From Aporrectodea caliginosa (lineage: Eukaryota > Annelida > Clitellata > Crassiclitellata > Lumbricidae), in assembly GCA_020284085.1 (NCBI GenBank), contig JACEVL010005024.1:372001-436000 (forward strand): a stretch of DNA of 64,000 nucleotides. The letters run 5' to 3'. The notes beneath the pieces are model-generated. The model worked only from the letters and a program-made list of their open reading frames with translations, was not told the DNA's origin and did not search any database. The stretch's first letter is position 1. Each line of letters begins with the position of its first letter. Both the position numbers and the translations under genes were made by a program. This document shows, one piece after another, positions 1 through 64,000 of the stretch.

Positions 1-53
1 ACAGTACCTCGCTACCCATAGACAAAGATGAGGACAAACCAATTATGAGCAAG
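1..53 (+). CDS. ITPR: ITPR exon W1a (3' part), duplicate of W1b
   Basis: The window opens inside an exon. From base 3 the codons read STSLPIDKDEDKPIMSK, then a GT donor (AAG|GTAGAT) at 54, ending in phase 0. This is the MIR-domain segment that in vertebrates reads like VHSTNIPIDKEEEKP. A second version of the same segment lies at 3687-3786 with the same end phase, so W1a and W1b look mutually exclusive. The acceptor of W1a is upstream of the window. Confidence 0.85.
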
Positions 54-3000
54 GTAGATCGACGACGCTGTGATGTAGTAGTCGTCTAGTCGTTATGTCA
101 TGTGGATTCTCCTAATTTCGCTTTTTTCTTCTGCTCTCCCATCTATGCTTTGGTTGAATTTGCTTTGGTTTTGTTTAGCATTTGCCAAATTAGACTCTTA
201 AGAATTTGGCCATTAGCGCAACTCACACTGTCTTTCGTCACATAATTACTGTTGTACTGGGGAAATTACTGCACACAGCCAAGAGTAATATGAGGAAGGT
301 CATGGTAGATATGGCTGAGTGGCTATATGTGCCTATAAGACAATGAATTGTGCCACTTCAGTTCTGTGAGCAATGTTGAGAGTGACAGAGTTAACAGTTG
401 GAAAGGACTGATGATGTAAGATTGATTGGCCAGCTTCACTACATGATAAGGTTGGCAAATGTGTTATTTCCACACTAGTAAAAGAATGTTAATTGATCAA
501 TTTTCAATGTCTTTCTGTTACGAGTACAAACCATTAGCTTTAGTTTTTGAAGTTTATATTGTGATTGGTATTTATTTTCACTTGCATGATAGAAGCCACT
601 TCTTCTGGCTATTTTCTTGGATGGCATATTGCAGTATTTTTTATTTCGTTGTTTGTTGTGGGAGAGTGGTTTTACATTGTATCAAAAGTTTATAATCTCT
701 GCAACAGTCTTACTTTAAGATGAAATTGTCATTAGCATGACTGTATTAAAATAAGAAACAAAGTTGAAAATATATGGTGAGTCTCTAAATAAATTTTAAC
801 TATCTTAAGCTTTAAAATATGTCTAAATTCTAATGATTTTATTTGCAAAAAGCGGCTTAGCAGATTTAATAACTTTTAAAAGTAAAACAATATCAAATGA
901 ATATGAAAGTTTTGTGTCATTGGAATCACTGTGTTTTTGATTCCTGGCTGAAGTTGATTAGATCCTGGCCGACTTTGGAATAGGGATTGTGTAAAATTGT
1001 TATTAGGAATACCTGGCAAATGGCATACCTGCTAAGAAATTGGATGATGTTAACAATATACATATTTATGTAATTACTATCATTGTAATACTATTGTGAA
1101 TACCATTCTGTAAATGCTGTACTTGATTTGAGGGTTTCTGCATGATGACTGAGTTTTTGCATGTGACAGCTTCTCTCCTATGGCTTCTTATCTTCTGAGT
1201 ACTTCATCTGACTATTTACCAGTCCATTGTTTAACTCATTACATTAATTGGTCCATGGTATATTTGGTCTGACTCATCTAGGTCTGGCCAAAGGACATTC
1301 CTACAAAATCTCTCTTCAGGAAATGTTATGTGAATGCTAGATGATGTTATAAATATCTAGCATAGTAACGTCTATAGCACCTGCATTGACGCTGCTCATG
1401 GCTAGAATGAATGATGGTTTTGAATCCAGTGTCTTATCTACCCAGCAGTAAAGACGGCTTTGTGGCATTATTGAGTGGAAAATTCACTGAACTATCAGAC
1501 TGCTGTAGCTTTCACAATACCTACCATTTGGGGCAGGATTATTTCATATGTTCTGTGATTTTATTTTTGTTTCTTATTTTGTTTTGTTTTGTTTTATCAA
1601 ATTCACCACTCTGCGGTTAAATGTTTGGCATTTTTTCTGTTTTGCAAGAACATTTCTTCATAAAAGAATTAAGCAAACAAGCACTGGTACTTTGTATGCT
1701 TAAGTTTGTGTATCTTTGGTTCAAATGAATTGTTTCATGTGGAAAATAGTTATGTCATGTGGCTGAATATTTATTTATCTGTCCTTCAGCTAACAACCAC
1801 TTTGCTAAGTGTTTATCTTGGTGCATTCTTAGTGCACAGACTTGACTGTGTCTGTGTTTCTATGTTTTGAGTGCAAAAAGGTTATTTTAAAAGTGGTACT
1901 GCCATTTTTTAAATTGGAATTTGAGCAACAGCCATTGTTGTACAAAGTCTGGGAAATTAGGGTCAGTGTGAGTAATAAGGCTAATCAGGAAGTTACTGCT
2001 GTAATATGAGATCAATGATGTTTGTTCACAACCCTTTTAAATGTTTTATTGCATAAGGAGACACAAGTCATGGGCTGTGATAATGATGATGAAGCCTAGA
2101 ATCAATGATGATGAGCTTGAAACATAGGTCATGTTTCATTATGTAGCGTTTAGATAGCAGTTTAACGACGAGAGTGTACCAAAAGTGACTGGGAAAGCAA
2201 TGCAGTTCATAGCTACAGTGTTTGGGATGTCTGATGAATGCCTGCAAAACTGAATCAATGTCTGTAGTGAATTTTAACAGACTGTTTACATTTAAAAAAT
2301 TAAAAGTTAAGTTATTTGGTAAAGCCATGCCAAAAAGCAAAGTTCTGCATTAGTGGGTAATCCCGTTAACCTGTTCATCTATCCAAGGTGAATATCTGCG
2401 ACACCAGTCTGGTGTCATCTGGCTTTCACTGTTCTTGTGTCTCGAGTTATTTTTACTGCTGTAATTTACTTTCCAAAACTTATGTTATGAATGTGCTGCT
2501 AGTGTTGTCAATAAAATTTGACATTATGCTTGTAAACATGAAAGTAATTGTAAGCACGTAGAGTCAAAGTGTGTCATATGATTGAGTACAGTATGTGTTG
2601 CTCTGCAAAGTGAATAATGCTCACTGGTAGGTTGGTTGACTGCAATGAAATTGTAGCACATATTGAACTGAGTTCTCTGCTCAACGGGCAATCAGCGCAA
2701 GAGTGACATGTTGCTATAAACATCTGTGTTTATTTGTTAATTACAGTAATCAATTTGGTTAGAGCATGGAGTGTTGTGGTTCTGGCCAAACAGTTCTGTA
2801 CCATTTGTATTTCATGTAAAGATGGTTAGTGATACCAGTCAGAAGTACCGTAATCAATTTGACTGGAGTGTCGAGTGTTAACTGGTGAAACCAGACGGAT
2901 TGACGCATGTGAGACCAGCTTCTGCAAATATCCCATACGTGGAAGAAAGTGAAAAGATTTATAGATCACATGAACATACTTTGAGAAGGACATGATATAA

Positions 3001-3686
3001 TGGCTTTACTGAATACGCCGGGATTCAGATGTGGACTGAGAGGTGAAATGCAGTCTTCCAACCACCTGGCCATCTGTTTCCTGTTCGTTACATAGGATGG
3101 ATCTCTGTGTGTTGTATCTCTTTCAGTTGGATTATCGGTGTAGCTTATTATGATTTCAGATGGCTGGTCAGCATGTGTTACGTTCGGTTTTGTGTATAAT
3201 ACACATTGTTTTACTGTTTCATTGTGTGTAGTTTACACAGGCATTTTATTCCGTGTTTGATACTTTATACGAGCAAGAGTGCATTTTGCTCAGTGGTTGG
3301 GCAGCTCATTCTTATAAATAATGGAATGACAGTTAAGCAATTCATGGTGTGTCATTGAAACTTCTATTGGAGGACACATTGCAAATTGCTTGCTTTCCTT
3401 TATTTATGTAAGAATTAACTCTTAAGTTGTGCACGCATGGTTGCAAATTTCATAGATAAAAGACAGTTTAGATTTGACTGCAACAGCTTTTGTTTTTTTT
3501 GCTCTTAGAAGTGTAGGAATTTTGTTTTGTTTTAACGTTTAAATTTAAGTTTAAGTGACATGTTGTAGATATGATTTCTGGTTCATGTATTAGTTTGGTT
3601 TTATTGTCTTGTTGCTACTTTTCTTTTTCTTTTGGTTTTCTTTCGATGGCCATTTGCATGTGCTTGTTTTTCTGTTTCCTGTATAG
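54..3686. other. Intron between W1a and W1b
   Basis: 3.6 kb, AT-rich. No repeat with clear boundaries and no further copy of the W1 segment seen. Any paired RNA element controlling exclusive splicing would most likely lie here or in 3787-5650. Confidence 0.6.
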
Positions 3687-3786
3687 TACTGCGTTCGTTC
3701 GTTTGCACCATCTCTGCACAAATACGTGGGTTCATAGTTCCACAATCCCAATAGATGTATCTGAAGAGAAACCCATTATGCACAAG
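3687..3786 (+). CDS. ITPR: ITPR exon W1b, end of MIR region
   Basis: The acceptor is TTTCCTGTATAG. One base completes a split codon, then [18 protein letters not shown] and so on to KPIMHK, followed by donor AAG|GTACTA. It is 100 nt, phase 2 in and phase 0 out. LCTNTWVHS is a hallmark of the last MIR repeat of IP3 receptors. It joins in frame to W2 ([16 protein letters not shown]). Its last 18 residues match W1a at 11 positions. Confidence 0.93.
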
Positions 3787-5650
3787 GTACTACACTATTA
3801 ATCTCATGTTCATTTTAGACTGCGCATTGCTGGCCTTCTAGAAAAAACTTCCTGTGGCAGTTTGGTTAGAACTTATAAACCTCTCAAGTAAATACTGTAT
3901 TGGTGGAAAGAAGTGGTGGTAGGAATCATTACTTGACATATCCATCAGCATTTCTTGTGACATTCTATTTGGGAGTAGATGGATACATGTAGATTAGCAC
4001 AGATTAGCTTATAGCAGGTTGGAAACATTTTATAAATGATAGGTTGCAAAATTGCCTTAAACCCTTGTGCATTTTGCTTCAGAGCAGTTTCATCATTGTG
4101 TTTTTTAAGCAAGTGCTTAAAAGGGGGTACTTTATTAAGTGCATGATCTTTAAGGTGCTTAAATGGTGAATTTGGGTCACGATAAGCTATCTGGTAAATG
4201 CTATGCATGTGAGTCATGAAGATGCACTGCAATGCATTGCATCACATGACGACAGAGGATTCCTCAGTTTCTTCTGATGCATGAACTTAGAAGTTATGGC
4301 TTCTATCAGTGATGTTGGCTTGATTTACTTTGGTGCAAACAGTACCTGCCTCTGTATGTGTCCTCCGTCCATCCTTTCTTTTGAATTGCTTTTGCATGAT
4401 GAAGTTTCCTACAGCCATTGAATCCTTGATGTGCTTATAGCCAAGAGGATTGCACAAAACACATGTACTTGGAAATTCTTACATCAGGACAGCTTGTGAT
4501 GTATTTGGACTATGTAAGCAGATGGGGTGGATTGTACACACACTTTGTGAAGCATATGGTCCTAACTAATAGGATGAAAATCTAGCTACATATGTGACTG
4601 GGGAAGTAAGAGGTCTTGTAAGCATTTATTAATGCACATAGCAGCAATAGTTCTTTGAAGTCAGTGGGTTTCCTCGTCTTTCGACTGGTGCACAGACGTC
4701 TACAGTAAGGGAAAGATGACTGTCGTGATTGTGATGCATCTATCCTAGTCATTGCACTGCTACTCAGAGGTAGGTCTTGTGTCCTGCTTCTTCCAGCCAG
4801 CACGACGATGGCAGTCTGACAGCTAGATTTGAGAACGACCTATTCCCATATGCTGAAGTAACAGTGTCACAAGACACTCAAGGATAACATCAGATGAAAC
4901 GCAAACCTGCAAGAAATTGCAGTCATCAAAATGATCACTTCATTTGATCTGTGCATTAAAAGCAGAGCAGTTGAGTTTCAACAATTGCAAGCCATTGGCT
5001 GGGCAATGATTAGACTTTGATTCTGTGGCACTAGGGATATTTACTGAAGCAAAATAGGTTTCTTGTTCCTAGGTGAGGATTTGTAAGACATGTCTATGAT
5101 TGATTTATGAATAATTATAGGGTAGTAGCTTTTATGAAAAATTATTATGATTGTAACAATTAGTTGAAACATTAGCCGTGTTGTAGGCTACAGCTAAGAA
5201 AGAAAGCGGCGACATTTTTGTGACAGTCTTGCAAAAGTTTTGTATTTATGGTTCAATTTCTTGGTTGTAAGTTATTTAAAAATTAGTACTTATATTTATT
5301 TAAGTTACATTTACACTCTGCTCTGCTTGACAAGAAGTGGTGTTATGTTCCCTAAAGCTATTAACTTAACACAGCATACTGGTTAACACACTTTACAAGA
5401 ACTGCCATGTTGCGCTAAATATTGACTTTTTCAGCATTATTCCTTTTAGCATATGGCTGGTTTATATGCTGTATGAAAAGGCATTTAAGGCATGTCCTCT
5501 GATGACTTCACTTTAACGAGTCCACACCTTGTGTGTCTGTGTTTGGTTTTTATTGCTACTTAAAGTGCTAAGTGATTTTTTAGGTTGTGTGAGCTCTTGA
5601 CCAATTTCATAACTTATTTTGATGTTGACAGCGTTCCTTTCATTTCTTAG
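3787..5650. other. Intron between W1b and W2
   Basis: 1.9 kb with no recognised gene or repeat. Confidence 0.6.
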
Positions 5651-5811
5651 GTTGGCTGTGCAGCCATTAAAGAGGACAAGGAGGCATTTGCCATCGTACC
5701 GGTGTCCCCACAAGAAGTCCGAGATCTTGACTTTGCCAATGATGCCAGCAAAGTCTTGGCTTCCATTGCTGCCAAAATGGAACAGGGAATTACAGCACAG
5801 AATGACAAGCG
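5651..5811 (+). CDS. ITPR: ITPR exon W2, IP3-binding core start
   Basis: Begins after TTTCTTAG with [18 protein letters not shown] and continues with [20 protein letters not shown], near-identical to the vertebrate family. It bridges the MIR beta-trefoil and the alpha-helical half of the IP3-binding core. It ends in phase 2 (AAG CG|GTTGGT), and the next exon completes an Arg codon. 161 nt. Confidence 0.96.
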
Positions 5812-6718
5812 GTTGGTGATTTTCCCATGCAATGATTTGTCACTGCATTCTCCGCTCTGGACCTAAGCCAATTCACAGTGCTTATGTCATTCGAATGAGC
5901 CACTCCTAATATATCCGTGTCTCTGAGATGATTGCGTCATTGCTGTCATGATCTGCAACCACCACTTTGTCATGGAACTTGGGCTCTTTGGTCACTATAG
6001 CATTGTGCTTTTTAGAGCATGAAATTGGTAATGTGGGTTGTGTGAGTTCTTTCCTTATGAAGTGACTCGTTGCAGGTAGGTGACGTGATGCACTTGGAGT
6101 TGCATCATTCTGGTTCAGAACCACAAAGTGTTTGGTTTGACATTTGTGAGCAAAGTGAGAATGCTTGTAGGTGTTTCAGTTGTTCTTTGCAAACAAAACC
6201 GTGACTGCTTCTTATCAGACGTTGGGCTACTTGTTTGGATTGGTTTTAAATTCTGCTAGCTGAACGGGCTTCTAATTTAATTTAAATTTAAATTGCAACA
6301 GTTGTATTTTGCCATTCCCTGTTGTAATACAGATCTGATATTGCTGCTACCAGAAGACAATGCAGCCAGCATGAAAGGTGTTGTAGAATTAGTTCTCCAA
6401 TGCCTCCAACTGTCTTGGTTTCAGTTGAGAATGCCCTGGTTTCCAGCCGATTTGATGACTGCAACTTGCTTGTTATCGGTTTTACTAAGAGGGATCTGAA
6501 CGAGCTGCAAATTGTTGAAAATTCTCTGGGCAGAGCCCTAACAAAGACCCATAAATATTGGCATATCTCATACAATGACTTTCGTTGCATTCGTGACCAC
6601 TGAGCATGGAATCCAGTTGCAAATCTATCTTGTAGTTAACAAAGTATTGCATTTAAATCAGAAATGGAAGACAATGTCTATGAGATGTTAATTATTTTGC
6701 ATGGCATTTATATTTCAG

Positions 6719-6860
6719 TCTTGTCATTCAACTCTTGGCTGACATCATTTACTTTGTCGCCTACCAGGAGAGCACTGGAACAGATCCATTTGATGTTGAA
6801 CTAACCCACTCAGACCGAGAAAGACCAAAGCTTCTGCGAGAACAGAACATTCTTAAACAG
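6719..6860 (+). CDS. ITPR: ITPR exon W3, IP3-contacting arginine/lysine cluster
   Basis: The acceptor is TATATTTCAG and the donor CAG|GTGAGG; 142 nt, out phase 0. It encodes LVIQLLADIIYFVAYQES, then DRERPKLLREQNILKQ. In vertebrate ITPR1 the equivalent RERQKLMRE contributes R504, K508 and R511, which hold the IP3 phosphates. All three basic residues are kept here, so ligand binding is expected to be intact. Confidence 0.96.
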
Positions 6861-6999
6861 GTGAGGACAGTTTTTAGCAGCAGTGTAGTGATAAGTATCT
6901 AAATATAGTTGTAATTAATGTAGTTTACTTAATGCAGGTCACACTTGAATGCTTATTAATCATAGGTTGAGTATGTTATGTATTGTTGTTTGTTTACAG

Positions 7000-7158
7000 A
7001 TTTTTAAGATTCTGAAGGCTCCATTTGCAGACACTGGCAGTGGAGAGATGCTGCTGATGGATGATCTCTCCGATCAGAAACACAGTCACCTCAAGCAAAT
7101 CTGCCGGCTCTGCTATCGAACACTCAAACTTTCACAACACGACTACCGCAAAAACCAA
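7000..7158 (+). CDS. ITPR: ITPR exon W4, IP3-binding core (DYRKNQ)
   Basis: [15 protein letters not shown] through [20 protein letters not shown]; 159 nt, phase 0 at both ends. The terminal YRK corresponds to Y567, R568 and K569 of ITPR1, the other main IP3 phosphate contacts. The donor is CAA|GTATTT, weaker than consensus. Confidence 0.96.
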
Positions 7159-7217
7159 GTATTTATAATTGTTGCTATAACTCTTATTTGGTTTTAACTC
7201 TGTTTGTATGTATATAT

Positions 7218-7761
7218 TGGGGTGGGCAACAAATTAAAAATTGTAATTTAAAATAATCTATATGATTAAAGCTTTTAACGCACATGATTAATTTTTAAGT
7301 GTTAGGTACTTTTAAAAATGATGCAGACTTGGGTGTCTAACTGATCTACCTGATCTGATGTACATTTTAAGACCATTTGAAAATGTGTGCTAGTCAAAGT
7401 CAAATGCAGCTGTTGTTCAAACATAAGCAACCTATAGGAAAATCATAGATTTTTATCGACCTTATTAACGATGAAGTTATTGAGTGAATATTATTAAATT
7501 AAAATGTGTTGTGGAGCCAGAAATTTATAAATTAAATTATTTCAGTTGTAGGACTGCAATCTTAATAAGGGCATGCTTGTTAGGAATTGTTGGAACTGTT
7601 GACTAGTATATTTGATTGCCTGATTAACAAGTTACTGAGTAACGGCCTATTGATGTTGATTTGACTTCCACATTTAGTAACTGTTCAGTTTGAGTTGTCT
7701 GATGAGTAAGAGATTAATTAACGATGATTACCTTATAATTGCTGTTAAATGCCCAGCCCTA
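7218..7761. mobile_element. hAT-like non-autonomous element
   Basis: Ends are TGGGGTGGGCAAC and GCCCAGCCCTA, flanked by an exact 8-bp duplication GTATATAT (7210-7217 and 7762-7769). The 544-bp AT-rich interior has no transposase. 8-bp duplication and ends of this type suit hAT. The end type is shared with 29242-30055. Confidence 0.85.
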
Positions 7762-7821
7762 GTATATATGTATCAGGACAAGATCAAATGTAGTGCATTT
7801 TAACACTTGAACAATAAGCAA

Positions 7822-8460
7822 CGTTGTCGGCCCCAGTAGCTTTTAGTCAAACGGCCTCTCATATCGGTTTAAGTGTTAGGCCCCTCGCAAAATATCCCAT
7901 GTAGTACTTGGGTGTTGGATTGGTGAAAAAAATTCTTTGCGTAAATAGAACGGATTGGTAAAACCAGTTTACATTGCCAAATAATTATTTTATGTGGTCA
8001 GTTTAAAATGCAGCTGGTTGTTGAAAAAATTTTGGCATTAAAATGGAAGTTATATGAAAAATCATAGATTTTTTATAGAAGTTTATCAATGATAGTTGTC
8101 ATTGAAAGAATATTAAATAATTAAATACGCCAACCAGTTAGAGTCAGAAAATTGGTCCCCGCAGTTAAGTTGTCCCGCTCAGTTGTAGGCCTACATTTCT
8201 TCATAGTTTGCCAGTGTATGTTAAAAGTACTTGGAACTGTTGGATATATTTGTATGGGGCTGATATGTAATGGGACAGATATGACTGGGGCCGATATGAC
8301 TTCCACAATTATGACTGGGCAGTTATGAGTTGTCTGATGAGTGGGGAGATTTACGGGGCGATTTGACTGCTGTTTTTCGAGGCCATTTTGACCTGTTTTG
8401 TCGGGGCCGTTTTGTCGGGGCCGATTTGTAATGGGCCGTTCTGACGGGTCACCGTTATTG
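7822..8460. mobile_element. Second, diverged relative of the 7218-7761 element
   Basis: Interior segments repeat those of the previous element in the same order (ATGCAGCTG, AAAATCATAGATTTTT, GGAACTGTTG, GACTTCCACA, GTTGTCTGATGAG), but the outer parts are rich in TCGGGGCCG/CGGCCCC units. Exact boundaries not determined. Confidence 0.55.
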
Positions 8461-8572
8461 CTAGTGACTTATCTCAGGTGTTTGAGTGATACACTTTATG
8501 TGCTCTTGTAAAATGGCATTGGTTTGTACACATAATCATATTCCTAATAGTAATTTTGTTGTTTCTTTAAAG

Positions 8573-8745
8573 GAATACATTGCCAAAGAATTTCCCTTCA
8601 TGCAGAAACAGATTGGATATGATGTCTTAGCCGAAGAAACCATTACTGCTCTCCTTCATAACAACCGTAAACTTCTTGAAAAACACATTACTGCCAATGA
8701 GATTGAGACGTTTGTTAATCTCGTACGAGCAAAGAAGGAACCAAG
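8573..8745 (+). CDS. ITPR: ITPR exon W5, with GC donor
   Basis: [18 protein letters not shown], then [14 protein letters not shown] and [11 protein letters not shown]. This is the C-terminal edge of the IP3-binding core and start of the RIH solenoid. No GT occurs at the required position: coding ends CCA AG followed by GCAAGA, a canonical GC donor, and W6 supplies the A that completes Arg. 173 nt. Confidence 0.95.
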
Positions 8746-9639
8746 GCAAGAATTGCAGACTTTGTCAGACTTCTGCTGATTGGCTTAGGGATTAAGACTG
8801 CAGAATATCCTTTCAAAAGCAGTGGATTATGATCCAGACTTGTCATGGTTTTCAGAAAAGTCCACAAACATTCTCTTACTCAGAAAATAATACCACTCTG
8901 GCTGTTTCTAAAGTTGTTGAAGCAAATATGCTTTATATGATATACATAATTTCTGAAGAATTGGCCATTTGAGGCAGGTCATTGTAACTGCTTTTCATGT
9001 TACTTTAACCCAGTCACAGCTAATTTCTGACTGCTGAAGAATGTTTTAGTGGAAATTGTGCTGGGGATTGTGAGCTGGTGTGATGCTAAAAAGGATGAAT
9101 TTACAGGGCAGTCCCATTAATGCATGGCAGTTTACACATGAATTCACTTAACATGCAGTCAGTCCATGCCTCCCAACACCACCTGTTTAACACTTGGGAC
9201 CCATTAGCATGCAGTACAAGGAACTTGCTGTGTAGCAGGCTGGATAAGCTGTGCACAGCTGCCTGCGTACGGACCAGGCAATTGTTGCTAGCGGCAGCTC
9301 TGCTTGTAGTGGGCAGTACGTTTCCAAAGCAGATGATCCTACAGGTAATACATGTGTATAGATCTGCACCTGTGTCTACTCTCAACACCTAATTGCAGCT
9401 GTAACAGATAAATTAAGGTACTTACGCCCTTCCCTCTCACTTCCAGCCCACTTACCGTAATTAATACCTGCCTTTATGGGCCATCTCAGCCTAAGGTGAC
9501 AACAGCTGTTTCCCTATGATTGGCAGTTCAAGCCCCTTTGAAATAATGTCTGGAAACAGTCATTATAATATTTGTTTATTAATTCAAGCTGACAAGTATT
9601 CAGTAAGATTAAATTATATAGTATTAGCAGATGATAACA

Positions 9640-9795
9640 AGTCTAAAAGGAGTCGAATTTAACTGTATGGCAGCCTGCAAAGCGCCCATCTGTTGTAGTG
9701 CTCATTTAACAGTCGCCCCTAGGGAGTGGAAGGCTAAGTCAACCTTTTGGGGCTAGTGGGTATCGAACCTGTGGACCTCAAAGCTAATTTCATTT
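9640..9795 (-). repeat. tRNA-derived SINE fragment
   Basis: On the minus strand the sequence contains GGTTCGATACCCACTAG, a good polymerase III B box. Length and 3' end not determined. Confidence 0.45.
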
Positions 9796-9844
9796 ATTCA
9801 TTTGCATGCAAATGAGCGATAACAATAAACTGGTTTGCTTTTAG

Positions 9845-9980
9845 ATTCCTTGACTACCTTTCCGATCTGTGTGTGTCAAACAATGTTGCAATTGCTGTGA
9901 CGCAGGAGCTCATCTGCAAATCAGTTCTTGCTGAGAAAAATCTTGACATTCTCATTGAAACGCGTATTCAAAAGACACAG
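9845..9980 (+). CDS. ITPR: ITPR exon W6
   Basis: [20 protein letters not shown] then [20 protein letters not shown], in the first RIH / armadillo region. The acceptor is TTTTAG. The exon runs to IQKTQ followed by GTCTCT, a poor donor but the one that joins in phase 0 to W7. 136 nt. Confidence 0.93.
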
Positions 9981-10587
9981 GTCTCTTTCACAATGTTCTT
10001 TCTCTTTCTATAAGAAGGACAAGGTAATACAGTTATTGCATAAATGCTAGAGCACCCATGTCTTTATGTTGAGCTTATAATTCAGATGACATAATGGCTT
10101 CTTATCAGCCATTTTTCCAGGTTGGTTGATGATGACAACCATCCTCAGATGTAATTATATTCTATCATTTATTTTTTCCAACTTATTTTTCTTGTAGTTT
10201 TACGTTTCTACAACCCTGTGTAAGATTTTATGAAATATTAGGTATTCTGACATAAAATTTAATATTAAATATTAGATATTATTACATCAGATTATAACAG
10301 GTGATGTTATGTGGTGATGACAGCAGTTGATCTCTGGCATATGCAGAGAAGAAGTAATTGGCATGGATCAGCTGCTGTCGTTTGGATGGACTGCTGAAGT
10401 TTTTCTAGACATTATTGCAGCTCTTGTAGGACTTCTTACTTCATTCAAAGCTACTTGTATATTTAGATGATTTCAGTATGTCTATTTGACTGGCAGTTGA
10501 CTGGTTTTCATCTTTACCAGCAACAGTTGGATGCTGTAGACACTGGAGAGGGTGAAGTTCAGTTTGGCAAATGGAATTATTTCTTAG

Positions 10588-10805
10588 GTTGAGGTGGAGA
10601 TGGAGATTGAGCAGCGTGATGGAAGTGACCGTAGTTCAAGACAGCCAATCATCACTCTGGAAGAGGAAGAGGATGTTGTGCTCTACTGGGACCAGGGCAG
10701 GAAGCATAAGAGCATCCGGGAGCTTTCCATTGGAGCTGGAGGTCCTGCAATGGGAAGCCTTGAGGAAAAGAACCAGGAAGACCAGGATGTTCTCAAGTAC
10801 TATCG
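10588..10805 (+). CDS. ITPR: ITPR exon W7
   Basis: An acidic, diverged start (VEVEMEIEQRDGSD) is followed by EEEEDVVLYWDQGRKHKSIR and the conserved DQDVLKYYR. The LYW and YYR landmarks align with the vertebrate EVWLFW and DVLSYYR. 218 nt; the out phase 2 Arg codon is completed by W8. The donor GTGGGT is acceptable. Confidence 0.93.
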
Positions 10806-10974
10806 GTGGGTGGTATTACCATGCTGATTTTCTTTTATGTTTGGTGAGAGTGACATTCCCAGCCACAATACTTAAAATCAGTTCTTATTCCACAGACTTG
10901 TCTCTCTTCAATGAGGTCATCTAATTATCTTTGGTCATACCTAAATCAAGAACAGTTCTTGGTGAATGAACTTT

Positions 10975-11430
10975 TGGTTGCTGGACCTACTTCTTGGAAC
11001 TCTATCCCTGTTTGTGTGTGTTTTGCTCAGTCACTTGTGTCATTTTTTTTCTCAACTTAAAACTTACCTCTTTCAAATTGCTTATCCACCATCGGCTGCC
11101 TCGCTATCTTACGGACTGATTTTTTAAGTTGACATGATTATGGCTTGGTTGTGGTGTGCCACCGGTTGATGCCTTGTGCATTAGACACCAGTACAATAGA
11201 AGTTACTAATGAAGTTTTTCTGGTCTCTTGTGGTTCTCCATGGAGCAGTCTTCCCGACCATCGGCTGAACGCTCCAATCTGACGGACTGATCGAATTTCA
11301 GCTCAAGACCTATCTTTGTAAAGTATCACGTGACTGTCATTGACTTTTAACTCATATACAGTGCATTTTCCTTTGGCCTTGGCTGTGCTATGGCACTATA
11401 CAAATCATCTTATTATTATATTTAGTATTA
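10975..11430 (+). repeat. LINE 3' ends (CR1/L2-like) with ATT tail
   Basis: Translated remnants resemble the C-terminal GP.SWNSLP...FK..LKT motif of LINE ORF2 twice, followed by the dispersed end GGCCTTGGCTGTGCTATGGC and a (TTA)n tail. The same end recurs at 28590, 55325 and, reversed, near 15750-15800. Confidence 0.6.
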
Positions 11431-12028
11431 TTATTATGATCAAAGATTGATGGGGATAACTATTACAGGTTTACATAAGGAGTTTACTGTTATAAGTCAA
11501 TATTCATCTCTGTATTAACCAAGTCAAGACAGCTGCCAGGGAGGGGTATGAGTGGGGATAGTGACATATGCAGACAGAAGATACCAAGATTTGTGAAAGC
11601 CAGTTAGAAGTAGCGAGTTTTGAGGTGTTTATTGACCTTGGCCTTGGCTGTGTTGGAGTTCAAGCATTGGAGGAACATTGGTAGTCCTTGTGGATTTTTC
11701 AGGTCACCTGTTACATTGTGCTTTTCATGCGACCAGGGTTTCAAGAAGGATTGCAATTTGCTTAATAAGTTACAAAGATGGTGATGAAGATCTAAGAAAA
11801 GAAACTGAGAGAGATCTGAAAGAAGCTATTCTGATTGATTAGTTTTAATTGATTACTATGATGAGAAAACCCAGGAAGATGGCTCTAAGTTGGAGGAAGA
11901 TGGCCTTTGGAACAAAACAAAAAGTAATGATGTGACAAAGTCTGACAAATTGATTGAATGACAGGTTGACTGTTCTTCTGGATGACTTGTTAATTAAGCA
12001 GTGGCATTGGTTTATTGACTGATTCTAG

Positions 12029-12124
12029 ACATCAGCTGGATCTGTTCTCCCATATGTGTTTGGACCGACAGTATCTTGCCATCAACACACTTTCTGGTCA
12101 GCTGGACATTGATCTTATCCTGAG
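12029..12124 (+). CDS. ITPR: ITPR exon W8
   Basis: [20 protein letters not shown], then [11 protein letters not shown]; highly conserved solenoid segment. 96 nt. The donor AG|GTAAGT is a perfect consensus; in and out phase 2. Confidence 0.96.
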
Positions 12125-12352
12125 GTAAGTTTGTAATTCATATCTAAATTTGCTCATTCATTTGTTCTTCAGTTACTCATTCATGCATTATATCTTTCCA
12201 TTGTTTATTCAGAAGAATGGCTGTCTGATACAAGTGCTTTTTGCATGCTGAATCATTTTTTCTTCATTTCTTAATTTGTTGGTGTGCATGGTCACTCTCT
12301 TGCCCATTTGCCTATTCATGTATATATGAACACTTCATTAATTTTGCTATCG

Positions 12353-12398
12353 TTTCTTCATTCATTCATTCATTCATTCATTCATTCATTCATTCACT
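12353..12398. repeat. (ATTC)n microsatellite
   Basis: About ten tandem ATTC units. Confidence 0.9.
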
Positions 12399-12535
12399 TT
12401 TCAGCTGCCGTACCTAAAGTTAGATCTGTCTTCCTGCATCTGGTCATTCTGTTCAGTTTCTTACATCATTTTGGTCACAACTAAAAGATTTACCTTTTCG
12501 AGTTCGTTCATCTACTATATGTTCGTATCGTATCG

Positions 12536-12800
12536 TATTTAAGTATTTATAAAGCACCTCTCGTAGGGTGAACTGTTCAGAAGTGCTCCCAGTGTGCTAA
12601 GCCCCACGCAGGTTTTGAGAAAAGCCAGAGAGAATTTTAGAGCGAACAGAAGGAGAAAGAGCATTCCAAAGAGAGGGACCAATTCAAAGGAACGAGCCTG
12701 ATATGTTGCCATATGAGCCATATGTTGTTGCCTCTCTGTGTAAGTCTGTCTGAGCATTGACCTGACTGGCTTGATTTGGTGCATCATCATTCATCAGTTG
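12536..12800. repeat. Dispersed repeat with GCACCTCTC / GTGCTCCCAG motif
   Basis: Starts TATTTATAAAGCACCTCTC and contains AGAAGTGCTCCCAG then an AAGAGCATTCCAAAGAG stretch. Related starts occur near 21655, 22690, 30805, 35267, 36196, 44040, 44925 and 50550, so this is a genome-wide family, probably a SINE or a LINE 3' end. Confidence 0.55.
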
Positions 12801-12908
12801 ATACTTAAAGATAGTTTGTTGATACCATCAGATGCTGGTGCCACAGAACTTGGTAATTGATATATTTAGTAATAATGTGTGCATTTTGTGATTTATTAAT
12901 TTATGTAG

Positions 12909-13064
12909 ATGTATGTCTGATGACACTCTTCCATTTGAGTTGAGAGCGTCTTTTTGTCGCCTGATGATCCACATGCATGTTGACCGAGATCCTCAGGAAA
13001 CAGTCACTCCTGTCAAGTATGCAAGGCTCTGGTCCGAAATACCAACAGTCATCTCAATCGACGA
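12909..13064 (+). CDS. ITPR: ITPR exon W9
   Basis: [20 protein letters not shown], then [20 protein letters not shown] and [11 protein letters not shown]. The [19 protein letters not shown] block is diagnostic for IP3 receptors. 156 nt, donor GA|GTAAGT, out phase 2. Confidence 0.97.
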
Positions 13065-13689
13065 GTAAGTCCTTCTAAATAATACTGCACTCCAGACGGT
13101 CATTTCAAGTAATCTTAAACATATGAAGTTTATGATTTTATTGACTTCGTATTTTGTTAAAATACCATGGCCCCTCGCTATAACTTGCATCATTATAACA
13201 CAAATTTTGGTGTAACACAGTCTCAATCAGAGATGCCAAAGTTTAATTATGCACATTTGTGATCTGTGGAAGAAAACTCACATAACAGATAAAGCGTCGC
13301 TGTGCTGATCTCGATTCTCATCATGTGCCAAGCTGATAGGCAGGATCAAATGATGAGAAGTATACTGAGTTAGCTCTGAAATGGTTAGAAGATATGGCCT
13401 ATGAAAATCATGCTATTATGCTTAGTGGAATCATCATGGCAGTAAGAAAGAAGTGCACCTCACCAACGTCTTTTCACAAAAACCTAGACTAGTGTATCCG
13501 CTTCTATTAAATATCCAAATAAAGCAAGAATTTCTTTATTGGATATTGTTTCTAAGAAAAGCTGATTTTGAGGTGTACATGTACAATGCTGATGTAAAAT
13601 AATTAATGCAACATAACTTTATCTATGACATTCTATAAATGCAGCCAGAAGTCCATGGCACCTGAAAATAGAAAATCAAAGCAAAGAAT

Positions 13690-14455
13690 ACAAAGCAGTC
13701 TTCTTTTGTGGTTCTCTGCCTCTTAGGCAGGTTCAAATATCCGACGTCGCCACTTCTCTCGTTGTTTTCAATCCAATCCAGAAAAACTGTCTCCTCCTCC
13801 CCTTCAGTTTTCCTTCGATGACCGTTCTTAGTAGTGAGTCTCCTCTCAGCGGTGCCCGATCCATACTCTTATTGTGCGTATAAGGACTCTTTCTTCTCCA
13901 ATTATTCCCAACACTTCTTCATTTGTTATATGTTCTGTCCAGCTTTTTTTCCATTCTTCTCCATGTCCACCTCAAAAGCTTTCCAGTCTTCTTATATCCG
14001 CTTTTCTCATTGTCCATGTCTCCGATCCATACAGCACCACGCTCCATACTAGTGTCTTTATCATTCTTATCTTTAGATTCCTGTTTAGTTTTCCTCTCAG
14101 TAATTCTCTTCTGTTTGAGAATGCCTCCTTTCCTATTGCTATCCTTCTTTTAATTTCTCTGTGGCATTTGGCATCTGTCGTGATCATACTCCCTAGGTAG
14201 CAGAATTCTTTGACTTGCTCTATCTGTTTTCCTCCAATGTGTATTCTGACTACAGTTTCCTTTCCTTTACTTATCTTCAGTACCTTTGTCTTTTTGATGT
14301 TAATCTTCATCCCGTATTCGGTTGATGTTGTGTTTAGCCTATCCATCATTGCTTGCAGTCCTTTCTGGTTTCTCGCCAACATTGCCTGATCATCTGCAAA
14401 CCTTAATGCCTTTATGCATCTTCCACCAACCTTTATCCCCTCCTCCATCACAAAG
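13690..14455 (-). pseudogene. Non-LTR retrotransposon reverse transcriptase fragment
   Basis: Codons 14451-13972 give a 159-residue open stretch with the catalytic FADD motif (LRFADDQAMLA), YGMKINIKKTK, EFCYLGSMITTDAKC and LYGSETWTMRKAD. Downstream, homology continues in shifting frames to about 13690. 5'-truncated and broken; sits between W9 and the candidate exon at 14651. Confidence 0.85.
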
Positions 14456-14650
14456 CAGTCAACCGCATGAATTTAAAATTGCTTTCAAAATGCAATTTTA
14501 AATTTTATTGAGTTTGTAGCAGCCTTTACAAGTCCAATTATGCCCATGTGGATCGTGTGGACTCGTTTTTCGTAACCATAATTGTTGCTCTCGGTAGCCC
14601 ACTAAGAGCTGCACTTAAACGATTAAATGGTCGCAAATTTTACATTTCAG

Positions 14651-14743
14651 TTACTATCACTATGACGTGGTGCTTGATATGGATCCCATATCCTGTATTT
14701 TAGCATGGGTACAGCGTATTTATAATGGCTGTCAGACATGTCA
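14651..14743 (+). other. Candidate cassette exon between W9 and W10
   Basis: This stretch of 93 nt lies between a good acceptor (TACATTTCAG) and donor CA|GTAAGT. It is open in the only frame that continues from W9, and enters and leaves in phase 2. Inclusion would insert 31 residues beginning YYHYDVVLDMDPIS at the W9-W10 junction without breaking the frame. I recognise no homologue; it may be chance. Confidence 0.35.
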
Positions 14744-14948
14744 GTAAGTTAATTCCAATATAGTAACTTTGAGTTACGTAATATTTATAGTTGTAATAGT
14801 CACTTTGCTATTGAGTAATTAGTTACTAATTATTAGCCGTAATAGTTGAGTGTGGATTTTGATGCAAATGGCTGTAGTTCTATGACACCTACAAGAGTCT
14901 GTCATTGTTGTGAGAGAGATGTCTCTGGTTTTTCTTGTCATCTTCCAG

Positions 14949-15102
14949 CTATGAACAGCACCAGTTGATTAAGGATCCAATGAAGCAGTCCGTTCCTCAG
15001 AAGTTTGCTGGAACAATGGAGTTTGTTAAGGAATATCTGGAAGATGTTGTCAGTCAGTCTTGGGATGTGGCTGACCGTGAACAGAATCAACTCACGTTTC
15101 AG
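14949..15102 (+). CDS. ITPR: ITPR exon W10
   Basis: YEQHQLIKDPMKQSVPQKFA, then GTMEFVKEYLEDVVSQSWDV and NQLTFQ. The TMEFV.EYL.DVV and LTF blocks match the family; the first half is the species-variable loop. 154 nt, out phase 0. Confidence 0.95.
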
Positions 15103-15527
15103 GTCAGTGGGTCTCTTGACAACGGAATTACTACTGCCATGTAGTAGAAGGATTTGTAGCAATGGCGTTCATTAGGTGTCTCTACAGAAGCACCTCTTAC
15201 CTATTGTGGTGAAAGGCTTGTTCATTAGCATGCATTAATTGCATTTGCATCTGAGGACTGTAGTTCTGCCTTTGCTCCAACACAAGGCCATTCTATATCG
15301 AAGATGCTGATGGTACTCAAGTGGAAGTCATAACAAAATTAACTACCTTCTTCAGTTGTTGGAATATTTCCTCACACATACATCTTTTATTGTTTGATTT
15401 TGTCAAACTGTTTTCCAGCACAATGTTGATGTAGTAAGGGCTAAAATATCACATGAAATGATGTCTTGATAATGATGACTGTTATCTAATGGGGATATTT
15501 CTGGTTTCCTGTTACGTTTGGTTGCAG

Positions 15528-15660
15528 GTGGTGAAGCTTGCTCGTCACTTGATCTACTTTGGGTTTTATAGTTTTGGTGAACTACTTCAGTTGACGAAGA
15601 CACTTCTTAAGATCCTCGACTGTGCTCCAATTCTCATAATGGAGAAGAAGCACGAGAAAG
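15528..15660 (+). CDS. ITPR: ITPR exon W11
   Basis: [20 protein letters not shown], then [31 protein letters not shown] and TLLKILDC are family signatures. The exon ends where the vertebrate ITPR1 SIII splice site (a nine-residue insertion after ILDC) is located. 133 nt, out phase 1. Confidence 0.95.
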
Positions 15661-18600
15661 GTAACGTCTGCTGGCATTGGGTTTTCTAAGTTTGCAGCTG
15701 TACACTTCATGAAATCAATATGCAGTATTATAGCTATTAATAATAATAATAAGACGATTTCTAGCGCCGTAGCACAGCCGAGGCCGAAGGAAAGGGCTAT
15801 TGTAATGTGTTTTCGTGTCATAGCTACTGTAAGTCTAAAGATCATGACCTTCACGAGCATTTGATTTGCATTTCTGAACTGGTTTAATCCTTGAGTGAAT
15901 TTGGTCGTTAGGTTGTTTAGATCAGTGCAAACTGAACACAACTCCAATCATCTATAAAATCAACTGTATCTTGCAGGTTTCACAGCATGACCAAAATCAA
16001 TTAATTTACATAATGTTGAGTTAAGCTATAAATGATTCTAATTTCCTGAGCATTAACAATGCTCAACATATTGCACCACTTACCTACTAATGTGCTCACT
16101 CATCTGCTCACTCATGAGCTGGTTTATTTAGTATTGTCGCCCTTTACACCAACTCCACAACCATGGAGTTTGCTTAGCTTTGCCATAAGCAAATGTTTTC
16201 TTGAAGTAGTTCGAGAAAAGGGAAATAAACCAACACATAATACCCTCACTGATTTAAGGACCTGAAATGTGTAAGGGCTTACCTGTGAGGGTTTGCCAAG
16301 TGAATGTGGAATTTATGAAGCAATAAGGGTAATAAGAATGAACAAATGAATGAATGTATGAACTAATCAGTACTTTATTACGCCCAAAGGCAGAAACAAA
16401 TCAGACGTCACAACATACATACACAAATCTGAACAAACATAAAGTCAAACGCACAGACTGCTGTTTTTCTTCTGATCTACATGCTTTCAAGATGCAAGAT
16501 GGACAGTGCAGCGCGATAACAGACAGTGATCACATGTAGACAAGCAGCCGATACAGACAGTTCATGTAGGCCACAAGTTTGTTTCGCTTACTTGTTTATT
16601 TATTTATTTATAAAGCCCAGTGTTAAACCACCGACTTAAATTAATGATACCCAGTTTTGTTTGCAAAGGACATGTATGTTCAAGGTGCCCTCGTAATGAC
16701 CACCTTAGGGCAGGCATGTGTTAAAAAACACACAACTATCTGTCACTCTCATGTACTGCTGAATGATGTGCCCAACCATATTATCTGATGTAAGGGCATT
16801 TCAGCTGTGTTGGGTAAGAAATTTTCTGTCGTGCAGACCAGTATTTCTGCAGCTGTATTGACTGTGGTACCTCTGTTTATGTTTGAATATTCATTTAGTC
16901 CTTGTATATTTCTTCTTAAATCAATATCGTTATAATCCTTTTGTCCTTTGTGTTTGAGTGATTTGAATTGAATGTATATTATGTTCTGGTGGATTAAGTC
17001 TTAGTTGTGAGGTTTTGTGCAGATTAATTCTTTTTATTTGTGCTTTCTTTTGTGTCTTCTATTTTTGATTTTTTCCTTTTGTATCTATATGAATTATATT
17101 TTGCCATTTTTTAAAGCATGAATGGTTATGGTTACAATGTTATTGGAAACTTAATGTTGATGCACAAAAGTGAAGTGTGGCTAAGTAGTCCAAGAACTCA
17201 GAACGTAGTATCTACTATCAGCCGTGACTGTGAATCCATTGGTTGGGCTCTACGTGTCTGTGGGAGCTTGCCAGTGATGACTCTTCAAGTTATCTGAGCA
17301 TTGTCCATTTAGTTAATTTTTTTATTCTTAATGACTGTAAAATCATTTGGGGTGGTGTAGGCAGCACTTTTGTGAGGTACTTAAAAGAGGCTATAGTAAA
17401 TGTCTAGATACATGCAGACGTAATGCATTGGTATAGGCAGTTTTACAATTCTGACATTGGACAAAGGACATTGGGTGAGCAAATAGATCTGTGTTGTTAT
17501 GGACGAGTCTTTGGCATAGCATGAGATTGTGATTAGTAAACAATTTAAGGTCATCATTCCATGAGCTACTATTGTTCATTAAGTCAGGCAACTATCTTTG
17601 TTATTTGGGTTTGGTATGTAACCATCGTTTTTTGAATGCTTTGCTTCTTTTAACACTTACTTCACAATCCGAGTGGTTCACAAGTCTCCAGTTATCATTT
17701 GTATCAGCAGTGGTCGAACTTTGCACATAATTGCATTCAGATGGGCAGAAGGCAAAGAAGTGGCATTGTCATATATTTAACTCAAAAGACTTAAAAATTA
17801 TCACAAAATTTGTTCATGGTATAGTAGGACTCAGTCCAGGAATCTCCAGGTGAACTTATGTCGTCCAGTATCTATTGCAAAGGCATGTCGTCTACTACTC
17901 TAGAGCAGAAGAAAAGTTAAAAATCCAAGTATTTTCTGATTTGTTTACATAGGGCTATCGTTGGTTTACTTGGTGTGCTATTTACTACGCAATTATTAGC
18001 AGGACAGTTAGGTTCAACAACAATTTATGTTCTAAAAGTATGGAAATAAGATGCTGAAAGATCTTTCATATCAGTATGTTGACCAACCCTTGTAGTAAAA
18101 TATTTCAGCAGCCTTTTTCAGGGGCTGTTTAGAATTCTATTTTAGTTGATGCAGTGTTACCTGACATTGCTGCTGGCAATGCTTTCATTATCGTTTGAAA
18201 GTTCTATAAATTTCTGGCGTGGTCACTACTTACAGTTGTTTTTATCCTGCTACCTATAAATTTGTGAAATCCATGAAAATTGACACTTCATCTGACTCAA
18301 AATCACATGCCAAAGTTCGTCTTCATTTGCCACTGTGGTTGTAAAATACGATTATAAAGTGAAACGAAATGATAACTGGAGACTTTGAACCAGATTGTGA
18401 AGTAAGTGTTATAGCATTCAAAAAACAATGTTAGACAAATGCTGACTTTATAGCAATAACCAATGGGAAATAGTTGCTTATTTGTGGCCATAATTAACAG
18501 TTATCTTGTTTATATGGGAGGATTTCTTGTTTTCCATGTCCCATCCAGTTAGTAAGTGCAACTATAACATCTCAGTTTTGCTCTGTTGAGTGCGAAGGTT

Positions 18601-18674
18601 ATCTTCATTTCAATTACTTGACACTGAAAAAGTGCCAAGAATATCACTTAAAGTTCCAATGTGTTTTCTTTTAG
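15661..18674. other. Intron between W11 and W12
   Basis: 3.0 kb. Apart from a short reversed LINE end near 15740-15800 and TTTATTTATTTATAAAGCCC near 16600, nothing recognised. It occupies the position of the vertebrate SIII splice site. Confidence 0.55.
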
Positions 18675-18817
18675 CTGCAGGTCAAGGATCAAACAGCCAG
18701 AAGTCAGGCAGCATCAAAGATATCGTTAAACAGACGTCAACAGGGGCTAAGCAAAGCAGTGAGGCAGAAGATCAAGTCGTTATGGAAACTAAGCTGAAGA
18801 TCATTGAAATTTTACAG
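18675..18817 (+). CDS. ITPR: ITPR exon W12
   Basis: A Ser/Lys-rich linker (AAGQGSNSQKSGSIKDIVKQ) leads into the conserved METKLKIIEILQ. The sequence TTTTAG|CTGCAG|GT offers two acceptors six bases apart that keep the frame; the first has the better pyrimidine tract. 143 nt from 18675. Confidence 0.92.
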
Positions 18818-19197
18818 GTGAGTGTATAACTGCTTAAGTGTTTAAATAGCAGAGACAACTGCTTCAATTGTAAACAAACAAGGTGGATGGCTAGACTCAA
18901 ATTTTATAAAGAGTGATCTTGCAGAATTTTTTAGGTTTAAAATAATTCTGATATTTTGATTTCACTCTAAGTGATTGCATTCAATTTTTTATTGATGCTG
19001 CAGAACTTTGTCTTATAAGCGGACACATGCCCTGGTATTCTTTAGGAAGGAATTGGATAGCTAGACAGCAATTTGCTAAAATGTTGACACCCTAGACATT
19101 GAATGGTGAAGTTAATGGTGGAAATGGCAGCAGTCGTTCTCTGTAGGGTTGTTATATTATACTCCAAAGTTTAACAAATATGTTGCATTCATTGCAG

Positions 19198-19294
19198 TTT
19201 ATTTTGAATGTTCGATTGGATTATCGCATTTCGAGTCTCCTTTCCATTTTCAAGAAGGAATTTGATGAGAACTTCCTTGGCAAAACAGAAGAAG
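19198..19294 (+). CDS. ITPR: ITPR exon W13
   Basis: [20 protein letters not shown], then [12 protein letters not shown]; near-identical to vertebrate [15 protein letters not shown]. 97 nt, out phase 1, donor G|GTGCGT. Confidence 0.96.
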
Positions 19295-19928
19295 GTGCGT
19301 TTCAGCTGGGAAAGATTTGATCAGTTTCTTAGTAACAATCACTGTATTATACGAATAATTTTTAGTTACAGTATATTTGAGCATTGTTTTATCTTTAAAT
19401 ATGATGGAAATGATAAAAATGTGATTTACTGTGCTGAAATTTTCCTTTTTGGTAATCAGTTCTTATCACTTGTAAGACAGGTCTAAATTGCTTCGGAGGT
19501 CTTTCATTCTTGCCTGCATCCAGCAGAACATCGAAGGGGATGCATATGCACCACCAATCACACCAGTGCATCTCCATCCTATGATGATATTGTAACCAGT
19601 GTTTAGCTGTCAGAGGATTTGGTGGTTCCACTCCCTAGCTCTTCTTCTAACCCCTTCGACTAAGTAACTGAGAAGGTGTTGGACAGGGATCAGGAAACAA
19701 AAATGTCTCATGAGTTGTCTGTTGTTTTGTGTGCAACATATTTGCAACTTTAGATTTTGATCTGCGTTTGTGTCATTTTGTAATCCATAATTTTTTTTAC
19801 CCCAGCTCTTTTTTGACAACTAAATATATCTTGTGCAGATTTAATTTTGTAATCATTGCTATGTTATCACCGACTGCCCTTGTAGATTTCTTCAACAGAT
19901 TAACAAATCATCTCTTTTGTATGTATAG

Positions 19929-19980
19929 GGTTGGATTTGGAAGCGATTGGAAACAAAGCAGAAGCAATCTTTGGTGACAG
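19929..19980 (+). CDS. ITPR: ITPR exon W14 (52 nt)
   Basis: A small exon encoding GLDLEAIGNKAEAIFGD, matching the vertebrate AEGIFGG region. Phase 1 in, phase 2 out; donor AG|GTATAG. Confidence 0.9.
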
Positions 19981-21194
19981 GTATAGTGGCAGCTCTTTGA
20001 ATCATCTTTATCATCATCGTCAGTAGCTTCAAAAACACCATCAGCATCATTAGTATGGCATGATGGTTGAGTGATGATGCAGTTATGAAGCACCTGTGGT
20101 TCTGTTTTGAAAGTCTATTGTGAAATTGGGATGGTGGTGGTGATAACTGATGATAAGAATGATAGCTGCATCATTCAGGCAATCAAACTCTCTGTAAGGC
20201 ATGCAGATATATATGTAATTAATAAAAGAGTATTCCAGTGACGTTAAGGAGGGTATTGATCTCGGAGTGTGGTCCTAGTCAACTTAAATATGTGGTTGCC
20301 ATACATTTGTTTAAATACAGCAGGTGCGATCTCTTCCTCCTTTTCCTCCACCTCCTCTTTGTTATGTGCATTTATGTACGTATTATCAAATCTAAAACAG
20401 AACCTTTTAAGTATTTTTAGAAAAGCACTGCAGTTCCTTACAAAAGTGCTTCATTGACATTGTCATCATCATCATCACGATGACATAATGTTAGCACATT
20501 TATGTTTGATAGTTGTCTCATGTTTATGCAAAGTTTTCCATTGGCTGTAGAATAAGACATGTCTTTAAATCCTTCAGGTGCTATATGATTGTGTGGGGTC
20601 AGCCTTGTTTCTCTTAACTGCAGAATGTGCAGCTTCGTATGACGTGTTAGCTAGGTGCAATGGCGAATTGAGTGGGCCAATCTAGTCATGTCCCACTTTT
20701 GATTCAGGTGCCATGCCAATGTGTTGTTCCCTGAAACTGGTTTTAGTGAGACTTCTCAAAGGATTTGTAAGACACAATAATAATAATTATTATTTGTTAT
20801 TATTTGTAATTAAATTATTTTTATTAATTTTTAAGCACAAAGTTAACATAGTCAGTGTAACGATCTCCTAAGTGTTTACACTGTAGGAGATAGACGCTAA
20901 TCATTCATCCAGTTACTTAGTAATTCAATTCAAAGTAGTGTTGGGTCCTCAAAAGTTGCAATGACTATAACATGTTGCAAGATATTTCACAAACCTCAAA
21001 CTTAGTGTGTGATGTTTTATAAAAGATTGTTGGTGATCAATCTAAAAGATTGTTTTTGGGGTAGCAGTTCAAATAGACAACGAGATTGGAGTGGGGGCAA
21101 TGTCTACATATTTATGAAGAACTGTGTGTGAGTTATAGAGATTATACGTGAAAATTTGAATATTAACAGTGAAACTGTATTCTTCGTATGACAG
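19981..21194. other. Intron between W14 and W15
   Basis: 1.2 kb, with TCATCATCATC runs near 20010 and 20462 but no recognised gene or element. Confidence 0.55.
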
Positions 21195-21357
21195 CAGTGG
21201 CTCCGAGTTGGACCTAGATGGAAACGGAGGTAAGACATTCCTACGTGTCTTACTGAACCTCGTCTTGCACAACTATCCGCAGCTGGTGTCTGGTTCTCTG
21301 CTTCTGCTATTCAGACATTTCAGTCAGCGACAGGAAGTCCTCCAGGCATTCACTCAG
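21195..21357 (+). CDS. ITPR: ITPR exon W15
   Basis: [20 protein letters not shown], then [20 protein letters not shown] and [30 protein letters not shown] is a diagnostic block. The acceptor is ACAGCAG, a NAGNAG site, so one serine codon may be optional. 163 nt, out phase 0. Confidence 0.96.
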
Positions 21358-21574
21358 GTCAGAGGACTCTGCTGCTTGATTTGGAATTGAATGATATCTT
21401 GAGAGACAGATTGGCTGTCAGTCGGATTTCTAGTTTGTAAAAGCGTATATGTATGTTGGCTTGATGTTTAGTGCATGTGTGCATATGCAATAAACTGAAC
21501 TGGAAGCTAGATCCATTGTGCTGTTTGCATGGAACTCTTTTGTATAACTATTTGAACTAAGTTTCTTAATTTAT

Positions 21575-22090
21575 ATGGATGGGTCTTATGGCACAGTGGT
21601 TAGGTGGCTTTTATGAGTTCAAATCCCAATGCAACCTTAGCAGTTCAATATTCATTCATTCATTCCGAGCATTTATATAGCGCCCCTTCAAGGAACCTAC
21701 TCAGAGGCAATATGTATTGTCTTGGGAAACTAATTGTTCTGTTGTGTTAATTGTTGTTGTCCTATTATTGTTATCCTGTTGTTTATTTAAAACTGTTGTT
21801 CTCCATCTATTTATTATTTATATTCACTTTTTTATGATTTCTGTAGCAGATGTCAACACAGTTAACTAATTTGATAAATGTTCTAGCATTTCTTTGATCC
21901 AGATCATCACATTGAGGCTGTGTAATAGTCTTGTACATGTATGTAACTAGCATACTGGACTGTTAATCTAGAGCATGGTGGTTCAAATCTCCAGCAAAGC
22001 ACTTTGAAATACTTTTAAATTTGTAATGCACTTGCACTTCATAGTTAACTCGGCTATAAAGGAGTGCACTGACTGTAAATGTGAAGATGA
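21575..22090 (+). repeat. tRNA-like and GCGCC-type repeat fragments
   Basis: GCACAGTGGTTAGGTGG with GAGTTCAAATCCC (21591-21635) looks like A and B boxes of a tRNA-derived SINE. TTTATATAGCGCCCCTTCAA at 21672 starts another dispersed repeat. A second B-box-like GGTTCAAATCTCC lies at 21982. Confidence 0.45.
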
Positions 22091-22452
22091 GATAGAAAGA
22101 GAGACGGCTGGCTACCTGCCCTCATGTGCCAAGGCTGATATGTTGCTAACACTTACTATCCATGACTAACTTTCTGGGTTAGCTTCATTAAGCTTAGCTA
22201 AACTATGTGATGGTTGAGCACTGATGCTCAAGGGGCTTACACTTATGCCTCAGAGGGAGATACTAACCCTAGTCTAAGTCACTGTTTGCTTTGCAACTCG
22301 TCCATAAAGGTTTCACATTGTTTGATTGCTACAGGCTTATGTATGTGCCTGTGTTTCAGTTAAGCATCCTAGACCCTTGTGGTCTGTTTATACGCATGGG
22401 GTAAATTGCCCAGAGCTCTCCATTTCATTTGATGTATGTTTGTATTGGACAG

Positions 22453-22623
22453 GTTCAGTTACTTGTCTCAGACAGTGATGTGGAGAACTACAAGCAGATC
22501 AAAGCCGACCTGGATAGGTTGCGTCTTCTGGTTGAGAAGTCTGAGCTTTGGGTCTTCAAGATGAAGAGTGAAGGAAAGAAAGAGAAGAAAAAGGCAGATG
22601 ATGGTGAAGATGGCGATGAAAAG
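22453..22623 (+). CDS. ITPR: ITPR exon W16
   Basis: [20 protein letters not shown], then [16 protein letters not shown], then a Lys/Asp-rich tail ([19 protein letters not shown]). The first half is conserved; the charged tail starts a variable linker. 171 nt, phase 0-0. Confidence 0.95.
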
Positions 22624-23074
22624 GTAAACTGCCTTCCATATATCCGGGGCAGAACAGGTTTCAATTTATGTCCACTTGTCTGTGTGAATACTTATACAGC
22701 ACCCTGTAAGAACCTCACAAAGACACTCAACACTCCTGTCTAACTGATAAGAAAGGGTGCATCTTTGTCTTTTGCATGCCAGGTAGATAGTATTAGGCTT
22801 TGTTTTGGCCTTGGCCAATATTTTGAGGGGTTTTGGTATATTCTTCTCATAAGGGTAAAATGTAAACTTGTTTAGAAATGAATTTTAAACATTTCTGTTG
22901 AATTGTTTGTATGTCAGCTTCTATTTTGTTTAGCTCTGACAGGCAAAATGTGATTGTGTTGCATACTTGTCTCATTACATTATTGTCTATCTACAACTTG
23001 CCGACATTTTATATAAAATATGTTGCTAATAAAAATAAATAGATATCTATTGCCAATATCTCTTCTTATAGGCT

Positions 23075-23300
23075 GCCCAAGGTCTGCCTGTCCCCTATCC
23101 AGTCTGTTCTCAATGCTGCTGCCTGACTGATTGCTCACCTTCCTAAATCCTTCCACATCTCCTCTTTTATGGTCAATCTATTGCACTGGCTTCCTCTCCA
23201 AGCTTGCATTCAGTTCAAAGTTCTTGTCTTGGTCCTTAAGTCCAAACTGGGTGTTGCTCCTAAATATCTCAGACTAATTGTCTTTAAACATGCAACACAT
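23075..23300 (+). pseudogene. LINE ORF2 C-terminal fragment
   Basis: Translation contains LLHWLPLQACIQFKVLVLVL and SKLGVAPKYLRLI, the typical segment after the reverse transcriptase of CR1/L2-like LINEs. An in-frame stop upstream shows decay. Confidence 0.75.
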
Positions 23301-23480
23301 TTAATCTCTGTTGCAGTAATGAAAGAGAAGCAACATTGTGATGATTTTACTGATTTTGATGGATGCAAGGGTAGAACAAATAAGAACAGAGGCAGGAATT
23401 CATGGTGGATTCCATATTTATAAGAACAAGAGTTGTTCTGTTTCAGAAACTTAGAACTTGGTTATTTTAGTGATTTTGAC

Positions 23481-23481
<1 letters not shown>

Positions 23482-23525
<44 letters not shown>

Positions 23526-24590
23526 GTTGTTTTATTGCAACCAAAACAAAACATTACAATTATGCCAGAGAATGTACATTAACAAAAAAGCATTGGCGAC
23601 AAAGGGAGGCCCAAAAGGGATGGAGATCCCGCTAAGGAGGGTCACCCAGATAGCAAATTACAAACAAAAATTCCAAGTTAGCCAAAAAAAAACAGAAACT
23701 GAACCAGAAGGTGACTAGAGACAACAAGAGTTGAATTATCCAGAAACAAGTGATAACACGATCTTAACTATAAACTTAACTAAATCCTTAAATAAACGCG
23801 GTAATATGCACTTCTAGTGATGGTTTGGCCGTTTAAATTGAGGAAAGAAGAAAAGCACGTAACCTTTTTTTGAAAACCTGCAGAGTATTGGAGGAACGGA
23901 TTTCTATTGGTAAAGCGTTCCATACTATAGTGCCGTATGATTTAATAGTAAACCGTCGAGTGTTTGAATGAGCTTTGACAGGACGATATGCTGCTAAATT
24001 CCTAGTGAAGTGCGTGTGAATGTCGGAGGCATGTGGGAGGAAATCCTTAAATGCAGGTGGGAGGAGGCCATGCTCAAGGCGAAAAAAGAATTCACCAATT
24101 TGAAGATCTTTTATCTGGTGTATTTTCAAGAGTTTGAGCTCGCTAAAGGATGGGCCAGTGTGCTCCCATTTTCGAATACCCGCAATTATACGAACAGCCC
24201 TCTTCTGTAACAGAACTAGTTTATGCAGCCTTGATTCGTAAGTCGATGCCCAAATCAAGTTGCAGTAAATGAGGTAGGGGTAGATGAGGGTATAGTATAA
24301 GTTTATTCTAATTTCCTTTGGTAGTTTATATGCGATACGGGTTAGAATACCTACATTCTTTGCGATTTTGACTGCAATTTGATTAATATGCACCTTCCAG
24401 GTCATGTGCTGATCTATATGTACACCTAAAAACTTCGTTGACTCAACTTGAGTGATAGGAGTACCATTAATAAACAAAGATAAATCACCGCTGGGGTTAA
24501 TTTTCCTGTGGGATTTAAATAAAATAACATGGCAGACATGATAAGTAAATTTGGTTAATGTTGATTTAAACACCAGTAGAACTTCAACAA
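23482..24590 (-). mobile_element. 5'-truncated LINE with (TTGA)n tail
   Basis: A 246-codon open frame at 24573-23833 covers the reverse transcriptase thumb and tail region (TKFLGVHIDQHMTWKVHINQ, LYYTLIYPYLIYCNLIWAS, LQKRAVRIIAG, YGTIVWNALP). A short 3' UTR leads to a tetranucleotide tail seen on the plus strand as (AATC)n at 23482-23525. The uninterrupted frame implies recent insertion. Confidence 0.85.
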
Positions 24591-24640
24591 TTTAATAAGC
24601 TTAACAGTTGGTGATTATTTGAGACTGAATTTAATTGTAG

Positions 24641-24709
24641 CCTTCCGGAGGAAAGTCATCGGATGGGAAGAAGAAAGAGTCGTCAAAGAAAGCTAAACTG
24701 GCTTCACTT
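24641..24709 (+). CDS. ITPR: ITPR exon W17, Lys/Ser-rich linker
   Basis: PSGGKSSDGKKKESSKKAKL then ASL; 69 nt, phase 0 at both ends, acceptor AATTGTAG and perfect donor CTT|GTAAGT. Little conserved sequence exists in this linker across the family, so support is splice sites, frame and composition continuous with W16. It could be skipped without a frame change. Confidence 0.75.
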
Positions 24710-25761
24710 GTAAGTTGTAGTTTATTCTGCTCGTTTACCTGTATTCTGTTGACCAAATTTCTTGATTGCCCTTTCTTTTGCTGCTCTTGCACTTCTGAAT
24801 TCAGACCACATTGTTTCAGCATGCTTTGTGTTCCTTTAGTTAGTTTGCTTTCCTCTATTATAGTAGAAGCGGTACAAGACAAATTTGGTCAGTATACTGC
24901 ATTTTTGAACACGGATTGCCGCTTTGCACAGTTGTAGTTGGCACCTAAGAGAACATTTTAAGAAGGGGAGGCATTCGAAATTTCCCTTAGAATTCAAGAT
25001 GGCGGCTTTTTCAAAATGGCCAACCTAAATTGAGATTTTTCAATATCTCGGCTTCTGGTTCACTTAGAATCATTATCTTGGTGTCTAAACATACACATTT
25101 AGGGGTAATGATTCCAATAGGGCCATCGCAGATTAGCCCCAGTCTCATCGGTCGGCCATTTTCCAAAATGGCCGACTAAAATTGAGATTTTCAATATCTC
25201 GGCTTCTAGTCAACTTAGAATCGTTATTTTTGTGTCTAAACATACACATTTAGGGGCAATGATTCCACTAGGGCCATCGCAGATTAGCTCCGGTCTCATC
25301 GGTCGGCCATTTTCCAAAATGTCTAAACATTTTCCAAAATGGCCGACAAAAAATTGAGATTTTTCAATATTTCGGCTTCTGGTTCACTTAGAATCGTTAT
25401 TTCGGTGTCCAAACATACACATTTAGGGGCAATGTTTCGACTATAGGGCTATCGCAGATTAACCCATGATCTCATGAGTCGGCCATTTTCCAAAATGGCG
25501 GACGAAAATTGAGATTTTCAATATCTCGGCTTCTAGTCAACTTAGAATCGTTATTTTGGTGTCTAAACATACACATTTAGGGGCAATGATTCCACTAGGG
25601 CCATCGCAGATTAGCTCCGGTCTCATCGGTCGGCCATTTTCCAAAATGGCCGACCGAAATTGAGATCTCTATTTTCCAAATAACTTAGTACAAGAAGGAC
25701 ATTCTTAACGGCATATGCACGCCATATCACGCACTTGCTGCATGATCAGACGACCATCTGC

Positions 25762-26124
25762 TTAGTCCATTTTTTCACATGAAGTGCCATCTAGGGATAT
25801 GTGTTGGGTACCAGATGGGAGGAGTTCCTTATCTACGTTTGTGACAACATGAACTTGACTAAAATTATGGAGAGCGTAATTCGCAAGCAGAATGAAAAGT
25901 TCTTTCTTATTTCTTTCATTTATAAGAAAGTCAGGCCAGTTGAGTGGTAGTGTTGTTTCTGGAGCTACTTGTCGGCGTGTACCAGATCCTCGCTGCTGTC
26001 GAACACCATTCTTCAGGCTAGCGGCAGCAGAAATGTCCCAAACCAAATCAATATGAGTAGCAGCTAAGCGAGCCACATGCCGTAACAAACTGTCCTGAAA
26101 ATCACTCACACAATATTCTCCCAA
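25762..26124 (-). pseudogene. Remnant of a transposon-associated protein inside the fold-back element
   Basis: The 120-codon minus-strand frame contains IDLVWDISAAASLKNGVRQQ, RGSGTRRQVAPETTLPLNWP and DFLINERNKKELFILLANYA. I have seen this RGTG.RR....T.LP.NW..FL...NK.ELF pattern in uncharacterised repetitive proteins of marine invertebrates; the function is unknown. It is incomplete. Confidence 0.5.
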
Positions 26125-26199
26125 ATGATTTTGAACAACGTGGCTTCATGCCATTATAATATGAGGGCTGCACCATCATAAACAAAAGCACATGAACTT

Positions 26200-26420
26200 C
26201 CATAAAATTCAACTGGTTTATCAATTCCGCTAGGAGATTGCCAAGTCTTCCTCCCACATGTGATGCGCTAGTCCTACACACTCTTCGAGCCAATACCAAG
26301 GTGGGCATATGTGAGGCCAGGCAGACAGTATCATGACTGACATGCCATCTCCAGCTCATTGCAATTGGGATCGAACCGATCGATGGACAAAGCGAGGTGA
26401 GGTGCATGTGGACTCCACAG
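26200..26420 (-). repeat. tRNA-like repeat within the fold-back element
   Basis: The minus strand reads CGGTTCGATCCCAATTGC, a perfect B box. Flanking A box not certain. Confidence 0.4.
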
Positions 26421-26700
26421 TACACCACACAACCAACAGTTTGGCAGGCTTGCAGAGAACTATTGAAATGTTGGTGCAAGGAGGGTTGTACGTCAAATAG
26501 ATGCTCTTGTAAATGTGCTGGTGTCCCATGCACACTGAAGTGTTACAACAGTTAGCCTACTGTAGGGGGAAATGTTCGAATCCTAGCTAAGGAAGTAATT
26601 TCTTACTTTTTATGAAAGAAATAAAGATAAATTATGTCTAATATGTTTTAGAAATCCATGGAAGACTCTTATAATTAAAACGCTTAGATACCATCCACAG

Positions 26701-26840
26701 CAGTGCTTCCCAAACTTTTCAGTGTCACGGACCGGCAGGAATTAAATTTTAGTGTCACGGACCGGCACGAATTTTCCACTGCAGGAGTACCGGTGCCAAA
26801 TTTATTAATTATTTCTCTGTTTCGTTTTCGATCACTTAAA
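26701..26840. mobile_element. hAT end (CAGTGCTTCCCAAAC) nested in fold-back element
   Basis: Begins CAGTGCTTCCCAAACTTTTC and has two copies of AGTGTCACGGACCGGCA. An inverted homologue forms 50226-50359, sharing GCCAAATTTATTAATTATTT. No matching far end was found. Confidence 0.65.
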
Positions 26841-27073
26841 TTCCTCAAATATTCATTTAGATGCATGTTTAGCCAATTATCTGACTTTCTGCCCTTTAAA
26901 TGCTATCCTAATAAGTCCTTTTGTTATGACTTTTGAAAATATAATATAGTCGTTTCTTGATTCCGAGACAGTTTGACCAGTTTCTTGACTCACTTTGCGG
27001 ACCGTGAACTAGAAACCGAGATATTGAAAAATCTCAATTTCGTTAGGCCATTTTGGAAAATGGCCGACTGATG

Positions 27074-27575
27074 CAGTGTGATTCTCCTTACAGATTTTAT
27101 TTTAGTTATAGTTATAGTTAATGGTTTTTATTTTAGTTATAGTTATAGTTAATGGATTTTTATTTTTTAGTTAATTTTAGTTACTACTTAGTTACAATAA
27201 TTAAGGCTATAAGCAAAATTGTGCATATTAACACGCTCTTTCACAATTTGTTCAGAGCTTTGAAAGCCTTTAAAGCATGGGTGTATTCAGCTTCATGAAT
27301 ACACGAAGTTTCCAAAGTAGCTGACAAATTGCATTTTAAAAATATCGCATTTTCCCGTTCTCATTTATGTCGAATCGTTCATATTGTACTTCCTATTTTT
27401 ATTTTTTGTATTAACGAACATAAAGATGAATTTTCGTTATTGTTATTTTTCGTTATAGTTCTAGTTATAGTTAATGATATTTTCTTAGTTATAGTTATAG
27501 TTATCGTTAACGAAATCATTTTATTTTCGTTAATGAACATTTTTCGTTATCGTTATCGTTAACGAGAATCACACT
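27074..27575. mobile_element. MITE with GTTATAGTTA repeats
   Basis: Perfect 13-bp terminal inverted repeats CAGTGTGATTCTC and GAGAATCACACTG; interior rich in TTATAGTTATAGTTA and CGTTATCGTTATCG. Flanks GACTGATG and GAACGATG are an imperfect 8-bp duplication, suggesting hAT. It interrupts a 150-bp unit of the fold-back right arm. Confidence 0.75.
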
Positions 27576-28579
27576 GGAACGATGAGACCTGGAGCAAATT
27601 TGTGATGGCTTCAATGGAATCATTGCCCCAAAATGTATGTTTAGCCACCAAGATAACGATTCTAAGTGAACTAGAAGCCGAAATATTATTGAAAAATCTC
27701 AATTTTCGTCGGCCATTTTGGAAAATGGCCGACCGATGAGACCGGAGCTAATCTGCGATGGCCCTAGTGGAATCATTGCCCCTAAATGTGTATGTTTAGA
27801 CACCAAAATAACGATTCTAAGTTGACTAGAAGCCGAGATATTGAAAATCTCAATTTTCGTCGGCCATTTTGGAAAATGGCCGACTCATGAGATCATGGGT
27901 TAATCTGTGATAGCCCTATAGTCGAAACATTATCCCTAAATGTGTATGTTTGGACACCAAAATAACGATTCTAAGTGAACTAGAAGCCGAAATATTGAAA
28001 ATCTCAATTTTTCGTCGGCCATTTTGGAAAATGGCCGACCGATGAGACCGGAGCTAATCTGCGATGGCCCTAGTGGAACCATTGCCCCTAAATGTGTATG
28101 TTTAGACACAAAAATAACGATTCTAAGTTGACTAGAAGCCGAGATATTGAAAATCTCAATTTTCGTCGGCCATTTTGGAAAATGGCCGACCGATGAGACC
28201 GGGGCTAATCTGCGATGGCCCTATTGGAATCATTACCCCTAAATGTATGTTTAGACACCAAGATAATGATTCTAAGTGAACCAGAAGCCGAGATATTGAA
28301 AAATTTCAATTTAGGTCGGCCATTTTGAAAAAAGCCGCCATCTTGAATTCTAAGGGAAATTTCGAATGCCTCCCCTTCTTGAAATGTTCTCTTAGGTGCC
28401 AACTACAACTGTGCAAAGCGGCAATCCGTGTTCAAAAAGTGCAGTATAATTCCGTGTACCGCCTGGACTATTATCTTGAAGTTCTGTGATTAGTCTAGGT
28501 AGGTTCAGTGTTTTGTTACTGTCTGTTTTAAGAAGCACAATGCTACCTATGACTGTCGTTTATTTTTTTAACTCGTGTA

Positions 28580-28700
28580 CATCGCCCTTTCCTCCAGCCT
28601 TGACTGTGCTATGGTGCTATACAAACCGTCTTATTATTATTGTTATTATTATTATTACTATTATTATTATTATCATTATCATTATTGTTGTTATTATAAT
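28580..28700 (+). repeat. LINE 3' end with (ATT)n tail
   Basis: CCAGCCTTGACTGTGCTATG followed by TTATTATTATTG; same family end as 11375-11430. Confidence 0.6.
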
Positions 28701-29241
28701 TGATACCATATGCATTGTTAGGACATTATTTATATTATGCCTTTTAATACCTCACAAAAGTACTGTAAACATGACTGCCTACCAGATCAGCAATTGCAGA
28801 TAGCTGTGCACTTCAGTCAAAAGAACATTGTTATCACTGGGTTTGGGATATATATATAGCTTCATGTGGAAGGAATTGCACTGACTGTCGATGCACAAAT
28901 GCATTGAACATAAGATCCTATTGCTAATGCATAGTTGCCTTGTTGACTGTGCTCCTCTAATCTTAGGGAGTTGTGGATCTCATTCCTGTCCATAGATTTC
29001 TCCACTCTGCTGTGTAGGGTGACCTGGTTGTTTCCCCAACCAGAACATCACAGTACAGCACAGAAGCTTTGCTGTGGTTAGTCCAACTTTCTGGAATAGG
29101 TTACTTGGCACTTGAGCTTCTTGGTCTTTCTTTACCTCTATTCCGTAAGCGCTTGAAAACCGATCTTGGTTTTCTGTCGTTATGCCGGGAGCGCCTCTGA
29201 TGAGTTTCTCTTGAAAAGGCGTTATCTAAATCTATGATTAC

Positions 29242-30055
29242 TAGGACTGGGCATTTAACGCGTTATTAACGTGATTAATGCGTTAATTAATTAACGCGAT
29301 AAAAAATTTTAATGCTATTGTCGCTGCGCCCAATTATTTTTAATAAATGCGTTAAAACTATTCTTGATAAAACCGCTATTACAAAGTAAAAACTTGAGTT
29401 TAAACTTTAAACTTTAAAGTAGAAACTAAAAAGTAAAAAATACAGCCCGTAAAAACAAAGTTTTTACTATATCCATCTAGTATCCTATAATGCGTCTTAA
29501 AGCAGTTAGGCCTACCTCTACAAATATATAGTCCGCATTCATTTTACGACATAGCATGCGTTTAATGAGGCAGCGCACCCGTTTCTGTTTGCGGCCAATG
29601 GCAACGCTGGCCAATGGCAACGCTGCGTATCGGAAAAGGGGATTCCCCGATTCAGTTGAGTCCCCGATTCTATAAACTAGCCTCTTTTGGGGAGCTGAAA
29701 TTTTGATAGAATGAAGTGTCTGCGAGGGCGAGTCTATCTGCCAAGTTTCATACGATTGAATGATTGTTAGTGATCGAATTAGTCGTCGCAAGATTTGACT
29801 AGCCTGTGGCTCAAGCAATCAATCAAGCAAGATTCCCGCAAGTTAAACTAGATGGATAAAAACAAGTATTAAACGCATGTTTTGTTTATTGACTGCAAGC
29901 ACTTATGCAGTGCATATTCAACGTAGCTACTCCAAGTCGGTAGAGTAGTTGTACTTGTTATCTATTGTGATATGTGATTAAAAATTAATCGCGTTATTAA
30001 AAATTTAATCGTGCAATTAATTTTGATTAAAGTTTTTAATCATTGCCCACCCCTA
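29242..30055. mobile_element. hAT-like non-autonomous element
   Basis: Ends TAGGACTGGGCATTTAACGC and CATTGCCCACCCCTA, exact 8-bp duplication ATGATTAC (29234-29241, 30056-30063). Subterminal TTAACGCGTTATTAACG clusters at one end and AATCGCGTTATTAAAAA at the other. A 113-codon open stretch inside matches nothing known. It sits in the tail of a LINE remnant. Confidence 0.88.
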
Positions 30056-30131
30056 ATGATTACATTACATTACATTTAAGAACTGATTATCTGTGCGTTG
30101 CATTATTTACGAGTGATTATTTACTTGGTAG

Positions 30132-30359
30132 GGTCCTCTGAATGAAGGTTCAGCGATTGACCTTGACATTGGTCCTCCGATAGACGAAGAGGCGTCCAGG
30201 AATTACAAGACTATTAAAGAGATACTGCTCCGCCTGACTAAACTTTGTCTTATTGAGACGGGTTCTGTGAAGAAGGCACGCAACCATGAACAACGCCTTC
30301 TAAGGAACATGGGAGCTCATGTGGTTGTGCTGGAGTTGCTTCAGATTCCATATGAAAAG
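30132..30359 (+). CDS. ITPR: ITPR exon W18
   Basis: A variable start GPLNEGSAIDLDIGPPIDEE, then NYKTIKEILLRLTKLCLIE and NHEQRLLRNMGAHVVVLELL and QIPYEK. QRLLRNMGAH is a hallmark of the IP3R/RyR superfamily. 228 nt, phase 0-0. Confidence 0.96.
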
Positions 30360-31092
30360 GTGCAGTTGTGGCAAATACTTTTGGTCTTGGTAAACATAGA
30401 ATGTTATCCATAGTGATTTGGTGTAATAAATGCCATCATCTTTATCATTGCCATCATCGTTGTCGTCATTCTTATCTTCATGTGTATTTATTTTTTGGAT
30501 TGTTTGTAATTATGTGTGAAGCTTACTCCCAATATTTACTGTTTGAATTGTGCTGTGTCCTAACCACAGTTCTGTTTGTTGTAATTGGCAGCAATGCTAT
30601 TATCAGTATTTATAGGGAATAAAATTGTCCATTAGCTTTCACAGTGCCAGCTGGACTAAGTGTCCAATGAACAGGTTGAGAGAAATGATGATTTTGCTTC
30701 TCCACTTTGTAGCCTGTCAGCCAACAGCTAGGCTTGGATTCAATGAAGACCTCAGACCTGGAGGTGTTGCACTTTCGTTTGTATGTATATAACAAGATAC
30801 TTAATATAGCACCTTTTAATGATCCAGGTATGTTAATTTGAACAAATGCACGAAGGTCGTTGTAATGTTGAATGATGGATTGCGTTGTGTGACCCGTATT
30901 GACACAGCTGGTAAAAACAGGACCTGCGAAGGAAGTTCACGTTATCCACCATCAGTAGATATGATGGAGGAAATAATTATTTTAGTGTGTCTTCTCAATG
31001 GTCATAAACTTCCAGTGAAAGAGCTTTAATTGATTCATTGGCCACTGTGGTGATCTCTTTTGCATTTTTCATGTGAAACAATTGATGAACAG

Positions 31093-31218
31093 AAGGACGA
31101 TGTTCGTATGCATGAGGTGATGGCCTTGGCTCATGAATTCCTTCAGACCTTCTGCCTCAAGAATCATTCAAACCAGCTGCTTCTACATCAGAATCTCGAA
31201 CTCTTCTTAACTCCAGGG
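31093..31218 (+). CDS. ITPR: ITPR exon W19, second RIH region
   Basis: KDDVRMHEVMALAHEFLQTF, then CLKNHSNQLLLHQNLELFLT and PG. LAHEFLQ.FC..N..NQ..LH is shared with all IP3 receptors. 126 nt, phase 0-0, donor GGG|GTAATG. Confidence 0.95.
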
Positions 31219-31252
31219 GTAATGCTTAGACTGTTTCTCGTATAAATAGTCC

Positions 31253-31991
31253 AGCCGGCCTTGCCAATTAAATTGGGTTGCATGAAGACATCTACCCGCT
31301 TGCGCCCGACTTAACATTGCAAACAGCCAGGCGTAAAGTCCTTAGGCCGTCTTTGTGAACGAATTTGAAGATGGCGGCTTTTTGCGATTCGTCGGTTTAA
31401 CAGAATTGTTCGTTTAGGGATCGCCGAAATCCACCCGACTCGTTCTCGGACGATGAACTTTACGATACTTTCACGAATTGTTAATAATTTGTGACGAATT
31501 CAGCCACAATTGTACTGTTTAAAAATGACCACGTCACAAGGGCAACGGCTTGCCGTGGTGGAACATTAAATTTTCTCAGCTACGATCGAGTTGAATAATA
31601 GTTGAATGTGTTCTGTGAAAGACAACCTTAATCTTTTCATTAGCTATTTTTAGCGGGATAGTAATATTGTGATGAAACATTTGTGTTTAATACGGATCAT
31701 CTCCGATAAAAATGCGCTAAAGCAACTGCTCGATGTTCGAGTTGTCTATAAATATTTGTGCGCATGCGCGACCAGCCATAATCGCACAAACCATTGACGC
31801 TGGGTTTTACCACGCCAATTTAAATTTGGCCACGCCCATTCTGGGCCTGGACTTGTTAGGCCAGCGCTTGCGCCCGGTTCATGCACCCCGTTTTCCGACG
31901 GCTGACATTTTCGGCCTACCAAGGCCGGACTTGGCCGTTAGGCTGGCGTAAAGTTGCGACCGTTCATAATACTGGCCCCAGTACTTTAAAT
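31253..31991. mobile_element. CpG-rich insertion flanked by imperfect direct repeats
   Basis: The intron segment AATGCTTAGACTGTTTCTCG (31221-31252) recurs with changes at 31992-32023, and the DNA between is far richer in CpG than the intron (CCAGCCGGCC, GCTTGCGCCCG twice, GGCGTAAAGT twice). No transposase seen; class unknown. Confidence 0.5.
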
Positions 31992-32023
31992 AATGTCTAG
32001 ACTGTTTCTCATATGAATAGTCC

Positions 32024-32822
32024 GCCTGCTAACTTAGTCAACATTACTCTGTAATCTTTTTGCTTGGTCATCCTTCTGTCTCATGAGCAGTAGTTTCTGT
32101 TCAAGTGTCAAATAACTTTGGTCTGTAGGGCTTTGAATCTGTATTTTGTCTTATTATGAATCCTATTCCCAATCAAGATTCTTTAGAAATGTCCTGCTGC
32201 CAAAGCTCCTTTTATTACAGTGCAGCTTTTGTTTTTTGACTACCCTGATTTCCTTTGCCTAAATGTGATGTGCTAATCTTGTTCTAGCTATACCTTACTA
32301 TCTTCAATTACTGTCTCTATTCTTTGTGAGTTCTAACTTGTGTTTATAACTAACTGTGACAGACTATTTTTTACGCTGGTGTCTGTGACAAAATATAAAT
32401 ACTTGAACTTTTAATTTTATGCATCCATAGAGCACTATATTGGCACATTTGTCACAACCATCAGTGCTGCAAACCACCTCTGGACTGCTTATTATACAAT
32501 CGCAAGAAATTCTGCACTAAGTGACACCATACAGACTGAATTCATTTTTTGGGAATAATTTTGTGCTTGCTGTTTATTTCTAAATAGCATGGTTATGATG
32601 TTTCAAATTAAAGGAGAACCAGCACAGAATTTTAGCAACATAATATATTGGTTATCTTATTGAAAATAAATAATCAGCTTGCAGGTTATAAATATATTTT
32701 TTTGATGCACATGTCTTGCTTGTGATTTTAAGTACCAGGTTATATATATGAAATTAGTTAGGTTTTGGGTTGCAAGTGATGATTACAACAATAGTGCACT
32801 GGTTTAAATATGTTTTGTTCAG
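32024..32822. other. Intron tail before W20
   Basis: 0.8 kb AT-rich; nothing recognised. Confidence 0.5.
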
Positions 32823-33023
32823 CTGTTGGAGGTGGAAACGGCCAGGTCCATTTTCCAGGACAATCTTCAGCTGTGTAATGAAGTAACAGAGCGGGTGGTG
32901 CAGCACTTTGTGCGCTGCATTGAGACCCACGGTCGTCACATGCAGTACCTCAAGTACCTGCAGACGATCATCAAGGCCGAGGGCAGCTACATTCGCAAGT
33001 GTCAGGATGTAGTCATGTCTGAG
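32823..33023 (+). CDS. ITPR: ITPR exon W20
   Basis: [20 protein letters not shown], then [20 protein letters not shown] and [20 protein letters not shown]. Matches [16 protein letters not shown] and FLQTIVKAEG in vertebrates. Markedly GC-richer than flanking introns. 201 nt, phase 0-0. Confidence 0.97.
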
Positions 33024-33508
33024 GTACATGAAAACAGAACATCATGATATTTATTGTGCAGCAGTTTCTATGTGTCGCCCTTACAGACCACATTGCAACA
33101 GTGTTTAGCTAGATCTAAAGCTCCCTGTAATAACCTTTCGAAAGCACTGAGGGGTTTTTGTTGATCAGTTTCATTGTTACTGAGTAACACTTTGTACAAG
33201 TCAGTAAAAATAATATAATAATAAATAAAAATAATAATAATATTTTGTGATTTTTATTTTGGATGTACATGTATTTCTGTCTTGTCTGCAACTCCTTTGC
33301 CTTGAAATCTAAATCTGGAAATTTCTTAAACACATCACTGGTGGAAAACTGTACGTGATAGCTTTCTGAAATTACACTTTTTAATGGCAAAATTATTTTT
33401 ATTTGGTAACAAAATTTTATTTGTTGAAACTTAGAAGAGGTTGTAATATATGTGAAGATAACAGTGATGAGCAGATCGAATTCTTGAACAGTTTTGTTTG
33501 AATTTCAG

Positions 33509-33760
33509 CTGATAAATGTGGGAGATGAGGTGCTTATGTTCTACAACGACCGAGCGTCTTTTGAGACGTTGGTTGGTCTGATGCAGTCGGAGAGCGATCG
33601 CATGGATCCAGCCAGTCCTCTCTCCTATCATATCAACCTCGTTCAGCTTCTCGCCTGCTGCACGGAGGGCAAGAATGTCTACACAGAAATCAAATGCCAT
33701 TCCCTTCTACCTCTTGATGACATCGTCAAGGTCGTCACACACATCGACTGCATACCTGAG
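33509..33760 (+). CDS. ITPR: ITPR exon W21
   Basis: [20 protein letters not shown], then [20 protein letters not shown] and [42 protein letters not shown] is the strongest family signature in the window. 252 nt, phase 0-0. Confidence 0.98.
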
Positions 33761-34421
33761 GTTAGTTCAGTAATTTAGATTATTGGAAGAAGTGTAATTA
33801 CATTCATTCATTTATTGAATTTATCTGACATCATAATGGCTGTATAAAAAAATCCATGCATGGGTTACAAAAAGCAAACTTGAAGGGACAAAAGTCCTGC
33901 TTAATGAGGCCACTTATGACTTATGCACAGTGACAAATGAAGAACTTGAAACAATGACAGAATATTTTAGACCAAATCGAAAATGCCAATGAAACATTAA
34001 TCCAAAAAGAAGCAAGCAAACAGACAAACTATAGACAATGGTGGACCGTGAGGTCTTGGCTACCATATCATAGCTTAGCATTGCATTTGCTGATCTGCAT
34101 TTGGATGAGTTGCAGCTAGCAGATAAGTGATGACAGAGGAAGATTGATTTTCACTTGTTTTTGGTTGGTTTGACTTTGACGGAAGACATATGAACATAAC
34201 TTAACAGGAAAATGCAGAGAGACAAGACAGAGACAGATTACTAGATTAGTGTTGTTTTAGTTGTCGTAACCTCAATCACAGCAGTTAAATGTGGTTTATA
34301 CCAGAACCATTTGGTCTGTACAGCTTTAGACATATCGTTCAATGTAACATATTCTTATATGCTTCAATTGCTGGCTTCTATGTCTGCTGTTTGTCTTTTA
34401 AAGTTTCCTGTTTTTCTGTAG

Positions 34422-34547
34422 GTGAAAGCTGCTTACATCAACTTCCTAAATCACTGTTACATTGATACAGAAGTTGAAATGAAGGAGATCTACAACAGTG
34501 CACACATGTGGACGTTGTTTGAGAACTTTCTGACAGACATGGCTATG
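34422..34547 (+). CDS. ITPR: ITPR exon W22
   Basis: [20 protein letters not shown], then [20 protein letters not shown]. Acceptor TTTCTGTAG, donor ATG|GTGAGT. 126 nt, phase 0-0. Confidence 0.97.
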
Positions 34548-34590
34548 GTGAGTGTAAGATTAGAGTTTCCCTTCATTCATTCATTTATTT

Positions 34591-35251
34591 TAGGGCTGCA
34601 GAAGTTAACGATTAATTAATCGATTAATTGTTAATTAATGTTAGCGATTAAATTTATTTTTAATGATTAATCAAAGACCGCTTGTTATATTCGATAATGT
34701 GCTCCAGTATTATTGCCCTTGTGATTGATAAATCCAATGCTGTCAACAAAACACCTAGCAGTGTTAACATGCTGGTTTGTTTACGTAATTGGTTGAAGGA
34801 AGACATTTGAACTGAAAAACGTAAACAAGACTACTAATATGACGAAATAACTACTTAGTAACTTAGGCTTACTCTTTCTTTCTTTCTTTCTCCTCCGTCA
34901 AGTATTCGCTGACGATGAGGCTCTAACAAAACTTCTCCATTTCGGTCGGTCTCTTGCGAGTTCTATTGCCCTTCTTAAGTCCCATCCTCTGTCTTCTATG
35001 TCCTCCAGTACGTTATCTATCCATCTCTTCTTCTGACGTCCTCTGCTCCTTGTTCCCTCCACCTCTCCGTGCAGCGCCTTTGCCGGCTTACTAACTAGCA
35101 ATAAATATTAATAATTCTATTAAAAGATAAACGATGAATAGTGTTAATTTTGTATTTGTCATTGAGAATATATATAATCACAATTAACTATTAGTTAATC
35201 ATTAATTCTTAAATAGTATAATATTACAAAATTTAATTGTTAAGAGCCCTA
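34591..35251. mobile_element. hAT-like element with nested LINE end
   Basis: Ends TAGGGCTGCAGAAGTTAACG and TTAAGAGCCCTA, exact 8-bp duplication ATTTATTT (34583-34590, 35252-35259). Subterminal TTAATTAATCGATTAATTG repeats. A minus-strand LINE fragment is inserted inside. Confidence 0.85.
34876..35101 (-). pseudogene. LINE ORF2 extreme C-terminus
   Basis: Codons 35101-34898 give LHGEVEGTRSRGRQKKRWID, then RAIELARDRPKWRSFVRASS, the usual end of a common animal non-LTR element. A (TTTC)n tract follows. The source may be the same family as 13690-14455. Confidence 0.8.
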
Positions 35252-35578
35252 ATTTATTTAAAACATTTATGTAGCACATCTCCAAGATAACTACTCAGAG
35301 GCGCTCCCAGCCCAACCCCGGTGGAAAACAGCAGTTCTCAAGTGTTCACATTGCTTTAATCTTGCATCTATAACTCAAGTAGACTTGCTTTATTTTTATA
35401 CATAATTGTCTTCTGCACCAGTCCGACTCAAACTGTGGTCTGTATATCAAAAGACGGAACTAAATGTTGAATCTTAGCCATCAGGTGACGTATTAGGAAG
35501 ACCGTAATGTGTATATAGCATATAACATGTGTTTTGATAACTAGTTGGTGTTGATTGTTATTGCTTTCATGCACTCAG

Positions 35579-35707
35579 GTGAGCAATGCAACACATGACT
35601 TGAAACATGCAGACAAAGTTCTTCAAGACTACGTCACAGTGACAGTCATGAACATCATCACAACTTTCTTCAGTTCACCATTTGCAGAGCAGAGCACCAC
35701 AGTTCAG
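35579..35707 (+). CDS. ITPR: ITPR exon W23
   Basis: VSNATHDLKHADKVLQDYVT, then VMNIITTFFSSPFAEQSTTV. ITTFFSSPF..QSTT is conserved in all IP3 receptors. 129 nt, phase 0-0. Confidence 0.96.
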
Positions 35708-36626
35708 GTACACAGGAGTCTTTCTTCTGCTGCTGTTTCTTTTATTTGTGTTGCTCAAGATCGGTTTTATATTCAAATCGCTGATCAGAAAGCCAGTCTT
35801 AGTCAAACTTAATAAGTGACTACTGTAAAAAGGTCGGTGTTCTAAATTAAAGACATAAAGACATTTAAAAACTGATTGGATGCAGAGACTTTAATTAATG
35901 GAGTTTCATTTCCTAAATATTAACCCTATTCATACTAGATGTAATTAGCCCTTGATCTGGTCCCACCCAGATTTTTGTATATCACTGCTTAAGCATGTTT
36001 TACCAATTGTGTTGTAATCACAGTGACAGATTTATTATTGTTATGAATTTATTAAGCATAACTGTTTAATGACAAAGCATCAATTGATGGCACTGAGCAA
36101 CTGTGAGTGAAGGACTTGCTCATCATCCCTACACTGAACCCGTTCTCTCTGAATTGGAAAGTGAACACTCTAACCAATATGCTACCGTGTCTCACAATTT
36201 ATATAGCACCTCTTCAAGAGAAATTTGTCAGGGGGTGCCTCCGACCACAGATAGATAACCTGTACAAATCACAGAATTGCATATACCAGTATGTGTAGAC
36301 TATCAAGAGTGTTGGTAGTTTGGAATATTAATTTTAAATCATTTTAATTATTAGGTTTGTCAGACTGGAATGAACTATTTATTATTTCCATCATTAGATT
36401 TCCTCCAATTTCAAATGTTTAGATTGATAACAATTATACGAAGACGAACAGCCGCAGAAAACGTATTTCTGTGTTTGTGGGGCTATACTATCTAATTATG
36501 AATTACAACCTTCCTTTGCAGTGACGTTTGAACCTACATGCTGTTTATTATGAGGCCACAATTTCTTTTCTTAGCAGTTATAGTTTGTTGATAGCTTAGA
36601 GACCTGTTATCTGTTGACTCTGCTAG
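35708..36626. other. Intron between W23 and W24
   Basis: Contains one GCACCTCTTCAAGAG / GGGGGTGCCTCC dispersed repeat at about 36190-36260; otherwise nothing recognised. Confidence 0.5.
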
Positions 36627-36747
36627 ACACAGCATCCAATGTTTGTGAAACTGCTTCAAAGCACCTACCGTGTTGCATTGTGCACCTGGCTGACAGGGCA
36701 ACAAAGATATCATGTTGAAAACTGTAGCCGCACTCTGCTCGATATAG
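36627..36747 (+). CDS. ITPR: ITPR exon W24
   Basis: TQHPMFVKLLQSTYRVALCT, then WLTGQQRYHVENCSRTLLDI. Aligns to vertebrate [21 protein letters not shown] but is more diverged than neighbours. 121 nt, out phase 1; joins W25 to give the DIAKSRGIAIP junction seen in the family. Confidence 0.93.
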
Positions 36748-37322
36748 GTAAAGATTTTATTAAATCATTTTATAAATGCTCTTATCTTTAATTTATTTCA
36801 ATTATGTAGGAATATTTATTGTATTGTTTATTTTCAACTGTGTCAAGACTCTTTTTGTGGGGAGCTATGCTTATAAGCGATTTCAAACCTGCAGAATTGA
36901 AATTCTGTCATCTAACTTCCATGATATTAAGTACTGGTTGTTGAATTATGTAACTTGTGATGAATTGTTCTCTGGTTGTTTGATTGCTGAACATTCTGTT
37001 TTTACTTAAACCCTTCGACCATGACTCTGAGAGCTGCTGTTCATAGAGATAGATGATAAACAAGCCTTGCCTGGTAGCAGTTTGTAGCACTGCTAATCTG
37101 GGGGCACATATGGAACCAAAATCTCAGAACATCTGTCTGCATTGTTGGGGATTTGACAGTCCAGTGCTCTTGCACTAGACTGCTGTGCACCTTCAGTCAA
37201 GATGTATGTTGTTCTGAGACCTCTTTCTTTGATCTGTTACCCTTGCAATTAAGCATTGCTGTCTTTGCCACTGAACCACACAATCCCAGATAATACCTTT
37301 TATGTTACCTTTACAATTCTAG

Positions 37323-37498
37323 CAAAGAGTCGAGGCATTGCCATACCAGTGGAGCTGGAGAACCAGCTGACGGCCGTCTTCAATAAATCCCAGATGATCA
37401 TGAAACACTCAAGGGCTTGGATGACGGCTGGAAAGATTCGGTCGGACACTGTTTCCCAGCAGACGCAAGACTATCGCAACATCATTGAAGGACTCCAG
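37323..37498 (+). CDS. ITPR: ITPR exon W25
   Basis: KSRGIAIPVELENQLTAVFN, then MKHSRAWMTAGKIRSDTVSQ and QTQDYRNIIEGLQ. KSR.IAIPV and DYRNIIE.LQ fit the family. The vertebrate ITPR1 PKA motif RRDS in this region is not present (KIRSDT instead). 176 nt, out phase 0. Confidence 0.95.
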
Positions 37499-38465
37499 GT
37501 GTGTATCAGGTCCAGTTTTATGAAAGGATTTCCTACTGCCAAATGGATTCATGTGGCTTTTGCTTACATTTTGGGGCAAGTCACGGTTAATCTTTATCAA
37601 GAAGCAATTGGAATGTTTAAGGAAATGTTGATGCCTAAAAATTCCAGGGTAATTTCATAGAAATACATGTTAAGGATTCCATGATTTAGTTCAAACTGCA
37701 GGTATAAAGGGAAATGCTTTTCAAATTTGAGAATGTTATGTTCACAGTATGAAGATTGAACATGTTAAAAAGTGATCCTTAAAGTATTTAAATAGATTCA
37801 ATGTCGAATGCCTACAAATCTTGAAAAAATGACAACTAAAAGGCAAAAAACACAGATTCCTTGGATTGGAACAAAGTGAATGCCTTTGGCCAGCTGCATG
37901 GAGGCTGGCTGTAAATGTAAAGTAAGAAGTAAGTAAGAATATCCTTTAATAAACCAATTGCTAACCGCATTTTGGTGTACAGACATCATAGTAGTCGCAA
38001 TAAATCTAAATTAGCTAGTATATCTTATTTAAGTCTTATAAATCATCCTAGTGATGTAGGTTCTTCGCATCAGGGTATCAGCGGGAGGAATGACACGATC
38101 ATGGACCCTGGGGCGGAGAGAATAAACGGAAGTTTTAACAGGAGGAAGCAAGGCATGTAGCACATGACCTTTATCGGTCAGAACAGCAGAGAAAAGACGG
38201 GAATCCGCCTTTAAGCATAACTGCTCAAAGGACGGTGAGTCCTCAGGAAGGTAATGATAGCGAATGAGGCGACGTATCAAGGTCTGAAGCCTGTTCCTTT
38301 CACTGGATTCTAATCAAAGTGCTTCCCATTGGGAAATTGAAGTTAAGCCATGCCATTCATGGGAAAAGGTTATCAAGTTGTCAGAAATTGGTGTCACATG
38401 AGCTTGTCTATTGTAGTTAAGAGAGGCAGATAACAAGAAGAAATGGTTTAACTATTTTATTTTAG
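37499..38465. other. Intron between W25 and W26
   Basis: About 1 kb. 37990-38420 has the more GC-rich, dispersed-repeat-like composition of a LINE flank, but no motif I can name. Confidence 0.4.
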
Positions 38466-38614
38466 GACATTGTAAGTCTTCTGGAAGACCAGTTGAAACC
38501 TCTCGTGCAAGCGGAGCTGTCTGTTCTTGTTGATGTTCTTCATCGCCCAGAACTTCTCTTTCCACCGAACACTGATGCACGGCAGAAGTGTGAAACAGGT
38601 GGATTCATCTCGAG
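38466..38614 (+). CDS. ITPR: ITPR exon W26
   Basis: [20 protein letters not shown], then [20 protein letters not shown] and [30 protein letters not shown] is diagnostic. 149 nt, out phase 2. Confidence 0.97.
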
Positions 38615-38789
38615 GTAATTAGTTTAATCTATTTTAGAGTTCCATGTTTTCCTCATAGGAATGTCAACTGGATGTCAATAGGATGTTAGCACATCCTTGA
38701 CTCTGCTGTTGTCACATAAATTGTCTCACTCTGTTCTGAACATCACATATCATTACTTAATCATCGCTGATCTGGAAATTAAACCTTTC

Positions 38790-39390
38790 GTTGGCTTCGT
38801 CCATCGTCCCATTTAGGGGTTTCTCCCCCAGCTCTTTCTCCTTCATTGCTCAACTACTCGATTCGGTCAACTTAATCTCTAAATGGGTGTCCTCCAACCT
38901 TGTCTGCCTCAGCCCTACCAAAACAGAATTTATTATCCTTGACCATCCAGACGAGGTCAAGAAAATCCCTAACCCTTCCATACACCTTCCTACCAACTCT
39001 TCCTCTCTCACTTTCACCTCCGACTCATCTTTGCACAATCTCGGCATTACCTTTGATCCACATCTCTCCTTCTCTAATCACATCTCAAACCTCTCGCACA
39101 CCTACTTCATGCATATTCGTGACATCTGCCGCATTCGATCCACGCTTGACTTTAAAACTGCATCCACTATTGCTACCTCCATTGTCCACTGCAAGCTTGA
39201 GTACTGTAATTCCTTTTTCCTCAACCTCGCAACCATTTCAAAGTCCATATGCTAACGTACAACTCACTACAATGCTCCCAGCCAAAGTACCTTCACAAAC
39301 TCTTCACCATCCAGCCACCCTGGGCTACCTGATCATCCTCATATCTCACTTTATTCCAACCCCAGTCACTACTCACCTCAGTTCTCTTCT
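38790..39390 (+). pseudogene. LINE reverse transcriptase fragment, 5' half of a split copy
   Basis: Translation includes LISKWVSSNLVCLSPTKTEF, LHNLGITFDPHLSFSNHISN and FKTASTIATSIVHCKLEYCN, the C-terminal palm/thumb region of CR1/L2-like elements. It stops where a hAT element enters, and LINE sequence resumes at 40720. Confidence 0.85.
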
Positions 39391-40719
39391 CAGTGGTTCT
39401 TAAAGTGGTGGTCCGCGGACCGGCGCCGGTCCGCGGAGCTCAAGTCGCCGGTCCGCGAAACAATCCCTAAAAATAAAAATTTGATCAACTTATTCCTGGA
39501 AAATACAGATAATTATAGATATATTTTTTAAGTTAAAAAAATTTATAGAATGAAATTATTATTTAACGTTATTTGCAATAAATCAATCTAGATTCTAGAT
39601 CTAAAGTTCCCATTATCGCCACACCGTGATCGCTAGGCATATGGACTTCGATCACCTAGCGATTGAAACTGTCACCAACTGAACACAACCATTCGTACGC
39701 CAGATATTTGTTCTTTGTTGATGGAATTGAGCGATAATTAAGAAAACGCTAGCGTATGAATATTTTTGTTTATTTGCAATAAGACAAATTTAAACACGAA
39801 ATAAAGTTCTAGAAATCTTAGTTTTAAATTTAAAAAATAAGAGAAACAATGAGCAAAGCACATCAAGTCTCTTTGGACAGTTTCTTTAAAAGTAATGAAA
39901 CAACAGCAAAGCGCCGCAACTCAGACACGGACAGTGACAGCACACAAGAAAACGATGATAATGTACGGGAAGGATCTCTTTTAAAAAAGCCAAGAAACAT
40001 CGTTTGTTTAATAGAAAATACGATCAAGAATATTTAAAATATGGATTTGTTTCTTCCGGAGATGAAAACAGCCCAAAACCACTGTGTGTAATCTGTGGAG
40101 TTACACTTAGTAATGATGCCATGAAGCCATCAAAACTTCTTCGCCATCTGAATTCAGCACATCCCGCATACAAAGATAAGCCTATTGATTTTTTCAAAAG
40201 AAAGCGTGACGAAATAAAAGATCAACAGAAACAGATGTTAAAGACCACTAAAGTTAATGTTTCTGCATTGCGGGCATCTTGCTTGACTCCATTTGCTGTA
40301 AGTTTAGTCAAGTTTAATTTAATTAAACTTTCAGTAATTAGGCTTGCTACTTTTAGATAGGAGTAAGCCTTCTCGTGTAATAAAATTACTAGTTATTATT
40401 TATAAAAACTTGAACGCTTCCTTTAACTATAATAAATACATTCTGATATTTATTGTTATATTTAACAATGAATAACAAGAACATGTGTAATTACATATAT
40501 TTGTAAAAGCAGTTTATTGATTTAGTCACTATTTCGCATTATTTCGCTCTTAGAATAATTTCAATAAAATATTAAGATAAAATATGGACTCATTCCTCTA
40601 ATTTCCCTTTATCTTGGATTCGATTGTCAGATAAAATTTTGCATTTCTAACTGGTGGTCCGCCAACAACATCATAAATGCACAGCCGGTCCCTGCTTCTA
40701 AAAAGTTTAAGAACCCCTG
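39391..40719 (+). mobile_element. hAT element remnant with BED zinc finger
   Basis: Ends CAGTGGTTCTTAAAG and CTTAAGAACCCCTG-type inverted repeats (right end TTTAAGAACCCCTG). Inside, 39849-40035 and 40004-40330 encode the N-terminus of a ZBED-type transposase in two frames. The second holds KYGFVSSGDENSPKPLCVIC and LLRHLNSAHP, giving the C-x2-C...H-x4-H finger. A shift occurs in the A-run near 39985; the catalytic part is deleted. No convincing 8-bp duplication. Confidence 0.82.
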
Positions 40720-41080
40720 CTCTAACCGATCCATAATCCACACTGCACCTCAACTCTGGAACGAACTTTCTATGGATCCCGTGAATTGAGCATACTGTAT
40801 TCTCAGTTGCTCCACCAATACAGCCACTCACCCACAGTCATTTGGCTCAGGATCCTCTACTCATCACCCCACAGGCTTTCCACTTCAAATTGAAGTCTGT
40901 CCTCTTCAAGAATTCCTACCCTAATCCATCCGCTCCTCTGCCATCCAAGTTTTCTCATCCTCAAGAAACCCACCGTAACAGCTGCTCTTGCCTCTGCTCT
41001 CTGACTGTGTCTGGCAACTGGACTTGAGCCTCCACTGTACATCGACCTCTGGACAACTCCTAACCCCTCTGAAACGACGC
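40720..41080 (+). pseudogene. LINE fragment, 3' half of the split copy
   Basis: Contains APQLWNEL-type codons (CACCTCAACTCTGGAACGAA) and FHFKLKSVLFKNSYPNP, the end of the ORF interrupted at 39390, then a 3' UTR. Confidence 0.7.
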
Positions 41081-41141
41081 AGGGCGCATGAATAAGCTGG
41101 TGCTTTGCAATTAGCAGAGTGAAGAGTGGACTAACTAGAAG

Positions 41142-41145
<4 letters not shown>

Positions 41146-41207
<62 letters not shown>
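41146..41207. repeat. (GA)n microsatellite
   Basis: About 30 uninterrupted GA units, ending 106 bases before W27. Confidence 0.95.
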
Positions 41208-41209
<2 letters not shown>

Positions 41210-41313
41210 GATATCCAGACAGACATGAAGCTATGTGACTGGAGATGGAGGAGGTTGTTGATGGAATATGACAGGTGGCTGATAAGTGTAATATCTTGTT
41301 CCACTTGTTGTAG

Positions 41314-41425
41314 ATTGATACGTCATACGGAAAAGCTGCTGGAAGAGAAGGAGGAGAAGCTGTGTATTAAGATGCTGCAAACGTTAAAGGAGATGATGAC
41401 AGTAGATTCTGAGTACACTGGAAAG
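41314..41425 (+). CDS. ITPR: ITPR exon W27
   Basis: [20 protein letters not shown], then [17 protein letters not shown]. Completes the Arg codon from W26. Its acceptor lies about 105 bases after a (GA)n tract. 112 nt, out phase 0. Confidence 0.96.
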
Positions 41426-42337
41426 GTGAGATGGGTTCTAGTAGGGATTCTTTCATGTCACTGACTGATCTAGATGAATGTGATTTGTTTTTTCTTTGTA
41501 TTTTCAATTGAGTTTATGCCTCATCTATTATTATAGCAGAAACCATTTGAATTATGAGGTTTGGTCATTGACTTGTTACTATAGAAACGGTAAAGGCAAA
41601 GAATGGAATCCGATGATAGTTTCATGGTTAGGCATGGATTGCCAGTTTGACATGTTGCAAGGTGAATGACGACGGATCCCTTCCCTGGCTGTTAAATGTG
41701 CCTCTTGGTCTATCTGTGACACTGTCTGCCTCTCTACCAATTCAGTAAATGCTGCAGGATCTCTTACTGATCATGGCAAATGAGGGTGGGGTGTGTGATG
41801 GGTGACATCTGGTGAGAGAGTGAATTGCTGCCCATAGTGGTTAGGTAGTTACATTTGGGAAATGATATATGTAGGAAAACATGAGAAATCTAACGAACTT
41901 TATATTTCAGGTTATAGAAAACTGATGCTGCATTATGCAAATTCTGAGATTTTATAATATTTATTGAATGTTTCTTAGTTTTTTTAACATTACCCAAGAT
42001 AGAAAGTTTTTACATATGCATGTATGTATGTGTACAATGTACATGCATGCCTGAAGTCACATCTTAGGCATTTGTAGATGGAGCACTTGTAAAATTTCTT
42101 GTGCCACATTTTTCCATTTATAGAATATTTAACGCTATTAATTACTACAACTGTTTTGGTTATTTTTGTTTTTTTTAACTTTTTTTGCAAATTCACAACA
42201 TGTGTGAAATTCTAGATCATATGTAATTTTTCTCTGATACCAGAAGCCTGTGTGATACCTGAATTCTACAATATTTTAATATGTGGTTTATTTTTCATTA
42301 CTTTTAAAGTAAATTGAAAACTGAACAATGTTTAAAG

Positions 42338-42385
42338 GTGGATCTTAAAAGTTTGAGCAAAAAAGAGCAGGAAGATCGTAAGAGG
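42338..42385 (+). CDS. ITPR: ITPR exon W28 (48 nt) in SII-like linker
   Basis: VDLKSLSKKEQEDRKR: a 48-nt charged exon, phase 0-0, acceptor TTTAAAG and donor AGG|GTAAGA. It sits where vertebrate ITPR1 carries the alternatively spliced SII segment (about 40 residues between the two PKA sites). Support is frame, splice sites and position, not sequence identity. Confidence 0.72.
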
Positions 42386-42849
42386 GTAAGATCAACTGCA
42401 GATCGATGCAGTCGCTGATTGATGGATTACCGTAATGTTCTGTTGCTTGTGCTGTGTCGGCTGTTGTTGTTTGTGTACTTAATGCTTGAGATGACAATAG
42501 ATGACAAGGCAAAATCTTTCACTGTCTGCTTCACTAGTCTTTAGTCTTTTCACGGAGTGTCCCTCTTTTTCAGATGACTGAAAATTAGATGCTGATGGCT
42601 GATGTTGCAGTCGGTGCATCTGGTCAATCTTGCCGTCTGATTTCTATTATTGTCCACTCAGAGGGAAATGCTATTTACTACTTTCTTTATTCTGGTAAAG
42701 CACATCATGTATTGATTTCTTTTTCATTGAACCTCTTTGGAACACCACTGAGTAATGTAAATGTCCATTTACATTAATATTACATGTTCTTAATGTGTTG
42801 ATGTTATATTTCTCATCTAATTGATTCTTATTGTACTGTTATTCTTCAG

Positions 42850-42922
42850 AAACCTCAAGAGCCCCCTACTTTAGTTAGGGAGCGACTTGGCCAACCCAAC
42901 CCCGTGTCACCCAGCCATAGAA
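42850..42922 (+). CDS. ITPR: ITPR exon W29, proline-rich linker; 3' end unresolved
   Basis: After ATTCTTCAG the frame reads KPQEPPTLVRERLGQPNPVS then PSHR. Open reading continues beyond with intron-like composition, so the exon ends near here, but the donor is ambiguous. Possible ends are 42903 (GTGTCA, phase 0), 42922 (GTCCCC, phase 1, which suits the candidate exon at 46703), 42976 (GTGTAA, phase 1) and 42978 (GTAATG, phase 0). Proline-rich content resembles the vertebrate SII segment (EPSPPLRQL). Confidence 0.5.
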
Positions 42923-43269
42923 GTCCCCAAATCATTTTAAGCAAATGTCTGTCATCTTATGATATTTATGAAATGAGTGTAATGCAGTTGTATAGTAGCT
43001 TACGATTTGTTGTCTTTTATGAATAGTTGCTTGTATAGTTGGTTGTGATTTGCTTTGCCAATGTACTCTGGTGCATTTTGTGACTGATGTGGGTCCGATA
43101 TGTGACAATGTTGTGTATTTCTGATAATGCTTTGGCTAAACTAATGAGTGAGTAGATAGTAGTAGATGTTAGAAGGTTGCATTGCAATCGGCTGAAATCA
43201 TCTTTGGTATCTTTGATGTATCAGATCTTGAAGTTAGCAGGCTTCAACACATCGTAAATGCTCTGGATC

Positions 43270-43752
43270 ATGTGGTGCTGTTACGCATCTTGTCATTCAA
43301 ATCCCTTAACACTACTCCATCAACTGCATTGACTTCCTGTAGAATTCAGAATGAGATTTAAACTGGCATGTTTAAGCTATAAAGCCCTCACAATGAGCAC
43401 TTCTACCTACATTCAACCACTAATCTCACCTTACATTCTGCCACGTAGTCTGCGATCGTTGTGTAAGAGTCTTTTGGTTGAACCTTGATGTAGCACTGTC
43501 ATGGGCTCTCTTGCATTCCATGTTTCTGCCCCTAGGGAATGGAACCAACTACCAATGTTTGTCTGATGCTTTGTTTGTTTTCCTTTAAGAAACACCTCTG
43601 TACTCACTGTTTCTCATTGGCTTTCAGACATCTGAATAACTGACTGCTCTTCATCTGCCACCTGACTAACCGTGCCTCAAACTCACATTTCTGTGTGACC
43701 TTGTGCATGTTAAAAATGTTAATAATGATGATTGATAATAATAATAATAATA

Positions 43753-43831
<79 letters not shown>

Positions 43832-43832
43832 T
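43270..43832 (+). repeat. LINE C-terminal remnant with (AAT)n tail
   Basis: 43300-43640 translates, with stops, to an eroded HWLPV...FK...YKAL...P.LRS segment, and CGATCGTTGTG..CATTCCATGTTTCTGCCCC matches LINE ends. A tract of about 30 AAT units follows at 43735-43832 and is probably the element tail. Confidence 0.6.
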
Positions 43833-44039
43833 ATAGCAATAATACTAATAATTGATGCTTCTGCATGCAATGATTTCAAGAGTGAGCTTTTCTCGTAGAG
43901 GTTCTGTGCTTAATGTCTGTTCTCAAAGTCCCATGTGTTGGAGAAAGAATTTTTGGACAATAGTTGTTGACTGGACCTAAAATGAAAGCAGTTAATAAAT
44001 ATATATGTAAATTACCTTTTTTGTAATTTTAATCAAACA

Positions 44040-44700
44040 TTTATAAAAGCACTGCTGAATGATTCGGAGATGCTCCCGACCCAAATCTAAGAAATAAAAT
44101 GGACTTCAGGTGTTTCCAGAACACAGAGCAGAAAGGCTGAGGAGCTCAAACCACAATTCGTGCAGAAGGCGATTCCAGCAACAGGTACCAACACCAGCAC
44201 AGCTTTTAGATTGGGCAGTGGCTCCGCGCATGCAGGGAAGAACCAGAAGGCTTCTGGCAGCTGAACAATGATTGGAGCAACCAGGGAGTGAAGAGACCAC
44301 TCGCTTACAGCTAGTAAGCGAATGATGAGTGATGCAGTGGAGTGGTACTTCCTGAAGCCAGATTGGAGAGGGGCATTAGTGAGTTGGTGTCAAGGCAATC
44401 AACTGGAAGGATATGGATCTTTCTAGAAGGAAGGAGAGGTTGGAGATGGGGCAATAGTTGGAATTGGTGCTTGGGTCCAGGTCCTGTCACTTGATGGAAA
44501 TGCCATTGCCCTTTTGTGTGGGGCTGGAACCGAACCATGGGCTAGAGAGGAGTTACATATTAAAAGTAGAAATGGAAGAAATTCATCAATAAACTCTTTC
44601 GTTATAAATGGAGGAAATAAATCCAGCTCACAGGTCTTCGACAAAGAGTCCTGAAGAAGGTGGTGGAGAGCATCCACTAAAAGAGGAGCCTCTTGAGCCT
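44040..44700 (-). repeat. LINE ORF2 fragment and dispersed repeat
   Basis: On the minus strand 44677-44430 encodes FPPFITKEFIDEFLPFLLLI and CNSSLAHGSVPAPHKRAMAF, the region just before the reverse transcriptase of CR1/L2-like LINEs. 44040-44290 carries a GGAGATGCTCCCGACCC / AGGCGATTCCAGCAACAGG repeat similar to 12536-12800. Confidence 0.65.
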
Positions 44701-46702
44701 TGTTACCTTACCTGGAGGTAATGCAGCCTAGAGAACAAATAAGTCAGAAGTGGATAGATAATAGATTGCATTTGGAATATCGAAGGTAAAGTTTCTTATT
44801 GATGTAATATTGAAGGTCAAGTTTCTCATTGATGTAACCAATCAATTGCACTTGTTTTATGTATGAATGGGATATTGCATGGCTACGATATTTGTGGTAG
44901 GTATGTATGTGTCTGGGCTTTTATAGGGCACAGTATAGGAACATCCCAAAAGCACTGTGAACATGGTTGACTAAATGATTTGGACAGGTGTATCTAAACA
45001 AATGAAGAGAATGTAATTAAAAGAAATGTACAAATGTTCGAAGGAAGACTGTTCCAAAGTGTGACTTACACAGAACAGTGAGCAGTGTTCTTTTGTGCTG
45101 ATGTTTGGAAGTGAGGGTCCTGTTGATTTCCTGGGGGCAGGTGAGCACAGCAGCCCAACTAGGTACCAACCACTATGAATGACTAGCGTATATATATGTT
45201 GGAGTGAATCTGACTGACGAAAGGATCATGAATGTGATTCTGTCCTTAACAGGTGGCCATTGCATTGTATCTCATAGATTCTGATATATTGTGAGAGAAT
45301 TTGGTAAACCAGGCACTAGACAGGTGGCACAATTCAGAATAGACTGAGTTAATAGATTTGGAATTTTAACATCAAGAAGAGCGAGCAGTGTCACATGTTC
45401 AGAGTCGATGACATCATTCAGAATGAGCCACAGTAGAACCATTTGCAATCTTCATGATGATGTTTGAGTTCAGCGACAATCTGATCCTGTGGTTGTTGTT
45501 GTAAAACTATAAAAATGTATCAGATGAGCCTGATGAATATTTTATATCAATTAGATTATTTACGTAGAACACATGCTAGTTCCTAACTTCCAACCACTTT
45601 AGCGGGGTACTTATCAAGTGTTGACATTTTGTGCCTGTGGTATGCAAAGGGTTAAGTAATATGAGTTCAGTAATATAGTCAGTTTCTGAAAAGTGCTGGA
45701 ATAAGTTGTTGCCAGGTTATAACCGGTTATTGCCATGGCTATAACCGTCCCGGCAACAACTTTTTTGGCAACAACCTATGCAAAAACCTTGTGGCAAAAA
45801 TAGAAACTATTAATTATTGTGGTAATAAAATATGGAATCTTCACACTTAGCTTCATTTTTTATTTCTTCTGGCTTGCTCTTTACAGAGTTGATTGATACA
45901 AATATATCATGCTTTAAATCAAAACTATCAGATTTAAATAACCATATAATTTCTTCCTAGTAAAAGAGTTTTTTTCAATATCGAATTGTGTAATTCTGAA
46001 TTAGAAATTTTGCCAAACCATTGGCTAGTATATAGAAAAGGCAATGTATTGACCTGTTGCAAATGGCAGTTTATTTTATAGTTGAAAGGTCAGTAGTTGA
46101 CTTTCATTTTACATAATTATGGTTCATAGATTAATGGAGAAAAGCAAAGACGGGACATAGCTGAGCCACTGTGGCTGGTTGTGTATAGCAGACAAACTAT
46201 CAGTTCAGATTTTGTCTCGACAGCTAGTATTGTATTTGTTCTATTATGTTTAAGTATTTTTCATTACATAATTATGGTTCATAGATTAATAGCAAAGACG
46301 GGACATAGCTGAGGTGGCTAGGACATTACTAGGGAGCTTCACAGCTTTGGTTTTCTTTTTGCCTTGAAAATATTTCTGCTAAGCCGAACACAGCCATTGT
46401 TATACCGATGTCTAAGAGCTTTGCATTCAAAGGATTGCTGCATGTGTAGATTTAGTCCTGTGATTGCTTTGTTTTGCCATTATGTGTAATCTAAATCAAT
46501 AGAAATGTGAATGCATATTTGGGCATGAATATTTCTGCATGAGAGTTGTTGAAAGGCATGCTACTATGATTGCCATGTTTGTAATTTTTTACAGCGAAAT
46601 CATTATATGTTTGTTTGGTAAAATTTGTTGGATACAACTTGCTTTAGGATATATCTTGTATGTATCTATTCAGTGAAATATATTGATGATTGCATTAATT
46701 AG
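44701..46702. other. Intron in SII-like region
   Basis: Contains a further dispersed repeat at about 44920-45330 (GTTCCAAAGTGTGACTTACA) and a short tandem TTACATAATTATGGTTCATAG pair at 46110 and 46263. No exon identified. Confidence 0.5.
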
Positions 46703-46770
46703 ACTTTCTTGGAGGGTCTCAGAGAGTTGAAACCACTTCACTTGTTGGCTCACTGTCTGAATTGGCCCAG
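46703..46770 (+). other. Candidate alternative exon in SII-like linker
   Basis: 68 nt between AATTAG and CCAG|GTAATA. Entered in phase 1 it is open and reads FLGGSQRVETTSLVGSLSEL then AQ, leaving in phase 0, as W30 needs. Serine-rich content fits a phosphorylation linker. No recognised homologue. Confidence 0.4.
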
Positions 46771-47589
46771 GTAATAATACGTTTACTGCTCTAGAATAAA
46801 GTAAGTTCTGTCACTGGCCCATCAATGCGGAGACATGATCTGCATGCATTGTTGTAGCCTTGGGACTTTTCATGTTTCCCAGAACTCACGTGCAATTCGC
46901 AATTTCAGTGGTCAAAGATATGTTCATTTAAAACACACGACGCATCTATTCTTTGTCGAGACAATGTTCCTTCCAATGTCTGACCTCCCTCTCTACAAAC
47001 TGCTCTCTTTCTCTGAGATTTAGTTTATCTTTTCTGTTGTCATATTCAGCCTTTGCTATAACTGTAACTGAGCCCGTTAAGGTAAAGATCACTGGGTGTG
47101 TCCTTTCGCTAAATCATTTTGTCTGAATGGAAGTTTTACTCGATAATTCTGGCAAGTTTTGGACTATTTCTGTTGCCAAGTCTGTGTGTGGGAATTATTT
47201 GTAGTTTTCATCATGGATTTACTGTGTTTCAGACTATTTCTGTTGCATGTTACCATGACCTCCTGGGACTGGAATGGTTCTTCTACAGGTTTTCACCTGG
47301 ACAGTCAAGCCTCAGACCTTCATATGCCATCTACACTGGGAAGCCTTGGACCCATATTTTATCATAATGTAATATATACATGTAGGGTCTCCTTCAAGAT
47401 ATTTGTTCAAAGCCATGTTAGATCCATCCCATGAAAAGAAAAAAGTCATTGAGTGATTAATTTTGACAGAAGGTGCCAATAGAGTCTGTTTCAGTGAAAA
47501 GGCAGCTCTAGGTCAAGACAGTACTTTCCAGACATATGATGCCATAATACAGAAATGTAAAAAAATTTACATTTACGACCAAATGGCCT

Positions 47590-47815
47590 ATGTGCTGCTT
47601 ATTTTTCAATGAACAGATCGGGGGAGATCCTTTACCACTGCTGCCCGTTGGAATGGGTGCCATGCCATTGTAAGTCCCCATGTACAGACCATGCCAGCTG
47701 AGATTCATATCTCTGAAATAAGCCACCATTGAGAGGCAAAGCGGCATCCGCAAGCGTCCAGAGGCGCATGGGGCGTGCACTCTGACCAATGTAGCCAACT
47801 GGTCCAAAAGAAACA
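47590..47815 (-). repeat. tRNA-derived SINE, copy 1
   Basis: Minus strand: CCAGTTGGCTACATTGGTCA then GGCTTATTTCAGAGATATGA and GGTAAAGGATCTCCCCC. Copy 2 is at 60550-60780 in the same orientation. Confidence 0.6.
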
Positions 47816-47881
47816 TCAATGTTGCGTTCTAACAGTGCAAAAGGAGTTGGTTCAAGTGTTGCTGGTGATGTTTGTTGTTAG

Positions 47882-48043
47882 AGTGAAACCTTGAGACAGC
47901 AGTTGTTGACCTGCTACTACGGAAGAGCTCAGATCCGGACAAACCGAACAATCACCCCAAATATCCAGATTTCCAGCAGCCAGGACTCCGACCGAGGTGC
48001 AGTCATGCTGAACAGAGCGGAAATGACGCTACACGATGTTCAG
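47882..48043 (+). CDS. ITPR: ITPR exon W30
   Basis: SETLRQQLLTCYYGRAQIRT, then NRTITPNIQISSSQDSDRGA and VMLNRAEMTLHDVQ. Corresponds to vertebrate GEALRQVLVNRYYGN and RGEMSLAEVQ. TTAGAG at the start gives two possible acceptors (47882 phase 0, or 47884 needing phase 2). The RRES PKA motif of vertebrate ITPR1 is not present. 162 nt from 47882. Confidence 0.92.
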
Positions 48044-48704
48044 GTCAGTGGAACCGGCGCAGCATCCGATTAGTTAAACATCTTCTGATTTTAGCAGCTT
48101 CTGTAGCGATGGCACTTGGCATCCTTTTATCAACTGATAAGATCAGCCATGGAAGTAGAGTACCTGATTTATAGTTCTTCCAAGGCTAATATTCAGATAA
48201 ACCCATTGTCAGTCTTATGCATATTGTTCTTTTAGTTTCAGATAATGCAAGTAATTGGTCTTCTTATGGTGGATAAGTAGTAAACTGATGAATTGTGATT
48301 TAACGTTAATTACTTGATCACCGTTCACCAGCCTACATGTAATTTCTTGAGTGCTTTAAATTCCTGTCACTTTTACCCAACTATTTTACATCTGACCCAG
48401 ATTAGTGCAGCCTTTGCAAACACTGATTCACAACATATTCACTAACTAATATCTTGACCAGTAGCTTGATTTGGCCAGATCTGAAATCGGTCACCTAAAG
48501 AATGAGAGCTTCCACCCAAAAGAGGAAATAGTACTAACATAACGTATGATTGTGTGTATCACCTGAAACTATGATGGAGATCAATTGAGTTATGTTTGGT
48601 TCAGTTCAGTTCATTTAACTTCTCATTACTTGTAAACTCTTGTTGGTGACTAGTTACTATAAGGTTATTTATAACATTTGTTTTGGATGACCTTGGCCTT
48701 GTAG
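48044..48704. other. Intron between W30 and W31
   Basis: 0.66 kb; nothing recognised. Confidence 0.5.
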
Positions 48705-48836
48705 TGCCATCTTGACCGAGAGGGAGCCACTGACCTTGTTGTTGACCTCATCATAAACAATCACTCCAGTCGCACTTTCCAGGAGACAATTGGACTTGGA
48801 ATAGCGCTCCTTGATGGGGGCAACTGCATTATTCAG
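48705..48836 (+). CDS. ITPR: ITPR exon W31
   Basis: CHLDREGATDLVVDLIINNH, then SSRTFQETIGLGIALLDGGN and CIIQ. CHLD.EGA..LV.DLI and IALL.GGN are family signatures. 132 nt, phase 0-0. Confidence 0.97.
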
Positions 48837-48884
48837 GTACAGTTTGATCTTAAACCTGTCAGGCAAACATTATTTGACTGGTTT

Positions 48885-48962
48885 TTCAGAGTGTATTATA
48901 TTGTAACATTGCGTCTGTGTGTCTCTTTTTGTCTGACGCTAGAAACCTAGCATTCAGGAGAC
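48885..48962 (+). repeat. Diverged third copy of the 71-bp repeat
   Basis: CAGAGTGTATTATATTGTAA ... CTAGAAACCTAGCATTCAGGA parallels the repeat at 49884 and 50360 with many substitutions. Upstream CAGGCAAACATTAT also recurs at 49859. Confidence 0.6.
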
Positions 48963-49403
48963 CCTTAAGTGAGTCCCTAGACCAGGCTCTGTAGAAACTC
49001 TTTAGAAGTCTGGTCCAAAGGTTAAAGGTCATTAGTTCGATACACAGACATAACCATAGCAGTCTAATGATGGGACTTTGTGTTCATTTACTGACCAATA
49101 GAGGGCAGAGTGAGTGCCTGGTGGTTTTGGTATTCCACAGACATCGCCCATCCATACTAACCCCATCCATACTAACCGGACACAGGTTGTCTTCACTTAG
49201 CCTGCCAGTGCCGCGTCAACAAAGTAACCATTTGTTTTAGGTCAGGTGATTCTGATTCTGCTCTGGACAAGTTAGACTATTAGTGAATGTATTTTGTTGT
49301 GTCAGACTTTAACTCGCAAATTGCCAACTTGAGAGAATCGTAGAAATTGCTTGTCTCTTATTTTGTACATTTTCCACAGTTGTTTTTGTTTTACTGTCTT
49401 AAG

Positions 49404-49590
49404 AAATCATTCCTAACTCGCTTAACAAGTGATAAAAACTCAGAGAAATTCTTCAAAGTGATCTACGACCGAATGCACGATGCCCAGGCCGAGATCAAGG
49501 CCACACTGTCCGTCTCAACTGGAGACTCACTTGCAAACAAGACGGATGAGGAGAGAGCAGCTAGTCAGAAGGATGCTTCAAAGAACAGGA
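49404..49590 (+). CDS. ITPR: ITPR exon W32
   Basis: KSFLTRLTSDKNSEKFFKVI, then YDRMHDAQAEIKATLSVSTG and DEERAASQKDASKNR. SEKFFKV.YDRM..AQ.EIKAT is conserved. The vertebrate ITPR1 caspase-3 site (DEVD) that follows is replaced by a DEER-type sequence. 187 nt, out phase 1. Confidence 0.96.
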
Positions 49591-49883
49591 GTATGTTAAC
49601 TTACAATTTCCTGCACTTTCTGAAGTCTACTAATCTGCAAAGCACCCAATTTATAAGAAAGACCGTATACTTGTATTTCTATTCTTGTGACCATTTTAAT
49701 CTATTCTAATATGAGGAATGTCATAAGTACTGTTATAGAAATACATGAGCTATCAATTGAGAATGAACATAAAATTCATTAGAGGGTTTATGGACAGTGG
49801 TTAGGATCATATTCTTCCCAGTCATTTCCTAACGGCTGTAGTTGGTAAATGTATGGCAGGCAAACATTTAAGATCTGACTGTT

Positions 49884-49954
49884 TTCTAGAGTGTACTGTA
49901 ATGCAACATTGATTTGTGTCTCTTTTGCCTGATACTAGAAACCTGCTTTCAGGA
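49884..49954 (+). repeat. 71-bp direct repeat, left copy
   Basis: Starts TTCTAGAGTGTACTGTAATG and ends ACCTGCTTTCAGGA; identical by eye to 50360-50430. Confidence 0.85.
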
Positions 49955-49993
49955 AAAATGACAAATATATTTTTAAAAGTCATTAAGAAAGAC

Positions 49994-49996
<3 letters not shown>

Positions 49997-50031
<35 letters not shown>

Positions 50032-50060
50032 TTTTTTTTTTTTTTTTTTTTATTTTTTTA

Positions 50061-50101
<41 letters not shown>

Positions 50102-50150
50102 CGACTTATTATTATTATTATTATTATAGACTTATTATTATTATTATTAA
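49997..50150. repeat. (ATT)n and poly-T tract
   Basis: Two long ATT arrays separated by about 22 T and interrupted by CGACTT; likely slippage-prone. Confidence 0.9.
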
Positions 50151-50225
50151 GGCTATCATTTAAAGGACAATAGAGTAATATAATTGGCTATGCATGCATT
50201 TAAATCAATTTTGATACACTAGATG

Positions 50226-50359
50226 ATGAAAAACGAAAATGAGAAATAATTAATAAATTTGGCATCCTTGCCGGTCCCAGTGGAAAAATTCCTGCCGGTC
50301 CGTGACACTGAAAGTTAATTCCTGCCGGTCCGTGACACTGAAAAGTTTGGGAAGCACTG
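50226..50359 (-). mobile_element. hAT end, inverted homologue of 26701-26840
   Basis: Two copies of TGCCGGTCCGTGACACTGAA and the terminus GTTTGGGAAGCACTG. The internal part is replaced by the ATT tract. Confidence 0.7.
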
Positions 50360-50430
50360 TTCTAGAGTGTACTGTAATGCAACATTGATTTGTGTCTCTT
50401 TTGCCTGATACTAGAAACCTGCTTTCAGGA
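50360..50430 (+). repeat. 71-bp direct repeat, right copy
   Basis: Begins at the base after the hAT terminus GCACTG. Identical to 49884-49954. Confidence 0.85.
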
Positions 50431-51448
50431 CCCAGTAAGCTAACCCGATAGGCACCAATGGGTATGAAGTTTTAATGCTTCCATTGTTCTTACCCTTGGC
50501 ATATGATGACAGGTGGCCAGTCCTCTCAATCACTGTTTTAATTGAATGTACTTAGGCATTTATATAGCACCACTTCAAGAAAAGCTTATGAGAAGAGCCC
50601 TCTGCATTAGCCTCTATCGTGTTAAATTTAATTAAGAACAGAATTTCATAGGCTGTCAAAACAATGCATAGACGACTAGAATTCACCAGTGAGCGGGCCC
50701 ACACACACCTATGTGGAGCCCAGCCAATGGTTCCCATTCATAGTATGTTGTTCAGACAAATAGCATCATGCCATCCATCGAGATGCTGAATGTGTGTTGA
50801 ACAGGTGCTTATCAGCTGCTGGTGGTAGATCAAAGTGCCACCAGTGATTAGTGGTTGAGATTATTCCAAAGACTTGTATTGCTTCTCCTCCACTGAGATG
50901 ACAGTTACCTGTCTGTAGACGGCTTCATGGTCCGTCCATCACACAGTCGACTGCAAGTCAGGAGGCCCATCCTTTTTCATACAGTAGCATAGGCCAAGAC
51001 GATGTGCAAAGAAAATCCGCTAAAATTTTCAAATTCCACAGCAACTAATGTATAAGTCCAAAACACACCAACATTGAACTCCAAGATGTTAGAAATTACT
51101 GAATAACTTCTGAAATCCTGCGATTTCTGCTTGATGTGGCTCTGATCTCTAACCATTTAATCGGCAGTCCAGCATGATAACCACTAGAATATCATGCACC
51201 TCTGCTGGTCATAAAATGATGAGCTCTAGACTGTTTCTCTTTAACGTCTATGCCAATGCTTTCCTCCTTACCATTTCCTCTCTACTTTCTCTAGCTGATG
51301 TTGCCGCAGTCCTACTTCCGCCTACTTTCTCACTCAACAAGGGCAGGTAGCCAAGATGCAATAAAAGATGATCTAACGTTAATGACATATCTGAGCTATT
51401 TGTATTTTGTGATCTGAGAGTGTTGCCGCTCAATTGTTAATGTTTCAG
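50431..51448. other. Intron before W33
   Basis: Holds a GCACCACTTCAAGAAAAGC-type dispersed repeat at about 50560; otherwise nothing recognised. Confidence 0.5.
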
Positions 51449-51726
51449 TGAAAGCTGATCGTGAAATATTTACGAGTGAACTGCAGGAGCAGATGGCAGA
51501 TGCGGCTCAGACGACGGCCAGGGCCTACGTCCATCTCCAGCACATACGCCACCTGGAGAAAGGAGACGGATCGCAGGGCAGTCGACAGAGTCTGCCTGCT
51601 GCTGAAGAATTCATCGGAGACAAGGCAAAGGAAAAGGAGAAGAAGTTATCAGCTGAAATTGCTATCATGGAACCAATTCTTAGGTTTCTGCAGTTGCTCT
51701 GTGAAAATCACAACCGTGATCTTCAG
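51449..51726 (+). CDS. ITPR: ITPR exon W33
   Basis: The split Met is followed by KADREIFTSELQEQMADAAQ, a long variable Lys/Glu segment, then EIAIMEPILRFLQLLCENHN and RDLQ. FLQLLCENHNRDLQ is near-invariant. 278 nt, in phase 1, out phase 0. Confidence 0.97.
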
Positions 51727-52710
51727 GTCAGTTCAGTTTTCATGAATTTTTTAAAGCAAATATTATTGGTGATGAGGTTTTAATGATTTCGAGGAATAAA
51801 GCTGGAGGTTGTTGAGGTCTGCTTTTGTTGATCTTGGATGTGTGCTATGAACTGTTCAAGGTGACTCTTTTTGTTGCTCTGTGTGTGCGTGCTTTTCTGT
51901 GACAGCATCTGTGAACCTAGGCATTTACTAACCTCCTCCTCCACTCAACAGTGGCCAATGCTGGCCATTGTCCACTTCATCATAGCTAAACCCTTACTAC
52001 ATGACAGCTTCCCACGATTCTTTGTAATTTATGAAATCCCAAGTTTTTTATATCTTCATGCCTGTTTGGCAAATTTTATGTCAAATGTGATTTTTTTTAT
52101 GTCAGTCTTGTTTGTCATCACTTGTGAAGAAAGGTTTTCATATTCTGGTCGCAGAGGAAGGACAGTTATTTTTTGCAATGAATTGCTGCTGCTAAGATTC
52201 TGGAGCAGTTATATATATATATATCAACTGGCAAGATGAATTAAATATCTGTCTTTGGGTACAATGCTTGATTAGATTTTTTGTTTACTTTTGTTCTTGC
52301 ATTTGATAGGAATGTGAAACATTGGGTAATTAATTAATTAATTAATTTCTTGTAATCTAAACAGTTGTGCTTATGTTTACAACATGTCATGATGATTTTA
52401 GATACTAGTTTTATCCAATTGGGGAGTGTAAGCATACAGTAGATATTGAAGAAAGTTTCAGTAGGTGTCAATATGTATTTGCTGTGATAAAGAAAATGAA
52501 TACACGTTATATTAGTGAAAATATCTCAAATACCTAAGATTTTATTGGTAGAAAACTGCTTATGGATGATAGAAATGAATTGAATTGCATCAGAGTTTTC
52601 TCGATTAGAGTTTCTGATATATTGTCTACACAGCAGTTAAGCAGTAAATGAGTGTTGATGGTCAAAGTTCTTCATGAAATATCTAACATTTTAAACTGTT
52701 TAATGAACAG

Positions 52711-52764
52711 AACTATTTGAGATCACAATTATACCCAGTCAGTGACAAACCAGACAGTACAATG
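52711..52764 (+). other. Candidate alternative exon, NYLRSQ start
   Basis: 54 nt, phase 0-0, acceptor AATGAACAG and strong donor ATG|GTGAGC. It reads NYLRSQLYPVSDKPDSTM. Its first six residues copy the start of the constitutive W34 (NYLRTQ) apart from one substitution. Inclusion would add 18 residues between NRDLQ and NYLRTQ without a frame change. Confidence 0.55.
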
Positions 52765-53167
52765 GTGAGCAAGCTGTAGGCTTAATTGCCCGTCTAGTAA
52801 TTAATCTAGTCGCATAATTTCAAATGCATTTGCATGTACTTTCAATTTCTGTGTCTAGGTTTGGAATGTTAGCGTGGTTGAAAGTGTGTTCTCTGTTTTC
52901 CCAATGCATTCTTCTGCATGTTTAAGAAGATTATTTTTTAAATTAATTTTCATTTCTTCTTCTTGTTTTAAACCAACTTGAATTCTTAGTTTATATGTTT
53001 AGTGCTCAGTTGCAAAACTAAACTATTTATTGTGAACTTTTATGTCCGGAAAATGGTAGAAAATTAGTTTTAAGAAAATCTGTCCAGATGTTAATTATGA
53101 AAAAGTAATTAAGTCCTGTTACGGTTTCCGCTAATTCCTCATTTGTTGTGTCTTTATAGCTATCAGT

Positions 53168-54217
53168 TAGGGCTGTCAAAATATTAGAAAAACGCGGCCC
53201 GGGCCCCCGACCTCAGTTTCAGCGGGGGCCCGTCGGCCCGTCACTTAAAGAAAGCAAGAAATACTTGCGTTACCTTACAGTATACACAGCACATAAAATG
53301 GCGGCTGATAGCTTGCTAGTCGCTAAAAGTGATAATTCGCTAAATTACATGTAACTGCTAGTCCACTAGATAATTAATAACTGATGCCCACATTTTATTC
53401 CCAAAGTTTAAAAGTTACCTGCAGTCTGCACTGACGTGATTAGACAGTTAAATGCACAAAACAATGGAATGATTCTAATAAACTACTAAATCTTTATTTC
53501 AAACGAAAGCAACAGCAATGGCGGTTTGGCGGTAAACAACGAGATCTCGCGTTAAGATCTAGACAGTCCAAGTAAGTCAGTAAGTAACCAATCTTAATGG
53601 TAGTATTATTAACAAATTGCGCTAGGGCTTAAATTAAAAGTTAGTCACTCGTCGGCTTGCGGGTCAGCTACGGGCGGTAGGGCTGACGATAGGAAGCATG
53701 TTTCCCAATTTCTGTTCATAAGCCGAATGCAATAACAGCCAGTGTGTCACCAGACTCGCCACCAATTCCCGATATAGCGATCTTTCTTCTTTGACTGACA
53801 GGCTTAATGGTCGCCGGCGGTCTGTCGCCGATACAGGGTAGCCTATACTGCGAAGGCGGCAGATTTGAAGAGGGGCACAAGGCTCTAGCAGCACATCATC
53901 CACTGGTCTGGTAATAGCAGTAATACCTCAACGCGCTGCAACGCTTGGCTGGTCTTAGTATAGCCAGCCGACAAGTAAACAGGTACGGGTGCCAAGTTGC
54001 CAACTACCCCCGCGCCGATGACTAATACACCACTGTAGCTGGCCAACACATCTTCAAAACCACAGCGTTTTAGGCGACAGAAAGTCTGTATTTAAGCTTT
54101 TAAAATTTACTTAAAATAATATGCTGATTCGGACGGGTTTTCGGGCCTTGATTTAAGGGCCCGGGCCGGGCCCTTCGAACGGGCCCCCGGGGGCCCGGGG
54201 GCCCGTTGACAGCCCTA
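53168..54217. mobile_element. hAT-like element with GGGCCC-rich ends
   Basis: Ends TAGGGCTGTCAAA and TTGACAGCCCTA; exact 8-bp duplication CTATCAGT (53160-53167, 54218-54225). Subterminal blocks are extremely GC-rich (GCGGCCCGGGCCCCC; GGGCCCCCGGGGGCCCGGGG). The 1050-bp interior shows no transposase; an 79-codon minus-strand open stretch at 53664-53903 matches nothing known. Confidence 0.9.
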
Positions 54218-55324
54218 CTATCAGTAATTGTAATATGTGACCCAAAAAGAGTCAATCTGAAAATTCATGAATGCTAATCTAATCTGGCTGGCTTTTTCAG
54301 ATCTATGTTTGATTCTGTTCTTCAAATTCTTCAGCATGCCATACAATCATGAGAGGATAAATTGTTATGAGAAGATTGTTGCAGTGCTTTGTGTATAATG
54401 CAGTTGATTGACATTTATGAGAATCAATTTAGCAATCACTCATCAAATCACTGATCTCTTGTCTAAGGCTGATCCCCACATATGCATTGTAATGAGTGCC
54501 TTTCAGTGCCTCTCTCCATTTTCCCACTGATAAACAGCCTAATTTCCTGGATACCTAGTTTCTTATGCACTTCAGTGGCTGACTGCTAGTTTATGACGGT
54601 GACAGCTCTCCTGTGTGGAGAATCAAACAACATATACCTGTTTAGAAGTGTTGCATAAAATAATAAACTTTTCTCATTTTATGGCTGCTAGCTATTAATC
54701 AATGACAGAAAGTTAGATCCTGTGGTGTTCTAAAAATTAGGCAATTGCTTAACAACTGTTACCTAGCTTTGATTTGTCAAACTTCCTGAACATTGAAAAA
54801 CGTCGCTGGTCAGTCTACTTTCTGTTAAAGTGATGATGTATGGTTGTCAGTATGAACTAGTGAAAGTTCATTTGACAGCTGTGCAGTAGCAGTCCACAGC
54901 TGCATGCTCTGCTATTTGCTTCTGCATTTCTTCTCATTTCTGTTCTCTAGTAACAAAGTTTTCAACTAAGGTACTGCAATGTTTCATTAAGGTTAAGAAT
55001 CTCTGCATAGTAGGTTGATGAGGCATGTTGCAACAGTCCATGACAATGATCTCCACTGGCTCCTCATCAGATACCAACTCGGCTATAAGGTTGGGTTGTC
55101 ATCTAGAACTGCCTACACCCATTAGAACTGAACTACCCTGGCAGCTGTTTATGCATGGTGTGAACTAAATATGCAATGTTCTAACAAGCATGTTCACATG
55201 AATATGTTTGATCGAGGTTCATGTGATAAAGTCAGGTTGAGGTCAGCTACACAGGTAGAGTAAAAACCATTTAGTTTCTATTTAAGTGGCATAAGAAGAC
55301 ACACACCAGAAGATTCAGATGTCC

Positions 55325-55480
55325 TTCAGCCTAGGCTTTGCTACGGCACTATATAAATCATCTTATTATTATTGCTATTATTAATATTATTATTATTATT
55401 CTTATTATTATTATTATTGTACATGTAATCCCTCAGGATTTAAAAAATCTGATTAAACATATTATTATTATTATTATTAT
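55325..55480 (+). repeat. LINE 3' end with (ATT)n tail
   Basis: CCTAGGCTTTGCTACGGCAC followed by ATT arrays; same family as 11375. An eroded LINE segment (DLHWLLIRYQLGYKV) lies at 55045-55100. Confidence 0.6.
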
Positions 55481-55627
55481 TATATTTACTGTTGCAATAC
55501 TGATTTAAAAATTTATAATTCCATTCAGATAAGATAAGATAGAGACATCAGCACGTTTATGTTGAGCAGCTGTTGATTGAGCTACAGGTTGAAATGAAAA
55601 TACTACAACAGCAGTCAAAGAAACCTT

Positions 55628-56235
55628 ACCTTGTGGGTTGAACACCATTCCCTATAGGCTTTCTAATTGTTGAAAACCATTCCTTAAGGAATATAAACTT
55701 TCCTTATGGGTTTAAAACCATTTCTTATGAGTTGAAAACCTTTCATCATTGGTTGAAAACCATTCCATGTGCATTGTAAACGTTTCCTCGTTGGTTAAGA
55801 ACCATGCCTTGTATATGTGGATTGGAAATCTTTCCTCATGGCTGAAAACCCTTTATTGTGGATTGGAACCTTTTTGTCATTGCTTGGAAGCTATTTCATG
55901 TGCATTGAGAGCCTTTTCTTATGGGTTGAAAACCATTGTTGGGGTGAATGTCTTTCTTCATGGGTTGAAACCATTCCTTACAGTTTTTAAACCTTGCCTT
56001 GTTGGTTAAGACCATTCTTAATAGATTAGAAACCTTTGATCATTGGTTGAAAAACCATTCCGTGGGAATTTGAAGCCTTTCCTCATTAGTCATATCCTCC
56101 TTATGAATTTTAAACCTTTACTTCTGGATTAAAAACCATTCTGGATTAAAAACCATTCTTGCTAGACTGAAAACCTTTTTTGATTAGTTGAATACCATTA
56201 CTTGTGCACTGGAACCATTTTCTCATGAGCTGAAG
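55628..56235 (+). repeat. Degenerate minisatellite, GGTTGAAAACCATTCCTTATG type
   Basis: About 25 loosely spaced units of 20-30 bp, alternating GGTTGAAAACCATTCC and GATTGGAAACCTTTCC forms, covering 600 bp of the W33-W34 intron. Units are diverged from each other. Confidence 0.85.
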
Positions 56236-57178
56236 GGCTCATAATGTATTTCCAATTGCTGATGATGCACTGGAGATGGAAACATTAAAGCCTGTTATTA
56301 TCTGCTTTTCCACAAATGCCAGTTGACTGCTGCCACTCTCTGTTGAGTTTACTGAAGTCAGTTTATTTGGTGAAGCATTCAAATCTCTCTCCTGGGTACA
56401 TTATACTTGGGTAAACTGATTCTGAGGCAAGGAAACTGTCATCTGACCTGAAGACAAGCATTAGTTAAATTGTATGTTGGCACAATCAGCCTTTTGTCTG
56501 TTAATTATCTCTCTCTAATCATAAGTAATAATAAAACATCAGTCTGTGAAAAAACGATAATTCATTTACTGTGGCATAACATTAACATTGCTTCCTAAAT
56601 TGCTTGTTTATATTCTTCTTAAGCCATTGTGTGTTAGAATTACCATTAGAGAAAACAGTGTAGTTTAACTTAAAATTACTGTATACATTTAAATCATTAA
56701 AACGTAAGTGTAGCTTAATGCTGTTGGTGTTGTGTTCAGAATGGATATATTCACAATTAAAGTGTTGTCTAGTGTGAATTAATATTTTAGAATCTCTAGT
56801 GTAAATGAAGATTTTAGAATTGCTTCTAATGCATGGGCAGTAGAGGAATTATTGGCAACAGACCACCTTTGGATACCAGCCGGTGACAGGAAGTATATGA
56901 CCAAGTCCTGAATGACCTATTTTATTTCATGGACTTCAGCACAGAGAAACTTTGGCAAGACCTCATTAAGAGTTTACTTACATACTCGTTAAACATTTTG
57001 TTGCCTGACACCCAGTGGTCTGATGTGTACTTTACCTGTGCTATTTGAGTATATGGTAGCTTTCCTTGGATTTGCTAAATGTGGCAGTTTAGATTCCTGT
57101 GGTTGAGTGTATTATATGAGTTATATTGCGTTCTTTGGTGTTTTTTTAAAGCAGTCTGATTTTGAATTGTTGTGATAG
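56236..57178. other. Intron tail before W34
   Basis: 0.9 kb AT-rich; nothing recognised. Confidence 0.5.
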
Positions 57179-57379
57179 AATTATTTACGGACGCAGAACA
57201 ACAAGACCAACTACAACCTCGTCTGTGAGACACTGCAATTCCTCGATTGCATCTGTGGCAGCACTACAGGTGGCCTCGGACTTCTTGGCCTCTACATCAA
57301 TGAAACTAATGTGGCCCTCATCAATCAGACACTTGAAAGTCTCACAGAATACTGCCAAGGACCATGCCACGAAAATCAG
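57179..57379 (+). CDS. ITPR: ITPR exon W34, RIH-associated domain
   Basis: [20 protein letters not shown], then [20 protein letters not shown] and [20 protein letters not shown]. One of the most conserved stretches in the family. 201 nt, phase 0-0, donor CAG|GTTTGT. Confidence 0.98.
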
Positions 57380-57469
57380 GTTTGTTTACGTAGGAATTAG
57401 TTTCAGTGTGTCTGAACATTTTGTATGCAGTCTTCTTCAACCCAAGCATTTCTCTCATTTATATTTATA

Positions 57470-57860
57470 TTGCCATTTATATGGCGCCTTAAAAGTTCTT
57501 TCGCTAATCCAGCTCTCAATCTATTTGTCTCTGTTGGCAGTGATGCTAGGTCCTGGGTGGATAGTAAGTACATTCTTCTCAGATTGAATTCCTTTTTCTT
57601 GGCCTCACAAATTTGATTGACTTCAGTCAACTCTTATTTAGTGAACTTCTTGTTGATTGTACTGAATGCTTTGGGCATAAGTTTTTTAATTAATTAATTA
57701 ATTAATAAGTTTCACAGTGGCTGACCCAAAGCTTAGCAATTTATTGTCTGGTTCGGTTAAGTCTGTCAGCTTGTTAATGTTATCGAGGTCTAAACTGAAG
57801 ACATTCCTGTTTCAACTTGCTTACTCACCATAACTGGGTACTGGTTACTGATTTCTGATT
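57470..57860. repeat. Dispersed repeat and LINE end fragment
   Basis: CCATTTATATGGCGCCTTAA at 57473 is the GCGCC-type repeat; 57720-57830 carries CTAAACTGAAGACATTCCTG TTTCA, an eroded LINE LKTFLF end. Confidence 0.5.
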
Positions 57861-58134
57861 ACTTTATCGTTAATGTAAATATCAGCACTTAACGATGTAA
57901 AAATACAGAGTAGCTGTAATTAAAGCTGAATGGATAACTAAGGCTTCACTCTACTGGAGGAGTTAGCAGGACTTCTGGAAAAGGTGTAGCTTAGTCCTGG
58001 CACAAACACTGTTGACATGGAGTCATATCTGAGCCATGTCCTTGCTTCTTATGCTTTTCTGTTTTATTTGATGTTTACACTGAATGGTTGTGCTGGTCAT
58101 AGTAAAAGATGTTGTTGTGTGTTGATGGTTGCAG

Positions 58135-58245
58135 AATGCCATCGCAAGTCATGAGAGCAATGGTCTAGATATCATCATTGCACTTATCCTCAATGACATC
58201 AGTCCACTTGGCAAACATCGCATGGACCTTGTTCTCAAGCTCAAG
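58135..58245 (+). CDS. ITPR: ITPR exon W35, RIH-associated domain
   Basis: [20 protein letters not shown], then [17 protein letters not shown]. Matches [34 protein letters not shown]. 111 nt, phase 0-0. Confidence 0.97.
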
Positions 58246-58681
58246 GTCAGGCACATGTTGTTTCTCACATATCTTACATGCTCGTTTGTAGCTTAGGAAT
58301 ATTTTTTTAAAGAATATTATAAATATCAAATACCTCCTTGTAGTTATTTTTTCTAATTATTCATTTTTGAATAACAAATGCTGAACATTCTAATCAGCTA
58401 AATTCTATGAAGGAATATTCGCTGGTTTATAAAACAAATAACGTAATTAATGTATCATTAGCAGCTGCAAACATTGTTTCGGCAAGAGTATGCTCATAAA
58501 ATATTAGCTGTTTTGTTTCATCCAATTACCTTAAATTGGTGTCTGTTGGCTTCCTATCAGAATTCAACCTTGCTTTGCCAGCAAATTCTGATGTTTTATT
58601 ACTACAATTATTTAACTTTAAAGCAGCCATAAGTTGATGCATTGACCTCTAGAGATCATTTTGATCATTTATGGTCTGCTG

Positions 58682-59906
58682 CAGTGATGTAGTACTCGAG
58701 TCCGGCCTAGGACTCGAGTCGGACTCGAGTCCGATTTTTGTGGACTCGGACTCGGACTCGGCTGGTCACGACTCGGACTTGGACTCGGACTCGAAGGCCC
58801 TGGACTCGAATTTGACTCGGTGACTCGGTTTCCAAGTCACAATTTTGTCTCACGATAAAAAAACGACTTGTATAATACTTCCTTACTAACGAGTCCAAAA
58901 TAGGTAGGCCCTATTCTAAACTAAAGAGCGCATTAGATATCAAAGAGCTCGCCGTAGGTGGAGGGTTGGCGTTCAGAGGGCATCGGGTGATCATACACCA
59001 CCCTGTCAGAGACGATATTCTTCGGCTCCTGCACTCATCGGAGTTAATGAGTGTATCAGACGCGCCCAAGAGGCCCGTTAGGCAGAATTTCTGGAGTTTG
59101 CAGCCGCTGGAAATTCTTCACCGCGATACTCCCCCCAAAGTAATGGCTAGGCAGAATAAAGCGCCCGAAGATCAAGGCCATCGAAGGGAGATTTGACCCG
59201 TTTATAGCGCTTATGACGTATCGGAATACCCCATTCGCGCAGCGGGGCCAGCCGAATGGCAATCGAACATTAAGCGATTTTGCAGCCCTCTGCGCACGAA
59301 CCGTAGGAGCCGTAGGCCTAGCATGTAGGCCTATCTAGAAACAAATGTGTTGGCAGCAAAGCAGTATTAAAATACCTTAGTCTAATCTCATTGTTAAGAA
59401 ATCAGTTTTTCAAAGCGTAATTCTTCAATTATTCTTGTAATTAAAATTATGGCTGAGGTCCCAAACCCAAAACTTGCAGCGGACAAGTTACATTATATTA
59501 CATCACCGCTCTTCAAAAGTAATCTTAAGACTTTATTAGTTTAAGATTTAGTATGATTAGACATTCCTGTTATGCGCTTTTGTGCAAGATTCTTTTTGTT
59601 TAGGCGCGTTGTAAATGGCAGTTCAATAATAATAATAATAATAATAATAATATAATAATAATAATAATAATAAATAATAATAATAATAATTCTTCCAGCA
59701 TAAATGTGCTGGTATTTTTCTATACCATTAAATTGCGTGTTTAAGTGAATTTTGGCGTTGAAGGACTCGGACTCGGACTTGGACTCGATCCTTTGGGACT
59801 CGGACTCGGACTCGAGCAACTCTGGACTCGGACTCGACTCGGACTCGGCTTAGGTGGACTCGGACTTGACTCGGACTCGGCTAAGGTGGACTCGACTACA
59901 TCACTG
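58682..59906. mobile_element. hAT-like element with GGACTC repeats
   Basis: Ends CAGTGATGTAGTACTCGAGT and ACTCGACTACATCACTG; exact 8-bp duplication GTCTGCTG (58674-58681, 59907-59914). Both ends carry arrays of the hexamer GGACTC in opposite orientation. The interior contains a decayed retrotransposon fragment and an (AAT)n tract at 59627-59690. Confidence 0.92.
58960..59290 (+). pseudogene. Gypsy-type pol (integrase) fragment inside the hAT element
   Basis: RGHRVIIHHPVRDDILRLLH resembles the start of the Gypsy integrase zinc-finger region. A second piece in another frame (DPFIALMTYRNTPFAQRG) resembles the later integrase core. The middle is deleted or frameshifted, so it cannot be functional. 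Confidence 0.55.
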
Positions 59907-60013
59907 GTCTGCTGTTTGTTTTCAAGAGAAGGTGCATCATAAATGACACATGTGATTGTTCTTCTTTGTGTGTCCCTAAGAGTCCCCATCTGTGTTTGTT
60001 TGTGGATCTGTAG

Positions 60014-60109
60014 AACAATGCTTCAAAGCTGCTTCTGGCCATCATGGAGAGCCGACATGACAGTGAGAACGCAGACAGAATCCTTTTCAACATGAGTCCA
60101 AAACAGCTG
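60014..60109 (+). CDS. ITPR: ITPR exon W36
   Basis: [20 protein letters not shown], then [30 protein letters not shown] is almost identical across animals. 96 nt, phase 0-0, donor CTG|GTCTGT. Two hAT transposons flank it, 107 bases upstream and 80 bases downstream. Confidence 0.97.
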
Positions 60110-60189
60110 GTCTGTTGCTGCCTCAGAGGATTTTGCATCTTTTCCTCTAGTTCTACTGTTATGTTTGCCATCTAACAAATGCTCTATGC

Positions 60190-61432
60190 CAGCGTTTCCC
60201 AAACTGTGGGTCGCGACCCACTGGTGGGTCGCGGGCCAAATTTTGGTGGGTCGCGACAAGTTTTTGAAATGTGATTTTTAAATATATAAAATTCATAGAA
60301 ATGGAAAAGTGAAAAAACGAAAAAAAATGAAAATGGAAAAAATGAAGGCACATTATATACGCATAGACCTATACGGGATTCTGGGTATACGACAACGTCC
60401 GCAGTGAATACTTGGATAGGCAATCGGCCGCAGCCCTGAGTTCCATTTAACGACACAGTGCGCATCTAACTCGAGAAATGTAGATGTTAAAAATTTTCTG
60501 TAGGGACCATATTATGGCCTCGATCTTTCTTCTGTTTAAATGAATTGATTGTGTGAGATCCTTTACCACCGGCACCGTTCGCCCGTTTGAATGGACGTCA
60601 CGCCAGTTAGGGTCCCCGTCACCCCGTGTATGGATCGTATACTAGCCCGAGATTTAAATCTCTGAAATAAGCATCGGAAAGCGAATTAACCGCGATCCAC
60701 ATGCTTTCTTTCACAGAGGCACATGAGACGCACACTACGCTTTCAACAATGTAGCTAACTGAGCCATCGAGAACCAACTGGTAACTTCAGTACGTCCAGG
60801 CCCGGATTTAAGCATGGGCTTCACGGGCGCCAGACCGCCAGCCCAGTGGCCCCGCCACTTATATAGGGCCTTCACCTGATGCAATTTTAAAGCAGTCAAA
60901 ACGAAGAAAAGAGATGAGAAAGTATCTCTCCGACTACTTTAAAATCGGATTTTCGTGGAATGGAGATGATGTAGATCCACGGCCAAAATGTGTTCTTTGC
61001 TGAGAAGTAGCTTACTTGCAAAAGAGAGCGTTTGCCCGAGATATTGCATCGAAATATTGAGACGAAGCATCTCAGTTTGAGAAACTAGTTACTCCAATTT
61101 TTCGGAATCAAAACTAAATTTTGAAAAAGCTCCAACTGTCGAACTCCTTGGCCCTTGGGAGTCCTTGCGCCTGAAAAATAGCTCGCATTGTCGTGGACGT
61201 CAATGCCGCCATAAACAGTAGGCCTAACCGGCAACAACCGCACCCTTCACACGCCTAGGTGGGGCCTCATTTCGAGAAATGGATCGAGGTTTTCATAAAA
61301 TTATGCTCGATAATTAATAAAAAATATGGCTTTTTCGTTTAAGAACTTTTTGTCCAGTAAACCTATGTGGGTCGCGATAGATTGTCGTTCTAAAAAATTG
61401 GGTCGCGGTGCCAAAAAGTTTGGGTAGCACTG
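60190..61432. mobile_element. hAT element with GGGTCGCGACCC ends
   Basis: Ends CAGCGTTTCCCAAACTGTGG and AAAAAGTTTGGGTAGCACTG; exact 8-bp duplication CTCTATGC (60182-60189, 61433-61440). 60900-61130 encodes a broken BED zinc-finger remnant (LSDYFKIGFSWNGDDVDPRP then KCVLC and a stop). A SINE is nested inside. Confidence 0.92.
60550..60780 (-). repeat. tRNA-derived SINE, copy 2, nested in hAT
   Basis: Minus strand begins GGTTCTCGATGGCTCAGTTAG, containing an A-box-like TGGCTCAGTTAG, and shares GCTTATTTCAGAGATTTAAA and GGTAAAGGATCTC with the copy at 47590-47815. Confidence 0.65.
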
Positions 61433-61577
61433 CTCTATGCAAATGACTTGTAGCATCATGAGTCTAGCACAGACATATTTTTATTTTCGTCTTTGTACAA
61501 AGTTGCAGTATGCCAACGTATATTTCAAATATTTAGTATGTAAACCACAATGCGGTTAGCAACTGTTGCAATAAAGG

Positions 61578-61724
<147 letters not shown>

Positions 61725-62008
61725 TTATTAATCTGTTTAAAGCACTTATTGCATGTGCCAGGCCAGTAAATCTTAATCCGAGGCATGGATAAGAGAGGGT
61801 CATGCAATGGCCAGAGTAGATGTTCAGTGAGTCTTGACTTGTGATGATGTAAGTGATGGTAGCGAGTTGGTACGTCGGACCTTTTGTAGTAAACGATTCT
61901 AAATGCAGTGAGCTCAGCAGCTGAAGGCAGATGATCCTACAGTTGTCTGGAACATATATATGGCTTTGGTAACGATTGTTAATAATTTAATTGGATGTGT
62001 CTGTGTAG

Positions 62009-62173
62009 GTGGAGGTTGCCAAACTGGCTTACCATCAGGTGGAGATCATGGAAGAGGAGGATGATAATGAGAAGAAGGAAGAGGATTCAGCCACATCAGC
62101 AGTTGAGGAGGAGGACGAGGATATAACCAACTCAAGGGATGTTGGCCACAACATCTACATCTTGGCTCACCAG
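62009..62173 (+). CDS. ITPR: ITPR exon W37
   Basis: VEVAKLAYHQVEIMEEEDDN, an acidic loop (about 20 Glu/Asp), then SRDVGHNIYILAHQ. The VGHNIYILAHQ block is conserved; the acidic loop replaces the vertebrate EFEDGENGEDG. 165 nt, phase 0-0. Confidence 0.97.
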
Positions 62174-62337
62174 GTATTGCCAGCAAAATGCATTTACCTT
62201 TCTGTGAATGATCTGAAGTTGATGTCTTTTGACAATGGCATTTCTTTGCAAGAACCATAGGTCAGATTCAGATAGAAATACAACACTCTTAGTGATCATC
62301 TGCATGTAACAGTTATTCATGTTTTGATGTCTTTTAA

Positions 62338-63001
62338 CCCTTTCCCGACCGGAAGGTAGTGAATGGTACAAGACAGGCATCCGACCGGAAGGTACCGAAT
62401 GGTACTGGGCGGTTCTCGTCATTTTTAGCCTTATCGTTTCGTGGTCGATATAAATTTATGAATACTTATTAGTTTTGGATCCTACGTATAATTTCGAGCC
62501 ACATGACGTCTTGGGATCCCCGGAAAAACACCTCAGTATATTAAAAACAGCCAATCAAAACTGGCATTTCAATCACGCGAATTTGTGCGACTATGGTATA
62601 AATACTAAAGAAATTGTATCTCCTTCAGTTTTCAAAATATTTGAAAGATTTTGTCTTCATGCTCTCTGGAAACAATTTCTGTACATTTTATGTGCTGACA
62701 TAACATATGTTGTCGCAGAAAATTTTGTTGTAGACTGTCTTGAAGATGAAAATATGACAGATTTTGGGGGAGGTTCGGTTTGGGGTAACTTTGGGTACCT
62801 CAACAAATATTTTGTCCAAAATCTAGACATAGGTATGGAAAGAGGAGATAAAATCCTAAAGAATGGTGTTTACCGTATGTCTATATGTTAAAAACTGACA
62901 GAGATAGAGCAAGTTCAAATTTTTTTATTCTTTGGCTGTTTTTGCGGAAAATGTGCGGTCGTCAGGGGGTAGCTGGAAAAAATTGTGTGGTCGTTAAAGG
63001 G
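62338..63001. mobile_element. piggyBac-like MITE with TTAA duplication
   Basis: Inverted ends CCCTTTCCCGACC and GGTCGTTAAAGGG between TTAA at 62334-62337 and 63002-63005. A direct pair ACCGGAAGGTA(G/C) near the left end is typical of subterminal binding repeats. A 138-codon open frame (62475-62891) inside is of unknown origin; its FEPHDVLG start may be a transposase relic. Confidence 0.85.
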
Positions 63002-63384
63002 TTAAAGGAGAAGAATTGCCTTTAGTTTTGACATGTTTTATGAAAATTTTAACTCATAACCCTGAAAATAAAGTAAAATCTAACTGGAAAATGCCTGTTT
63101 TAGCAATATAACCTTTTTGGCAAGAAAATATTTTGACTGAGTACGTTAAGGCAAAAACGCCACATATTTTGTTAAGCTTTTAACAATGTGAATCCATTAG
63201 TAGAGGTCATTCACTGTTGTCTTTGATCTTATTACAATGGCACTGAAGATACTGTTGAATTGTATTGGATTAGAACCTTTTGTTACCTGGATGTACGGCA
63301 AAATATTTCTTAATGTATTTGAAAATGAAAAGCAGTGGAATAGGGCCTGTGTTTATTTTGACTAGATGTGTTTTGTGTTAACAG

Positions 63385-63697
63385 TTATCAAAGCATAACA
63401 AGGAATTGGCTGAGATATTGAAACCTGCTCACGGTGATGCCCACGGGGACATTCACATTGACCCGGCTCTCGAGTACTATGCCAACCATACGGCACAGAT
63501 CGAGATCGTACGTCAAGATCGAACGATGGAACAGATCGTCTTTCCAATCCCAGAGATCTGTGAATACCTTACGCCAGAGACAAAACATCGTGTCTACATG
63601 ACGGCCGAGAGAGACGACCAGGGAAGCAAGGTTTCAGACTTCTTCAGTCGCCTTGACGATATGTTTGCAGAAATGAAATGGCAGAAGAAACTTAGAG
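63385..63697 (+). CDS. ITPR: ITPR exon W38, juxtamembrane region
   Basis: [20 protein letters not shown], then [20 protein letters not shown] and [20 protein letters not shown], ending [27 protein letters not shown] and W.QKKLR are superfamily signatures just before the first transmembrane helix. 313 nt, out phase 1; the next exon is beyond the window. Confidence 0.98.
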
Positions 63698-64000
63698 GTG
63701 AGATTCTGAATAGGCAATCTGGTAGGGGCGCTATAACAAGTGTTCAAATACAATACAATATCATCATCTATTGTCTCTCATGTAATCTGTCTTGTCTGTG
63801 CCTGAGTGCATTGATTGACACTCCAATTCTGAAATGTTACCAATGCTTTTAATGTGTGGAAATTGTTTTAATGGAAAAGCTGGTCTTTTGCTTTTTGTTC
63901 TGGCTTTTCATTTGAGCAGTTGGAGTTCAGTGCCAGCATGTTTTGCAGTTTTGTTAGTTGAGCTTTCTAAGCAGCCATTTCGGTTACTGAATTGCTGTCA
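63698..64000. other. Intron after W38
   Basis: Opens with donor G|GTGAGA; no further exon before the window ends. Confidence 0.8.

Follow-up and report, generated by a model that had tools for sequence, protein, structure and literature searches.

Introduction

In vertebrate IP3R1, the alternative segments SI, SII and SIII are optional inserts, with SI situated in the ligand-binding half of the receptor. A study of the Tribolium IP3R likewise describes an optional segment, GDSLLDER (PMC4204029). Tandem-duplicated, mutually exclusive coding exons are recognised by similar length, the same splice-site pattern and phase, and homologous peptides, as set out in PMC3228551. In a human survey (PMC5740500), exon lengths that are no multiple of three occur in 377 clusters (60%), which makes this the commonest among the three restraints that it quotes. 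Among Ca2+-release channels, the insect ryanodine receptor has one pair of alternative coding exons, situated in its second SPRY domain; its authors state that they made no attempt at mapping such exons in insect IP3Rs (PMC6026295). No report of mutually exclusive IP3 receptor exons was found in the literature searched, which was mainly open-access and included the accessible parts of PMC6026295, PMC4204029 and PMC8301844, and which therefore does not amount to proof of absence.

Here we describe a predicted exon pair, W1a and W1b, in two inositol trisphosphate receptor (ITPR) genes of the annelid Aporrectodea caliginosa. In length, splice pattern, phase, homology and a size that is not a multiple of three, the W1 exons resemble the tandem-duplicated exclusive pairs covered by PMC3228551 and PMC5740500, from which they differ in being kept in two paralogous ITPR genes. 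As in the insect ryanodine receptor, a Ca2+-release channel would be varied by one pair of coding exons, whereas domain, channel and animal lineage are all different (PMC6026295). Like SI, SII, SIII and the Tribolium GDSLLDER segment, W1 would be a case of IP3 receptor alternative splicing, but unlike these inserts it would be a choice between two homologous exons; this agrees with the original prediction for this locus, in which the vertebrate splice sites were held to be of another type. An SI-type optional insert was considered for W1 and rejected, as skipping disrupts the reading frame and each exon has a homologous partner. At a probability of roughly 85%, we read W1a and W1b as old, tandem-duplicated, mutually exclusive coding exons for the final stretch of the beta-trefoil that binds IP3.

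Results

Two ITPR genes and a cDNA-like relative

The window, the whole stretch of 64,000 nucleotides analysed (C4434:372001-436000, plus strand; genome of 1.098 Gb in 4,544 contigs), holds most of one ITPR gene, referred to below as gene B. Residues 373 to about 2231 of P0002, a protein of 2,726 amino acids, could be placed in order along the window by tblastn, and with flanking DNA included gene B covers 2,605 of the 2,726 P0002 positions. A second ITPR gene, gene A, occupies about 2.483-2.739 Mb of contig C149 on the minus strand and carries the W1 pair too; it matches both the first and the last residues of P0002, with 1,468 of 2,726 positions seen. Identity to P0002 is 91% for gene A and 76% for gene B, and the two genes are 73% identical over the 1,439 positions seen in both. 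The contig behind P0002 has 8,590 bases and leaves little room for introns, so P0002 most likely represents a relative's cDNA.

In quick trees, where the row for gene A comprised 1,468 of 2,726 positions and included some intron letters at match ends, genes A and B and P0002 grouped together with full support. The group fell within Lophotrochozoa, its placement going no further than the neighbourhood of Owenia and nemerteans. Because this group is separate from molluscs, nemerteans, Lingula and Owenia, the duplication that produced genes A and B most likely took place after those splits.

The introns of gene B hold several other features. A minus-strand ORF (window 13975-14472), one of eight ORFs scanned, gave a weak match to reverse transcriptase (PF00078, E 4e-7). 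The 19-residue reading SSAILENGRPMRPELICDG occurs twice in one intron (window 27706-27762 and 28012-28068, 306 bases apart) and is probably a short direct repeat. Asp-Ser or Gly-Leu repeat readings at window 58686-58830 and 59754-59894, also intronic, look like simple-sequence arrays.

Anatomy of the predicted exon pair

The features around the pair are collected in Table 1. Window positions 3-53 read STSLPIDKDEDKPIMSK and run into GT; positions 3736-3786, at the end of W1b, encode 17 residues, again followed by GT. The original prediction had assigned these two peptides to a pair of tandem duplicate exons. Their homology holds, as do the count of 11 matches in 18 positions (shared His included), the equal end phase and the GT donor on each copy. 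Each peptide is only the end of its exon, and of the two segments proposed 3-53 stands while the second begins at 3736 and not at 3734, a position inside the His codon that comes before (its second base).

Table 1. Coordinates of the W1 pair and neighbouring features in genes B and A (a slash marks an exon-intron border)
Feature	Position	Strand	Remarks
W1a, whole exon, gene B	C4434:371954-372053	+	100 nt; 47 of 100 bases precede window base 1
W1a, 3' part (canonical type)	window 1..53	+	donor AAG/GTAGAT
Intron W1a-W1b	window 54..3686	+	3,633 nt, GT-AG
TGCATG	window 3655..3660	+	starts 32 nt upstream of W1b
W1b, predicted exon	window 3687..3786	+	100 nt; acceptor TGTATAG/T, donor AAG/GTACTA
TAG reached in shifted frame if W1b follows W1a	window 3735..3737	+	after 16 W1b codons
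Intron W1b-W2	window 3787..5650	+	1,864 nt
W2, common to both predicted isoforms	window 5651..5811	+	carries counterpart of rat IP3R1 D426 (D of KEDKEAF)
Exon with RERPKLLRE	window 6719..6860	+	counterpart of rat ARM1 helix R504-E512
W1a, gene A	C149:2710187-2710286	-	
W1b, gene A	C149:2701598-2701697	-	
W2, gene A	C149, near 2695300	-	

W1a precedes W1b in gene A as in gene B, and in both genes the pair is bordered by the previous exon on one side and W2 on the other. All four W1 exons are 100 nt long and consist of one split-codon base plus 33 codons (phase 2 in, phase 0 out), with AG before and GT after, and all end AAG/GT. In each gene W1a and W1b share 23 of 33 residues, and in gene B 68 of 99 bases are identical; over the W1a-W1b pairs compared, agreement ranges over 22-24 of 33 residues and 61-69 of 99 bases. 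Each of the three structural features named in PMC3228551 is present in the W1 pair.

The likeness goes beyond chance: P0002 matched the W1b region of the window at E = 8e-11 (tblastn). When the genome was searched with W1b, the best candidates scored (E up to 10) gave four matches, all four of them the W1 exons of genes A and B. W1 alone has a second copy among the 39 gene B exons tested against about 94 kb, a set short of all gene B exons in that five of 51 solved junctions (low scores) and one unsolved junction were set aside. By this anatomy, the W1 exons are a probable mutually exclusive pair.

Reading frame of the four splice combinations

Four splice combinations were modelled in both genes. 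With W1a alone or W1b alone the frame stays open, in gene B through W2 and three further exons and in gene A through W2 as far as it was taken. W1a ends in phase 0 and W1b starts with one split-codon base, so joining the two shifts the frame, and a TAG follows after 16 W1b codons in genes A and B alike, the same stop arising because the His-Ser codons are conserved. Skipping both exons also runs into a stop, within W2 itself for gene A and one exon further on for gene B. Exclusive use had originally been argued from the expectation that double use would repeat one MIR segment. Such a repeat cannot arise given the frameshift, so that argument falls; the prediction of exclusive use itself is well supported by the anatomy and evolution of the exons.

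Age, selection and conserved residues

Informative nucleotide sites divide 11 to 3 to 1 between a pair that existed before the gene duplication, separate duplication in each gene, and a crosswise relationship; among amino acid sites the count is 3 to 0 to 0. The 11:3:1 pattern indicates that the exon duplication is the older event, and we favour a W1a/W1b pair that predates the duplication of genes A and B. In each of the six comparisons, third positions carry an excess of the differences (P from 1.6e-7 up to 0.011). For W1b of gene A against W1b of gene B, dN is 0.15 and dS 1.22, dS being undefined for the other five pairs. As judged from these exon comparisons, both the W1a and the W1b types show purifying selection.

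Between the two genes, 31 of 33 residues are kept in W1a, 25 of 33 in W1b, 44 of 54 in W2 and 45 of 51 in the previous exon, W1b changing somewhat faster than the last two. Across 72 distinct W1 segments (from 210 ITPR proteins among the matches listed), five of the 33 positions are invariant, namely R389, H392, W398, H400 and D407 in rat numbering, and both W1b copies keep all five. At eight positions (385, 386, 391, 402, 403, 408, 409 and 416) both W1b copies are unlike both W1a copies; position 408 is Lys in 61 of the 72 segments among the matches listed and Val or Phe in W1b.

Search for W1b-type proteins

None of the 210 ITPR proteins among the matches listed is nearer to W1b than to W1a. 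This set was drawn from overlapping lists (the best 120 of 3,371, 15 of 15 and 120 of 152 matches) and is made up of representatives of 90%-identity clusters, which could conceal isoforms that differ in W1 alone. With W1b itself as the scored region (15 of 15 and the best 120 of 152 matches), no W1b-type protein was found. Nearest to W1b among the 210 listed is the Hydra vulgaris ITPR P0194 (isoform X5), whose W1 segment ends PIDVTEDKPVMHK and resembles the W1b loop; it was not accepted as a W1b-type protein, as it still scores closer to W1a (by 3 score units), and the resemblance is taken as convergence. Another protein, P0128 of Tegillarca granosa, in which a canonical W1 segment runs on into unrelated sequence, is probably a faulty gene model. 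P0002 joins the previous exon, W1a and W2 exactly as modelled and displays W1a junctions only. Since no listed protein is nearer to W1b and P0002 joins W1a to the neighbouring exons, we infer that W1a is the canonical or default exon.

Splice sites and candidate regulatory elements

The W1b donors are weak: of 46 gene B donors, three score lower than that of W1b in gene B and five lower than that of W1b in gene A, the corresponding number for both W1a donors being 17. The acceptors show no common pattern, the weak one belonging to W1b in gene B and to W1a in gene A, and do not fit a scheme in which W1b is the weak exon.

Several ways of enforcing the choice were considered and set aside. Steric crowding is ruled out by the length of the introns between the exons (3,633 nt in gene B, 8,489 nt in gene A), and U2/U12 incompatibility by the fact that all six introns around the W1 exons begin GT and end AG. 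Docking or selector RNA is disfavoured as well, no convincing complementary intron elements having been found in either gene. The check for docking sequences suggested with the original prediction was run on gene B (ungapped pairing), and none of its four intron pairs rose above the maximum of 12 shuffles; in gene A (same settings, its own W1a-W1b intron excluded) three intron pairs gave one low-complexity match of 48 against a shuffle maximum of 43. Comparison of genes A and B yielded no convincing conserved intron element (best E 0.013), and within gene B two introns share an AT-rich match (E 4e-4) away from exon edges.

A TGCATG lies upstream of W1b in both genes, at 32 nt in gene B and 43 nt in gene A. 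The chance of this is about 0.005 for one flank and 0.02 over four flanks, and it is not significant over the eleven motif patterns tried. We take TGCATG to be the motif of an RBFOX-type regulator, and its recurrence is a weak lead towards such a regulator of W1b.

Position of W1 in the receptor

Residues 2-33 of W1b align to rat IP3R1 386-417, within betaTF2 (W226-V435). The trefoil exon that encodes RTTGR, residues which we take to be IP3 contacts, lies upstream of W1 and outside the window, and the exon with RERPKLLRE lies downstream (its register against R504-E512 is a manual count on the alignments); on this exon order, W1 has one half of the IP3 site on either side. The earlier placement, in the ligand-binding half upstream of the IP3-contact exons, has to be amended, W1 falling between these exons. 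In PMC9663519, the IP3 pocket is formed between betaTF2 and ARM1, with contributions from helices R504-E512 and R568-K576. The same paper assigns D426, together with D180 from an adjacent subunit, to a Ca2+ site that was observed only at inhibitory Ca2+ levels and that is put forward as a possible inhibitory site; a later paper leaves open which site inhibits (PMC11938044). By manual count on the alignment, the D426 counterpart lies in W2, nine residues beyond W1. An AlphaFold model of the N-terminal part of a relative's protein was unusable (mean pLDDT 50, mostly 23-40 over residues 1-331, which comprise the trefoil and W1), so the functional step below is argued from position.

Discussion

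The most likely mechanism by which W1a or W1b would be selected is a choice by splicing factors, with W1b, whose donor is weak in both genes, as the regulated exon. Messages that contain both W1 exons or neither would be removed by nonsense-mediated decay. Each gene would then supply subunits of two types, identical in their IP3-contact residues but differing in a segment next to the intersubunit Ca2+ site, and sensitivity to IP3 or Ca2+ would probably be tuned by tissue or stage, the least certain step of the scheme.

If W1b served chiefly as a poison exon, adding it after W1a would shift the frame and lower ITPR through nonsense-mediated decay, and the W1b peptide would rarely or never be made. 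The stop at the same place in both genes and the weak W1b donors would fit such an exon, but the shared TAG is explained by the conserved His-Ser codons, and a pure poison exon has no need of a frame that is open and protein-constrained in both genes, with five of five invariant residues kept and differences favouring third positions; we regard this explanation as improbable. It is quite improbable, too, that W1b is a decaying leftover of exon duplication and that all mRNA uses W1a. The faster change of W1b, its weak donors and the failure to find a W1b-type protein among the 210 listed would fit decay, yet neither W1b copy has lost its open frame, its length of 100 nt or its flanking AG and GT, even with synonymous change as high as a dS of 1.22.

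An assembly or mapping artefact, named with the original prediction as a possible refutation, was checked and is very unlikely, with next to no probability left to it. The comparisons made gave nothing in its support, and against it stand the identity of only 68% between the copies in nucleotides, the absence of a clearly shared flank in gene B (300 nt compared on each side, best E 0.013 upstream and no match downstream) and a second gene, on a different contig, that carries the pair as well. An old pair of mutually exclusive coding exons remains the preferred reading.

Under that reading it is plausible, from position, that the choice between W1a and W1b alters Ca2+ or IP3 sensitivity. A more specific version is doubtful, though possible: with four subunit types and IP3 contacts unchanged, a W1 switch beside D426/D180' would reset Ca2+ inhibition, and oscillations would be tuned by splicing together with mixed tetramers.

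The frame lock makes the claim of exclusive use easily testable by RNA. To judge from this pair, isoforms may also be missing from invertebrate ITPR annotations. The IP3-binding trefoil is strongly conserved, and an exchange of W1 beside the IP3 and Ca2+ sites would be a ready-made experiment on ligand sensitivity.
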